From Candidatus Omnitrophota bacterium (GTDB lineage Bacteria > Omnitrophota > Gorgyraeia > Gygaellales > Profunditerraquicolaceae): a DNA stretch of 50,631 nt. A model generated the notes under the pieces. It was not told where the DNA came from and searched no databases. It saw only the letters and a list, made by a program, of their open reading frames with translations. Below, piece by piece: positions 1 to 50,631 of this stretch (position 1 is the first letter of the stretch; the number at the start of each line of letters is the position of its first letter). The stretch is from positions 1 through 50,631 of the forward strand of contig WOZK01000013.1 of assembly GCA_011620275.1 (NCBI GenBank). The letters are read 5' to 3'. Both the position numbers and the translations under genes were made by a program.

Positions 1-55
1 TATTCGCTTGTGCGATACCCGAACCAATCGGAAGGTTCGGTATTCGCTTGTGCGA
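1..55. repeat. 15-bp direct repeat TATTCGCTTGTGCGA (1-15 and 41-55) flanking the hairpin CGAACC-AATCGGAA-GGTTCG
   Basis: Read directly from the sequence; noncoding region upstream of rpsI. Confidence 0.6.
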
Positions 56-160
56 AAATACGGAGCAGACTTGTTTTTAGTTTACCTAAGGATTACTTAG
101 GGTTTCATTGAACAGCGGCCGCGGAGGCCGGCAGAGAAAAACGGAAGGGTTTGGAAGAAT

Positions 161-556
161 ATGGACAATGTGACAAAATTCATTTCTGTGGGAAGACGTA
201 AAGAAGCTATAGCCAGGGTACAGTTATTGCCCGGCAGCGGGGTTATTACGGTGAACAAAAGGCCTTTTGACGTTTACTTCATAAGAGAGACCGACAGGAT
301 CCTCGCCAAGCAGCCGCTGGTAGTACTTGGTGTTTCCACCAAGTACGATATAGTGGCAAATATACGGGGCGGCGGGCTGACCGGGCAGGCCGGGGCTTTG
401 CGCCATGGTATTTCCAGGGCCCTGGTACAGTCTGATCCGGACACGAAAGAGCTCTTGCGCAGGCAGGGTTTTCTTACCAGGGATCCCAGGATGAAGGAAA
501 GAAAGAAGGCCGGACAGAAGGGGGCGCGTAAACGTTTCCAGTGGACCAAGAGGTAA
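161..556 (+). CDS. rpsI: 30S ribosomal protein S9
   Basis: Canonical S9 motifs: FISVGRRKEAIARV, GGGLTGQAGALRHGISRAL, RDPRMKERKKAGQKGARKRFQWTKR at the C-terminus. Confidence 0.98.
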   Translation: MDNVTKFISVGRRKEAIARVQLLPGSGVITVNKRPFDVYFIRETDRILAKQPLVVLGVSTKYDIVANIRGGGLTGQAGALRHGISRALVQSDPDTKELLRRQGFLTRDPRMKERKKAGQKGARKRFQWTKR

Positions 557-585
557 ATAGGTCCTTAAATCAGGCGGTAATCTTG

Positions 586-622
586 CCCGCTTCCCTTGAA
601 AAGGGAAGCGGGTTTTTAATTG
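586..622 (+). terminator. Rho-independent terminator after rpsI
   Basis: CCCGCTTCCCTT-GAAA-AGGGAAGCGGG-type perfect stem followed by TTTTT. Confidence 0.92.
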
Positions 623-681
623 AAGCGGAACAAAAGCGGCGAAGTTGCGGCGGATTTTGCCGGCCGCCGACGATAAAAAAC

Positions 682-709
682 TTGATTTTAACCGGGGTAA
701 CGGTATAAT
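682..709 (+). promoter_or_regulatory. Putative sigma70 promoter for the arg cluster
   Basis: TTGATT (682-687), 16-nt spacer, TATAAT (704-709) upstream of argC. Confidence 0.6.
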
Positions 710-726
710 TAAACATTATGTAGTCT

Positions 727-739
727 CACTACTGTAGTG
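727..739. promoter_or_regulatory. Perfect palindrome CACTAC-T-GTAGTG just downstream of the predicted transcription start
   Basis: Read directly; located between the predicted promoter and argC. Confidence 0.4.
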
Positions 740-772
740 TATAAAGTTTCTTTTCGAGGAAGGGCGGATGAG

Positions 773-1804
773 ATGTTGAATGTGGGTGTAGTCGGAGCTT
801 CCGGTTATACCGGAGAGATCCTTATAGAATTGCTTTTAAAACATCCCCGTGTCCGCATTAGCGGGTTGTTTTCTCAGACATACAAAACACGCGCGGTCGG
901 CGAGGTCTTCCCGCAATTCTCTAACCGGCTGGATACGGTTTTCTGCGCGCCGCTGGCCAAAGAGATTGCCTCGGTCTGCGATCTCGTTTTTCTCGCTCTG
1001 CCGCACACGATATCGATGAATTACGTCCCTTTTCTGCTTAGCCGGGGCAAGCGAGTTGTAGACCTTAGCGGCGACTACAGGTTTAAAGATTATCGTGTTT
1101 ATGAAAAATTCTACGGGGTCTCTCATAAAGATACCTCCAACATCAAGAAAGCGGTCTACGGACTGCCGGAACTTTACCGTTTCAGTATTAAACGGGCGAA
1201 ACTCGTTGCCAACCCCGGTTGTTATCCCACGGCGGCCATACTGGCTTTGGCTCCGCTGGTCGCCTGCGGCATTATCCGGGAAGATACCCTGGTGGTCGAC
1301 GCAAAGTCGGGGGCAAGCGGCGCAGGGCGCAAGCTCGTGCAGGAATTCTCTTTTTGCGAGGTCAACGGCGATTTCAAGGCTTACAAGGTCAACACGCATC
1401 AGCATATCCCGGAGATCAACCAGGTGCTTTCCCGTCTTTCCGAGCATACGGTAGACGTGACGTTCGTCCCGCATTTATTACCGGTGGAAAGAGGTATTCT
1501 GGAGACGGTTTATTGTTTCAAAAAGCCTGTTTCCGGAAGAAAACGCGGTATCCCGGGGACCGTCCGCAGGCTTTTCGCAAATTTCTACGAGACGGAACCG
1601 TTCATCCGGCTTAAGGAAGAAGGCTCGTTCCCCCGGTTGAAAGATGTGCGCGGAACCAATTTCTGCGATATAGGCATAAAGGAAGAGGCGGACAGGATTA
1701 TCGTTATCTCCGCAATAGATAATCTGGTAAAAGGCGCTGCCGGCCAGGCCGTGCAGAATATGAATATAATGTGTGGGTTTCCCGAGAAAGAAGGGCTGCT
1801 TTAG
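773..1804 (+). CDS. argC: N-acetyl-gamma-glutamyl-phosphate reductase
   Basis: GVVGASGYTGEILIELL N-terminus, ANPGCYPTAAILAL active-site Cys motif. Start set at the internal ATG (773) preceded by GGAAGGGCGG. Confidence 0.96.
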   Translation: MLNVGVVGASGYTGEILIELLLKHPRVRISGLFSQTYKTRAVGEVFPQFSNRLDTVFCAPLAKEIASVCDLVFLALPHTISMNYVPFLLSRGKRVVDLSGDYRFKDYRVYEKFYGVSHKDTSNIKKAVYGLPELYRFSIKRAKLVANPGCYPTAAILALAPLVACGIIREDTLVVDAKSGASGAGRKLVQEFSFCEVNGDFKAYKVNTHQHIPEINQVLSRLSEHTVDVTFVPHLLPVERGILETVYCFKKPVSGRKRGIPGTVRRLFANFYETEPFIRLKEEGSFPRLKDVRGTNFCDIGIKEEADRIIVISAIDNLVKGAAGQAVQNMNIMCGFPEKEGLL

Positions 1805-1806
1805 AT

Positions 1807-2946
1807 ATGAACGGTTTCATAAGGCGCGCTGTTCTTCCCGGCGGTTTCAAGGCTTCGGGAGCTTCGTGCGGGTTGAAGAAATCTCTCGCTGATGACCTGG
1901 CGCTTTTTTATTCCGATCTTCCGGCGACCGCAGCGGCGGTATTTACCAAAAATCTTGTGAAGGCCGCTCCTTTGACGGTCAATATGCGGAATTTGCGCGC
2001 AAGCCGCAGTTTCCGGGCCGTCATCGCCAACAGCGGCAACGCTAATTGTTATACCGGGCAAGAAGGTCTCGAGGACGCACTGTATCTTTGCCGGCGCGTT
2101 GCCGCCGGACTTTCCATAGACGTTCGGCAGGTCCTGGCCGCTTCCACGGGAATAATCGGCAGGCGCATGCCGTCCAGGGCGATGGGAGCTGCCGTCCCCG
2201 GCCTTATTTCTTCATTGTCCGCTTCAGGAATTCAAAGGGCGCAAAAGGCCATAATGACCACGGATACCTTCTCTAAAGGGGCCACGGCTTTTTTCAGCGT
2301 GTCCGGCAGAAAGGCCTCAGTCTGCGGAGTGGCTAAAGGCGCGGGCATGATCGCCCCGGATATGGCCACGATGCTTTGTTTCATCTTTACCGACGCCGCG
2401 CTGGGCCCGGGTCCGCTGAAAGCCGCTTTAAAGAAGGCGGTCGCTCCAACCTTCAATTGTATCACGGTGGACGGGTGCATGAGCACCAACGATAATGTCA
2501 TTCTGCTTGCGAACGGCGCCTGCGGGGCGGGGAAGATTTCGGGCGGGAAGGATTATTTTTCTTTTTGTTCGGCCCTGGAGGCCGTCTGCCGGGAACTGGC
2601 GTTGATGATAGTCAGGGATGGGGAAGGGGCAAGCAAGTTTATTCGTATCAGCGTTGAAGGGGCGTTGAACGACCGCCAGGCCAGAACCGGAGCGCTGGCG
2701 GTTGCGAATTCGAATCTGTTCAAGACGGCGGTATACGGGGAAAACAGGAATTTCGGCAGGATTATCGCCGCGCTGGGAGCCAGCGGTATAAAGCTTGACC
2801 CGGGTAAAATCAGGTTGAAAGCGGGGTCTCTCAAACGCAGAGACGTCGACGTGTATGTACATCTCGGCGCGGGCCGCGGCAAGGCCGTGGTCTATACCTC
2901 CGATCTGACGCCGGAATACATAAAGATAAACGCGGAATACAGTTAG
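1807..2946 (+). CDS. argJ: Bifunctional glutamate N-acetyltransferase / amino-acid N-acetyltransferase
   Basis: GGFKASG near the N-terminus, KGAGMIAPDMATMLCFIFTDA autocleavage motif; arg cluster position. Confidence 0.96.
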   Translation: MNGFIRRAVLPGGFKASGASCGLKKSLADDLALFYSDLPATAAAVFTKNLVKAAPLTVNMRNLRASRSFRAVIANSGNANCYTGQEGLEDALYLCRRVAAGLSIDVRQVLAASTGIIGRRMPSRAMGAAVPGLISSLSASGIQRAQKAIMTTDTFSKGATAFFSVSGRKASVCGVAKGAGMIAPDMATMLCFIFTDAALGPGPLKAALKKAVAPTFNCITVDGCMSTNDNVILLANGACGAGKISGGKDYFSFCSALEAVCRELALMIVRDGEGASKFIRISVEGALNDRQARTGALAVANSNLFKTAVYGENRNFGRIIAALGASGIKLDPGKIRLKAGSLKRRDVDVYVHLGAGRGKAVVYTSDLTPEYIKINAEYS

Positions 2947-2967
2947 CAGCAAGCGAGGCGTGGGAAA

Positions 2968-3822
2968 ATGGAAGAAGCTATAAAGAAAGCGGATGTGTTG
3001 ATAGAGGCGCTGCCGTATATAAAACGTTTCCACAATAAGCCGGTGGTGATCAAATACGGGGGTAGTATCCTCGGTGAAGAGAAGATACGTAAAGGGGTGA
3101 TCGAGGACATTGTTTTTCTAAGTTTTATGGGATTGAGGCCGGTGCTCGTGCACGGCGGCGGCCCGAACATAAGCGACAGAATGCGCAGCGCCGGAAAAAA
3201 GACGGAGTTCGTGGACGGTATGCGGGTTACCGACGAGGAGACATTGTCCGTGGTGGAGGAGGAACTGCAGAAACTTAACGAGCTTATCGTGGAGGAGATG
3301 TCGGATATCGGCGGCAGGGTGGTAGGACTGAACGGGCGTTCCGACGGTATAATATTCACCGAGAAGAAGAAAGCTCAGATAGACCTCGGTTATGTCGGAG
3401 ATATCGTGCGCATAGACCAGGGGGTAATTTCCTCGGAACTGGAGAAGCACAAGGTGGTGGTCGTCCTGCCGATGGGCCTGGGTCCAGACGGCAAAGGATA
3501 TAACGTCAATGCCGACGAAGCGGCTTCTCATATCGCCGTCGCTCTGGGGGCGGAAAAACTGGTGCTGTTGACGAACGTCCAAGGTATAATGAGGAATCCT
3601 GACGACCCGGCTTCTTTCATTTCCGCGATCAATATCAAGGAAGCCCGCGAGCTTATGCGCGATAGGGTAATACAGCAGGGCATGATCCCCAAGGTGGACG
3701 CCTGTATCGAAGCGCTTGTCTCCGGAGTGAAGAAGACGCACATAATAGACGCCAGAATCCCGCACGGCCTGCTGCTGGAGATATTCACCGATCAGGGCGT
3801 GGGGACGGAGATAAATCATTAA
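2968..3822 (+). CDS. argB: Acetylglutamate kinase
   Basis: VVIKYGGSIL, LVHGGGPNIS, NVNADEAASHIAVALGAEKLVLLTNVQGI motifs. Confidence 0.97.
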   Translation: MEEAIKKADVLIEALPYIKRFHNKPVVIKYGGSILGEEKIRKGVIEDIVFLSFMGLRPVLVHGGGPNISDRMRSAGKKTEFVDGMRVTDEETLSVVEEELQKLNELIVEEMSDIGGRVVGLNGRSDGIIFTEKKKAQIDLGYVGDIVRIDQGVISSELEKHKVVVVLPMGLGPDGKGYNVNADEAASHIAVALGAEKLVLLTNVQGIMRNPDDPASFISAINIKEARELMRDRVIQQGMIPKVDACIEALVSGVKKTHIIDARIPHGLLLEIFTDQGVGTEINH

Positions 3823-3948
3823 TCCCCTCGCCCGGACCTCCCCGGGTTTTAACCCCGGGGAGGTCGCCTGAATAAGCAGGCAGCCGAATATGCGCTGTGT
3901 ACCGGCTAAGCATCGGCTTCGCCGGAAAATAGGAGCCGCGGGCTCCAC
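3821..3948 (+). repeat. Structured intergenic repeat, family A copy 1 (three hairpins)
   Basis: 128 bp matching 6259-6386 with about 3 differences; contains CCTCCCCGGG/CCCGGGGAGG, CCGGCtAAGC/GCTTCGCCGG and GGAGCC/GGCTCC stems. Confidence 0.9.
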
Positions 3949-3966
3949 TAATCTTTCTCGGAGACG

Positions 3967-5142
3967 ATGAAAAAAGAAGAGATATTCGGGGAATACGAAG
4001 AGCACATACTTTCCACTTACCGCAAGATACCTCTGGTTTTCGTCAAAGGCAAGGGGAGCAGGCTCTGGGATATTCACAATAGGGTTTTTCTGGATTTCTT
4101 TCCCGGCTGGGGCGTGAACAACATCGGGCATTGTCATCCCAAGGTGATGTCGGCCGTCAGGGACCAGATCTCGCGCCTGATATTCGTGCCGAATTCATAT
4201 TATAACGTCTGTCAGGCCCAACTCGCCGGAGAACTGTCTTTTTACACCTTCCCGGCGTCTTATTTTTTCTGTAATTCCGGGGCGGAGGCGAACGAGGCTG
4301 CGATAAAGCTGGCCAGGAAGTTCGGTAAGGGAAGGTACGGGATAATTACTTTTGAGAACGCTTTCCACGGCAGGACCATGGGGGCGCTTGCCGCTACAGG
4401 CCAGGAAAAGTACCAGCGCGGTTTCGGACCGATGCTTGAAGGTTTTACGAGCGTGCCTTTCAACGACATCTCGGCGGTGGAGAAAGCCGCCGGCCCGGAG
4501 ACGGCGGCGGTGATGCTGGAGCTCATACAGGGGGAAGGCGGTATTAATGTCGCGACAAAGGAATTTGCCGCTTCTCTGAGGGAGCTTTGCGACCGTAAAA
4601 AGCTGCTGCTTATCGTGGACGAAGTGCAGACGGGGATAGGCCGGACCGGAAAGATGTTTTGTTACCAGAATTACGGCGTTATGCCTGATGTGCTTACCGC
4701 GGCCAAGGCATTGGGAGGCGGGCTGCCGATCGGGCTGATGGCGGTTAGGAAGGAATTTGCAGACGTGCTGGGGCCGGGTATGCACGCCTCCACTTTCGGC
4801 GGCGGACCGGTGATTTGCAAGGCCGCGCTGGCCGTGTTGAGAGCGATACGCAGGGAAAAACTGCTGGAGAACGCGGTAGAAATGGGGGAATACCTGAAAC
4901 AGCGCCTCTACGCTTTAAAGGAAAAGTATCCGGTCATAAAAGACGTGCGGGGCATGGGGCTGATGCTCGGCATTGAACTTGCCGTTGCCGGCGACGGAGT
5001 GGTTGAATATTGCAGGGAGAAAAGGCTTTTGATAAACTGTACGCATGAAAGAGTGCTGCGTATTATGCCGGCATTGAACGTTACCAGGGGGCAGATAAAC
5101 AAGGCCGCGGGCATCTTGTCCGGCGCCTTCGCCCGCGTTTAA
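3967..5142 (+). CDS. argD: Acetylornithine aminotransferase
   Basis: Class III aminotransferase: NSGAEANEAAIKLARK, FHGRTMGALAATGQEKYQ, LIVDEVQTGIGRTGKMF, STFGGGPV. Confidence 0.95.
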   Translation: MKKEEIFGEYEEHILSTYRKIPLVFVKGKGSRLWDIHNRVFLDFFPGWGVNNIGHCHPKVMSAVRDQISRLIFVPNSYYNVCQAQLAGELSFYTFPASYFFCNSGAEANEAAIKLARKFGKGRYGIITFENAFHGRTMGALAATGQEKYQRGFGPMLEGFTSVPFNDISAVEKAAGPETAAVMLELIQGEGGINVATKEFAASLRELCDRKKLLLIVDEVQTGIGRTGKMFCYQNYGVMPDVLTAAKALGGGLPIGLMAVRKEFADVLGPGMHASTFGGGPVICKAALAVLRAIRREKLLENAVEMGEYLKQRLYALKEKYPVIKDVRGMGLMLGIELAVAGDGVVEYCREKRLLINCTHERVLRIMPALNVTRGQINKAAGILSGAFARV

Positions 5143-5272
5143 TCCCCTCGCTGAGAAATCCCCGGTTTTCAAACCGGAGGTATTCGATAAATAAACCCCG
5201 GGTGCCTGTCCTGGACGGTCAGACGGGCTCACTGTCAAGGTCTGTCGAAGGGCCGGCCCGGGGAGTTTCAAT
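5143..5272 (+). repeat. Composite repeat: family A-type 5' hairpin header fused to family B element (copy B1)
   Basis: AATCCCCTCG...AAATCCCCGGTTTTCAAACCGGAGG followed by ACCCCGGGTGCCTGTCC...GGCCCGGGGAGTTTCAATAAC; compare 25614-25699. Confidence 0.75.
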
Positions 5273-5310
5273 AACGGAACGCCGGCAGGGCTGGCAGGGA
5301 GGAACGGATA

Positions 5311-6240
5311 GTGAAGAAAGATCTTATTTCCATAAACGATCTTACGGCAGACGAGATCAAGAGCATATTCGCGCTGGCCGGCAAATTGAAGAAAAATCCC
5401 TCCGGGTATTCGCGTTCGCTTTCCGGCAAGACGCTCGCCCTGCTTTTCCAGAAACCTTCCAACAGGACAAGGGTCTCTTTCGAGGTCGGGATGTGTCAGC
5501 TGGGTGGGCACGGTATTTATCTCGGACCCGACGAGATAAAACTGGGAGTAAGAGAGGCGTACCGGGACGTCGCCAGGACGCTTTCCCGTTACGTGGACGG
5601 GATAGTCCTGAGGACTTTCGCGCACAACAATGTCCTGGAAATGGCCGAATACTCCTCCGTACCCATTATAAACGGGCTCTCGGATTTCTCCCACCCCTGC
5701 CAGGCGCTGGCCGATATCTATACCGTGATCGAGAAAGGCAGGGAAATGGATAAGACTACGTTCGTTTACGTGGGGGACGGCAATAACGTTTGCAATTCCC
5801 TTATTTACGTCTGCGCAAAACTGGGGATCAATATGCGTATCGCCGCGCCTCACGGTTACGAACCGGACAGGAAACTCGTCTCCGAGGCCTCGGAACTGGC
5901 TGCCTCGCGCGGCAGCAGCATAGAGCTTTTCAGGGATCCTTTCAAAGCCGCCGCGGGAGCGGACGTCATTTACACGGATGTCTGGGCCAGCATGGGGCAG
6001 GAGAAGGAAACGGTTAAAAGAAAGAAGGCGTTCAAGGGATTCCAGGTCAACGGCAGGCTTCTGGCCTTGGCAAAGAAAGACGCGCTCGTGATGCATTGCC
6101 TGCCTGCGCACCGCGGTGAAGAAATAACGGATGAAGTGCTTGACGGAAGGCATTCGGTTGTTTTCGACGAGGCCGAGAACAGAATGCACGTGCAGAAGGC
6201 TGTATTGATGAAGTTTCTGGGCGGACGCGGCAGGAGTTGA
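5311..6240 (+). CDS. argF: Ornithine carbamoyltransferase
   Basis: FQKPSNRTRVSFEVGM (carbamoyl-P site STRTR-like), HPCQALADI, VMHCLPAHRGEEI motifs. Confidence 0.96.
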   Translation: MKKDLISINDLTADEIKSIFALAGKLKKNPSGYSRSLSGKTLALLFQKPSNRTRVSFEVGMCQLGGHGIYLGPDEIKLGVREAYRDVARTLSRYVDGIVLRTFAHNNVLEMAEYSSVPIINGLSDFSHPCQALADIYTVIEKGREMDKTTFVYVGDGNNVCNSLIYVCAKLGINMRIAAPHGYEPDRKLVSEASELAASRGSSIELFRDPFKAAAGADVIYTDVWASMGQEKETVKRKKAFKGFQVNGRLLALAKKDALVMHCLPAHRGEEITDEVLDGRHSVVFDEAENRMHVQKAVLMKFLGGRGRS

Positions 6241-6258
6241 TCTCCGGCCGGCCAATTC

Positions 6259-6386
6259 AATCCCCTCGCCCGGAAATCCCCGGGTTTTAACCCCGGGGAG
6301 GTCGTCTGAATAAGCAGGCAGCCGAATATGCGCTGTGTACCGGCTAAGCATCGGCTTCGCCGGAAAATAGGAGCCGCGGGCTCCAC
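6259..6386 (+). repeat. Structured intergenic repeat, family A copy 2
   Basis: Near-identical to 3821-3948. Confidence 0.9.
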
Positions 6387-6401
6387 GAGACGGAGAATAA
6401 G

Positions 6402-7607
6402 ATGAAAAAAGTGGTTTTGGCGTATTCCGGCGGGTTGGATACTTCCTGTATAGTCCGCTGGCTGAAGGAGCGGGGGTACGAAGTCATCTGTTTTGTGGCA
6501 GATCTCGGCCAGGGGTTGGGAAAGGGAGAGGATTTCGACCTGATAAATAAAAGAGCTCTGGTTGCCGGGGCATGTAAGGTTTACATAAAAGACCTGCGCC
6601 GGGAGTTCATAAACGATTTTATCATACCGGCGCTCAAAGCCGGCGCGGTCTACGAAGGTAAGTACCTGCTGGCTACTGCGCTGAGTCGTCCGCTGATCGC
6701 CAAATACCTGGTGGATATAGCCCGTAAGGAGAAGGCTTCGGCCGTGGCGCACGGATGCACGGGAAAAGGTAACGACCAGGTGAGGATCGAGGTGACCGCG
6801 AGCATCCTGGAGCCCGGACTGGAGATAATCGCGCCTGTGAGGGACTGGGAATTCAACTCGCGGGAAGAAGAGATAGAGTATGCCGGTAAATTCGGCATTC
6901 CCATAGATGTGACCAAGAAGAAACCTTACAGTATAGACAGGAACATTTGGGGCATCAGCATAGAAGCGGGGATACTGGAGGACCTGGAACAGGAACCGCC
7001 CGAGGACGCCTATATGATCACGCGCAGCCCGTCCGCCGCGCCCTCCACGCCTAAATATATCGAGGTTTCTTTCGAGAAAGGAGCGCCGTGCGCGATAGAC
7101 GGCAGGAGAATGCCGCTGGACGCCCTGATCCAGAGTCTTAACGAGATCGGCGGCAAACACGGCGTGGGCCGTTACGATATGGTTGAGAACAGGCTGGTAG
7201 GGATTAAATCGCGCGAGATATACGAAGCCCCCGGAGGGACTATTCTGCACCTGGCGCATAAAGAACTGGAGTGTCTTGTTTTCGACCGTGAGCTGGCGCA
7301 TTTTAAAGAGGGTATTGCGCTTAAATATTCCGAGTTGATCTATAACGGCCTCTGGTATTCGCCTCTGCGGGAAGCGCTCGGCCGATTCGTGGATTCCACG
7401 CAGGAGAAAGTCACCGGGACCGTGCGGCTTAAACTTTTCCGGGGGAACTGCACGGCAGTAGGGCGGAGGTCTCCTTACGGCCTTTACAAAAAAGAGCTGA
7501 GCACTTACGGCCGCGACGACAAGTTCGATCAGAAACTGGCGGAAGGTTTTATTAAACTCTGGGCCATGCCCTACAAGGGGGCGAAGAAACGGGGAAGGGC
7601 GGTATGA
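6402..7607 (+). CDS. argG: Argininosuccinate synthase
   Basis: VVLAYSGGLDTSCIVRWL PP-loop, AHGCTGKGNDQVRIE, RDNLWGISIEAGILED-like motif. Confidence 0.97.
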   Translation: MKKVVLAYSGGLDTSCIVRWLKERGYEVICFVADLGQGLGKGEDFDLINKRALVAGACKVYIKDLRREFINDFIIPALKAGAVYEGKYLLATALSRPLIAKYLVDIARKEKASAVAHGCTGKGNDQVRIEVTASILEPGLEIIAPVRDWEFNSREEEIEYAGKFGIPIDVTKKKPYSIDRNIWGISIEAGILEDLEQEPPEDAYMITRSPSAAPSTPKYIEVSFEKGAPCAIDGRRMPLDALIQSLNEIGGKHGVGRYDMVENRLVGIKSREIYEAPGGTILHLAHKELECLVFDRELAHFKEGIALKYSELIYNGLWYSPLREALGRFVDSTQEKVTGTVRLKLFRGNCTAVGRRSPYGLYKKELSTYGRDDKFDQKLAEGFIKLWAMPYKGAKKRGRAV

Positions 7608-9025
7608 AAAATTACGGCGCTGGAAAGTTGTGGGGCGGAAGGTTTTCCGGCCGGACGGACCGGGAGTTCTTCGATTTTCAGAAATCGCTGGATTATGATT
7701 TCAGACTGGCCGAATTCGACATCTCCCATTCTTTGATTCACATCGCCGCCTTGCGTGAAGCCGGGCTGTTGAACGGCCGCGAATACGCGGCGCTGGGAAA
7801 AGCGCTGCGCCGCCTCCTGAAACGCGTCCGCAATGAAGGGCCGGGTTTCATCCTTCGGGAAAAAGGGGCGGCGGAGGACATTCACAGCTATATCCATGGG
7901 CAGGTGGAAAAAGAAGCCGGCAAGGCCGCCCTGAAACTTCATACTTTTCGTTCTCGCAACGACCAGGTGGCGTTCGACGAAAAGTGGTATTGTCTGAAAG
8001 AATGCGCAGATATAGCCGGATTGATGAACGCCCTGGACGGTTCCCTGAAAAAGCTTTCCGGCAGAAACCGCGGCGTAATCTTTCTCGGTTATACTCACGC
8101 TCGCAGGGCCCAGGCGATCACTTTTGAACTTTATCTCGACGCTTTTCGTTCCATGTTCGGCCGCGACAGGCAGAGGCTCGGAGATTATTACGGCCGGTTG
8201 CGCGTCGGCATCGGAGCCGGAGCCCTTGCCGGCACCTCGCTCGGCAGGGATGCGTACGCCAAGGCGGTGAAAGCGGCGGTCTCCGGGGACAGGTCCAAGG
8301 TGGTTCCGGCGGAAAACAGCGTGGACCACGTCAGCGACAGGGATTATATAATCGAATTGCTTTCCGTGCTTTCCATCATACAGATGCATCTCTCGCGCCT
8401 TGCCGAGGACTTTATTCTATATTCCGGGAGCGAATATTCTTTCCTGAGCCTGCCGGAAGAGTTCTGTACCGGCTCTTCGCTTATGCCGCATAAAAAAAAC
8501 CCTGATCTCCTGGAATTGGTGCGCGGGAACACCGGCCGGGTCTACGGCGGATTGATCTGGTTGCTTACCCTGATGAAGGGTTTGCCGTTAAGTTACAACC
8601 GCGACATGCAGCTGGACAAAGAACCTTTGTTCTCTGCCGTGGAGACTATGAAAAGCGAGTTGTCGCTTCTCTGCCGGTTCCTGCCCGGTGTGAAAGTTAA
8701 CGCCGGGGCGGTGAAGGCGGCGCTTTCGGACAGGACTTTTTACGCGACCGAGCTCGCGGAGTGGATGGTGAGGGAGAAAAAGGTGCCTTTTAAAAAGGCG
8801 CACGATGCCGCGGGCTCGCTGATAAAGGCGGCGGAATCCTCCGAAAAAAAGATAGAAGATATGACGGACGCCGAGTTGCGGCGTCTGCATCCGGCGTTTA
8901 ACGCCGCGGACATCAAGCGCGTGATGGACCCGTTTTACGCGGCGGGAGGCGGAAAACGCGCTCCGGAAAAGAAGAAAAGCGGCGTTAAACCGGCCGGGCT
9001 GAAGCCTCCGTCCGTCGAACTTTAA
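7604..9025 (+). CDS. argH: Argininosuccinate lyase
   Basis: KLWGGRFSGRTD, FRSRNDQVAFD, GSSLMPHKKNPDLLELVRGNTGRVYG signature; ATGA overlap with argG. Confidence 0.97.
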   Translation: MKNYGAGKLWGGRFSGRTDREFFDFQKSLDYDFRLAEFDISHSLIHIAALREAGLLNGREYAALGKALRRLLKRVRNEGPGFILREKGAAEDIHSYIHGQVEKEAGKAALKLHTFRSRNDQVAFDEKWYCLKECADIAGLMNALDGSLKKLSGRNRGVIFLGYTHARRAQAITFELYLDAFRSMFGRDRQRLGDYYGRLRVGIGAGALAGTSLGRDAYAKAVKAAVSGDRSKVVPAENSVDHVSDRDYIIELLSVLSIIQMHLSRLAEDFILYSGSEYSFLSLPEEFCTGSSLMPHKKNPDLLELVRGNTGRVYGGLIWLLTLMKGLPLSYNRDMQLDKEPLFSAVETMKSELSLLCRFLPGVKVNAGAVKAALSDRTFYATELAEWMVREKKVPFKKAHDAAGSLIKAAESSEKKIEDMTDAELRRLHPAFNAADIKRVMDPFYAAGGGKRAPEKKKSGVKPAGLKPPSVEL

Positions 9026-9046
9026 GCACAGGAAAGAAAGATAGAG

Positions 9047-10288
9047 ATGCACGATTTTGTCCGCAGGAACGGAAGGTTATATTGTGAGGGGGTGGACCTT
9101 GAAAAGGCGGTCTCTGAGTTCGGCACCCCGCTTTTCGTATACAGCCGCAATACCCTGACCGGGCATTTCCTGAAACTCAAGGACGCTTTCCGGGAAATAG
9201 ACCCGTTGATATGTTATTCCGTGAAGGCGAATTCCAATCTGGCCATACTGAAGACCCTGGTGCAAGAGGGGGCCGGCTTGGATATAGTCTCCGGCGGCGA
9301 ATTGTTCAGGGCCTTGAAGAGCGGTTGTCCGCCGGAGAAAATAGTTTACGCTTCGGTTGGCAAGACGGACAGGGAGATAGAAGAGGCGGTAGCCGGGAAA
9401 ATACTGTTCTTCAACGTAGAGTCGGAGCCGGAGATGGAGAGGATCGGCCTTATCGCCCGCAAATACGGCAGGCGGGTGAAGATAGCCCTGCGTATCAATC
9501 CGGACGTTGAGGCGAAGACCCATAAATTTATAACTACCGGCAAGATCACCAATAAGTTCGGCATAGACCTGGATAACGCCGCCAGGATAATACGTTTGAG
9601 GGCGAAATACCGCTCGCTTGATATCTGCGGCTTACATATGCACATAGGTTCGCAGATAACCGAAGGAGAACCGTTCCTTGCCGCCATAAACAAGGTGGCC
9701 GGTTTCGCGCGCAGCCTTTCTGCGGACGCGGATATCCGTTACCTGAATATCGGCGGCGGCCTGGGGATCATATACGACAGAGAGAATCCGCAGACCGCTC
9801 TCGCTTTCTCCCGCAAGGTGCTCCCGGTGCTGAAGAAGAGCGGTTTCAAGATAATTATGGAACCGGGCAGGTTTATCTGCGGCAACGCCGGCATACTGGT
9901 TTCCAGGGTCATTTACGTCAAGAGGACGCCGTTGAAGAAATTCATCATCGTTGACGCCGGCATGAACGATCTAATAAGGCCGGCTTTATACGGGGCTTTT
10001 CACCGCATCGAACCGCTGAAGAGTATGCGCGGCGGGTTGGAAAGAGCGGACGTTGTAGGCCCCATCTGCGAGAGCGGGGATTTTCTGGCCAAAGACAGGG
10101 AACTGCCGCGCTTTAAACAGGGGGATTGCCTGGCGGTGATGAGCGCCGGAGCCTACGGCTTCAGTATGTCTTCCAATTACAACTCCCGACCGAGGGCCGC
10201 GGAGATTATGGTGAGGGGAAACCACGCTGTATTGATCAGGCGGAGGGAAGATTATGCGGATCTGGTGCGTAATGAGATCGTTGTTTAA
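9047..10288 (+). CDS. lysA: Diaminopimelate decarboxylase
   Basis: YSVKANSNLAILKTL PLP-Lys motif, GLHMHIGSQI, NIGGGLGI, EPGRFI, GPICESGDFLAKDR motifs. Confidence 0.95.
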   Translation: MHDFVRRNGRLYCEGVDLEKAVSEFGTPLFVYSRNTLTGHFLKLKDAFREIDPLICYSVKANSNLAILKTLVQEGAGLDIVSGGELFRALKSGCPPEKIVYASVGKTDREIEEAVAGKILFFNVESEPEMERIGLIARKYGRRVKIALRINPDVEAKTHKFITTGKITNKFGIDLDNAARIIRLRAKYRSLDICGLHMHIGSQITEGEPFLAAINKVAGFARSLSADADIRYLNIGGGLGIIYDRENPQTALAFSRKVLPVLKKSGFKIIMEPGRFICGNAGILVSRVIYVKRTPLKKFIIVDAGMNDLIRPALYGAFHRIEPLKSMRGGLERADVVGPICESGDFLAKDRELPRFKQGDCLAVMSAGAYGFSMSSNYNSRPRAAEIMVRGNHAVLIRRREDYADLVRNEIVV

Positions 10289-10889
10289 AACGGCCGGCAG
10301 ACAAAGCGGGAAGCCGGGGATTATATGTTTCTTTACCGCGGTTGTGTTCTTCTCTGCGTTATATCTCCGGGATGCCGCAGCGGAAACGCAGAAATTTATC
10401 AAACACGGCGACGGGATAATGAGGTTTGTTACAGTCAATTTACCGTTTCCGGCGGTCTATATGTTCGAGATGCCGCCGGCCTGGGCTCCGGAGGGCGCCC
10501 CTTCCGACGCCGTGGACGGCAGCTGGTATGGAAAGCATATAAAAGAGGACGCCTGGATAAAGATAATACCTTTCGACAACAGCGCCGGACTGAAAGCGGA
10601 AGAGATAGCCAAGCTGATCAAAAAACAGTATTTTAACTACGGGGAATGCTCTCTGGACGATTTTCACAAAGATGCCGTCTATGTTTCTTCTTCGGCGTAC
10701 CCTTGTGAAGCCTATTTCTACGAAAAGTGTCCGCCCGGGAAGGTCAATTTTTTCGTGATTTGCGACGTGGGGGCGCCGAGTTCGGTGATATTTAATCTTT
10801 CCTGCTACGGAGAGGTGAGGGAAGAGCTGAATAGATATATGGAGGACCTGGATAGAATAATGCGGAGATTCCAATGGCAGAAAAAATGA
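10272..10889 (+). CDS. Uncharacterised secreted or membrane-anchored protein in the lysine cluster
   Basis: N-terminal hydrophobic segment (IICFFTAVVFFSALYLRDAAA); overlaps lysA upstream and dapF downstream; no family recognised. Confidence 0.75.
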   Translation: MRSLFKTAGRQSGKPGIICFFTAVVFFSALYLRDAAAETQKFIKHGDGIMRFVTVNLPFPAVYMFEMPPAWAPEGAPSDAVDGSWYGKHIKEDAWIKIIPFDNSAGLKAEEIAKLIKKQYFNYGECSLDDFHKDAVYVSSSAYPCEAYFYEKCPPGKVNFFVICDVGAPSSVIFNLSCYGEVREELNRYMEDLDRIMRRFQWQKK

Positions 10890-11707
10890 AACCCTCCGGG
10901 AGAACGATTGCATTCGTGAAGATGGCCGCCTCCGGCAACGACTTCGTCATCCTGAAAGAGCGTTCGCTCGCGGCCGGATGCAGGAGTCTGTCCGTATTGG
11001 CCCGTATGATCTGCGACAGAAAATTCGGGGCCGGGGCGGACGGGATGCTTTTGCTCGCGGAGACGGTTTCCGGCGGGATGAGAATGAGGATATTCAACTC
11101 CGACGGCTCGGAAGCGGAGATGTGCGGCAACGGGGCGCGCTGCGCAGCCTTGTTCTCAGGGAGAAAAACGGTGGACCTTCACACGAAAGCCGGCCTTGTA
11201 TCCTGCCGTGTTGACGGAGGATGCGTTCGTATCCGGCTTACCGCCCCCAAAGGGTTCCGCGGGGGGGTGGATCTGCCGCTCGGCGGCCGGGCCTTAAAAG
11301 CTTATTTCGTCAATACCGGGGTGCCGCACGCAGTGGTCTTTGTGCAGGGACTCGATTCCATCGACGTGGACGCGCTCGGACGAATGATCCGTTATCATAA
11401 GGTGTTCTCTCCTGCCGGGGTCAACGTCGATTTCGCGGAGATAACCGGGCCTGAGGCACTAAAGGTCAGGACGTACGAAAGAGGGGTGGAAGGGGAAACG
11501 CTCGCGTGCGGGACAGGTTCTACTGCCGCCGTTTTGTCGGCATCCTGTCATCTCGGTATGCCGGAAGGTAATGCCGTTTTCAGAGTGTTGACCCGCAGCG
11601 GCGAAACCCTCAGAGTGTATTTCGACAAAAAAAAGGACTGTTCTTTCAGCGACGTCTGGTTGGAAGGCGGGGCCAAAATCGTCTACAAAGGAGTTTATTA
11701 TGTTTAG
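10874..11707 (+). CDS. dapF: Diaminopimelate epimerase (start may be 10886)
   Basis: FVKMAASGNDFVIL, NSDGSEAEMCGNGARC, GEGETLACGTGSTA-type second Cys motif (VEGETLACGTGSTAA). Confidence 0.95.
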   Translation: MAEKMKPSGRTIAFVKMAASGNDFVILKERSLAAGCRSLSVLARMICDRKFGAGADGMLLLAETVSGGMRMRIFNSDGSEAEMCGNGARCAALFSGRKTVDLHTKAGLVSCRVDGGCVRIRLTAPKGFRGGVDLPLGGRALKAYFVNTGVPHAVVFVQGLDSIDVDALGRMIRYHKVFSPAGVNVDFAEITGPEALKVRTYERGVEGETLACGTGSTAAVLSASCHLGMPEGNAVFRVLTRSGETLRVYFDKKKDCSFSDVWLEGGAKIVYKGVYYV

Positions 11708-12581
11708 CGGTTCCATTGTCGCCCTGGTTACCCCTTTCAAGAACGGCAAGGTGGATGAGAAGCGGCTGCGGTCTCTGATAGATTTTCAGATTGAGAACGG
11801 GACCTCCGGCATCGTCCCCTGCGGGACCACGGGCGAATCCGCCACTCTTTCCGTGCGCGAGCACGAAAGGGTGATAGAGATATCGGTTGAGCAGTCCGCC
11901 GGTCGTGTTCCGGTGATTGCCGGTACCGGCTCAAATTCCACGCAAGAAGCCATACAATTGACGGTAGACGCCGCGAAGGCCGGGGCCGACGCCTCTCTTC
12001 AGGTCTCCCCATATTATAATCGGCCGACCCAGAAGGGCCTTTACGAACACTTCAAGGCGGTCGCCGACGCCGCCGGGATACCGGTTATACTTTATAACAT
12101 AGCTTCCCGCACCGGGGTCAACATCGAGCCGGAGACGATCGCCCGGCTGGCCGCCGACTGCAAAAACGTCGTAGGCGTCAAAGAGGCCTCCGGCAGCCTG
12201 GACCAGATGTCACGCGTCAAAGCTCTCTGCGGAGAGGACTTCGATCTTATCTCGGGGGACGACAGCCTGACTTTGCCGGTACTTTCTATCGGCGGTACCG
12301 GCGTGATCTCCGTTGCCGCTAATATCGTGCCGGCCGACGTCGCCGGCCTGATAGATAATTATGTCAGCGGCAAAACCGCCGAGGCGCGCAGACTGCATTA
12401 CCGCCTGCTGTCGTTGATCAAGTCGCTGTTCCTGGAAACCAACCCTATCCCGGTAAAAACGGCGATGGGTATGCTCGGCATGTGCGAGGCGGATTTGAGG
12501 CTGCCTTTGACCTCCATGTCGAAGGATAACGCCGGCAGACTGCGGGCGTCGTTAAAGGATTACGGTTTATTGAAGGAATAG
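11700..12581 (+). CDS. dapA: 4-hydroxy-tetrahydrodipicolinate synthase
   Basis: GSIVALVTPFKNGKVDE, CGTTGESATLS, PVILYNIASRTGVNI, VVGVKEASG motifs. Confidence 0.97.
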   Translation: MFSGSIVALVTPFKNGKVDEKRLRSLIDFQIENGTSGIVPCGTTGESATLSVREHERVIEISVEQSAGRVPVIAGTGSNSTQEAIQLTVDAAKAGADASLQVSPYYNRPTQKGLYEHFKAVADAAGIPVILYNIASRTGVNIEPETIARLAADCKNVVGVKEASGSLDQMSRVKALCGEDFDLISGDDSLTLPVLSIGGTGVISVAANIVPADVAGLIDNYVSGKTAEARRLHYRLLSLIKSLFLETNPIPVKTAMGMLGMCEADLRLPLTSMSKDNAGRLRASLKDYGLLKE

Positions 12582-12615
12582 TTCATAATAGAAATTATAC
12601 CGAAAGGAACCGAAG

Positions 12616-13329
12616 ATGATAAAACTTGGTGTTTCGGGGGTCTGCGGCAGGATGGGCAGGCGTATTCTGGAGATCTCCTCCTGCGACAAGGATTTTGAGA
12701 TAATGCTGGCCCTGGAACGCAAAGGCATCCCCCAGATAGGCAGGGAATTAGGCAAGGTGAAGATATCCTCGAACCCGGACGGGATGTTCCTCATAGACGT
12801 GTTCGTGGATTTCTCCGTTCCTGAGGCCAGCATCGCCAACCTGGAGTACGCCGTTAAGTACAATAAGGCGCTGGTGCTCGGCACCACCGGTCTTACGGAA
12901 GATCAGGTATCGAAAGTGCGCAGGGCATCCGACTCCATTCCGCTTGTTTATTCCCCGAATATGTCGATAGGGGTCAATGTGCTTTTCAGCGTGCTGGCCG
13001 ATATCAGCCGCAAGCTCGGCCGGGATTATAAGGCGGAGATAGTCGAGGCGCATCACGAAGGGAAGAAAGATGCTCCTTCCGGCACGGCCAAGAAGATGCA
13101 GGAAGTCATCGCGGCCTCCGGTTTATCCAATCCGCCGGCGCATTCGGTAAGATTGGGAGACATCGTCGGCGATCACACGGTGATATTCTGCGGCAATTCC
13201 GAGCGCATCGAGATAAAACATCAGGCGCACACGCGCGATCTTTTCGCTCTCGGCGCGCTGAAGGCCGCAAAATGGGTCGCCGGGCAGAAACCGGGCCTGT
13301 ATTCGATGAAGGATGTGCTTGGGCTGTAA
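12616..13329 (+). CDS. dapB: 4-hydroxy-tetrahydrodipicolinate reductase
   Basis: GVSGVCGRMGRRILE, VFVDFSVPEA, VEAHHEGKKDAPSGTA motif. Confidence 0.96.
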   Translation: MIKLGVSGVCGRMGRRILEISSCDKDFEIMLALERKGIPQIGRELGKVKISSNPDGMFLIDVFVDFSVPEASIANLEYAVKYNKALVLGTTGLTEDQVSKVRRASDSIPLVYSPNMSIGVNVLFSVLADISRKLGRDYKAEIVEAHHEGKKDAPSGTAKKMQEVIAASGLSNPPAHSVRLGDIVGDHTVIFCGNSERIEIKHQAHTRDLFALGALKAAKWVAGQKPGLYSMKDVLGL

Positions 13330-13389
13330 TAAGGGAATCTATAAAGAAGGCCGATACATCACGTTATACGAGAAGAAGGGATTCTAAAT

Positions 13390-14553
13390 ATGTTCGAGTT
13401 GTCTGATAGTTTGAAGAGTCTGCCGCCGTATCTTTTTGTGGAGATAGATAAGGCGAAACGGAAGGCCAGGGCCGAGGGAAGGGACGTGATTGATTTCGGC
13501 ATCGGGGATCCGGATCAGCCTACGCCGGATTACGTCATAGACGCACTCTGCCGCGCCGCTCGCGATCCCGCCAATCACCGTTACGCCCTTGACCAGGGCA
13601 TACCTTTGTTGCGTGAATCGATCTGCGCCTGGTACCGGAAGCGTTTTTCCGTCTCCCTCGACCCGGAGAAGGGAGTGCTGCCGTTGATAGGGTCCAAGGA
13701 GGGTATCGCGCATTTTCCGGCAGCTTTTCTCAACGCCGGGGATTATTCGCTAGTTCCGGATCCGTGTTATCCTCCTTATAAAGGCGGGACGATACTCGCC
13801 GGCGGAAGGGTGCACTTGATGCCGTTGAAGGAAGACAATTCTTTTCTCCCGGACTTCAAAAGTATTCCCGAATCCGTATTGAAAAAAGCGAAGTTAATGT
13901 TTCTTAATTATCCCAATAATCCCACCGGCAGGACGGCGGATAAGGATTTCTTCTCCGAAGCCGTGGCGTTCGCTCTCAAACACGGTTTGATACTCGTCTC
14001 CGACCTGGCCTATTCCGAGATGTCTTACGACGGATATAAACCCGGGAGCATGCTGGAGATCGAAGGGGCCGGGGACTGTGTGATAGAATTTCATTCACTT
14101 TCCAAAACCTGCAATATGACCGGGTGGAGGGTGGGGTGGGCTTGCGGCAACTCCTTTCTTGTTTCGGCGCTTGCCAAGGTGAAGGCCAACATCGATTCCG
14201 GTATTTTCACGGCTTTGCAGTACGCCGGGGCCGCCGCCCTCGACAACAGCGCGGCGCAGGCGGACGCGATGAGCGCTCTTTACCGGGAACGCCGCGACAT
14301 ACTGGTCGGCGGGCTGCGCAAACTGGGATGGCGTGTTCATTCTCCCGGCGCCACGTTTTATCTCTGGTTCAGGGTCCCGGACCCCAAAAAGAGTTCAATG
14401 GAATACGCGGCTTATCTCCTGGATAAAGCCGATATTATTGTAACCCCGGGCGTGGGTTTCGGCGGGAATGGAGAGGGGTACCTGCGTATGGCGCTTACCG
14501 TGCCGGCCGAGAGGGTTAAAGAGGCGTTGAAACGCCTGGAGAAATTGTTCTGA
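13390..14553 (+). CDS. dapL: LL-diaminopimelate aminotransferase-like class I/II aminotransferase
   Basis: IDFGIGDPDQPTPDYVIDAL, NYPNNPTG, SLSKTCNMTGWRVGWACGN PLP-Lys motif; next to dapB; no dapC/D/E in the window. Confidence 0.85.
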   Translation: MFELSDSLKSLPPYLFVEIDKAKRKARAEGRDVIDFGIGDPDQPTPDYVIDALCRAARDPANHRYALDQGIPLLRESICAWYRKRFSVSLDPEKGVLPLIGSKEGIAHFPAAFLNAGDYSLVPDPCYPPYKGGTILAGGRVHLMPLKEDNSFLPDFKSIPESVLKKAKLMFLNYPNNPTGRTADKDFFSEAVAFALKHGLILVSDLAYSEMSYDGYKPGSMLEIEGAGDCVIEFHSLSKTCNMTGWRVGWACGNSFLVSALAKVKANIDSGIFTALQYAGAAALDNSAAQADAMSALYRERRDILVGGLRKLGWRVHSPGATFYLWFRVPDPKKSSMEYAAYLLDKADIIVTPGVGFGGNGEGYLRMALTVPAERVKEALKRLEKLF

Positions 14554-14561
14554 AAACCGGA

Positions 14562-14957
14562 TTGTGTTATATAGCTGTGGGCTCGAACCTCGGCGACAGA
14601 CGCAGCAACATCCGCGCGGCGATATCCCTGACCGGCGCGCTGCCGCGGACAAAAGTGCTCAAGGTGTCTTCTTTATTCGAGAACGCTCCCGTGGGTGGGC
14701 CGCGCGGCCAGGGGGATTTTCTGAACGGCGCTTTTAGCCTGGAAACCGGTCTGACGCCGTCCAGACTGCTGGCCGGATTAAAAAGGATAGAGCGTGAACT
14801 GGGCCGCAAGCCCGGTGCGCGCAACGGCCCCCGTTCAATAGATCTGGATATACTTTGGTACGACGGGAAGAGACTGAACGGTTCGGAATTGCGCATCCCT
14901 CATCCCCGGATGTTCAGGCGCGATTTCGTATTGCGCCCGCTGCTGGAGATTCTATGA
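14562..14957 (+). CDS. folK: 2-amino-4-hydroxy-6-hydroxymethyldihydropteridine pyrophosphokinase (TTG start)
   Basis: YIAVGSNLGDRRSNI, RKPGARNGPRSIDLDILWYDG, IPHPRMFRRDFVLRPLLEI motifs. Confidence 0.93.
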   Translation: MCYIAVGSNLGDRRSNIRAAISLTGALPRTKVLKVSSLFENAPVGGPRGQGDFLNGAFSLETGLTPSRLLAGLKRIERELGRKPGARNGPRSIDLDILWYDGKRLNGSELRIPHPRMFRRDFVLRPLLEIL

Positions 14958-14989
14958 AACATCTTCCCTCGAGGGGGAAAAAGCAAACA

Positions 14990-15838
14990 ATGAAAGTAAT
15001 ACGCAGCATAAAGGCGATGTCCGGTTTTTCTTCCGAAGCCGCCGCCGGCAGAAAAATAGGTTTTGTTCCCACCATGGGGGCTTTGCACGCCGGACACGTC
15101 AGCCTGATCAGAAAAGCCCGCCGCGACAATGACGCGGTAGTGGTCAGCGTTTTCATCAATCCGCTTCAATTCGGCCCTTCAGAAGATTTCCGCAGATATC
15201 CCCGGGATCATGCCTCCGACGCCGGCATCTGCCGCGCAGAAGGAGTGGATGTGCTGTTTTGTCCCTCCGCGCAGGAGATGTACGGCCCGGGATTCCGCAC
15301 TTTCGTGGAGGTGAAGGGTATGAGCGATGTCCTTTGCGGGCGTTCACGGCCCGGGCATTTCAGAGGCGTGGCCACGGTAGTCCTGAAACTTTTTAATATA
15401 GTTTCTCCCCGCACGGCCTATTTCGGCGCGAAAGACGCCCAGCAGGCGGCGGTAATAAAGAGAATGACGGCTGATCTGAATCTGCCGGTGCGCATAGAGG
15501 TCCTTCCCATCGTGCGCGGGCCCGGCGGGATCGCCCTGAGTTCGCGTAACGCCTATCTCGGAGATAATCAGAAAGAACAAGCGCTTTGTCTTTTCCGTTC
15601 CCTGCGGGAGGCAGCCAGACTGGTTGAGGCGGGTGAACGCCGTTCTTCCAGGATAAAGGAATCCATGAGGCGTATTATAAGCGGCTGTCCTCAGGCGGAA
15701 ACCGACTACATAGAGATCGTCGATCCCCGCACCATGAAAACTCTGAAAAGCATAGGCGGAGGGAAATGTCTGGTCGCGCTAGCCGTGCGCGTAGGCGGGA
15801 TAAGGCTGATAGATAACGTGACTCTGGACGTGAAATGA
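14990..15838 (+). CDS. panC: Pantothenate synthetase (alternative start 14954)
   Basis: GFVPTMGALHAGHVSLIRKAR, SVFINPLQFGPSEDF, RPGHFRGVATVV, SSRNAYL motifs. Confidence 0.96.
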   Translation: MKVIRSIKAMSGFSSEAAAGRKIGFVPTMGALHAGHVSLIRKARRDNDAVVVSVFINPLQFGPSEDFRRYPRDHASDAGICRAEGVDVLFCPSAQEMYGPGFRTFVEVKGMSDVLCGRSRPGHFRGVATVVLKLFNIVSPRTAYFGAKDAQQAAVIKRMTADLNLPVRIEVLPIVRGPGGIALSSRNAYLGDNQKEQALCLFRSLREAARLVEAGERRSSRIKESMRRIISGCPQAETDYIEIVDPRTMKTLKSIGGGKCLVALAVRVGGIRLIDNVTLDVK

Positions 15839-16695
15839 GGTATGATACTTTTATGCTCGGGCAGAAAAGCGGGACCAGACTTAAAATAGGGATTGCCGGC
15901 TGCGGCGCCATAGGCGGGTCTCTGGCGCGTATTGTCAGGGAAGAGTTCGGCAGGGAAATGCGCGTGTCCGCGTTGTTCGATCTGCGCGCGGAGCACGCCG
16001 CGGCGCTTGCCGGGCGGTTGCATATAGCGGCTAAGACCGCGGTAGCGCGCGACCTGAAGGCGTTGATAAAGGCTTCCGATCTGGTGGTGGAGGCGGCTTC
16101 CGCTTCGGCATCCTACGATATCGCGTGCGAATGCCTGAAGGCCGGCCGCAGTGTTATGGTGATGAGCGTCGGAGGCATTGTGGACAAGGTAGAACGGCTG
16201 CTGCGTGAAGCGGAGCGTTCCGGAGCACGTATCTACGTTCCCAGCGGGGCGCTTGCCGGAATAGACGCCTTGAAAGCGGCCGGAGGCGCGCGTCTGAAGA
16301 GCGTGACTTTGACTACGATCAAGAATCCGGCTTCTTTCTCCGGAGTGGATTATCTCCGCAGGAGGAAGATCGATCCCGCCGGGATAAACAAGGATACCGT
16401 GCTTTTCGACGGCAGGGCGGAGAAGGCCGTGCGTTGCTTTCCGCAAAACATAAACGTGGCGGCTGTGCTGAGTCTGGCCGGTATGGGCGCGCGCGCGACC
16501 AGGGTACGCATAATCGCTTCTCCCTTCGTGAAGAAGAACATACATGAGGTCAGGATAGAGTCGGACGCGGCGGTGATAACGACGAGAACGGAGAACGTCC
16601 CGCATCCGGAAAACCGTAAGACCAGTTACCTGGCGGTGCTTGCCGCCGCCGCCGTGTTGCGGCAGATCACCAGCCCGGTAAGCGTCGGCACCTGA
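15835..16695 (+). CDS. nadX: L-aspartate dehydrogenase-like protein
   Basis: KIGIAGCGAIGGSLA Rossmann motif, VVEAASASA, VMSVGGIVD, YVPSGALAGIDALKAA, NPASFSGVDYL; ATGA overlap with panC. Confidence 0.82.
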   Translation: MRYDTFMLGQKSGTRLKIGIAGCGAIGGSLARIVREEFGREMRVSALFDLRAEHAAALAGRLHIAAKTAVARDLKALIKASDLVVEAASASASYDIACECLKAGRSVMVMSVGGIVDKVERLLREAERSGARIYVPSGALAGIDALKAAGGARLKSVTLTTIKNPASFSGVDYLRRRKIDPAGINKDTVLFDGRAEKAVRCFPQNINVAAVLSLAGMGARATRVRIIASPFVKKNIHEVRIESDAAVITTRTENVPHPENRKTSYLAVLAAAAVLRQITSPVSVGT

Positions 16696-16702
16696 AGGCG
16701 TT

Positions 16703-16826
16703 TAATCAAACCGCAGGAATCCCGGGCTTTCAAGCCGGGCGCGGAAGACTTTTTCCTGTTTACGAAGAACATCCTTGCGCATTTGATAAAGCAAGGTTTT
16801 GTGGAATTGAACGGCCTTTTATGGAG
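16703..16826 (+). repeat. Intergenic repeat family C copy 1 (hairpin header plus conserved tail)
   Basis: CCTGTTTacgaAGAaCATcCTTGCGCaTttGATAAAGcAAG shared with 34318-34430; header AATCAAACCGCAGGAATCCCGGGCTTTCAAGCCGGG. Confidence 0.65.
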
Positions 16827-16892
16827 AGCCGCATTGAAGTAAGAGAAAGTAACATCAACAGGCAAGCAGCATAATGAAAGGGGGTGAAACGT

Positions 16893-17195
16893 ATGGCGAA
16901 GAAACTGGTGAAAGTGGGGGTAAAGCGCGAAAAAGGATATCTCTATTACGTCGATAAGGACGGGGATGTATCCTGCGCCAAGATGGCCCGTGGAGGCAAA
17001 AAGGGGGGTAGCCCCAAGAAAATTGCCAAGACCGGTATCAAGAGAGAGGTAGGCGTCCTGTATTTCGTCGATAAGGACGGCGACGTCTCTTGCGCCAAGA
17101 TGGTCAGAGGCGGCACCAAGAAGAAGGCCGCAAAGAAGCCTGCCAAGAAATCGGCAAAGAAAGGCGGGAAAAAAGGCGGTAAGAAAAAGAGATAA
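16893..17195 (+). CDS. Small Lys-rich protein with two copies of a KRE.G.LY[YF]VDKDGDVSCAKM.RGG motif and an AKK/GKK tail
   Basis: Strong SD (AAAGGGGGTG) before ATG 16893; internal tandem repeat visible in the translation. Confidence 0.85.
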   Translation: MAKKLVKVGVKREKGYLYYVDKDGDVSCAKMARGGKKGGSPKKIAKTGIKREVGVLYFVDKDGDVSCAKMVRGGTKKKAAKKPAKKSAKKGGKKGGKKKR

Positions 17196-17217
17196 GCCGT
17201 CTCCAACGTAATAAAAT

Positions 17218-17265
17218 GCGCACCGTCGCCCGGGGGAATCCCCTTTGCGGCGGTGCGCGTTCTTT
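17218..17265 (+). terminator. Terminator-like hairpin after the small Lys-rich gene
   Basis: GCGCACCGtCGC / GCGgCGGTGCGC stem followed by GTTCTTT. Confidence 0.6.
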
Positions 17266-17389
17266 ACAGTTCCTATACGGCTGCGCGTTGGCCTTCATTA
17301 TAAAACGATACACGGCATACAATTCAATCCTTTTTACGCGGGGATTACCGCATACGGCTCACTGCCGTTATTCCCCTAAGGGCCCTATT

Positions 17390-20185
17390 ATGGAAGACCG
17401 GATAATAATCAGCGGCGCGCGCGAGCACAATCTTAAGAACGTCAGCCTTTCTATCCCTAAAAATAAACTCGTGGTTTTTACAGGCCTGTCCGGATCCGGG
17501 AAGTCCAGTCTCGCCTTCGATACCATCTACGCGGAAGGCCAGCGCAGGTATGTCGAAAGCCTTTCGGCATACGCCCGCCTGTTCCTGGAACAGCTGCAGA
17601 AGCCGGAGGTAGACGACATCCGCGGATTGTCTCCGGCCATAGCCATTGAACAGAAGACCGCGTCGCGGAATCCTCGTTCGACCGTAGGCACCCAGACGGA
17701 AATATACGATTATCTGCGCGTCTTGTTTGCCCGCGCCGGAAGAGTGCATTGTTACAAATGCGGCAGGTTGATAAGCAGCCGGTCGGTGCAGGAAATAGTA
17801 AAGACGCTCCTTTCTTCTTCGCGCGGGGAAGAGATTCATATCCTTGCTCCGGTGGTAAAAGGGAAGAAAGGCGCGCATAAGGAAGTGCTGGAGAGGGTGC
17901 GCAAGTCCGGCTTTTCCAGGATTAGGGTCGACGGTAAGATCTATGAGGCCCCTTTCTCCGTGCGGATGGACAGATACAAGCTGCATACTATAGAAGTCGT
18001 AGTCGACCGTTTGAATGTCGGGCAGGCAAGCTCCGCCAGACTCACGGATTCGCTGGAGACGGCTTTCAAGATCGGTAATGGAGTCCTCATCATCTATCGG
18101 CCGGACGGAGGTAAGGAGGATCTTTACAGCCGGCACTACGCCTGCGTTCACTGCGGCATCAGCTATCAGGAGATGGAACCGAGGACTTTTTCTTTCAATT
18201 CGCCCTACGGGGCCTGTCCGGACTGCAATGGTCTGGGTATTAAGCTCGAATTCGATCCGGGTCTCATAATCCCGGACCAGGGCAAATCCATAAAGGACGG
18301 CGCGATAGAGGTATGGAAAAGAGGAGGCAGGGGATATATTCTTTATTACCGCTGGCTGCTGCGAGAGCTTTCCTCCGCCTTGGGCTTCAGTCTGGAAACA
18401 CCATTCCACAAGCTCCCGCGGGGAGTGCGTAAAGCGCTGCTTTACGGTACGGAAGTTCGCGTGGGCGGCAAGCCTTTCGAAGGTATCATCCCGCATCTCA
18501 CGAGGTTGTTTTCAAAAAGCGACAGCGATTATCTTAAAGAGGAGATATCTCGTTTTATGTCCAGCCAGCCCTGCCCGGCATGCGGCGGGGCGCGGCTTAA
18601 GAAAGAGAGTCTGTCCGTGTTGGTCGGCGGAATGAACATCAGCGGGGTCTGCAGTTTGACGGTAAGGGAAGCACGTGATTTTTTCTCCCGGCTGGAACTC
18701 GGGGAACAGGAAAAAACCATCGCCGCGCAGCCGCTCAAGGAGATTATGAAACGCCTGCAGTTCTGCGTGGACGTCGGGCTGGATTATTTGACCCTTGAGC
18801 GCAAGAGTTCCACGCTTTCCGGCGGCGAGGCTCAGCGGATAAGGCTTGCCACTCAGGTCGGCTCCGGACTGACAGGCGTGTTATACGTGCTTGACGAACC
18901 GAGCATAGGTCTGCATCAGCGGGACAACGCCAAACTGCTGGCGACCCTTTGTTCACTGAGGGACCTCGGCAACACCCTGGTGGTCGTCGAGCACGATGAG
19001 GCAACCATCCGCGCGGCTGATTATCTCGTGGATCTCGGACCGGGAGCGGGCAGGGAGGGAGGCGGCGTGGTTTTCGCCGGTACCCCCGGCGAACTGCTCG
19101 AACGGGGAGATTCGCTAACCGCGCGTTACCTGCGCGGCGAAATGTCCATTCCCTGTCCGCCGGAACGCAGGAAATTGTCCCCGGGCAGATGCCTGCGAGT
19201 GAAGGGAGCGCGCGAGCACAATCTGAAGAATATAGACGTGGATTTTCCTTTGGGCGTCTTCATCTGCCTGACCGGCGTTTCCGGTTCCGGTAAATCGACA
19301 TTGGTGGAGGATATCCTTTACCGGGGGCTGGCCGCGGCGTTCCACGGGGCCAAAGAACGCCCGGGAGCTCATAAAGGTATTTACGGGATGGGGCAGATCG
19401 ATAAGGTCGTGGTGGTGGACCAGGCCCCGATTGGCAGGACGCCGAGGTCTAATCCCTGTACTTACACCGGGGTTTTTAACGACATCCGTATGCTTTTCAG
19501 CAGCCTTCCGGAGGCGCGTATGCGGGGATATCGGCCCGGGAGATTTTCTTTCAACGTGGCCGGAGGACGTTGCGAGGCCTGTTCCGGAGACGGGGTTAAG
19601 AAGATAGAAATGCATTTTCTGCCGGACGTATATCTGAAATGCGACGTCTGCGGCGGCAAGCGGTTCAACGAAGCCACCCTGGCCGTAAGATACAAAGGCA
19701 GATCCATAGCCGACGTGCTGGAAATGACGGTAGAGGAGGCGCGGGATTTCTTTTTCAACATACCCCGTATAAGGAACGTGCTTAATACTCTTCATGATGT
19801 GGGGTTGGGATATATACATCTCGGACAATCCGCCACTACTCTCTCCGGAGGGGAGGCGCAGCGTATGAAACTGTCCGCGGAACTGAGCAAGAAAGCCACC
19901 GGCAGGACTTTTTATATACTGGACGAACCCACCACCGGACTGCATTTTGCCGACGTAGCCAGGCTGGTCGCGGTGCTGCAGAAGCTGGTGGAGATGGGGA
20001 ATACCGTGCTGGTAGTGGAACATAATCTTGATGTTATAAAAAATGCGGATTATATAATAGATCTGGGGCCGGAAGGGGGGGATGGAGGAGGGGAGGTCGT
20101 GGCCTGCGGGACCCCGGAAGAGATCGCGGCCAATCCCCGTTCGTATACCGGGATTTTCCTGCGCAGGATATTGCCGGGTTTATGA
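17390..20185 (+). CDS. uvrA: UvrABC system protein A
   Basis: [59 protein letters not shown], two ABC signatures ([26 protein letters not shown]), Cys-rich zinc motifs. Start set at ATG 17390. Confidence 0.98.
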
Positions 20186-20210
20186 AAGCGCTCAAAAAGG
20201 TGATGATAAA

Positions 20211-22727
20211 ATGTTGAACAAGTATGTAACGCCGGGATGCGCCGTATTCCTGTTCGCTGCCGCGGCGCTGCTTTCTCCAGTTCTGCAGTTAAGGGCCTAT
20301 CCGCAGCCTTCGGCTGCGGATAGCAGGGAGACGGAAGCTTTCTATGTGGCGCGCAAGGCGTTCGACGACGGTTTCTACGACGTCTGCCTAAATCTGCTTT
20401 CCCGTTTCAGCCGGAATTACCCTTTTTCCTCCAGGAAGGCAGAGGCCGAGCTGCTTTCCGGGCAGTGCCTTTTTTTCCAGGGAAAATACCAGGACGCCCT
20501 TTCCGTTCTCGAGACCCTGTTATCCAATCCGCAGTTGTCCGGCCCGGTGGAGGATGCCCTCTTTTACTGGATCGGCGAGACGCATTTTAAAAGCAAGAAC
20601 TTCCTTAAGGCGCGGGAATATTACCGCAAGGTGTCTGATAAATTCCAGTCGTCCAAGTATTATCCGGCTTCGCTGTATTCGCTTGGATGGTGTTCTTTCG
20701 AGGAAGGCAGATTCGAAGAAGCCTTTGAACAATTTACGGCGGTCTCCCGGTTGCCTTCAGCGGACATGGTTACGAGAAGCGAAGCGGCTTTTAAAGCCAT
20801 CGAATGTTTGTATAACCTGCGTAATTACCGTTCTCTGAGCGAAGCTGTGATCGCCTGGCGCAAGAACTACCCGGCGGACGAGCGGAAGAAAGCTTATCTT
20901 GACTATTACGCCGCCGAGGCGGATTATTACACGGGTAAATATGCCGAAGCCTGTTCGGCATATTCGGCGGTGCTTTCGCAACACGCGCCGGCGCAGATGC
21001 AAGCGCTGGCCAACCTCGGTTGCGGATGGGCTTATCTGAAAATGAAGAACACGGAGAAGGCCCGGGAGATGTTCTCCGCGGTGAGAGTCGAGGATCTCGA
21101 CGGGCCGAATACCGAGATCCTTCTTCTGGGCAAAGCGGCGCTGGCCGCCGAATGCGGAGATAACGGCGGCGCGTTGAACATTTACGGGGAGCTGCTGGCC
21201 AGGTCGTCCGACCGGAACGTGAAAGCGCAGGCCTGTTTGGGAAAAGGAGATGCTCTTTACGCCCTGTCTCGTTTCGGAGAAGCCGTTTCCGCCTACGAAG
21301 AAGGTTTGAAGGAATACGGCGGCGCAGTCCAGTCGGAGATAAAGGACAAGTTTCAATACGGTCTGGCCTGGTCGCTGTTGAAAGAGGGGGAGTTCAGGCG
21401 GGCTATCGAGGCGTTCAGCAGTATAGCCGCCGCCAGCAGCGACAATTTGGTTAAAGTGGGAGCGCTTTGCCAGGTGGGAGACGCTTACCAGGACTCGGGC
21501 GAATATATGAAGGCCTTCGATACTTACCGCAGGATATTGAAGGAATACCCCGACAGCGTATATAACGATTACGTGCGTTACCAGTCCGGGCTGGCGTTGA
21601 TGAAAATCTCCGATTATGAGGGAGCGGTGACCGTTCTAAAAACGGCGAAAAACGATTATCCTTCTTCCACCCTGCGGGACGAAATATCCTACGCCTTGGG
21701 GCTGGCTTATTTTCAGAAAGAAGATTATCTGCCGGCCGCCGAGACACTGCGCGTTTTCCTGAACGCTTTCCGGGAAAGCGGCATACGGCAGGATGCTTTG
21801 TATCTGCTGGCCTCGGCGCTGTTTAACCAGGGAAAATACAGGGAGGCGCAGGATATCTTCCGTGACATAATCAAGCAATATCCTTCCGATGCCGTTCTCG
21901 TGCAAAAATGCGAATACGAGATAGCGGATTGTTTTTATCAGATGGGCGACGAGAAAGAAGCCATGGCGCGTTTCAATACGCTGCGCTCGAAATATCCGGA
22001 TTCCACCCTTACCCCGGAGGTGATCTGGTGGCTGGGGGAATATTATTACCGCCACGGCGACGCGGTAATGGCCAGGAGGTATTTCAGCACGCTGGCTTCG
22101 GACTTCTCTTCAAGCAGCCTCGCTCCCGCGGCTTATTATTATATCGGCGCCATAGACGAGGAAGAAGGCAGAGATGAACAGGCGATAGAAAGTTTCAAGA
22201 AGCTTATGGATAAAGGGAAATCGGACATGGCCGGGAACGCTTCCGTTGCCGTTGCCGATATATACGCCAAACAGGGAAAGGCCGCCGAAGCGATGAGTTT
22301 ATATAAAAAGATACTCGCCGATTATCCGCATATGGCCGGACTGGTTTTACCGCGCATCGGCGATCTTTACCTTCTTGAAGGCAATAAAGAAGAGGCCGTT
22401 TCCAGTTACCGGCAGGCGTTGAAGTGCGTCTCTTCCAAAGAAATGCCGGAGATACATTTCAAGCTCGCCGACATACTGCAGGCCGAAGGGCGAGAAGAGG
22501 ATGCCGCCGGAGAATTTATGAGGATATACGCGCTTTATCCGGACAGCGCGGTGTCCCTCAAGGCCCTTTTGCGCGTAGCCGGTATCTATGAAAAAACGGC
22601 GAATTTCAAAGAAGTGCGCAAAATATACGAAAAAATAAGCGTGATGCCGGCGCCGGAAGCGAAATACGCAGTGGAACGACTGGAGATTCTGGCGGCGGAG
22701 GAGAAGAAAGGAAAGGCTGAAAAATGA
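20211..22727 (+). CDS. Exported TPR-repeat protein (YbgF/BamD-like repeats)
   Basis: N-terminal signal-like segment and many TPR units (e.g. YPDSVYNDYVRYQSGLALMKISDYEGAV); upstream of exbB. Confidence 0.88.
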   Translation: MLNKYVTPGCAVFLFAAAALLSPVLQLRAYPQPSAADSRETEAFYVARKAFDDGFYDVCLNLLSRFSRNYPFSSRKAEAELLSGQCLFFQGKYQDALSVLETLLSNPQLSGPVEDALFYWIGETHFKSKNFLKAREYYRKVSDKFQSSKYYPASLYSLGWCSFEEGRFEEAFEQFTAVSRLPSADMVTRSEAAFKAIECLYNLRNYRSLSEAVIAWRKNYPADERKKAYLDYYAAEADYYTGKYAEACSAYSAVLSQHAPAQMQALANLGCGWAYLKMKNTEKAREMFSAVRVEDLDGPNTEILLLGKAALAAECGDNGGALNIYGELLARSSDRNVKAQACLGKGDALYALSRFGEAVSAYEEGLKEYGGAVQSEIKDKFQYGLAWSLLKEGEFRRAIEAFSSIAAASSDNLVKVGALCQVGDAYQDSGEYMKAFDTYRRILKEYPDSVYNDYVRYQSGLALMKISDYEGAVTVLKTAKNDYPSSTLRDEISYALGLAYFQKEDYLPAAETLRVFLNAFRESGIRQDALYLLASALFNQGKYREAQDIFRDIIKQYPSDAVLVQKCEYEIADCFYQMGDEKEAMARFNTLRSKYPDSTLTPEVIWWLGEYYYRHGDAVMARRYFSTLASDFSSSSLAPAAYYYIGAIDEEEGRDEQAIESFKKLMDKGKSDMAGNASVAVADIYAKQGKAAEAMSLYKKILADYPHMAGLVLPRIGDLYLLEGNKEEAVSSYRQALKCVSSKEMPEIHFKLADILQAEGREEDAAGEFMRIYALYPDSAVSLKALLRVAGIYEKTANFKEVRKIYEKISVMPAPEAKYAVERLEILAAEEKKGKAEK

Positions 22728-23341
22728 GTGCGTGGGAATTGTTCTTTTCCGGCGGCCCTTTGATGTGGCCGATCCTGTTCTGTTCGGTAACGGCGTTTGC
22801 GATAATCATCATAAAGTTCAGGCAGCTGCGGTTTATGCGCAGAGCCAACGAGCGCCTGCTTTCAGCGGTATCGGAGAATATAAAGCATAACCGCATTAAA
22901 GAAGCTCTCGAGATTTGCGAGGCATCCTCTGCGCCGGCCGCCACGATCCTCAAGGCGGGTATATTGAAATTCGACAGGAACAGGCAGGAGGTGAAGGAAA
23001 CGATGGAGAATGCCGCGCGCTACGAGATCCCCAGGCTGGAGTCCTGTCTGCCGCTGCTGTCCGCGGTTTTCCAATTGGCGCCTTTGCTCGGGATGCTGGG
23101 GACGGTGGCCGGGATGATATACTGTTTTCACGCCGTACATTTACGTGCCGTTGCCCTGGAGCCTTTCTATCCGGCTGAATTGTATGCGGGTATCTGGCAG
23201 GCCCTGGTTTGTACCGCGGCCGGCATCGGGACCGCGGTCCCCGCTTTTCTCGCCTATAACTATTTCGTCTCCGCCGTCAACGACCAGGTGCTGGAAATGG
23301 AAAAGGCCGCCGATAATCTTGTGGAGCTGCTTTTCGGCTGA
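22724..23341 (+). CDS. exbB: MotA/TolQ/ExbB-family proton channel subunit, atypical
   Basis: LAPLLGMLGTVAGMIYCF and ALVCTAAGIGTAVPAFLAYNYF match ExbB/TolQ TM regions; Q at the usual Glu position. Confidence 0.9.
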   Translation: MSAWELFFSGGPLMWPILFCSVTAFAIIIIKFRQLRFMRRANERLLSAVSENIKHNRIKEALEICEASSAPAATILKAGILKFDRNRQEVKETMENAARYEIPRLESCLPLLSAVFQLAPLLGMLGTVAGMIYCFHAVHLRAVALEPFYPAELYAGIWQALVCTAAGIGTAVPAFLAYNYFVSAVNDQVLEMEKAADNLVELLFG

Positions 23342-23374
23342 AACGGGAACACGGCTTCGCGGGAGGGTAAAAGC

Positions 23375-23785
23375 TTGGATTTTCACAGGTTCATCAGGAA
23401 TGCCGTATATAAGAAGCCCTGGGCGGGGAGCGTGGTTTCCGTTCCTTCGATAAATATTTTCTTTCTTCTTTTGATTTTTTTTGTTTGCGCTTCCGGAGAT
23501 TTCTGCCGGCTTCCGCTCGTACTGAATCCTCTGCCGGCAGAGAGTTATCGTGAATCCGGCCGGGCTTTTAATGAGCTTATCGTGCGCGGGGAAGAGAGTA
23601 TGCTGTTGAACGGCAGGCCGGTCCGGCCTGATCGTATCGCTGAAAAGCTGGCAGATTCTTTCGCGGGAGAAAAAGTGCTGGTGATAAAGGTTTCCGGCCA
23701 GGTCCCGGTCTCCCTGCTTGCCGGCGTCTGGAACAAGTGCCGCCGGGCCGGGGCGGAACGGATAACTATTCTTACGGAGCATTAG
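23375..23785 (+). CDS. exbD: ExbD/TolR-family protein, atypical (TTG start)
   Basis: VVSVPSINIFFLLLIFF aligns with the ExbD/TolR TM (..PLIDVVFLLLIFF); C-terminal ADSFAGEKVLVIKVSGQVPVSLLAGVWNKCRRAGAERITILTE. Confidence 0.82.
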   Translation: MDFHRFIRNAVYKKPWAGSVVSVPSINIFFLLLIFFVCASGDFCRLPLVLNPLPAESYRESGRAFNELIVRGEESMLLNGRPVRPDRIAEKLADSFAGEKVLVIKVSGQVPVSLLAGVWNKCRRAGAERITILTEH

Positions 23786-23788
23786 ACT

Positions 23789-24445
23789 ATGCGGCTTCGG
23801 GAAATCTGTCCGGTAACTTTCATTTCTCTGGCTGCTCACCTGATCGCATTGAGTCTTTTTTCCGTTTCTTTCATTTATACCGGGGGCCGGGCCCGGCAGA
23901 ACGGATATCCTTATCTTTTCTTCGGCGCCGGGCTGCTGGAGCATTACGACCTCGACGGGACTGCGCCGGCGGGCGGGCCGGCTGTCCGGTCTCCGGCGGC
24001 GAAGTTAAGATTCCGCGTGCCTTGCCCGGCCGGGCCCGCGGGAAACCGGCCTCGGTTTCTCCCGGACAGAAACTCCTTGTTTTCCGCGGCGCCGTCCAGG
24101 GCGGCCGATAAGGTCTCCGCCGTCCTTCCGTCAGACTCCGCCGTTTTTCGCAGGGCGGAGAACAAACCGCTTTCCATGTATCCACTGCTTCCGGCCTATT
24201 TCCCTTTGTATTTTAAGGACAGGGAAAAAGCGCACATAGAGTTATCTTTCAGGATAGTCTCCTCCGCCGGCGGAAGGGCTGAGTGCATCGAGGTGAAAAG
24301 GAAAACGTCCTGCGGTAATCTTGAAGCGGATTTGATAGCGCTTCGGCAGGTCGCATATTACCTTTTCTTGCAACGCCGGTATTTTCAGGGCGGCAGGTGG
24401 CATAACGTGGAGGTGGATTTCTCTCCTTCCAATGTTGAACGTTGA
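23789..24445 (+). CDS. TonB-like protein (N-terminal TM, C-terminal TonB-like domain)
   Basis: TM near the N-terminus, Pro/Ala/Arg-rich middle, C-terminal IELSFRIVSSAGGRAECIEVKRKTSCGNLEADLIALRQVAYYLF pattern; adjacent to exbBD. Confidence 0.6.
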   Translation: MRLREICPVTFISLAAHLIALSLFSVSFIYTGGRARQNGYPYLFFGAGLLEHYDLDGTAPAGGPAVRSPAAKLRFRVPCPAGPAGNRPRFLPDRNSLFSAAPSRAADKVSAVLPSDSAVFRRAENKPLSMYPLLPAYFPLYFKDREKAHIELSFRIVSSAGGRAECIEVKRKTSCGNLEADLIALRQVAYYLFLQRRYFQGGRWHNVEVDFSPSNVER

Positions 24446-24686
24446 CTTTTCTTGGGCGCTTGGCGTCCTCATGCTGGCAGTCACGGCTGCCGCCGCGGCC
24501 GCGTTCCTGTCGTTGCGCAAAGGCAGGGGTAAGAGCGGTTTGTCGTTGGACGCCCGCCACGTCTGGCTTTGTGCGATATGCACGCATATTTATATCAATA
24601 CAAAGGACGATAAAATTTCGGTTTGTCCGCGTTGCGGCAGTTACAACAGCAGGGATTCGGCCGCGAGACGCCCGGAAAAAAGTTGA
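24432..24686 (+). CDS. Small membrane-anchored zinc-ribbon-like protein
   Basis: One TM segment then CAICTHIYINTKDDKISVCPRCGSYNS (CxxC...CxxC). Confidence 0.65.
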   Translation: MLNVDFSWALGVLMLAVTAAAAAAFLSLRKGRGKSGLSLDARHVWLCAICTHIYINTKDDKISVCPRCGSYNSRDSAARRPEKS

Positions 24687-24791
24687 CCACCGCTTTGATT
24701 GCGCTTATAATATCTGCGGAAAGTTCTTGACCCGGTTTTTATACGGCGGGACATAAAAAGATTAACGTAAAGACATACCAAGGAGGGGAGA

Positions 24792-24998
24792 ATGATCATC
24801 GAGATAGGCATAGTGGCGGGAGAGATATGGCATTATCTGGATCTGCACGGGGATGTCAGTTTGTCCGTTCTTGTCCGCGGACTGGACAGATCGAGAGACA
24901 ATCTTTTGCTCAGCCTGGGATGGCTGGCTCGGGAAGGGCACGTTATCCTGCAGAAGACAGGGGATGATTTCTCCATAATGCTGCGCAAGAATCTTTAG
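24792..24998 (+). CDS. Winged-helix domain protein (DUF2582-like)
   Basis: IEIGIVAGEIWHYLDLHGDVSLSVLVRGLDRSRDNLLLSLGWLAREGHVILQ pattern; SD AGGAGGGGAG. Confidence 0.75.
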   Translation: MIIEIGIVAGEIWHYLDLHGDVSLSVLVRGLDRSRDNLLLSLGWLAREGHVILQKTGDDFSIMLRKNL

Positions 24999-25003
24999 GA
25001 TAT

Positions 25004-25450
25004 ATGAGACGTCCCGGAGGTATGGTCCTTTTCGTGGTTCTGGGCGTGATTATTTTCGCGGTCACCCTGGGCAGCGTAGTGCTCAACATCGTGCTTAGTA
25101 ATACGGCTCTTTCCAGGAAACATGTCGGCCGCGTCCAGGCCTATTACGCGGCCCTCGCCGGGATGAATTACGGATACGAGCGCCTCTGCCGCAACGACGA
25201 CTCCACCAATTGGCCGATGCCGGCGTCGGGGAGCAGTTACACGAATTATATCTGCAACAACAGTTTTCACTCATGCCCCGGTTACGTGGTCAACGATGAG
25301 ACCCTTGTTAAGGCAATCGATAAGATAGCGATTACCGTAGGCGAAAGGAGCAATCCCGTCTGCGTATCTCATTCTCCTCCCGTCGGGGTGGACGCCTGTA
25401 TTGTGGTGAAGGTGACTTATGTGCCCAGTGAAGAAGATGTGACTCCTTAG
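25004..25450 (+). CDS. PilX/GspK-type minor prepilin-like protein
   Basis: Short basic leader then GMVLFVVLGVIIFAVTLGSVVLNIVLSN and AYYAALAGMNYGYERL (typical of PilX-like proteins). Confidence 0.65.
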   Translation: MRRPGGMVLFVVLGVIIFAVTLGSVVLNIVLSNTALSRKHVGRVQAYYAALAGMNYGYERLCRNDDSTNWPMPASGSSYTNYICNNSFHSCPGYVVNDETLVKAIDKIAITVGERSNPVCVSHSPPVGVDACIVVKVTYVPSEEDVTP

Positions 25451-25525
25451 CTGCGGGACGGACAGCGTTCTTCGGTCCTTGCCCGTATTAAGCGAGTAAA
25501 ATCCGGTAAAATTATATAAAAACAG

Positions 25526-25553
25526 TTGACAGGAATGAAAAAGATTATAATAT
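25526..25553 (+). promoter_or_regulatory. Putative sigma70 promoter for the HTH-pil operon
   Basis: TTGACA (25526-25531), 16-nt spacer, TAATAT (25548-25553). Confidence 0.55.
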
Positions 25554-25613
25554 GGTATACAAAGTGATAAATTAGATGTTTTTACCGCTTTGCGGCGCCG
25601 GAGAAAACCGAGA

Positions 25614-25699
25614 AATAAACCCCGGGCGCATGTCCAAAGCAGTTCGACAGGCTCACTGCCAAGGCATTGTCGAAAGATCAGCCCGGGGAGCTTCATTAA
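25614..25699 (+). repeat. Structured intergenic repeat family B copy 2
   Basis: CCCCGGGC...GCCCGGGG outer stem, TTCGACA...TGTCGAA inner stem; matches copies at 38272, 45832, 48190 and 5190. Confidence 0.85.
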
Positions 25700-25736
25700 C
25701 TGAGAAAAAACGCAACAGAAAGGCCGACTAAAGCAT

Positions 25737-25946
25737 ATGTCCCGCTTGATCGATGTCGATGATCTCGCGTCTTACTTGAAATTGGGAAAGCAGACGATTT
25801 ATAATTGGCTGCACCAGGGTAAGATTTCCGGTATCAAAGTAGGAGGCGTTTGGAGATTCGACCGCCGGGAAGTTGATACCTGGTTGAAAAACCATAAAAA
25901 ACAATCCGTGAGTTCGGGCAAAGAATTGAAAGCCGGGGATAAATAA
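25737..25946 (+). CDS. Excisionase/MerR-like helix-turn-helix DNA-binding protein
   Basis: LIDVDDLASYLKLGKQTIYNWLHQGKISGIKVGGVWRFDRREVDTWLKNH is a canonical excisionase-family HTH. Confidence 0.88.
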   Translation: MSRLIDVDDLASYLKLGKQTIYNWLHQGKISGIKVGGVWRFDRREVDTWLKNHKKQSVSSGKELKAGDK

Positions 25947-27538
25947 TGAACTGGAAAAAACCTTCGGGTTCTCTGGGGATATATTTCGGCGGTCAGGTCG
26001 TCAATGCCGTTGAAGTGGACAACAAGAAGGTAGTCACTTCAATAAGTATCCCCATGAAGGTCCCTGTCGCCGCCGACTCCCAGGAAAAGAATAAAGAAGA
26101 AGCCGCGCTTCTGGCGCTGCTGACGAGCGAATTCAAAAAAATAAAGTCGCCTTCCACCTCCGCCGTGCTCTCCCTGCCCGGCAAAGATTTCATTATCCGC
26201 ACCTTTGAACTGCCGGTCATGCCACAGGATGAGCTCAACAGCGCCGTCGCTTTCGAGGCCAAGAAATACATCCCCTTCAAACTCGAGGAGTTGATGTTCG
26301 ATTTTCACGTTCAGCTTGACAGGATCAACCGCAGGAATATGGTCCTGTTCGCCGCCATAAAGCGCGACGTGTTCACCAGATACCAGTTCCTTCTTAACCA
26401 GTCCGGCATAAAAATTGGCGCCGTGGAGTATTCCGCTTTCAGCGTGTTGAGATTGTTGAACCTTTTACGCGTGAACGACAGGGGTATCATAGGCCTTTTT
26501 AACGTGGATCTGAGCGCGGAAGACGAGGTGGATTTCCTGGTGCTGGATAACGGGTATCCATTGTTCAGCCGCGATATCCCGCTTACCATGCGCGGCGGAG
26601 CGGATGTCTCCAGGCAGGAGAACGGGAACAGCGAGCAGTTGATAGAAAAATTCAAAACGGAAATACGGATATCCGTCGATTATTACCAGAGAAAATTCCC
26701 CCTAAAGCGTATAGAAAAGGTCTATTTTATTTCCGGCAGCAATTACCGTCCGATGCTCGAAGAATTCGTTAAGGATCTCGGTTATCCTTTGGATTTTATA
26801 GACGTCACCAGATACGCCGCTGAGATAGGCACGGTCTTGAACCTGGGGCTGTTGAGGAGTTACGGCGCGGCGTTATCGGGCATCTTGAAGACCAACTTCA
26901 AACTTGACGTGGTAAATCCGCGGCAGAGGATTATGTCCGTGAAGAAACCTCACGGCAAGGGAGGGGGAGCCGCCGGGGTCGGGAACCTTGCCGCCGACAT
27001 CAAGATCAATCCCAAGACGGTGGTCGTGGGGGTATTGATCTGCGCCCTCGCTTTTCTTATAGGATTATACCGTCTCAAACCGGTGGAACAGGAATTTGCC
27101 AATATCATCAGTATGCGGCCTTCCGTGACTTCCGTTTCCGTGGATCTCAGCCCGGACGAGTTGACTACCATAAACGATTCCTATAGAAAAAGGCTCAAGG
27201 ATCTCGAGGCGCTGATAAAGAAACAGCTTTATATAACCGGACTGCTCGACGGTATACCTCGCTCGCTGCCGGACGGCGTATGGCTCAAGGAGTTGATTTT
27301 CAAAAAAGACGATACGAACGCCGAACTGCTTTTGCGCGGGATAGCTTACGCGGGCGATAACGAGACGGAAATGAACCTGGTGAATTCTTTTCTCAATAAT
27401 CTGCGGGGGCTTCCGGTGTTCGGCGATTACTTCAAGGATATGAGCATCACTTCGGTCGAACAGAACAAGACCGGCAGCTCGATGATGACCGATTTCGAGA
27501 TAAACTGCAAGGGCGTAAAATCGCAGGTGGCTAAATGA
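25946..27538 (+). CDS. pilM: PilM-like ATPase with PilN/GspL-like C-terminal membrane region
   Basis: N-terminal SLGIYFGGQVVNAVEVD, FELPVMPQDELNSAVAFEAKKYIPF; C-terminal TM VVVGVLICALAFLIGLY then PilN-like ITGLLDGIPRSLPDGVWLKELIF. Confidence 0.85.
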   Translation: MNWKKPSGSLGIYFGGQVVNAVEVDNKKVVTSISIPMKVPVAADSQEKNKEEAALLALLTSEFKKIKSPSTSAVLSLPGKDFIIRTFELPVMPQDELNSAVAFEAKKYIPFKLEELMFDFHVQLDRINRRNMVLFAAIKRDVFTRYQFLLNQSGIKIGAVEYSAFSVLRLLNLLRVNDRGIIGLFNVDLSAEDEVDFLVLDNGYPLFSRDIPLTMRGGADVSRQENGNSEQLIEKFKTEIRISVDYYQRKFPLKRIEKVYFISGSNYRPMLEEFVKDLGYPLDFIDVTRYAAEIGTVLNLGLLRSYGAALSGILKTNFKLDVVNPRQRIMSVKKPHGKGGGAAGVGNLAADIKINPKTVVVGVLICALAFLIGLYRLKPVEQEFANIISMRPSVTSVSVDLSPDELTTINDSYRKRLKDLEALIKKQLYITGLLDGIPRSLPDGVWLKELIFKKDDTNAELLLRGIAYAGDNETEMNLVNSFLNNLRGLPVFGDYFKDMSITSVEQNKTGSSMMTDFEINCKGVKSQVAK

Positions 27539-28104
27539 ATACTTTAAATATGGCGGAACTTCTGCAAAAGCACAAAAGCAAAGTGATCAACGCCGCCGTG
27601 CTGTTCTTCGCGTTGATAGTGGCCAACAACGTGTACGGCATTTACGCCAAGAAAATCGAGGCGCTGAAGATCCAGAAAGAGAACGAGATAAAGAAAAACG
27701 AGATCCTTACCGCTATCAGTCAGTCGGAGAAGAAGATAAACGCGTATAAGCAGCTCATCAATGCCAAGGATCTCAACGCGGTGCTGAATAGCATCAGCAA
27801 TCTTGCCAAGGATTTCTCGGTCTCCATCATTTCCGTGAGACCCCGCGGCGATGTGGATTATTCCGCATACACGCGGTATGGCTACGAGCTGACCGTCCTT
27901 GCCAGGGATTATCATTCTTTAGGCAAGTTTATCAGCAAGCTGGAGGAATCTCCGGAGATTTTCATGGTTTATACTCTTTCCATCCAGCCCGCCGACAAGC
28001 AGCAGGATGCCCGGAACGAAGAGGGCGGGAGCGAAGAGCAGGGCAGAAGGCTGAAAGCGGAGCTTGTAATCAACACGGTCTGGGTTAAGAATCTGCAGAA
28101 ATGA
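27535..28104 (+). CDS. pilO: PilO-like type IV pilus assembly protein
   Basis: Single N-terminal TM, coiled-coil, VLNSISNLAKDFSVSIISVRP and YELTVLARDYHSLGKFISKLEESPEIF. Confidence 0.8.
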   Translation: MNTLNMAELLQKHKSKVINAAVLFFALIVANNVYGIYAKKIEALKIQKENEIKKNEILTAISQSEKKINAYKQLINAKDLNAVLNSISNLAKDFSVSIISVRPRGDVDYSAYTRYGYELTVLARDYHSLGKFISKLEESPEIFMVYTLSIQPADKQQDARNEEGGSEEQGRRLKAELVINTVWVKNLQK

Positions 28105-28197
28105 AGCTCCGCCGGATATCCTTGGATTGCGTGGCGGCAGATTACGAACGGATTATCGAACGGTTTCGGCGCGTAAACGGGAGAACGGGAAAAACGA

Positions 28198-28686
28198 ATG
28201 ACTGTAAGAAGAAAGATAAGGATAATATCACCGGCGATTCCGGTTTATCTGGCATTCGGCTGTGCGGTCTGTTTTGCCGTGCCCGGGGGAGCGGAGAGCG
28301 CTTTTTCTTCCAGCCCCGCCGATGCGGAAGCAGGTAAGCAATCCTTGGTCCCGGCGCGCCCGGAAGTTAAATATAAAGCCGAAGGATTGAAGGACCCGTT
28401 CAAAGGCGTAGAGCAAAAGGCCGTCACTCCGCAGGGCGCTTTTGACCAAACCCAGCAGGCCAAGCCTCTGCCTCCGATGACCGTGAACGGCCTGATCTGG
28501 GGCGGCGCTTTCCCGCAGGCTATCGTCAACAACAGAGTCGTCAAGATAGGCGATATGCTGGATTCCGAAGTGAAGGTGGTGGACATAACGAGAGAAGGCG
28601 TGGTCGTTTTCTTTGATTATAAAAATTATAGTCTTCCTCCTCCTGCAGTAGTTACTAATTCACAGGGGAGCGGTTCTACAAAATGA
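28198..28686 (+). CDS. PilP-like protein
   Basis: Signal segment, YKAEGLKDPFKG, LPPMTVNGLIWGGAFPQAIVNNRVVKIGDML pattern; position between pilO and the secretin. Confidence 0.68.
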   Translation: MTVRRKIRIISPAIPVYLAFGCAVCFAVPGGAESAFSSSPADAEAGKQSLVPARPEVKYKAEGLKDPFKGVEQKAVTPQGAFDQTQQAKPLPPMTVNGLIWGGAFPQAIVNNRVVKIGDMLDSEVKVVDITREGVVVFFDYKNYSLPPPAVVTNSQGSGSTK

Positions 28687-28702
28687 TAGGAGGGTAATCC
28701 AG

Positions 28703-30307
28703 ATGGGGAGAATCATCGTTTTCTGTTTTCCGGCATTATTTTCTCTCCTGTTCGTTTGTAACTCCGTTTCTTTCGCCGCCGACTCGGACGGCGCCGACGT
28801 CCAGCAGCAGTCCGGCGAAGGCGGACAGCAGAACCTTACCATATCGATGGACCTGCAGGACGCGAACCTGAAAGACGTGCTGAAGATATTCTCCATGCAG
28901 TCCGGCATGAACTTCATATCCTCCGAGGTTGTCCAGGACAGAAAGATAACCCTTTATCTCGATAAGGTCCCGGTGCAGGACGCCATGAACAAGATTTTCA
29001 AGGCCAACAACCTTTCTTATGAATACGACAGGAGCGCCAATCTGTTCATCGTCAAGGATTGGGGGAAACCGAGCCTGGAGACGGTAACGAAAGTGTTCTA
29101 TCTCAAATATGCCACGGTGGGGCTCTCCGTGATGCGCAGCGAAATAGACGACATAATGGAGGATACCGGCGTGGACAGTTCGTCCGGATCGGGAGGCGGC
29201 TCTTCCGAGAGTTCCCGCGAGAACGCGGCCAAGGAAGGCGGCATAACCAACGCGGTCAAGAAACTGCTTTCCGAACACGGTTCCATCGTGGAGGATTACC
29301 GCACGAACAGCCTGATAATCACCGATATCCCGAGCCGTATGCAGACGATAGCGCAGACGGTCGCTTCACTCGACGTCCCGGCCCCGCAGGTGCTGATAGA
29401 GGTCGAGATGCTAGACGTCAGCAAGAATACCGTGGATAAAATGGGATTTAATTTCGGCACCAATCCTTTTACCTTGATTATCCCTTCCTCAGGGCCCACT
29501 AAGTTCTTTATGGGGAATCTGGCTAACCGTGGCGCGGGTATAAGTTCTCCGCTGGACGGCTCTGATATTATTTCTACGGCAGGGGATGGCGTTCCTATTT
29601 CAGCCGGTTCCGTTATCTTCGGCCGGACATATTCGCAGTTGCTGGATTATCTGCGCACGCAGACCGACACGAAATACCTTGCCAGGCCGAGGATAATTAC
29701 GTTAAACAACGAAACCGCAGAGATACAGATAAGCAGCAATGAATCCATAGGAGTGACCGGGACTTCTTCCAGTTCTTCCGGCGGGACCACTACCGAATCG
29801 ACCGGAGACCCGGAGAGGACCAAGACAGGAGTTTCCCTGAGGGTCACGCCTCAGATCAACATCGACACGGGGGAGATCACCATGTTCCTGTATCCGAAAG
29901 TCACGGAAGCCGCTACCGGCAATCCCCTGATCGTGGCAGGCAAGACTTATCAGTTCCGCGATCCGGAAGAGCGCTCCACCAAGACCACCGTGCGCGTCAA
30001 GGACGGGGAGACCGTGGTTATCGGCGGTCTGATCAGGAGCGAGTTCAACCAGTCCAACTCTTCGCTCCCGTTCTTCTCCGATATACCGATCATCGGGGCT
30101 TTCTTCAGGCATAAGGACAAGACAAAGGACAAAGATCGGGAACTGCTTGTTTTTATCACTCCGCACATACTTAAAGAAGCTACTGTGGAATTCTCCCAGA
30201 TTAATAAAGCGGTCCTGCCGGACAGGGAACAGAATACCGCTGCCGGGTATAACCGGCAGTCCGCGGTAAATTCGAGTCTGAACGCGTTTGATAACAACAG
30301 CCGGTAA
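28703..30307 (+). CDS. pilQ: Secretin (PilQ/GspD family)
   Basis: DANLKDVLKIFSMQSGMNFI, APQVLIEVEMLDVSKN, KTTVRVKDGETVVIGGLIRSE, PFFSDIPIIGAFFRHKDKTKDKDRELLVFITPHIL. Confidence 0.95.
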   Translation: MGRIIVFCFPALFSLLFVCNSVSFAADSDGADVQQQSGEGGQQNLTISMDLQDANLKDVLKIFSMQSGMNFISSEVVQDRKITLYLDKVPVQDAMNKIFKANNLSYEYDRSANLFIVKDWGKPSLETVTKVFYLKYATVGLSVMRSEIDDIMEDTGVDSSSGSGGGSSESSRENAAKEGGITNAVKKLLSEHGSIVEDYRTNSLIITDIPSRMQTIAQTVASLDVPAPQVLIEVEMLDVSKNTVDKMGFNFGTNPFTLIIPSSGPTKFFMGNLANRGAGISSPLDGSDIISTAGDGVPISAGSVIFGRTYSQLLDYLRTQTDTKYLARPRIITLNNETAEIQISSNESIGVTGTSSSSSGGTTTESTGDPERTKTGVSLRVTPQINIDTGEITMFLYPKVTEAATGNPLIVAGKTYQFRDPEERSTKTTVRVKDGETVVIGGLIRSEFNQSNSSLPFFSDIPIIGAFFRHKDKTKDKDRELLVFITPHILKEATVEFSQINKAVLPDREQNTAAGYNRQSAVNSSLNAFDNNSR

Positions 30308-30316
30308 TCGTATATA

Positions 30317-32044
30317 ATGCTAAAGGAAAAATATTTAAGGTTTGGCGAGCTGCTCGTCAAAGAAGGGCTCATCAATACCAATCAACTGGAAAAGGCCATC
30401 AGCGTCCAGAAGCAGCAGGGTGGACGCCTGGGGGAGATTCTGGTTGAAATGGGTTTCATAAAAGAAGAGGACATGATGAAGGTCCTCGGTAAGCAGGCCG
30501 GCGTGCCGTATTTCGCCCTCGGCACCGGGCTGCTGCATCCGGCGGCGGGGCAGGGGCTGGAGAAGATAATCGCCAGAGATTTTGCCCTAAAGAACTGCGT
30601 CCTGCCTCTTTCTCTCACTCTCAATTCTCTTTCGGTGGCTATGAGCGATGTCACCGACATCATTCTGCTGGACAACATCAAAAAACTGACCGGCTACGAG
30701 GTTAAACCGGTGCTGGCTACGAGGTCCGACATCGTCAGGGCCATAGAAGAGTTCTATGGCAAAAACGCCTATTTAAAAGAGGCGATCGAAAGTTCATATT
30801 CCGTGATGTCATCCGACAGCCTGATGGAGGATGCGGCCGGTTCAGCCGGAGATGATGAGTTGAGCCTTGACCGTCTGATCGCCAGGGCTGAAGAGGCCCC
30901 GGTAGTAAAACTCGTTGACTTGATCATCAGGCAGGCTATAGAGGAACACGCTTCCGATATCCATATCGAGCCTTTCAAGGACAGATTGAGCCTCAGGTAC
31001 AGGATAGACGGCAAGCTTTACGAGATCCCGCCTCCGGCAAAGCATCTTCATTTGGCGATCGCGTCGCGCGTGAAAATATTGAGCAAGCTGGACATAGCGG
31101 AAAAACGCCTGCCCCAGGACGGGGCTTTTATGGTCAAGGTAAACAATAAACCCATAGACCTGCGCGTTTCCACCGTCCCTACGATATACGGGGAAAAAGT
31201 GGTCATGCGAATACTTGACCGTTCCAGCGTGGTGCTCGACCTGGCTCAGCTTGGTTTCGGCGGCGCGCAGCTGGAGATTATCCGTAAAGTAGTGCAGATG
31301 CCTTACGGGCTGATATTCCTGGCCGGACCCACGGGAAGCGGAAAGACCACTACCCTTTACGCCATACTCAGCGAGATAAAAAGCCCTTCCAAGAATATCG
31401 TGACGGTCGAGGATCCCGTGGAATACAAGCTTGACGGGATCAATCAGGTTCAGATCAAGCCGGATATAGGGTTGACGTTCGCGGCCGCCCTGCGCAGTTT
31501 CCTGCGTCAGGATCCGGACGTGATGCTCGTCGGCGAGGTGCGCGACCTCGAGACCGCGCAGATTTGCATACGTTCGGCGCTTACCGGGCACCTTGTGCTG
31601 AGTACGGTGCACACAAACGACGCTCCTTCCGCGGTGACGAGGCTGGCGGATATGGGGATTGAGACTTACATGATCGCGCCTTCGCTTCTGATGGTGGTAG
31701 CGCAGCGTCTCATCCGCAAACTTTGCCCGGAATGCAAGGAAGCTTATGAGCCTTCTCCGGAGCAGATCCGGGATTTCAAGCTCAATGCGGGCCTGATCTA
31801 CCGCGCCAAGGGCTGCGCGAAATGCAACCAGATAGGATATAAAGGCAGGTTGTGCATATCGGAAATACTTGTCGTCAATGAGGAGATCCGGGAATTGATC
31901 AATCAGAAGGCTTCATTCCAGAAAATAAGGGAGGCCGCGCGTGCCAACGGCATGCTGACTCTTTACGACTCCGTAATGAGAAAGGTAGAGGATGGGACTA
32001 CCAGTCTTGAGGAAGCGTTAAGCGTGACCATAGGAGTGGAATAA
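30317..32044 (+). CDS. pilB: Type IV pilus/type II secretion assembly ATPase (PilB/GspE)
   Basis: GLIFLAGPTGSGKTTTLYAIL Walker A, TVEDPVEYKLDGINQVQI, LRQDPDVMLVGEVRDLETAQICIRSALTGHLVLSTVHTNDA, CPECKE...CNQIGYKG zinc motif. Confidence 0.97.
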   Translation: MLKEKYLRFGELLVKEGLINTNQLEKAISVQKQQGGRLGEILVEMGFIKEEDMMKVLGKQAGVPYFALGTGLLHPAAGQGLEKIIARDFALKNCVLPLSLTLNSLSVAMSDVTDIILLDNIKKLTGYEVKPVLATRSDIVRAIEEFYGKNAYLKEAIESSYSVMSSDSLMEDAAGSAGDDELSLDRLIARAEEAPVVKLVDLIIRQAIEEHASDIHIEPFKDRLSLRYRIDGKLYEIPPPAKHLHLAIASRVKILSKLDIAEKRLPQDGAFMVKVNNKPIDLRVSTVPTIYGEKVVMRILDRSSVVLDLAQLGFGGAQLEIIRKVVQMPYGLIFLAGPTGSGKTTTLYAILSEIKSPSKNIVTVEDPVEYKLDGINQVQIKPDIGLTFAAALRSFLRQDPDVMLVGEVRDLETAQICIRSALTGHLVLSTVHTNDAPSAVTRLADMGIETYMIAPSLLMVVAQRLIRKLCPECKEAYEPSPEQIRDFKLNAGLIYRAKGCAKCNQIGYKGRLCISEILVVNEEIRELINQKASFQKIREAARANGMLTLYDSVMRKVEDGTTSLEEALSVTIGVE

Positions 32045-33285
32045 TGGCTGTATTCTCTTACTTAGCCCGCGATCGCGAAGGGAAGAAAATCGCGGGAACA
32101 GAAGAAGCCGCCAGCCAGGAGGATTTGATAAACCGGCTGCAGTCGCGTGATCTTATAGTTATCCAGGTGGATACGCAGACTCACGCCGAGGCCGCTGCCA
32201 TGAAACAGGCCGGTCCCTCTACCGGCGCCCGTTCGAAACCGAAACATTACGGAGTAACCGCGGACGATCTCGTGCTTTTCTGCCGGCAGCTGGCTACCTT
32301 GTTGGGGGCCGGTATTACCATTTTGAAGAGCCTGGAGGTTATCTCGCTCCAGGTTTCCAGCCGCAAGCTATATAATGTGTTGAAGACCTTGAAAAAAAAC
32401 ATGGAAGCCGGCTTGAGTTTCCATGAAGCGATGAGCAAACATCCGGACGTCTTCTCCGATCTCTGGATCAATCTTGTCGAAAGCGGCGAAGCCTCCGGTA
32501 ACCTGGCGGCTATTCTTAACAGGCTTGCTGCCTACCTGGAAAAGAACGCGGTTTTCAAGAGGAAGATCATTTCTGCCCTTGTGTATCCCATAATACTAAT
32601 GCTGGCCTCTACCGGGGCCCTTCTTTTTCTTACAATCAAGATCATTCCTACTTTTGCCCAGCTTTTTGCCGGGTTCAACATAACGCTTCCGTCGTTGACC
32701 ATAGCCTTGATCTCCGTCAGCGATTTTATCCGGAAATACATGGTGTTGATCGTGGTCGCCATAGTTGTGGGCATTTATGTTTTGAAGAACTATCTGAAGA
32801 CGCGGGAAGGCAGACGCTTCTTCGAGGAATTCATTTTCAAACTTCCGCTGGCCGGAGAATTTTTCCGGGCCATAGTAATAGAGAGATTTTCTTCCGAGAT
32901 GTCCACGCTCATTGAAAGCGGCGTGCCGATACTGTATGCTCTCGAGATAGCGGAGCACAGCGTGGGGAATATCGTGATGGGGGGGATAATCAGGAATATC
33001 AAAGAGGACGTCCGCGTGGGGAAAAATTTGCATACTCCTTTGGAAAATAGCGGTTTTTTCGAGCCGATGGTGGTGCAGATGGTCACCATCGGAGAAGAGA
33101 TCGGGGAACTGTCGCAGATGTTCAAGAAGATAAATATTTTTTATCAGGACTACGTGGATACTTTTTTGACGAGGTTTACCGCTATGTTCGAGCCGATAAT
33201 CCTGATATTCATGGGCGTGGTCATCGGCATTATGGTCATCGGTATGTTCCTGCCCATATTCCAGATAAGCAAGATAAGCGGGTAG
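32044..33285 (+). CDS. pilC: Type IV pilus/type II secretion inner-membrane platform protein (PilC/GspF)
   Basis: VTADDLVLFCRQLATLLGAGITILKSLE, FSSEMSTLIESGVPILYALEIAE, GEEIGELSQMFKKIN motifs. Confidence 0.96.
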   Translation: MAVFSYLARDREGKKIAGTEEAASQEDLINRLQSRDLIVIQVDTQTHAEAAAMKQAGPSTGARSKPKHYGVTADDLVLFCRQLATLLGAGITILKSLEVISLQVSSRKLYNVLKTLKKNMEAGLSFHEAMSKHPDVFSDLWINLVESGEASGNLAAILNRLAAYLEKNAVFKRKIISALVYPIILMLASTGALLFLTIKIIPTFAQLFAGFNITLPSLTIALISVSDFIRKYMVLIVVAIVVGIYVLKNYLKTREGRRFFEEFIFKLPLAGEFFRAIVIERFSSEMSTLIESGVPILYALEIAEHSVGNIVMGGIIRNIKEDVRVGKNLHTPLENSGFFEPMVVQMVTIGEEIGELSQMFKKINIFYQDYVDTFLTRFTAMFEPIILIFMGVVIGIMVIGMFLPIFQISKISG

Positions 33286-33326
33286 GACTTTAACCCGGGT
33301 TTAACTTTAGAATAGGAGGGTTTATC

Positions 33327-33707
33327 ATGAAAAAAGGTTTTACGCTTTTGGAGCTTATTGTCGTAATTATTATCCTGGGTATACTTGCCACTCTCGGATT
33401 TTCACAATACATGAAGATGGTGGAGAAAGGCCGCAGCGCGGAAGCCAGAATGGTCCTCGGTCAGATCCGCACGGCGCAGGAAACTTACAAGCTTGAACAG
33501 GGGTCGTACGCATCGGCCCTCGGCGATCTTCCTGTCGAAGCCCCTGCTACCTGCACGACAACGCATTATTTCAGTTACGCCGCAGGGTCCACGATCGGTA
33601 CGGCGACCCGTTGCACTAGCGGCGGCAAGACCCCGCAGGGCAGCGCCTACAGCATCACTTTGAATTATTCCAGCGGAGTATGGAGCGGAACTGCCGGGTA
33701 TTATTAA
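33327..33707 (+). CDS. Type IV pilin/pseudopilin, duplicate copy 1
   Basis: MKKGFTLLELIVVIIILGILATLG prepilin signal; 126 aa with C-terminal Cys pair. Confidence 0.96.
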   Translation: MKKGFTLLELIVVIIILGILATLGFSQYMKMVEKGRSAEARMVLGQIRTAQETYKLEQGSYASALGDLPVEAPATCTTTHYFSYAAGSTIGTATRCTSGGKTPQGSAYSITLNYSSGVWSGTAGYY

Positions 33708-33740
33708 TCCCCGGATAGTGCCACAATTCTGAAATAATGA

Positions 33741-33768
33741 TTGACAGCGAATCCCTGTGAGCTATAAT
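33741..33768 (+). promoter_or_regulatory. Strong consensus sigma70 promoter before pilin copy 2
   Basis: TTGACA (33741-33746), 16-nt spacer, TATAAT (33763-33768). Confidence 0.75.
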
Positions 33769-33806
33769 ACAGCAAGTGTGAACAGGAAACTCACAAAGGA
33801 GGGGGT

Positions 33807-34187
33807 ATGAAAAAGGGTTTTACGCTTCTGGAACTTATTGTCGTAATTATCATCCTGGGTATACTTGCTACTCTCGGATTTTCACAATACATGAAGATGG
33901 TAGAGAAAGGCCGCAGCGCGGAAGCCAGAATGGTCCTCGGTCAGATCCGCACGGCGCAGGAAACTTACAAGCTTGAACAGGGGTCGTACGCATCGGCCCT
34001 CGGCGATCTTCCTGTCGAAGCCCCTGCTACCTGCACGACAACGCATTATTTCAGTTACGCCGCAGGGTCCACGATCGGTACGGCGACCCGTTGCACTAGC
34101 GGCGGCAAGACCCCGCAGGGCAGCGCCTACAGCATCACTTTGAATTATTCCAGCGGAGTATGGGGCGGAACTGCCGGATACTATTAA
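33807..34187 (+). CDS. Type IV pilin/pseudopilin, duplicate copy 2
   Basis: Differs from copy 1 by one residue (S to G); SD AAAGGAGGGGG. Confidence 0.96.
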   Translation: MKKGFTLLELIVVIIILGILATLGFSQYMKMVEKGRSAEARMVLGQIRTAQETYKLEQGSYASALGDLPVEAPATCTTTHYFSYAAGSTIGTATRCTSGGKTPQGSAYSITLNYSSGVWGGTAGYY

Positions 34188-34230
34188 TCGAAAGCCCGAC
34201 CTTCTAATGGGAAAAGTCGTTTGATTTACG

Positions 34231-34269
34231 GCGGCCCCTTTTTCTTCAAGAAAAAGGGGCCGCTTTTTT
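34231..34269 (+). terminator. Rho-independent terminator after pilin copy 2
   Basis: Perfect 16-bp inverted repeat GCGGCCCCTTTTTCTT / AAGAAAAAGGGGCCGC then TTTTTT. Confidence 0.95.
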
Positions 34270-34317
34270 GTCAGACCACCGGGCGGAAAGATATGATCTC
34301 CGTGTTTTAACACTTTT

Positions 34318-34430
34318 ACGCAGAAATCTCCGGTTTCAACCGGGGGTTGAATGTTTTGCCTGTTTTTATAAAAGACATACTTGCGCGTCCGATAAAGTAA
34401 GATATTACGGAATTTAGAGGCCCTCTCGGC
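34318..34430 (+). repeat. Intergenic repeat family C copy 2
   Basis: CCTGTTTttatAAAAGACATaCTTGCGCgTccGATAAAGtAAG aligns with 16703-16826. Confidence 0.6.
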
Positions 34431-34463
34431 AAAGCCTTTCTCATCCATAAGAAAGACAAGGAA

Positions 34464-34865
34464 ATGCGCCCTATCGTGCATCAAAAAAACGGTTTTACAC
34501 TGCTGGAATTGATCGTGGTTATCATTATTCTCGGCATACTTGCTTCCATAGGTTTCATCCAGTTTATGAAGACGATCGAAAAGGCCAGGACTGCGGAGGC
34601 GAGAAACATCCTGGGGGCCATACGTTCCGCGCAGGAAAGTTACAGGTTGGAGCACGGCTCCTACGCCTCCGAGAGCAGCTTTATAGAAGTGAATTTTCCT
34701 GTTGCTTGTACCGCCTCACATTTCTTTTCTTATTCGCTGGCAGCCGGTTCGGCCTCGGCGGTGAGATGCACTTCCGGCGGAAAACATCCCGATGTCCCTT
34801 CGGCATATACCATTACTTTGAGCTATTCCGACGGCGCATGGAGCGGAGCAGCCGGCTATTATTAG
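34464..34865 (+). CDS. Type IV pilin/pseudopilin, diverged third paralog
   Basis: NGFTLLELIVVIIILGILASIGF; C-terminal RCTSGGK...YTITLSYSDGAWSGAAGYY parallels the duplicated pilins. Confidence 0.92.
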   Translation: MRPIVHQKNGFTLLELIVVIIILGILASIGFIQFMKTIEKARTAEARNILGAIRSAQESYRLEHGSYASESSFIEVNFPVACTASHFFSYSLAAGSASAVRCTSGGKHPDVPSAYTITLSYSDGAWSGAAGYY

Positions 34866-34880
34866 AGGAAGACAATTAAA

Positions 34881-34909
34881 TTGACAAGCCCCCGGCGGAC
34901 GGCTATACT
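34881..34909 (+). promoter_or_regulatory. Consensus promoter upstream of the fourth prepilin
   Basis: TTGACA (34881-34886), 17-nt spacer, TATACT (34904-34909). Confidence 0.7.
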
Positions 34910-34931
34910 TTATATGAAAGGGAGGCTTTAT

Positions 34932-35351
34932 ATGCTTTCGATGCGTCGGAAGATGACGACGGCGTTCACTGCGCTCGAGTTGCTGGTCGTAATTATTATT
35001 ATAGGCATTCTGGCGGCTTTAAGCCTGCCGAACCTGCGGAAAATGAAGGAGAAGAGCTACGACAATGAGGCGAAAGCCACCCTCAAACTTATCCAGGCCG
35101 CGGAAAAGATATACTATATGCAGAACGGCTTCTATTATCCGAATTCCGGTACGGTAACCCATGGTTTATTGAATACCTATCTTAAAGTGTTCTTGCCTAC
35201 CTCAAGCCATGTGAATTGGAATTATTCCACCCAAGCCGGCACAGGCACTGCCACCGCGTCGCGCTCCCCATCCGGAAGAAGCTGGTCTATAGCCATAACA
35301 GCGGAGGAACCAACATGTACCCCCAAGGCAGGGGATACTTGTATTCCTTAA
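34932..35351 (+). CDS. Prepilin-like protein
   Basis: MTTAFTALELLVVIIIIGILAALSLPNLRKMKEKSYDNEAKATLKLIQAAEKIYY. ORF-track start 34881 is the -35 hexamer, so start moved to ATG 34932 after GGGAGG. Confidence 0.88.
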   Translation: MLSMRRKMTTAFTALELLVVIIIIGILAALSLPNLRKMKEKSYDNEAKATLKLIQAAEKIYYMQNGFYYPNSGTVTHGLLNTYLKVFLPTSSHVNWNYSTQAGTGTATASRSPSGRSWSIAITAEEPTCTPKAGDTCIP

Positions 35352-35418
35352 AAGCCTTTTCTCGGGAAGAGGATCTTTGGGCGCCCCGGACAAGGGCGCC
35401 GTTTATTGCGGAGACGTC

Positions 35419-35817
35419 GTGAATATACGCTCGCTCAGGGGCATGAATCTGATGGAAGCGGTAGTCTCCAGCATACTGCTGGCGCTGGTAATGTTCGGGA
35501 TGATGGCGGTTTTTACCGCCGGCAAGAGGCATTCCGTATTAAGTACTTCCAAGACAGTTGCCGGGCAATTAGCTTATAAGTTCTTTTCTTTTCTGCCGAT
35601 GTATGTCAGGGCGGATACCTGGAACGCTTCCGGCAATCAATTGACCGTTTCCACTTATTACTGCGGAGGCGGCTCTACTCCGCAGTCGCCGAATTGTCTT
35701 CCGCTATCCGAGAGGACGCTCAACCGCCTGGTTTACAGCGCCAAGTATCAAGTCCAGGATTTCCACAATCTGCGGAGGGTTAAACTGACCATTAACTGGA
35801 CGGAATATATTCCTTAG
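35419..35817 (+). CDS. PilV-like minor prepilin (GTG start)
   Basis: VNIRSLRG/MNLMEAVVSSILLALVMFGMMAVFTAGKRH: Gly-1 and Glu+5 prepilin signature. Confidence 0.75.
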   Translation: MNIRSLRGMNLMEAVVSSILLALVMFGMMAVFTAGKRHSVLSTSKTVAGQLAYKFFSFLPMYVRADTWNASGNQLTVSTYYCGGGSTPQSPNCLPLSERTLNRLVYSAKYQVQDFHNLRRVKLTINWTEYIP

Positions 35818-36049
35818 TTTTCTTAACGCAGGAATTCTCCGGTTGTACCCGTGGGGCTGAGCGCGTGTATGCGCCGGGGAGCGCGCTTGTCCTGTCTTGA
35901 GCGCGGTGAGCAGTGAAGCGGTTTGACTTCTGTTTTCGATTATCAGAAAGCTATATGGCGTAGTGATAACAAGTTTGCTGTCCGGTATGCGCATTGCGCC
36001 GGTTAAGCCGAAGCCTCGCCGGGAGAAGAGAGGAGCCCCGGATTTTATT

Positions 36050-36595
36050 ATGAAAGCCTTCACATTGATAGAATTGATTCTTGTCGTCATGATCTTGGGG
36101 GTAGTGGTGATGACCGCGGCCAATTTCGAGCTTTTCGGCCGTTTTGAAGTAAACGATATAGACCGGGCATCGAGACTGCAGAACGACGTGTATATCATAG
36201 CCGCCTCCTTGTGTAAGGATTTGAACAGCGCGCTGGGATCCAGCAGCAATTGGCCGCTGGCTATAAGCAGCTTCGGAGGGAATACTTCACTTGTCACCAT
36301 CTGGGTGGATTATAACAAGAACGGCGTCAGGGACGGGTCGGACCGCCAGGTGGCCTACGGCTACGACGCCACGACGCACCAACTGCGCAAATACGACAAT
36401 TACAGCGGCAGTCCTGGGACTTATACGATTTTGAGCCGTAAAGTCGTATCTTTTGTCTGCACGGTGCCGGCTTCAGCCAATTACATGAAATTTTCCATTG
36501 TAGCGCGTTATGATCCGGCTTCAGGCGTTTCCACCAATAATCCGGAAGTGTCCATGTTTTCCTCCGGTAATATGCCCTCCGTTTCGCTGAATTAA
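36050..36595 (+). CDS. Minor prepilin-like protein
   Basis: MKAFTLIELILVVMILGVVVMTAANFELFG prepilin signal. Confidence 0.82.
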   Translation: MKAFTLIELILVVMILGVVVMTAANFELFGRFEVNDIDRASRLQNDVYIIAASLCKDLNSALGSSSNWPLAISSFGGNTSLVTIWVDYNKNGVRDGSDRQVAYGYDATTHQLRKYDNYSGSPGTYTILSRKVVSFVCTVPASANYMKFSIVARYDPASGVSTNNPEVSMFSSGNMPSVSLN

Positions 36596-36598
36596 CAT

Positions 36599-36626
36599 TT
36601 GACCTTTCAGCCGTCTGTGTTACACT
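36599..36626 (+). promoter_or_regulatory. Putative promoter for tRNA-Ala
   Basis: TTGACC (36599-36604), 16-nt spacer, TACACT (36621-36626). Confidence 0.5.
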
Positions 36627-36676
36627 ATATACTCACTGTTGAGTATAAATCCCAGAATACATAGAGCCGTAGTTTC

Positions 36677-36749
36677 GGGCCCGTAGTTCAGTTGGGAGAA
36701 CGCCGCATTCGCATTGCGGAGATCAGCGGTTCGACTCCGCTCGGGTCCA
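36677..36749 (+). tRNA. tRNA-Ala (anticodon CGC); CCA end not encoded
   Basis: Acceptor GGGCCCG/CGGGTCC, D arm GTTC...GAAC, anticodon stem CCGCA-TTCGCAT-TGCGG, T arm AGCGG-TTCGACT-CCGCT. Confidence 0.95.
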
Positions 36750-36883
36750 TTTTTCTTTTTTCGATCCCGGCGTCTTGATGCAGCTTGAAGTTCGTGCCCC
36801 TAATCTTGTGCGCTGTGCATTCGCCGGTGCGCTTTGTGTGCAGTCGGATATAATGAGTATTTATTGTAGCGCTATTCCCCTTT

Positions 36884-37029
36884 AATCCCCTCATCCAGAA
36901 ATTTCCGGGTTTTAACCCCGGGGAGGTCGCCTGAATAAGCAGATAGCCGAATATGCGCTGTGTACCGGCGAAGCATCGGCTTCGCCGGAAAATAGAAGGA
37001 GCCGCGGGCTTTATCCCGAGAGGCTCCAC
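36884..37029 (+). repeat. Structured intergenic repeat family A copy 3 (longer 3' hairpin)
   Basis: Same core as 3821-3948; perfect CCGGCGAAGC-ATCG-GCTTCGCCGG stem; 3' hairpin extended by CTTTATCCCGAGA. Confidence 0.88.
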
Positions 37030-37286
37030 TCTGCAGCCTGTCACAGCGCAATGATACATTAGTTTTTCTATCCTGACAGCGTATGGAGTAATCGAAAATC
37101 GGGATTAAGGCCAGGGGTAAATCCGGCTTTCGGATTGCGGATACCGGCAGAACTTTTGTAACAGTGCAGTCGTAATAATCATACTTCATGATGTTGAGTC
37201 CCGGGTGAGGCTGCGCAGAGAGCCGTTCCTTTTTTCACGTTCGCAACCGGGTATTCCATCTATCTTCCCGGACTGGAAAGACAACA

Positions 37287-38033
37287 ATGCCGCATGTTTA
37301 CAGAACTTATTGTCCCTCCCGCGGTATCGCCGGTAACAGGATCGTGATAGATACCCCGGAGAGGGTGCATCATATCAGAGATGTCCTTCGCCTCGGCCCT
37401 AAAGACGCGCTTTCCGTATTCGACGATTCTGGAGCGGAATACGCGTGTATAATAGACAGCTGTGGAAAGGACTCGATTGTTCTGTCCGTTAAAGGGCGTA
37501 CCACCCGGCGGGCCGGTCTTTTTTCTCTAACCGTGGCCTGCGCCTTGCCGAAAAAAGGCGCCATGGACGATATAGTGGACAGTTTGACTCAACTGGGGGC
37601 AGCCCGTATAATACCTATGATAACGGAACGGACGGTAGTCCGTCCCAATAAAACGGTCCTTACGCGCAAAACGCAGCGCTGGAAGAAAATAGCCTTGAGT
37701 TCCACTCAGCAATGCGGCAGGCCGCGTCCGCCGCTGCTGGAGACGGTATGCGCTTTCTCCGAGGTCCTTGAAATGACCTCGGATTGCGGGATGAAGCTTA
37801 TTCCCACTCTTGAGGGTGATAGACGGCATATAACCGATTTCGCGCGTCTTGGGCCTGAAACGGGGGGATTGGCTTTTCTTATCGGCCCTGAAGGTGATTT
37901 CTCCCCTGCCGAGGTAAAGGATGCGGAAACCCGCGGTTTTATACCGGTATCCCTGGGGGATCTGGTGTTGAGGGTGGATACCGCAGCCGTCGCTGTCGCT
38001 TCTTTTTTCCATTTCTGCGCAGATTATCGTTAA
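37287..38033 (+). CDS. rsmE: 16S rRNA (uracil(1498)-N(3))-methyltransferase
   Basis: HHIRDVLRLGPKDALSVFD, ACALPKKGAMDDIVDSLTQLGAARIIPMITERT, FLIGPEGDFSPAEV, LGDLVLRVDTAAVA. Confidence 0.94.
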   Translation: MPHVYRTYCPSRGIAGNRIVIDTPERVHHIRDVLRLGPKDALSVFDDSGAEYACIIDSCGKDSIVLSVKGRTTRRAGLFSLTVACALPKKGAMDDIVDSLTQLGAARIIPMITERTVVRPNKTVLTRKTQRWKKIALSSTQQCGRPRPPLLETVCAFSEVLEMTSDCGMKLIPTLEGDRRHITDFARLGPETGGLAFLIGPEGDFSPAEVKDAETRGFIPVSLGDLVLRVDTAAVAVASFFHFCADYR

Positions 38034-38120
38034 TCAAACCGCAGAATACCCCCGGCTTTCGAGCCGGATGAGCCAATCGGAACAGCACCCTGCCTTTGTG
38101 TGTGACACCTTGGCCATTTT

Positions 38121-38187
38121 TCATCCTGAGCGCAGCGAAGAATCTCATCTCTCGACGGGATTCTCCGGCCTGCGGCTTCAGAATGAC
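38121..38187. repeat. Imperfect palindromic intergenic repeat (CATCCTGAGCGCAGCGAAGAATCTC...GGCTTCAGAATGAC)
   Basis: Resembles widely dispersed bacterial intergenic palindromes of the CATCCTGAGCGAAGCGAAGGATCTC...AGAATGAC type (recognised from memory). Confidence 0.5.
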
Positions 38188-38271
38188 TACGTGTGGGACT
38201 TTTTCAGCAGACTGCTAAGGGGGGTTACCCCGCAGAGTGTCGGATTTACCTTGGCTAAACGGGTTAATTAA

Positions 38272-38355
38272 GAAAGAAACTCCGGGCGCATGTCCTGAGC
38301 AGTTCGACAGGCTCACTACTGAAGCCCGTCGAAGGATTAGCCCGGGGGCTCCACT
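38272..38355 (+). repeat. Structured intergenic repeat family B copy 3, abutting the mtaB start codon
   Basis: GAAACTCCGGGCGCATGTCCTGAGCAGTTCGACAGGCTCAC...GTCGAAGGATTAGCCCGGGGGCTCCACT. Confidence 0.85.
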
Positions 38356-39627
38356 ATGAAGGCGAGATTCTTTACTCTTGGCTGTAAGGTGAACCAGTAT
38401 GAAACGCAGTATATGCGGGAGGATTTGCTCTGTGCCGGGCTCGAAGAGGCCGGACCCGGAGAGTCTGCCGGTATATGCGTTATAAATACCTGCACTGTTA
38501 CCGCTAAAGCGGACAGTGAGTCGTTGCGTGTAATACGCAGGGCCGTCGTGGAAAACCCGGGGGCTTTTATCCTGGTTACCGGCTGTTTGGCTGAGATGGA
38601 TGAGGAACGCATAAAAAAAGTCAAAGGTGTTTCAGCGGTATTACGCAACGACTGCAAGAAACGCATCCTCGAGTTCCTCCCGGTATCCTCTGCGGGCGTA
38701 AAGTGCGAAGGCATTTCGTTTTTTCAGGGCCGCAGCCGGGCCTTTATTAAAGTTCAGGACGGTTGCGACAACCGCTGCTCTTACTGTAAAGTAGCCCTGG
38801 TGCGCGGCAAGTCCAGAAGCCGGGATGAGAAAGAGATCGTGGATGAGGCGTCCCGGCTCTCCGTTAACGGTTACCGGGAGATAGTGTTGACCGGCATCTG
38901 TCTCGGTTCTTACGGCAAGGATAAAGACAGCCCGGGATCACTGGCGGGATTGCTGAAGGAGCTGACGCGGATAGAGAGAATCAGCAGGATAAGGCTGAGT
39001 TCGATAGAGATGGTTGATATCTCCCCGGAGCTGATTGAATTGTTTTCCGGGAACGGAAAGCTTTGCCCGCATTTTCACGTGCCGCTGCAGAGCGGGGATG
39101 ACCGTATACTGGCCGGCATGCGCAGGCGGTATAACAGTAGCGCCTTCCTGTCCCGGGTGAAGGAAATCAAAAAAAACGTTCCGGGCGTCTCGATTACCAC
39201 AGACGTCATAGTAGGTTTTCCTGGAGAGGATGAAGAGGCATTCTCGAATACCTTGCGAGCGTTAAAGGAGATACAGCCTTTACGTACGCATGTTTTCCCT
39301 TTTTCTCCGCGCAAGGGAACGGCGGCTGCTCAAATGTCCGGCCATCTTGACCGGGAGGTTGTAAAAAGAAGAAGAATTATTTTGTCGCGGTTGGCGCAGG
39401 AATGCTCGCGCGAGTATATGGAAGGTTTCATCGGCAGGGAAACCGAAGTGATGCCGGAGGAGATATTGCCGGCTCGCGACAATAAAAGCGTCTTTCTTGA
39501 AGGATACAGCGCGAATTATATCAGGGTGGTGATCCCTTTCCGTGGAATCCTTCCCGATTGCAAGACAGCTCTACGGGTGCGCTTGGGAGGAATAATCAGC
39601 GGCGGCATGCGCGCTGAATCGCTATAA
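38356..39627 (+). CDS. mtaB: tRNA (t6A37) methylthiotransferase MtaB-like (radical SAM)
   Basis: RFFTLGCKVNQYETQYMRE, VQDGCDNRCSYCKVALVRGKSRS, LTGICLGSYG, HFHVPLQSGDDRIL, VGFPGEDEEAF. Confidence 0.93.
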   Translation: MKARFFTLGCKVNQYETQYMREDLLCAGLEEAGPGESAGICVINTCTVTAKADSESLRVIRRAVVENPGAFILVTGCLAEMDEERIKKVKGVSAVLRNDCKKRILEFLPVSSAGVKCEGISFFQGRSRAFIKVQDGCDNRCSYCKVALVRGKSRSRDEKEIVDEASRLSVNGYREIVLTGICLGSYGKDKDSPGSLAGLLKELTRIERISRIRLSSIEMVDISPELIELFSGNGKLCPHFHVPLQSGDDRILAGMRRRYNSSAFLSRVKEIKKNVPGVSITTDVIVGFPGEDEEAFSNTLRALKEIQPLRTHVFPFSPRKGTAAAQMSGHLDREVVKRRRIILSRLAQECSREYMEGFIGRETEVMPEEILPARDNKSVFLEGYSANYIRVVIPFRGILPDCKTALRVRLGGIISGGMRAESL

Positions 39628-39746
39628 CGGTTTTTTCCATAGTGCCGACTGCGCTAAACCCATAAAAATCTCCAAGATACTTCCATCATCCCGCCTGGCG
39701 GATAGTCCTTGAAATAAAACCGGACTAAACCCGAGAAAGCGCTTTC

Positions 39747-39776
39747 TTGACAATAGAGAAAAAAATATGTTATACT
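39747..39776 (+). promoter_or_regulatory. Putative promoter for cvpA-nif3-dnaG-rpoD
   Basis: TTGACA (39747-39752), 18-nt spacer, TATACT (39771-39776). Confidence 0.65.
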
Positions 39777-39803
39777 TTATCAACTTAAAGGGGGAAAACA
39801 AAC

Positions 39804-40382
39804 ATGCTCGCAGAGATCGTCAACCGCTTGAACTGGATAGACCTTGTTTTTGTAATTCTTTTAATAAGAACCTGTTACGTCGCTATCAGAAACGGTTTTC
39901 TTGTCGAGATCTTTAAAATTTCCGGGAGCGTACTTGCCGTTTATCTCGGGTGTCATTATTACGCTTCCCTGGCGGAGTTTTTTCACAGCCGTCTGGGGGC
40001 GGAGGGCAGTTCCGCGGCTTTTCCTGAAACATTGTCATTCATCGCATTATGTTCTTTGGGTTACGGTATTTTCATCCTGCCGAGGCGTCTGCTCATGCGT
40101 TTCCTCAAGATCGAAGCGGCGCAAATATTGAATTCCTGGGGAGGATTTCTTCTGGGTCTCTGCCGGGGGGTGTTGTTCAGCGGGATGCTTTTTCTCGCAT
40201 TCTCCATATCTACGCGTGATTATCTGCATTCCAGCGTAGCGCAATCCTTATCCGGGCGCAGACTTGTCGATACCGTCGCCGGTACTTACAGTGGGATCTG
40301 GAATACCGTTATGTCGAAGTTCATGCACGGGGAACAATATAACGCCTCTCTGGATATTATCCGCGGCAGCCTGAACAAATGA
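39804..40382 (+). CDS. CvpA family membrane protein
   Basis: NWIDLVFVILLIRTCYVAIRNGFLVEIFKISGSVLAVYLGCHYY and GFLLGLCRGVLFSGMLFLAF. Confidence 0.82.
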   Translation: MLAEIVNRLNWIDLVFVILLIRTCYVAIRNGFLVEIFKISGSVLAVYLGCHYYASLAEFFHSRLGAEGSSAAFPETLSFIALCSLGYGIFILPRRLLMRFLKIEAAQILNSWGGFLLGLCRGVLFSGMLFLAFSISTRDYLHSSVAQSLSGRRLVDTVAGTYSGIWNTVMSKFMHGEQYNASLDIIRGSLNK

Positions 40383-41254
40383 AATTATCGGTTTTCTACG
40401 AATACGTTATCCGGCTCGGCAGGGAACGCGATCCGCGCGGCGTTAAAGGCGTCAAAGCATATCCAGATACAGCCGTGCTTTACGGCAGCCCGGAGAAGGA
40501 AGTCAGGAATATCCTTGCCGGGATAGATATTGATACTCAGGAATTGCTTCTCGCCGATAGGCTCGCGGACGCGCAGAAAGTCGACCTCGTGTTGTCTCAT
40601 CATCCCGCAGGACAGGCCTGGGCGTCTTTTTACAAGGTCATTCCCCTTCAATCCGTGCTTTGGCGGAGGCTCGGAGTAGAGCCGGCTGCCGTCGACGGGT
40701 TCCTGGAAGAACGCATGCGGGAAGTCTCCAGAAAACTGCTGGCGCAGAATCATATGCGCACGGTAGATGCCGCGCGCCTGCTTGATATCCCTTTGATGTG
40801 CGCGCATACGCCCGCCGACAACCAAGTGCACGCGTTCCTGCAGGAGAAATTTGACAGAGAGGCCCCGGCCACGGTAGAAAAGCTTCTTAATATGCTGTCG
40901 TCGCTTCCGGAATACGCTGCGGCTGCCGGCAATTCCGCCGGGCCGCGTGTGATTATAGGCGGTCCGGGCCGCCCCTGCGGCAAGGTGTTCGTGGATATGA
41001 CCGGCGGGACGGAAGGGCCCAAACAATTGTTCGAGAAATTGGCCTCCGGAGGTGTGGGGACGGTAGTTTCCATGCATATGAGCGAAGAGCATTTCTCCAG
41101 GCTTAGAGCAGGGAACGTAAACGTCGTAGTCGCCGGGCACATATCTTCGGATACCCTGGGGATGAATCTGCTATTAGACGGGATAGAATCGCTTTCAGGC
41201 GAAAGGTTCAATTTTATGGAGTGTTCAGGTTTTCGGAGGATAAGAAGGATATGA
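40379..41254 (+). CDS. NIF3 family (Nif3-like dinuclear metal center) protein
   Basis: DLVLSHHPAG, LLDIPLMCAHTPADNQVHAFLQ, NVVVAGHISSDTLGMNLLLD; ATGA overlaps on both sides. Confidence 0.82.
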   Translation: MKLSVFYEYVIRLGRERDPRGVKGVKAYPDTAVLYGSPEKEVRNILAGIDIDTQELLLADRLADAQKVDLVLSHHPAGQAWASFYKVIPLQSVLWRRLGVEPAAVDGFLEERMREVSRKLLAQNHMRTVDAARLLDIPLMCAHTPADNQVHAFLQEKFDREAPATVEKLLNMLSSLPEYAAAAGNSAGPRVIIGGPGRPCGKVFVDMTGGTEGPKQLFEKLASGGVGTVVSMHMSEEHFSRLRAGNVNVVVAGHISSDTLGMNLLLDGIESLSGERFNFMECSGFRRIRRI

Positions 41255-43032
41255 GGGGAAGAATACCTGAGAACGTACTGGATGATATACTCTCCAGGGT
41301 GGATATCGTGGAATTGATTTCCGCGTATATCCCGTTGAAAAAGGCCGGGAGGAATTTCCGGGCCTGCTGCCCTTTTCATAACGAGAAGACTCCTTCTTTT
41401 ATGGTCTCTCCCGATAAACAAATATATCATTGTTTCGGCTGCGGGGAGTCCGGTAACGCGTTCAAATTTCTTATGCGGCATGAACGCATGGAATTCACGG
41501 AGGCGGTCGAGTTGCTGGCCCGGCGCTGCGGCGTGATCATCCCGCAATTGAGCGCGGACCGCAACGCCGAAGGAGTGAATGCGCAGATATTCAAGGCGAA
41601 CGAGCTCGCCGCCGGTTTTTTTAGCGCGCGGCTGTTTTCTACAGCCGGCAAAGCCGCTTTGGCCTACCTGCAGGAGAGAGGTCTGCGCAGGGAAATCCTG
41701 GAGTCTGCCAGGGTCGGCCTCGCGCCGGACAGTTGGGACGGCTTGATATCTTTTATGCGCGGTAAAGGTATTTCGCTTTCCCTGCTCGATAAGTCCGGGC
41801 TGATAACTCCGCGCCAGGGCGGGGGTTATTACGACCGTTTCCGGAACAGGATTATGTTTCCTATCAGCGATGCGCGTTCCAGGATACTAGGGTTCGGGGG
41901 CAGGGTCTATTCGGCGGACGACAAAGGGGTCAAATATATCAATTCTCCGGAGACCGCGGTATACACGAAAGGACGCAATCTCTACGGGCTCAACCTTTCC
42001 AAGGACGCCGTGAGAAAGAAGGATTGCGCCGTAGTCGTGGAAGGATACCTGGATTTCTTAATCCCGTACCAGGAAGGGGTGGATAATCTGGTGGCTTCGC
42101 AGGGCACGGCGCTTACCGAAGAGCAGATCAGGCTCTTGAAGAGATACGCGTCCGGAGTCGTGATAATATACGACGGAGACAAGGCCGGAGAAAGCGCGGC
42201 GTTGAGGGCGCTTGAGCTGTTCATTGAAGAGGGGATAAACGTGCGCGTAGCCGTTTTGCCACAGGGGGATGACCCGGATACCTTCGTGCGCAGAGAAGGG
42301 CCTGAGGCTTTCCGCGGCTTGATAGACGGAGCGAAGGAAATATTCGATTATAAACTGGGTGTATTGAAATCCAGGCATAACGTATCCGCCGTCGCCGGTA
42401 AGGACGCCGTGGCAGCGGAGATGCTTTCCATTATAAGCAAATTCCATAGCGCGGTGGTCCGATCGGAATATCTACGCGTGCTTGCGGGAGAGATAAACGT
42501 CCCTGAGGAAGCTTTGTTAGAGGAACTTAACAAGATTAAATCCGGGAGAAAAGAAGGCCGGCGGACGGGACAGGAAAAACAAGGCCCTTCCCGGGAGATG
42601 GAAGCGGTGCTGCCGGCGGAGAAACTTTTGATACAGCTTATGCTTCAGGAGAACGAGCTTATATCCAGGATACGCGATTCGCTCGACCCCTCTGATTTTC
42701 AGAGCAGGACCGCCGGGCAGATAGTGAGGACGATGTTTGAATTGTCCGCCCAGGGCGTGTGTGTGGGGGCGGGTATGATTATGAACCATCTGGAAGGCAG
42801 CGGTATCTCCGGTATAGTGTGCGATCCGGTGTTATCCTCGGAAGACGTCTCGTCCGAGGAAAGAGAAAAGATGGCCAGCGACTGCGTAAAACGCATAAAA
42901 ATGCACAATATGAACAACCGGAGAAGATGCCTGCATCAGCAGATAAAGGACGCCCAGGTTTCCGGAGATCGGGTGAAACTGGACGGATTACTTAAGGAAT
43001 TCAATACTTTAATACAATCATGTAAAGGATGA
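41251..43032 (+). CDS. dnaG: DNA primase
   Basis: [57 protein letters not shown] zinc domain; [35 protein letters not shown]. Start ATG 41251. Confidence 0.97.
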
Positions 43033-43036
43033 GAAG

Positions 43037-44569
43037 ATGAAAAGAAAAGAAACGGTCAAGAGAGACATAAAAAAGATAATCGCTCTCGGCAGGCAGAAAG
43101 GGTTCCTTACTTACGACGAGGTTAACGATATGCTCCCCGAGGATATCGAGTCGTCGGAGGATATAGACCAGATATTCCAGATGCTCGGTAACGAAGATAT
43201 ACAGATCGTGGAGAACAGCAGGGAAGTCAGCGCTCCCAAGCAGGCGGAACTGGGCGGGCAGGATGACCAGGGGGCGGACAAGGCAAAGGTGGAAGAGCGC
43301 TTTATGCCCCTGGATGATCCCGTGAAGATGTATTTAAAACAGATGGGCTCGATCTCGCTGTTGTCCCGTGAAGAAGAGCTTGATCTGGCCAAAAAGATAG
43401 AAGAGGCTGAGCTTAACCTGAAAAAAGCGGTTCTGGTGACCTGCTTCGCCCGCAATGAGCTGCTGGGCGTAGCCCGGGATATACTGGAGGACAGGGCGAA
43501 TCTGGAAGAGATAATGAAAGAGGACATCAAGACGAACAAGGACGCGGTGGTGAGGAAGATCCGGAATATAAGCAAAAAGGTCAAAGCCACGCGCAGCAGC
43601 CATACGGCACTGGGATTATTGATGCAGTTTAATTTCACCATATCCGTGATCGAGGGCGTGGTGGTAAAGATGCATGGGCTGGTGCGTGAATATGAGAATC
43701 TCCGCCACAGAAAACACGGTAATCCCTCCAGGAAACGCGAGATCCTGAAATGTCTCAGCGAGCCGCTTCCCATGATCAAGGAGCAGCTCAGGCTTATCAG
43801 GTCCTGCCAGTTGAAATTCAACCGGACAAAAAAGCGGCTGGTGGAGGCCAATCTGCGCCTCGTGGTCAGCATAGCCAAGAAATACACAAACCGGGGACTC
43901 TCTTTCCTTGATCTTATACAGGAAGGCAACATCGGACTTATGCGCGCGGTAGAGAAGTTCGAGTACAAAAGAGGATATAAATTTTCCACTTACGCCACCT
44001 GGTGGATCCGGCAGGCCATAACGCGTTCCATCGCCGACCAGGCGCGCACCATACGCATTCCGGTGCATATGACGGAGACTATCAACAAGATAATGCGTTT
44101 TTCGAGAATATTCGTCCAGGAGAACGGCCGCGAACCTGCCCCTGAGGAGATTGCCTGCAAGATGCGCCTGCCCCAGGATAAGATAAAGTCTATATTGAAG
44201 ATCGCGCAGGAACCGATATCTTTGCAGATGCCTATAGGCGACGAAGGGGACACGCATTTCGGGGATTTTATACAGGATAAGAGGGCTGTCTCTCCCGCGA
44301 ACGCCACAGTCCATTCCATGCTCAAAGAAGAGATGGGATCGGCTCTTAATACCCTTACCGATAGGGAGCGTAAAATACTGATTTTGCGTTTCGGCGTCAC
44401 GGACGGGTGTCCGCGTACCCTGGAGGAGGTCGGTAACATATTCAAGGTTACCAGGGAGCGCGTAAGGCAGATAGAGGCCAAGGCCTTGAAGAAACTTCGG
44501 CATCCCACGCGGGCCAGAAGACTACGTTCTTTCCTCGATATGACCATTGCCCAGGAAAGGGAATATTAA
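43037..44569 (+). CDS. rpoD: RNA polymerase primary sigma factor (sigma70)
   Basis: [73 protein letters not shown]; region 4 [30 protein letters not shown]. Confidence 0.98.
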
Positions 44570-44629
44570 TCAAACCGTTCCCTCCGGTTATATTTCACCG
44601 GGTTTTAACCTCGTGAATAAAAGACAAGG

Positions 44630-44656
44630 GGGCCGGAGAGGAGCATTCTCCGGCCC
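44630..44656 (+). terminator. Hairpin downstream of rpoD (weak U-tract)
   Basis: GGGCCGGAGA-GGAGCAT-TCTCCGGCCC perfect 10-bp stem. Confidence 0.5.
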
Positions 44657-44702
44657 TTACGGTATTTTACACTCGGTATAGCCTTTATCCTTCTGTCTCA
44701 TA

Positions 44703-45737
44703 ATGAAAAAATTCCGTGTATTGTCCCGTGATCTCAGGTTTTGGCTTTCCCGTAAAGCCGGTATTCCTTTTGTTGTACCGGACACCATACAGGTCTCTCT
44801 TACAAACGCCTGCAATCTTAAATGCAAAATGTGCAGTGTCTGGTCCAATCCCGACCGGGAGAGCGAGATGACGGCCGCCGAGGTGTTGAATATCACGGAC
44901 CAGGCGGCCGAATGGGGCATCTCGGAGATGAACCTTTGCGGCGGAGAGCCGCTTTTAAGCGATAAATGCTTCGATGTCATAAGGCACGCCGTAAAAAAAA
45001 GACTAAAAGTTATCCTAACAACCAACGGTACGCTTATAAATGCCGATTCTGCCGCGGAACTGGCCGGTTCCGGCGTGGATATAGTCTGTATATCGCTTGA
45101 CGGGGCTACGGCTGCGACGCATGATTCCATACGCGGAGTCCCGGGCGCATACGATAAGATCATTGAAGGGATTAAGTCGATTCATGCCGCCAAAAGAGCC
45201 GGGCGGCCGGTAACCGTTCTTATTTTGACACTGCATAACGAGAATCTTGACGAGGCCGTTGAGTACGTGCGCATGGCGAAAAGGCTGGGGGTGGACGCGG
45301 TCTATCTGACTTCGCTGGTGGCGGACAATATACGTCTTTATTCCCGCAGAGAGAACCATCCCCTTTGGATAACCGGAAACCGCCTTGATCGCCTGGACGA
45401 GGTGATGGACACGCTGGGAAAAATGCAGGATGAATACTACAGGTTCGATTACCCGAGTTTCTCCCTTATAAAAAAATATTTCAGGGGAACTCTCGCTGAA
45501 AACGACTGGACGTGTTTCGCCGGCTTCAGGCGGTTCGTGGTCTGTCCGGACGGGAACATTCAGATGTGCGGAGAGATCATCGGCAATTTCAAGCGGTGCC
45601 CGGACATAAGAAAGATATGGTATTCGCGCCCTGCCTGCAGGAAGCGGTCCATGATAAAGAATTGCCGTGATTTCTGCCTGCAAGACTGCCACGCCAGGAG
45701 AGACTCTTCCTGCCTGCGGCGGGTCTTTACGGGATAG
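44703..45737 (+). CDS. Radical SAM/SPASM-like protein (rSAM-1)
   Basis: CNLKCKMC, LCGGEPLL, C-terminal Cys set (CFAGF..CPDGNIQMC..CRDFCLQDC). Confidence 0.9.
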   Translation: MKKFRVLSRDLRFWLSRKAGIPFVVPDTIQVSLTNACNLKCKMCSVWSNPDRESEMTAAEVLNITDQAAEWGISEMNLCGGEPLLSDKCFDVIRHAVKKRLKVILTTNGTLINADSAAELAGSGVDIVCISLDGATAATHDSIRGVPGAYDKIIEGIKSIHAAKRAGRPVTVLILTLHNENLDEAVEYVRMAKRLGVDAVYLTSLVADNIRLYSRRENHPLWITGNRLDRLDEVMDTLGKMQDEYYRFDYPSFSLIKKYFRGTLAENDWTCFAGFRRFVVCPDGNIQMCGEIIGNFKRCPDIRKIWYSRPACRKRSMIKNCRDFCLQDCHARRDSSCLRRVFTG

Positions 45738-45831
45738 CCGCGGGCTACCCGGGAGGACAAATAGAGAACCTTCCTTTTCATATAAATAGACAAATCCCGC
45801 CTACAGGTATAAAATAATCCTATAGGGTGAA

Positions 45832-45920
45832 TCGAGAAAGAGACCCCGGGCGCGTGTCCTGAGCAGTTCGACAGGCTCAATGTCAGGGTATTGTCGAAGG
45901 ATCAGCCTGGAGAGCTTCAT
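45832..45920 (+). repeat. Structured intergenic repeat family B copy 4
   Basis: GAGACCCCGGGCGCGTGTCCTGAGCAGTTCGACAGGCTCAATGTCAGGGTATTGTCGAAGGATCAGCCTGGAGAGCTTCAT. Confidence 0.85.
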
Positions 45921-45969
45921 TGGTATGGGTACGTCCCTTTGAAACCTTTATAACTTTCTATCTGCATAA

Positions 45970-48165
45970 ATGCCTTCCGAATCCCTCCGGGAAAATGAGC
46001 TTTTCGAAGAAGTAAAACACAATTACTTGTTCTATCTCTCCCGCGCTACCGGCATTCCCTTGGTCACTCCGGATACAATACAGATTATGCTTACTTCCCG
46101 CTGCAATCTTCGCTGTAATATATGCGGAGTCTGGAAATCCGGATATAAACGGGAAGACGAGATCAGTACCGCGGACGCCAAAAGTCTGATAGACCAGGCC
46201 GTCGAAATGGGGGTGACGACGGTTTATTTCACCGGCGGAGAGGCGTTGCTGCGAGACGATATCTTCGAGCTGATAGAATACGCCGCCAGGGACGGTATCA
46301 TCACTACATTTAACACCAACGGTACACTCATAACCGAAGCCGTGGCCGAGCGCATAGCCAATTCCGGCCTGAGAAGCCTGACTTTCTCCATAGACAGCCC
46401 CCGGGAAAAAGTGCACGATTCTCTTAGAGGCGAAGGGGTTTTCAATAAGGCGATGTCGGCGATAAAGGCGGTCAACCGTTACAAAAGAAATACAGGGAGG
46501 CCGGATCTGGTTTTGTGCGGGGTAGTGATGCGGCAGAACGCGGCCGATCTTTACGATCTCGTGAAGTTAGCTGATGCCAACGATTTTTGTTACGTGGCCT
46601 TGCAGCCTGTGGTGGATAACAGCGGCCTCTGGCTGCAGGAGAATAAACGCTGCGGCGAGTTTTGGATAGGGGAGGAAGACCTGCCGGACTTGCGCAGGTC
46701 ACTGGCCAGGATAGAGGAATTCAAACGCGCCAAGAGCATGCCGGGGGTCGACGTAATGGGAGAGAAGGTCGTCAGCTATTTCAAAGGAGAACGGCGCGCC
46801 AACTCCTGTTATGCCGGTTTTAGCCGTATTTTCGTGAACCCTCTGGGAGATATAAGTTTTGTTTGTTTTGAAAGCTTCGGCAACATCAAGAAAGACAGGC
46901 TGAAAGAGGCGTGGTATGGCCCGTCGGCAGCGGCTATCAGGGAGAAGATAAAGAAATGCGTTCTTAATTGCACCCAATTTTGTTCCGAACGCCCCGGCAC
47001 CGATAACCTTAAAGTCATCCATGATAATTTCGCGGCCGAGCTCTCCCGCAGGTTCGATAAGCGCTCTTCACTCAGCCTGCTGAAGAGGGAATACGACCTG
47101 CTGTCCGGGCTCGAAGAAGACTGCGGCCGGAATATCCTGCTCCGGGAAGAAACAGCGGTCTTGCGAAACAGGATACGCGGCGCGATGGAAAAAGAGTATA
47201 GCGAAATATCTTCTCCGTCCGCCGCCAAGAATCCTAAGACGGCGCCCTCCGCAGCCAACAAGTTTTCCCAGTTCTATCTTGCAATAACCAACAGGTGTAA
47301 CCTCAACTGTATAATGTGCAGCACTACCAGGCATCCGCATGAGGTGGAGGAAGAGCTTTCGCCGGGAGACTGGCTGGAGGTATTGAAGAACATCACACGC
47401 TTCGAGACCGAGGTGGTGACTTTCGGCGGAGGAGAACCGTTACTCCGGCAGGACGATCTGTCCGAAATGATAAGATTCTGCGTTACAGCCGGGGTCACCG
47501 TCAACGTCGTTACCAATGGGACCCTAATGAATTCTGCTTTCCTGTCCGGGATGGAAGAAGCAAGAGACAAACTTATATTTCTTGTTTCCTGCGACGGTTT
47601 GAGGCGGGAAAACGACTTGATCAGGGGGGAAGGGACTTTTCATAAGGTGATCGCGGCAGCCGATCTGCTCCGCAGTAAGGGGTTCACTTTTTATTTTACT
47701 TCCGTGATCATGCCGGAGAATTTCGCTCATTACGTCGATTTCCTAAAGTTCCTCAGGCGTTATTATCCCGGCGTGCGGCTGGACATACAGCCGGTTATAC
47801 CTCACAATGAGATATACCACCGCCGCAGGGATTTCGGGCTCAGGGAAGAACAGAAAAAAGACCTGAAGAACATAGTCGATTTCCTGCGCAGGGAGAATCC
47901 GGTGCCTTTATGCCGTCCGCTCGAGATAATAGAGAAGTACGTTGATTATTTTAACGGCACCTTGAAAGCGGAGAACCGCTGTAAGATGGGATCCGGCAGT
48001 TTCAACGTAAACCTGCGCGGTAACATATGGATATGCGGCAAAGAGCTGGAATACCCGCTGCATAAATATAAACTTGAAGATGTTCTTGCCAGCGGCGAAT
48101 ACCGTCAGGAGATGAACAGGGTAGAGAACTGTCATTCTCCGTGCCTGGCAGGGCTTGTAATTTAA
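45970..48165 (+). CDS. Tandem double radical SAM protein (rSAM-2, two CxxxCxxC domains)
   Basis: First domain CNLRCNIC + FTGGEALL; second domain CNLNCIMC + FGGGEPLL; each followed by C-terminal Cys clusters. Confidence 0.9.
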   Translation: MPSESLRENELFEEVKHNYLFYLSRATGIPLVTPDTIQIMLTSRCNLRCNICGVWKSGYKREDEISTADAKSLIDQAVEMGVTTVYFTGGEALLRDDIFELIEYAARDGIITTFNTNGTLITEAVAERIANSGLRSLTFSIDSPREKVHDSLRGEGVFNKAMSAIKAVNRYKRNTGRPDLVLCGVVMRQNAADLYDLVKLADANDFCYVALQPVVDNSGLWLQENKRCGEFWIGEEDLPDLRRSLARIEEFKRAKSMPGVDVMGEKVVSYFKGERRANSCYAGFSRIFVNPLGDISFVCFESFGNIKKDRLKEAWYGPSAAAIREKIKKCVLNCTQFCSERPGTDNLKVIHDNFAAELSRRFDKRSSLSLLKREYDLLSGLEEDCGRNILLREETAVLRNRIRGAMEKEYSEISSPSAAKNPKTAPSAANKFSQFYLAITNRCNLNCIMCSTTRHPHEVEEELSPGDWLEVLKNITRFETEVVTFGGGEPLLRQDDLSEMIRFCVTAGVTVNVVTNGTLMNSAFLSGMEEARDKLIFLVSCDGLRRENDLIRGEGTFHKVIAAADLLRSKGFTFYFTSVIMPENFAHYVDFLKFLRRYYPGVRLDIQPVIPHNEIYHRRRDFGLREEQKKDLKNIVDFLRRENPVPLCRPLEIIEKYVDYFNGTLKAENRCKMGSGSFNVNLRGNIWICGKELEYPLHKYKLEDVLASGEYRQEMNRVENCHSPCLAGLVI

Positions 48166-48189
48166 TTCCGGGGACACAATACTTAATTA

Positions 48190-48238
48190 AGAAATCCCGG
48201 GCGCCTGTATTGAGCAGTACGTCCGGCTTCGACGGGAA
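48190..48238 (+). repeat. Truncated family B repeat (copy 5)
   Basis: AAGAAATCCCGGGCGCCTGTATTGAGCAGTACGTCCGGCTTCGACGGGAATA resembles the 5' half of family B. Confidence 0.55.
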
Positions 48239-48260
48239 TATTTTTACTTAAGGGACGCAT

Positions 48261-49447
48261 ATGATAAATTTGTTCCCCCGCAGAAAAATGCGGTTCAAGT
48301 TTTCCCCGGATGCCGTGACGGAGGCGATGGCCGCAGGGCTGTATAGCCTCAAGCGCGGCGCCCGGACCGTCCCCATACGGTTGTTTGTTTATCCGACCGC
48401 GCTTTGCAATGATAAGTGCGCATATTGTTCGGACGGTCTGAACGCCGGGGATAATGTCGAAAAGAAGCATCTGCGTTATGATCCGCAAAAAGATTTTTTT
48501 CCCGCAGGGATTACGTGAAGAAATTGGCGGACGACGTCAAAAAACTGGCGGTGCGAGATATGCATCTTTTTGGCGGTGGGGAGCCGTTTTTCTATAAAGA
48601 GAATATGTTCTATTTACTGGAGGAACTCAGAAATACCGACGTCTTCATAAGGGTGATAACAAACGCTAATGCGCTCAACGAAGGAGATGTGGAGCGTATA
48701 GTCCGCGACCGTCTGGTGAGCCAGCTGAATATAAGTTTCAATACCGATTGCGAGGAGACCGCTTCCGCTATCTATGCCAGCCGCGGGCGCCACTGCCACA
48801 CCATGGATATCCTGGCTGCGTTGACACGGTACAAAGGTATTTACGCTACAGATTATCCTTTCGTGGACATCATGTTTACCCTTTTGAAGAACAATTTCGA
48901 CAGGATACCGGCTGTCGTCGGGAACTTGCGCGGGCATAAGATAAATTTCCTCTTTTTCCAGCAGCTGAGATGTTATACGGAGCGGCAGTCTGCGCTTGTC
49001 GCTCCGCCGATACCGCGGGAGGATTTGCTGACGGCCGGGCGCATGCTCGAGGAGATGGGTATTACTTCAAATATCTCCGAGCTGGCGGCGGGTGAGCGGC
49101 TTCCCGCGGGCAATACCCGGGAACAAAACGGCCATGTGGTTTCTCTGCGCAACAAGCGGGGGATAGCGCTTGCCTGCTATATGCCGTTGACCACATTGTC
49201 TATATGTTATAACGGAGCCGTGCCGGTGTGCCAATTCAGGTACGAGAAACAATTCTCGTTCAATTATCTGGATGCCGGCAGCCTGGCGTCGTTTCTGAGA
49301 GGCAAAGAGCACGCCTCTTTTCTAAGGGGATTCCTGGGCAAAGAAAGCCCTCCCGATATCTGCAAAGGATGTCTTTTTTGTGTTAACCACGAGTTGGAAA
49401 CGTTGAAAAAACGATTCAGGCATTTTGATTCGTTAAAGAAACGGTAA
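48261..49447 (+). CDS. Radical SAM protein (rSAM-3) split into two frames at T7 (48494-48500): 48261-48518 and 48515-49447
   Basis: Frame 1 carries ALCNDKCAYCSDG; -1 frame continues ...DFFSRRDYVKKLADDVKKLAVRDMHLFGGGEPFFY, supplying the rest of the domain; C-terminal ICKGCLFCVNHE. Confidence 0.8.
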
Positions 49448-49461
49448 GGGCGCGGCACAAG

Positions 49462-50496
49462 ATGGATAATTTGACCATAGAAAGAGTAAAGGCGGGTTTG
49501 GCCGATCCCGGCATCGGCCCGGAGACCATCGCTTTGATGCTGACCGATGCCTGTAATCTTTCCTGCGTTTACTGCCGCGGCGGAAGGATTGACGACAGCA
49601 GGGGAGGGGGAGAAGAAAGCGAGTTAACTACGGAGGAGCTGTTTCGTCTCTTCGAAGATGCCGCCGGATTTAAAGTCAAAGAAGTAAACATAGGAGGCAT
49701 GCGGGGCGAGCCTTTTTGCAAGAAAGACATTCGTTTGATCCTGCGCAAAATAAAAAGCCTGGGGTTGACGGGTTCGATGACTACCAACGGGAGCATGCTC
49801 AGCGGCGCGCTGGCCGAGGAAATGAGTTCTTACGGATGGGATATCCTGTTGTTGAGCCTTGACGCCCCTTTTGCCCGGCTCCAGCATCAATTAAGACCGG
49901 CGGCGAACGGTAAGGAATATTTTCACAATATATTGGAGTTTCTCGGCGCGTTGAATAATAACCCGAGCAGCAGGATGAGGGTCCTGGTTAATATGGTGAT
50001 AACCGGGAATAATTACAGATATTTCCCGGGAATGGTGGATTTTGTGAACAATTTCAAGAATATAGAGTCGCTTAACGTGTTAAGACTTGTCGACATGGGG
50101 CTGCCGGGGTATTCCGATTTGCAGCTTGACTGCGGCCAGGCGGCCGAATTTCGTGAGACACTTGAAGCTTTTAAACGGGAAAAGAAAGTCTTATATGCCG
50201 GGAATTGGTCTTTTCCCGATGTCCGGAGGGAAACGCCGGCCGGGCGGCATACAAGATGTTTTACGAATTATTATATCCTTTCAATTGCGGCGAACGGAGA
50301 CGTGCTTTTCTGTCCGCAGCAATATAAGCCCTTGTCGGGGATTAATATACGCGATGTCCGCTTGCGCGACCTATGGCTTAACGAACACCTTTCTTTCCGG
50401 AAGATATTGTCCGAGTCTGCGCCTTGTTACGGGGAATGTTGTACTATATTGAAAAAACAGAACGAAGAGATATATAACGCTGTCTGCGACGACTGA
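49462..50496 (+). CDS. Radical SAM/SPASM-like protein (rSAM-4)
   Basis: MLTDACNLSCVYCRGG, NIGGMRGEPF, C-terminal CFTNYYILSIAANGDVLFCPQQYKPL...CYGECC. Confidence 0.87.
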   Translation: MDNLTIERVKAGLADPGIGPETIALMLTDACNLSCVYCRGGRIDDSRGGGEESELTTEELFRLFEDAAGFKVKEVNIGGMRGEPFCKKDIRLILRKIKSLGLTGSMTTNGSMLSGALAEEMSSYGWDILLLSLDAPFARLQHQLRPAANGKEYFHNILEFLGALNNNPSSRMRVLVNMVITGNNYRYFPGMVDFVNNFKNIESLNVLRLVDMGLPGYSDLQLDCGQAAEFRETLEAFKREKKVLYAGNWSFPDVRRETPAGRHTRCFTNYYILSIAANGDVLFCPQQYKPLSGINIRDVRLRDLWLNEHLSFRKILSESAPCYGECCTILKKQNEEIYNAVCDD

Positions 50497-50533
50497 AGGC
50501 GTCCTTTTTCATGCCCTTTTTCGCTTTTTATTT

Positions 50534-50562
50534 CTTGATTGATCGCAATAGTTTTGATATAC
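50534..50562 (+). promoter_or_regulatory. Putative promoter reading out of the window
   Basis: TTGATT (50534-50539), 17-nt spacer, TATACT (50557-50562). Confidence 0.55.
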
Positions 50563-50631
50563 TAAAAATTCATTTGACCCGAATTTTGCAGTAGCAAAAT
50601 TCGCCTTGAGCGGAGCGAAAGGTCGCAAGGA

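Follow-up and report, generated by a model that had tools for sequence, protein, structure and literature searches.

A radical SAM gene array in an Omnitrophota genome and its probable relation to a Wzm/Wzt glycan-export system

Most known radical SAM chemistry on sugars comes from antibiotics and lipids, with one or two enzymes in each case. AprD4, a B12-type radical SAM enzyme, acts on an aminoglycoside sugar. HpnJ, also B12-type, is encoded by one of three genes for the BHT cyclitol ether (PMC5462960). BlsE is a radical SAM cytosylglucuronate decarboxylase that acts on the glucuronic-acid moiety and is 35% identical to NirJ (PMC3715490). Runs of several SPASM enzymes are found in SynChlorMet (ScmE/ScmF) and other tandem radical SAM peptide systems. 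In the library searched, mostly as titles and abstracts, we found no literature linking radical SAM arrays to Wzm/Wzt exporters or to Omnitrophota, an absence that is no proof.

The locus described here shares features with each of these systems. With Wzm/Wzt loci of the O-antigen or teichoic type it has in common Wzm, the Wzt N-terminal domain, a WecA-type transferase and GT2 and GT4 genes, all on contig C18 of the same genome. It differs from them by its many radical SAM enzymes, a GT2-radical SAM fusion and a 650-residue C-terminal domain of Wzt. HpnJ and AprD4 resemble the terminal B12-type enzyme on C18, which lies outside the window, but differ from it in neighbourhood, and its scores are under both curated cut-offs. 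With SynChlorMet the array shares more than one SPASM enzyme in a row and matches to both the ScmE and ScmF models, whereas rSAM-1 reaches at most 98 bits against a cut-off of 400 and PqqD was not found in this genome.

Layout and family membership of the array

The window, a stretch of 50,631 nucleotides, is the whole of contig C15 of a 1.48-Mb draft MAG in 36 contigs. The first-pass annotation had reported four consecutive radical SAM genes that run in one direction and have five radical SAM domains between them, and ORF calls and Pfam bear this out; all four are on the + strand. There are 43 radical SAM matches in the genome, including a second run on C18. The features are as follows.

44628..44658, + strand: terminator-like stem-loop between rpoD and the array (13 pairs, 8 of them G-C; a consensus match only)
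44703..45737, + strand: rSAM-1 (W1), 344 aa, with core motifs CNLKCKMC and GGEP
45833..45921, unstranded: dispersed repeat in the gap between rSAM-1 and rSAM-2, with copies at 25609-25697 and 38271-38315
45970..48165, + strand: rSAM-2, 731 aa, with two radical SAM domains
48261..48518, + strand: first part of rSAM-3, 85 aa, holding CNDKCAYC
48494..48500, + strand: T7 tract, site of the -1 shift that joins the rSAM-3 parts (GAT TTT TTT / TCC)
48515..49447, + strand: second part of rSAM-3, 310 aa, with GGGEP and a SPASM-like C-terminus
49462..50496, + strand: rSAM-4 (W4), 344 aa, with CNLSCVYC and C-terminal C266, C284 and C322-x3-CC
50577..50631, unstranded: 55-bp repeat that closes the contig and recurs where contig C14 begins; over the final 24 bp it overlaps the opposite end of C14, oriented for a join

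The two domains of rSAM-2 are W2N (about residues 1-385, with SPASM) and W2C (about 430-731). Pfam Radical_SAM (PF04055) is matched by rSAM-1 (1.1e-28), rSAM-2 (1.2e-51 over two stretches) and rSAM-4 (8.8e-18). The CxxxCxxC core together with PF04055 membership was found in rSAM-1, in both halves of rSAM-2 and in rSAM-4. In rSAM-3 it appears only when the two parts are joined, the second part scoring 27.7 bits, just under the cut-off. This corrects the first-pass annotation: rSAM-3 is no single ORF and has its motifs on separate ones. The SPASM family (PF13186) is matched over the cut-off by rSAM-2 and rSAM-3 (22.9 bits for the second part of the latter) and narrowly missed by rSAM-4 (21.0 against 21.5); rSAM-1 gives no match despite its C-terminal cysteines (C271, C289 and C321-x3-C325-x-Q-x-C329). 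Three of the four array genes, all intact, keep the core and the C-terminal cysteine motifs. The GC content of the array is close to that of the adjoining housekeeping genes, and an Rfam scan of the window returned tRNA only. We scanned the ORFs of the gaps at 45738-45969 and 48166-48260 and those after 50496, and agree with the first reading that none is a credible precursor peptide.

These appear to be SPASM/twitch-type radical SAM genes, and by HMM scores they lie outside every curated NCBIfam equivalog (AhbD, NirJ, MoaA, PqqE, MftC, BlsE and ScmE/F among them). The best scores against their cut-offs are 115 bits against 500 for rSAM-1, 178.7 against 265 for rSAM-2 (two domains summed), 46.9 against 380 for rSAM-3 and 74.8 against 325 for rSAM-4. 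AhbD and NirJ models are among the best matches of rSAM-1, far under their cut-offs. The predicted model of rSAM-1 (pLDDT 83) has BlsE (7vob) as its top fold match over the full length (TM 0.70/0.73), and BlsE is also the top PDB sequence match of rSAM-1 and rSAM-2; the lack of an RRE domain on rSAM-1 is a further likeness. The two proteins differ in several respects: identity is 19%, rSAM-1 scores 70 bits with the BlsE model against a cut-off of 400, and the C-terminal motif of BlsE (C317xC319xxC322) is unlike that of rSAM-1. The likeness to BlsE is not specific for sugars, because BlsE itself is close to NirJ, rSAM-1 matches AhbD and NirJ, and its fold matches 2-10 belong to peptide maturases (SkfB, CteB and SuiB). 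The model of rSAM-4 (pLDDT 61.7) is too weak for fold comparison.

Exporter loci on C18 and in other Omnitrophota

On C18 the run follows directly on the genes for a Wzm/Wzt ABC exporter of glycans and for a GT2-radical SAM fusion. Read in order, the genes of this region encode an FAD oxidoreductase, Wzm, Wzt (900 aa), a GH44-matching protein, the GT2-rSAM-SPASM fusion, a B12-rSAM, four radical SAM enzymes (rSAM-C to rSAM-F), GT2, a TM protein and a second B12-rSAM; a WecA/MraY-type protein (PF00953) and a GT4 are encoded upstream. The array genes overlap or almost abut. Wzm carries an ABC2_membrane match. Among solved ABC exporters the N-terminal domain of Wzt is closest to 8dku (1.1e-58), followed by the TagH and RfbE O-antigen exporters (1e-46 to 1e-39). 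The last B12-rSAM matches HpnJ (3.7e-69) and AprD4 (6.8e-33), both under the curated cut-off. In this Wzt (L022:2268-4970, G000:C18), Pfam and NCBIfam matches are to the ABC-ATPase only, and the 650-residue C-terminal domain lies beyond them.

A similar locus is found in other Omnitrophota. There, Wzm and Wzt (about 905 aa) are usually followed by GT2-rSAM, B12-rSAM, SPASM/twitch-type radical SAM genes in a row, GT2, TM protein and B12-rSAM. A single contig of genome G208 (C16) carries Wzm, Wzt, two GDSL proteins and a B12-rSAM, then W2N, W2C, W4, W1, rSAM-C and rSAM-D. G367:C133 reads Wzt, GT2-rSAM, B12-rSAM, W2N, W1, rSAM-C to rSAM-F and GT2, and here W2N is fused to a methyltransferase-like domain. 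G239:C5 has Wzm, Wzt, GT2-rSAM, a W2N double protein, W4, W2C and more radical SAM genes. The orthologs of W1, W2N, W2C and W4 are thus co-located with Wzm/Wzt in relatives of other families, a neighbourhood conserved for every array gene except rSAM-3. The array had been described as having no recognised partner; such a partner exists in the exporter and the GT2-rSAM fusion, which stand on C18 in this genome and are contiguous with the array orthologs in relatives.

Identities to the orthologs at Wzm/Wzt loci are 44% for W1 (both G208:C16 and G367:C133), 48-51% for W2N in other Omnitrophota (48% in G208), 57% for W2C in G208, where W2N and W2C are separate adjacent genes, and for W4 50-53% in G208 and 29-33% in G239. 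In a maximum-likelihood tree each forms its own supported clade (W1 100/99, W2N 100/99, W2C 100/100, W4 98/95). True orthologs of W2C and W4 are rare, being confined in the genomes sampled to this one, G208 and G239. A scan with the W2C alignment outside Omnitrophota gave only distant sequences, with no Wzm/Wzt-GT2-rSAM locus recognised, its close relatives being in two Omnitrophota. rSAM-1 and rSAM-2N do have the sequence block that was said to be common to them (about 34% identity), but the local duplication read from it is ruled out by the tree: both are nearer to an ortholog elsewhere than to each other and fall in separate supported clades, which argues for old paralogy.

Of 384 Omnitrophota genomes, 20 have the GT2-rSAM protein; 18 of these 20, and none of the rest, also have the Wzt C-terminal domain (hypergeometric P 5.5e-29, overstated as it treats related genomes as independent). 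Wzm or Wzt is present at every GT2-rSAM locus read whose contig reaches far enough upstream. At the Wzm/Wzt loci of G124 and G025, other large proteins unite GT-like sequence with radical SAM motifs, a hint, the second of its kind, of GT-rSAM pairing.

Other radical SAM arrays were seen in the phylum. Those of a CMLRCKMC type (L024 in G005:C32, L025/L026 in G013:C7, L053 in G121:C23) consist of about 8-10 successive genes, accompanied by B12-rSAM, TPR and GDSL-like genes, and are kept even between Omnitrophota classes at 52-88% identity; we noticed no Wzm/Wzt over the stretch that was read. About a dozen radical SAM proteins lie in one 17-kb stretch of Omnitrophota DeMMO3_15 (L061, JAGVOB010000097.1). 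Around six radical SAM genes of the B12 type lie in L107 (G000:C9:1-19900), with integral-membrane proteins and a repeated protein family starting M(K/R)L(S/I)VP(T/A)NW in between; a similar protein is found in G239 (L105:4025-5254).

Present position of the array and the split rSAM-3

In the G208 and G367 systems W2N and W1 are placed between the B12-rSAM and rSAM-C. C18 has the G367 order without the W2/W1 block, so that its B12-rSAM runs straight into rSAM-C, and the same-genus G001:C85 likewise has no W2/W1 there. Since exactly the array block is missing from an otherwise kept order, and given the orthology and the tree, we read the window array as a displaced part of the system. Judged from gene order and sequence, it is probably a sub-module that has moved away from a glycan-export system conserved in Omnitrophota. 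In this genome the exporter is on C18 and the module on C15; as the module is not at the exporter, its continued membership rests on orthology.

In several relatives, a C4-type gene, rnhA, yebC, ruvC and ruvA come after rpoD, either directly or past a variable insert. The end of C14 that overlaps C15, read in reverse, carries tRNA-Met, tRNA-Val, C4-type, rnhA, yebC, ruvC and ruvA. The 24-mer of the overlap belongs to a dispersed repeat also present at the other end of C14, and for this reason we infer the join, with synteny as its backing. By this join the array would now sit between rpoD and tRNA-Met/tRNA-Val/rnhA/yebC. A correct join would leave the module flanked by housekeeping genes, with no hidden partner behind it. 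The suggestion that a substrate is encoded beyond the window thus seems to find no match just past its end, where the likely next contig brings tRNAs, rnhA, yebC and ruvCA. An array running on past the contig end is likewise disfavoured, as the C14 overlap brings the gene order that follows rpoD in relatives. The G001 assembly is too fragmentary at rpoD to date the move. The intergenic dispersed repeats of the window are 86-93% alike, and the repeat at the C15/C14 ends is a separate one.

rSAM-3 is made of two ORFs that share a GTGA overlap and retain their motifs, and a -1 shift in the T7 tract joins them into 395 aa. Sixteen of the 17 other window homopolymers of at least 7 lie within an intact ORF of at least 150 aa, which gives no sign of a general problem with the assembly. 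RNA structure downstream of the T7 tract gives no support for programmed frameshifting (z-score -0.26). The split may be a single error, a recent mutation or inactivation, slippage, or two coupled peptides or a two-subunit enzyme. No ortholog of rSAM-3 was found in 285 Omnitrophota genomes, none was seen beside Wzm/Wzt in relatives, and no related solved structure was found.

Candidate substrates and a proposed glycan-tailoring route

We tentatively propose, as somewhat short of an even call, that the sugars of a single exported surface glycan are remodelled by about a dozen dedicated radical SAM domains (in this genome ten SPASM/twitch-type and two B12-type), of which one is fused to a glycosyltransferase, and that the 650-residue Wzt domain recognises this glycan. 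In this scheme the WecA/MraY-type transferase would begin a polyprenyl-phosphate-linked glycan, which the GTs would lengthen. The radical SAM enzymes would then act successively on its sugar residues, for example by oxidation, epimerisation, deoxygenation or decarboxylation, and the B12-rSAMs may add C-methylation or further steps that depend on B12. The dedicated C-terminal domain of Wzt would recognise the modified glycan, and Wzm/Wzt would export the product. Several hints suggest that the enzymes tailor sugars of a polyprenyl-linked glycan: the GT2 fused to a SPASM radical SAM domain, the radical SAM-methyltransferase fusions, the BlsE fold of rSAM-1, the likeness of the last B12-rSAM to HpnJ and AprD4, and the search of the genome for PqqD/RRE, which gave none.

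That the enzymes instead modify a ribosomal peptide encoded elsewhere, in RiPP fashion, with the ABC transporter exporting it, seems unlikely. SPASM enzymes often mature peptides (PMC8326336), and the next fold matches of rSAM-1 are SkfB, CteB and SuiB. On G208:C16, 3' of the array (L049:18521 to L050:2845), there are PqqD, a PRMT-like methyltransferase, two radical SAM genes and an HprK-related/ScmC-like protein; this stretch may be a separate peptide cassette. No such PqqD cassette was noticed in the other array loci read, their small genes being scanned in part, and PqqD/RRE (PF05402 only) was found neither in this genome nor on rSAM-1 to rSAM-4. The gaps hold no precursor-like ORF, housekeeping genes would follow the array by the proposed join, the C18 genes overlap or almost abut, and the exporter is of Wzm/Wzt type.

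We hold it to be just as improbable that the enzymes act on a lipid, on a cofactor or on the polyprenyl carrier and not on sugar residues. Family scores of rSAM-1 slightly favour AhbD/NirJ, which act on tetrapyrroles, the Tes lipid synthase is among the weak matches of the GT2-rSAM protein, and B12-rSAM families include lipid enzymes. However, every score is far under the equivalog cut-off, the locus holds a GT2 fusion, GTs and the Wzm/Wzt exporter, and no tetrapyrrole or lipid biosynthesis genes were recognised among the array-locus proteins scanned. A non-functional leftover on its way to being lost, as hinted by the frame-shifted rSAM-3, the detachment from the exporter and the lack of a W2 ortholog in the 83% complete assembly of same-genus G001, is very improbable, since three of the four genes are intact with their core and C-terminal cysteine motifs, GC is like that of the adjoining housekeeping genes and the T7 indel may be an error.

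Glycan tailoring is thus the preferred reading. The idea of an undescribed maturation or modification pathway fits the conserved multi-enzyme set, for which we found no description in the library searched; its peptide-precursor side is disfavoured. The system has two markers, the GT2-rSAM fusion and the unusual Wzt C-terminal domain, which flag it in about 5% of sampled Omnitrophota genomes. Omnitrophota are a phylum without an isolate (PMC10066038). If the proposal is true, an exporter locus with a whole radical SAM run would equip them with surface glycans of unusual, oxygen-sensitive chemistry.
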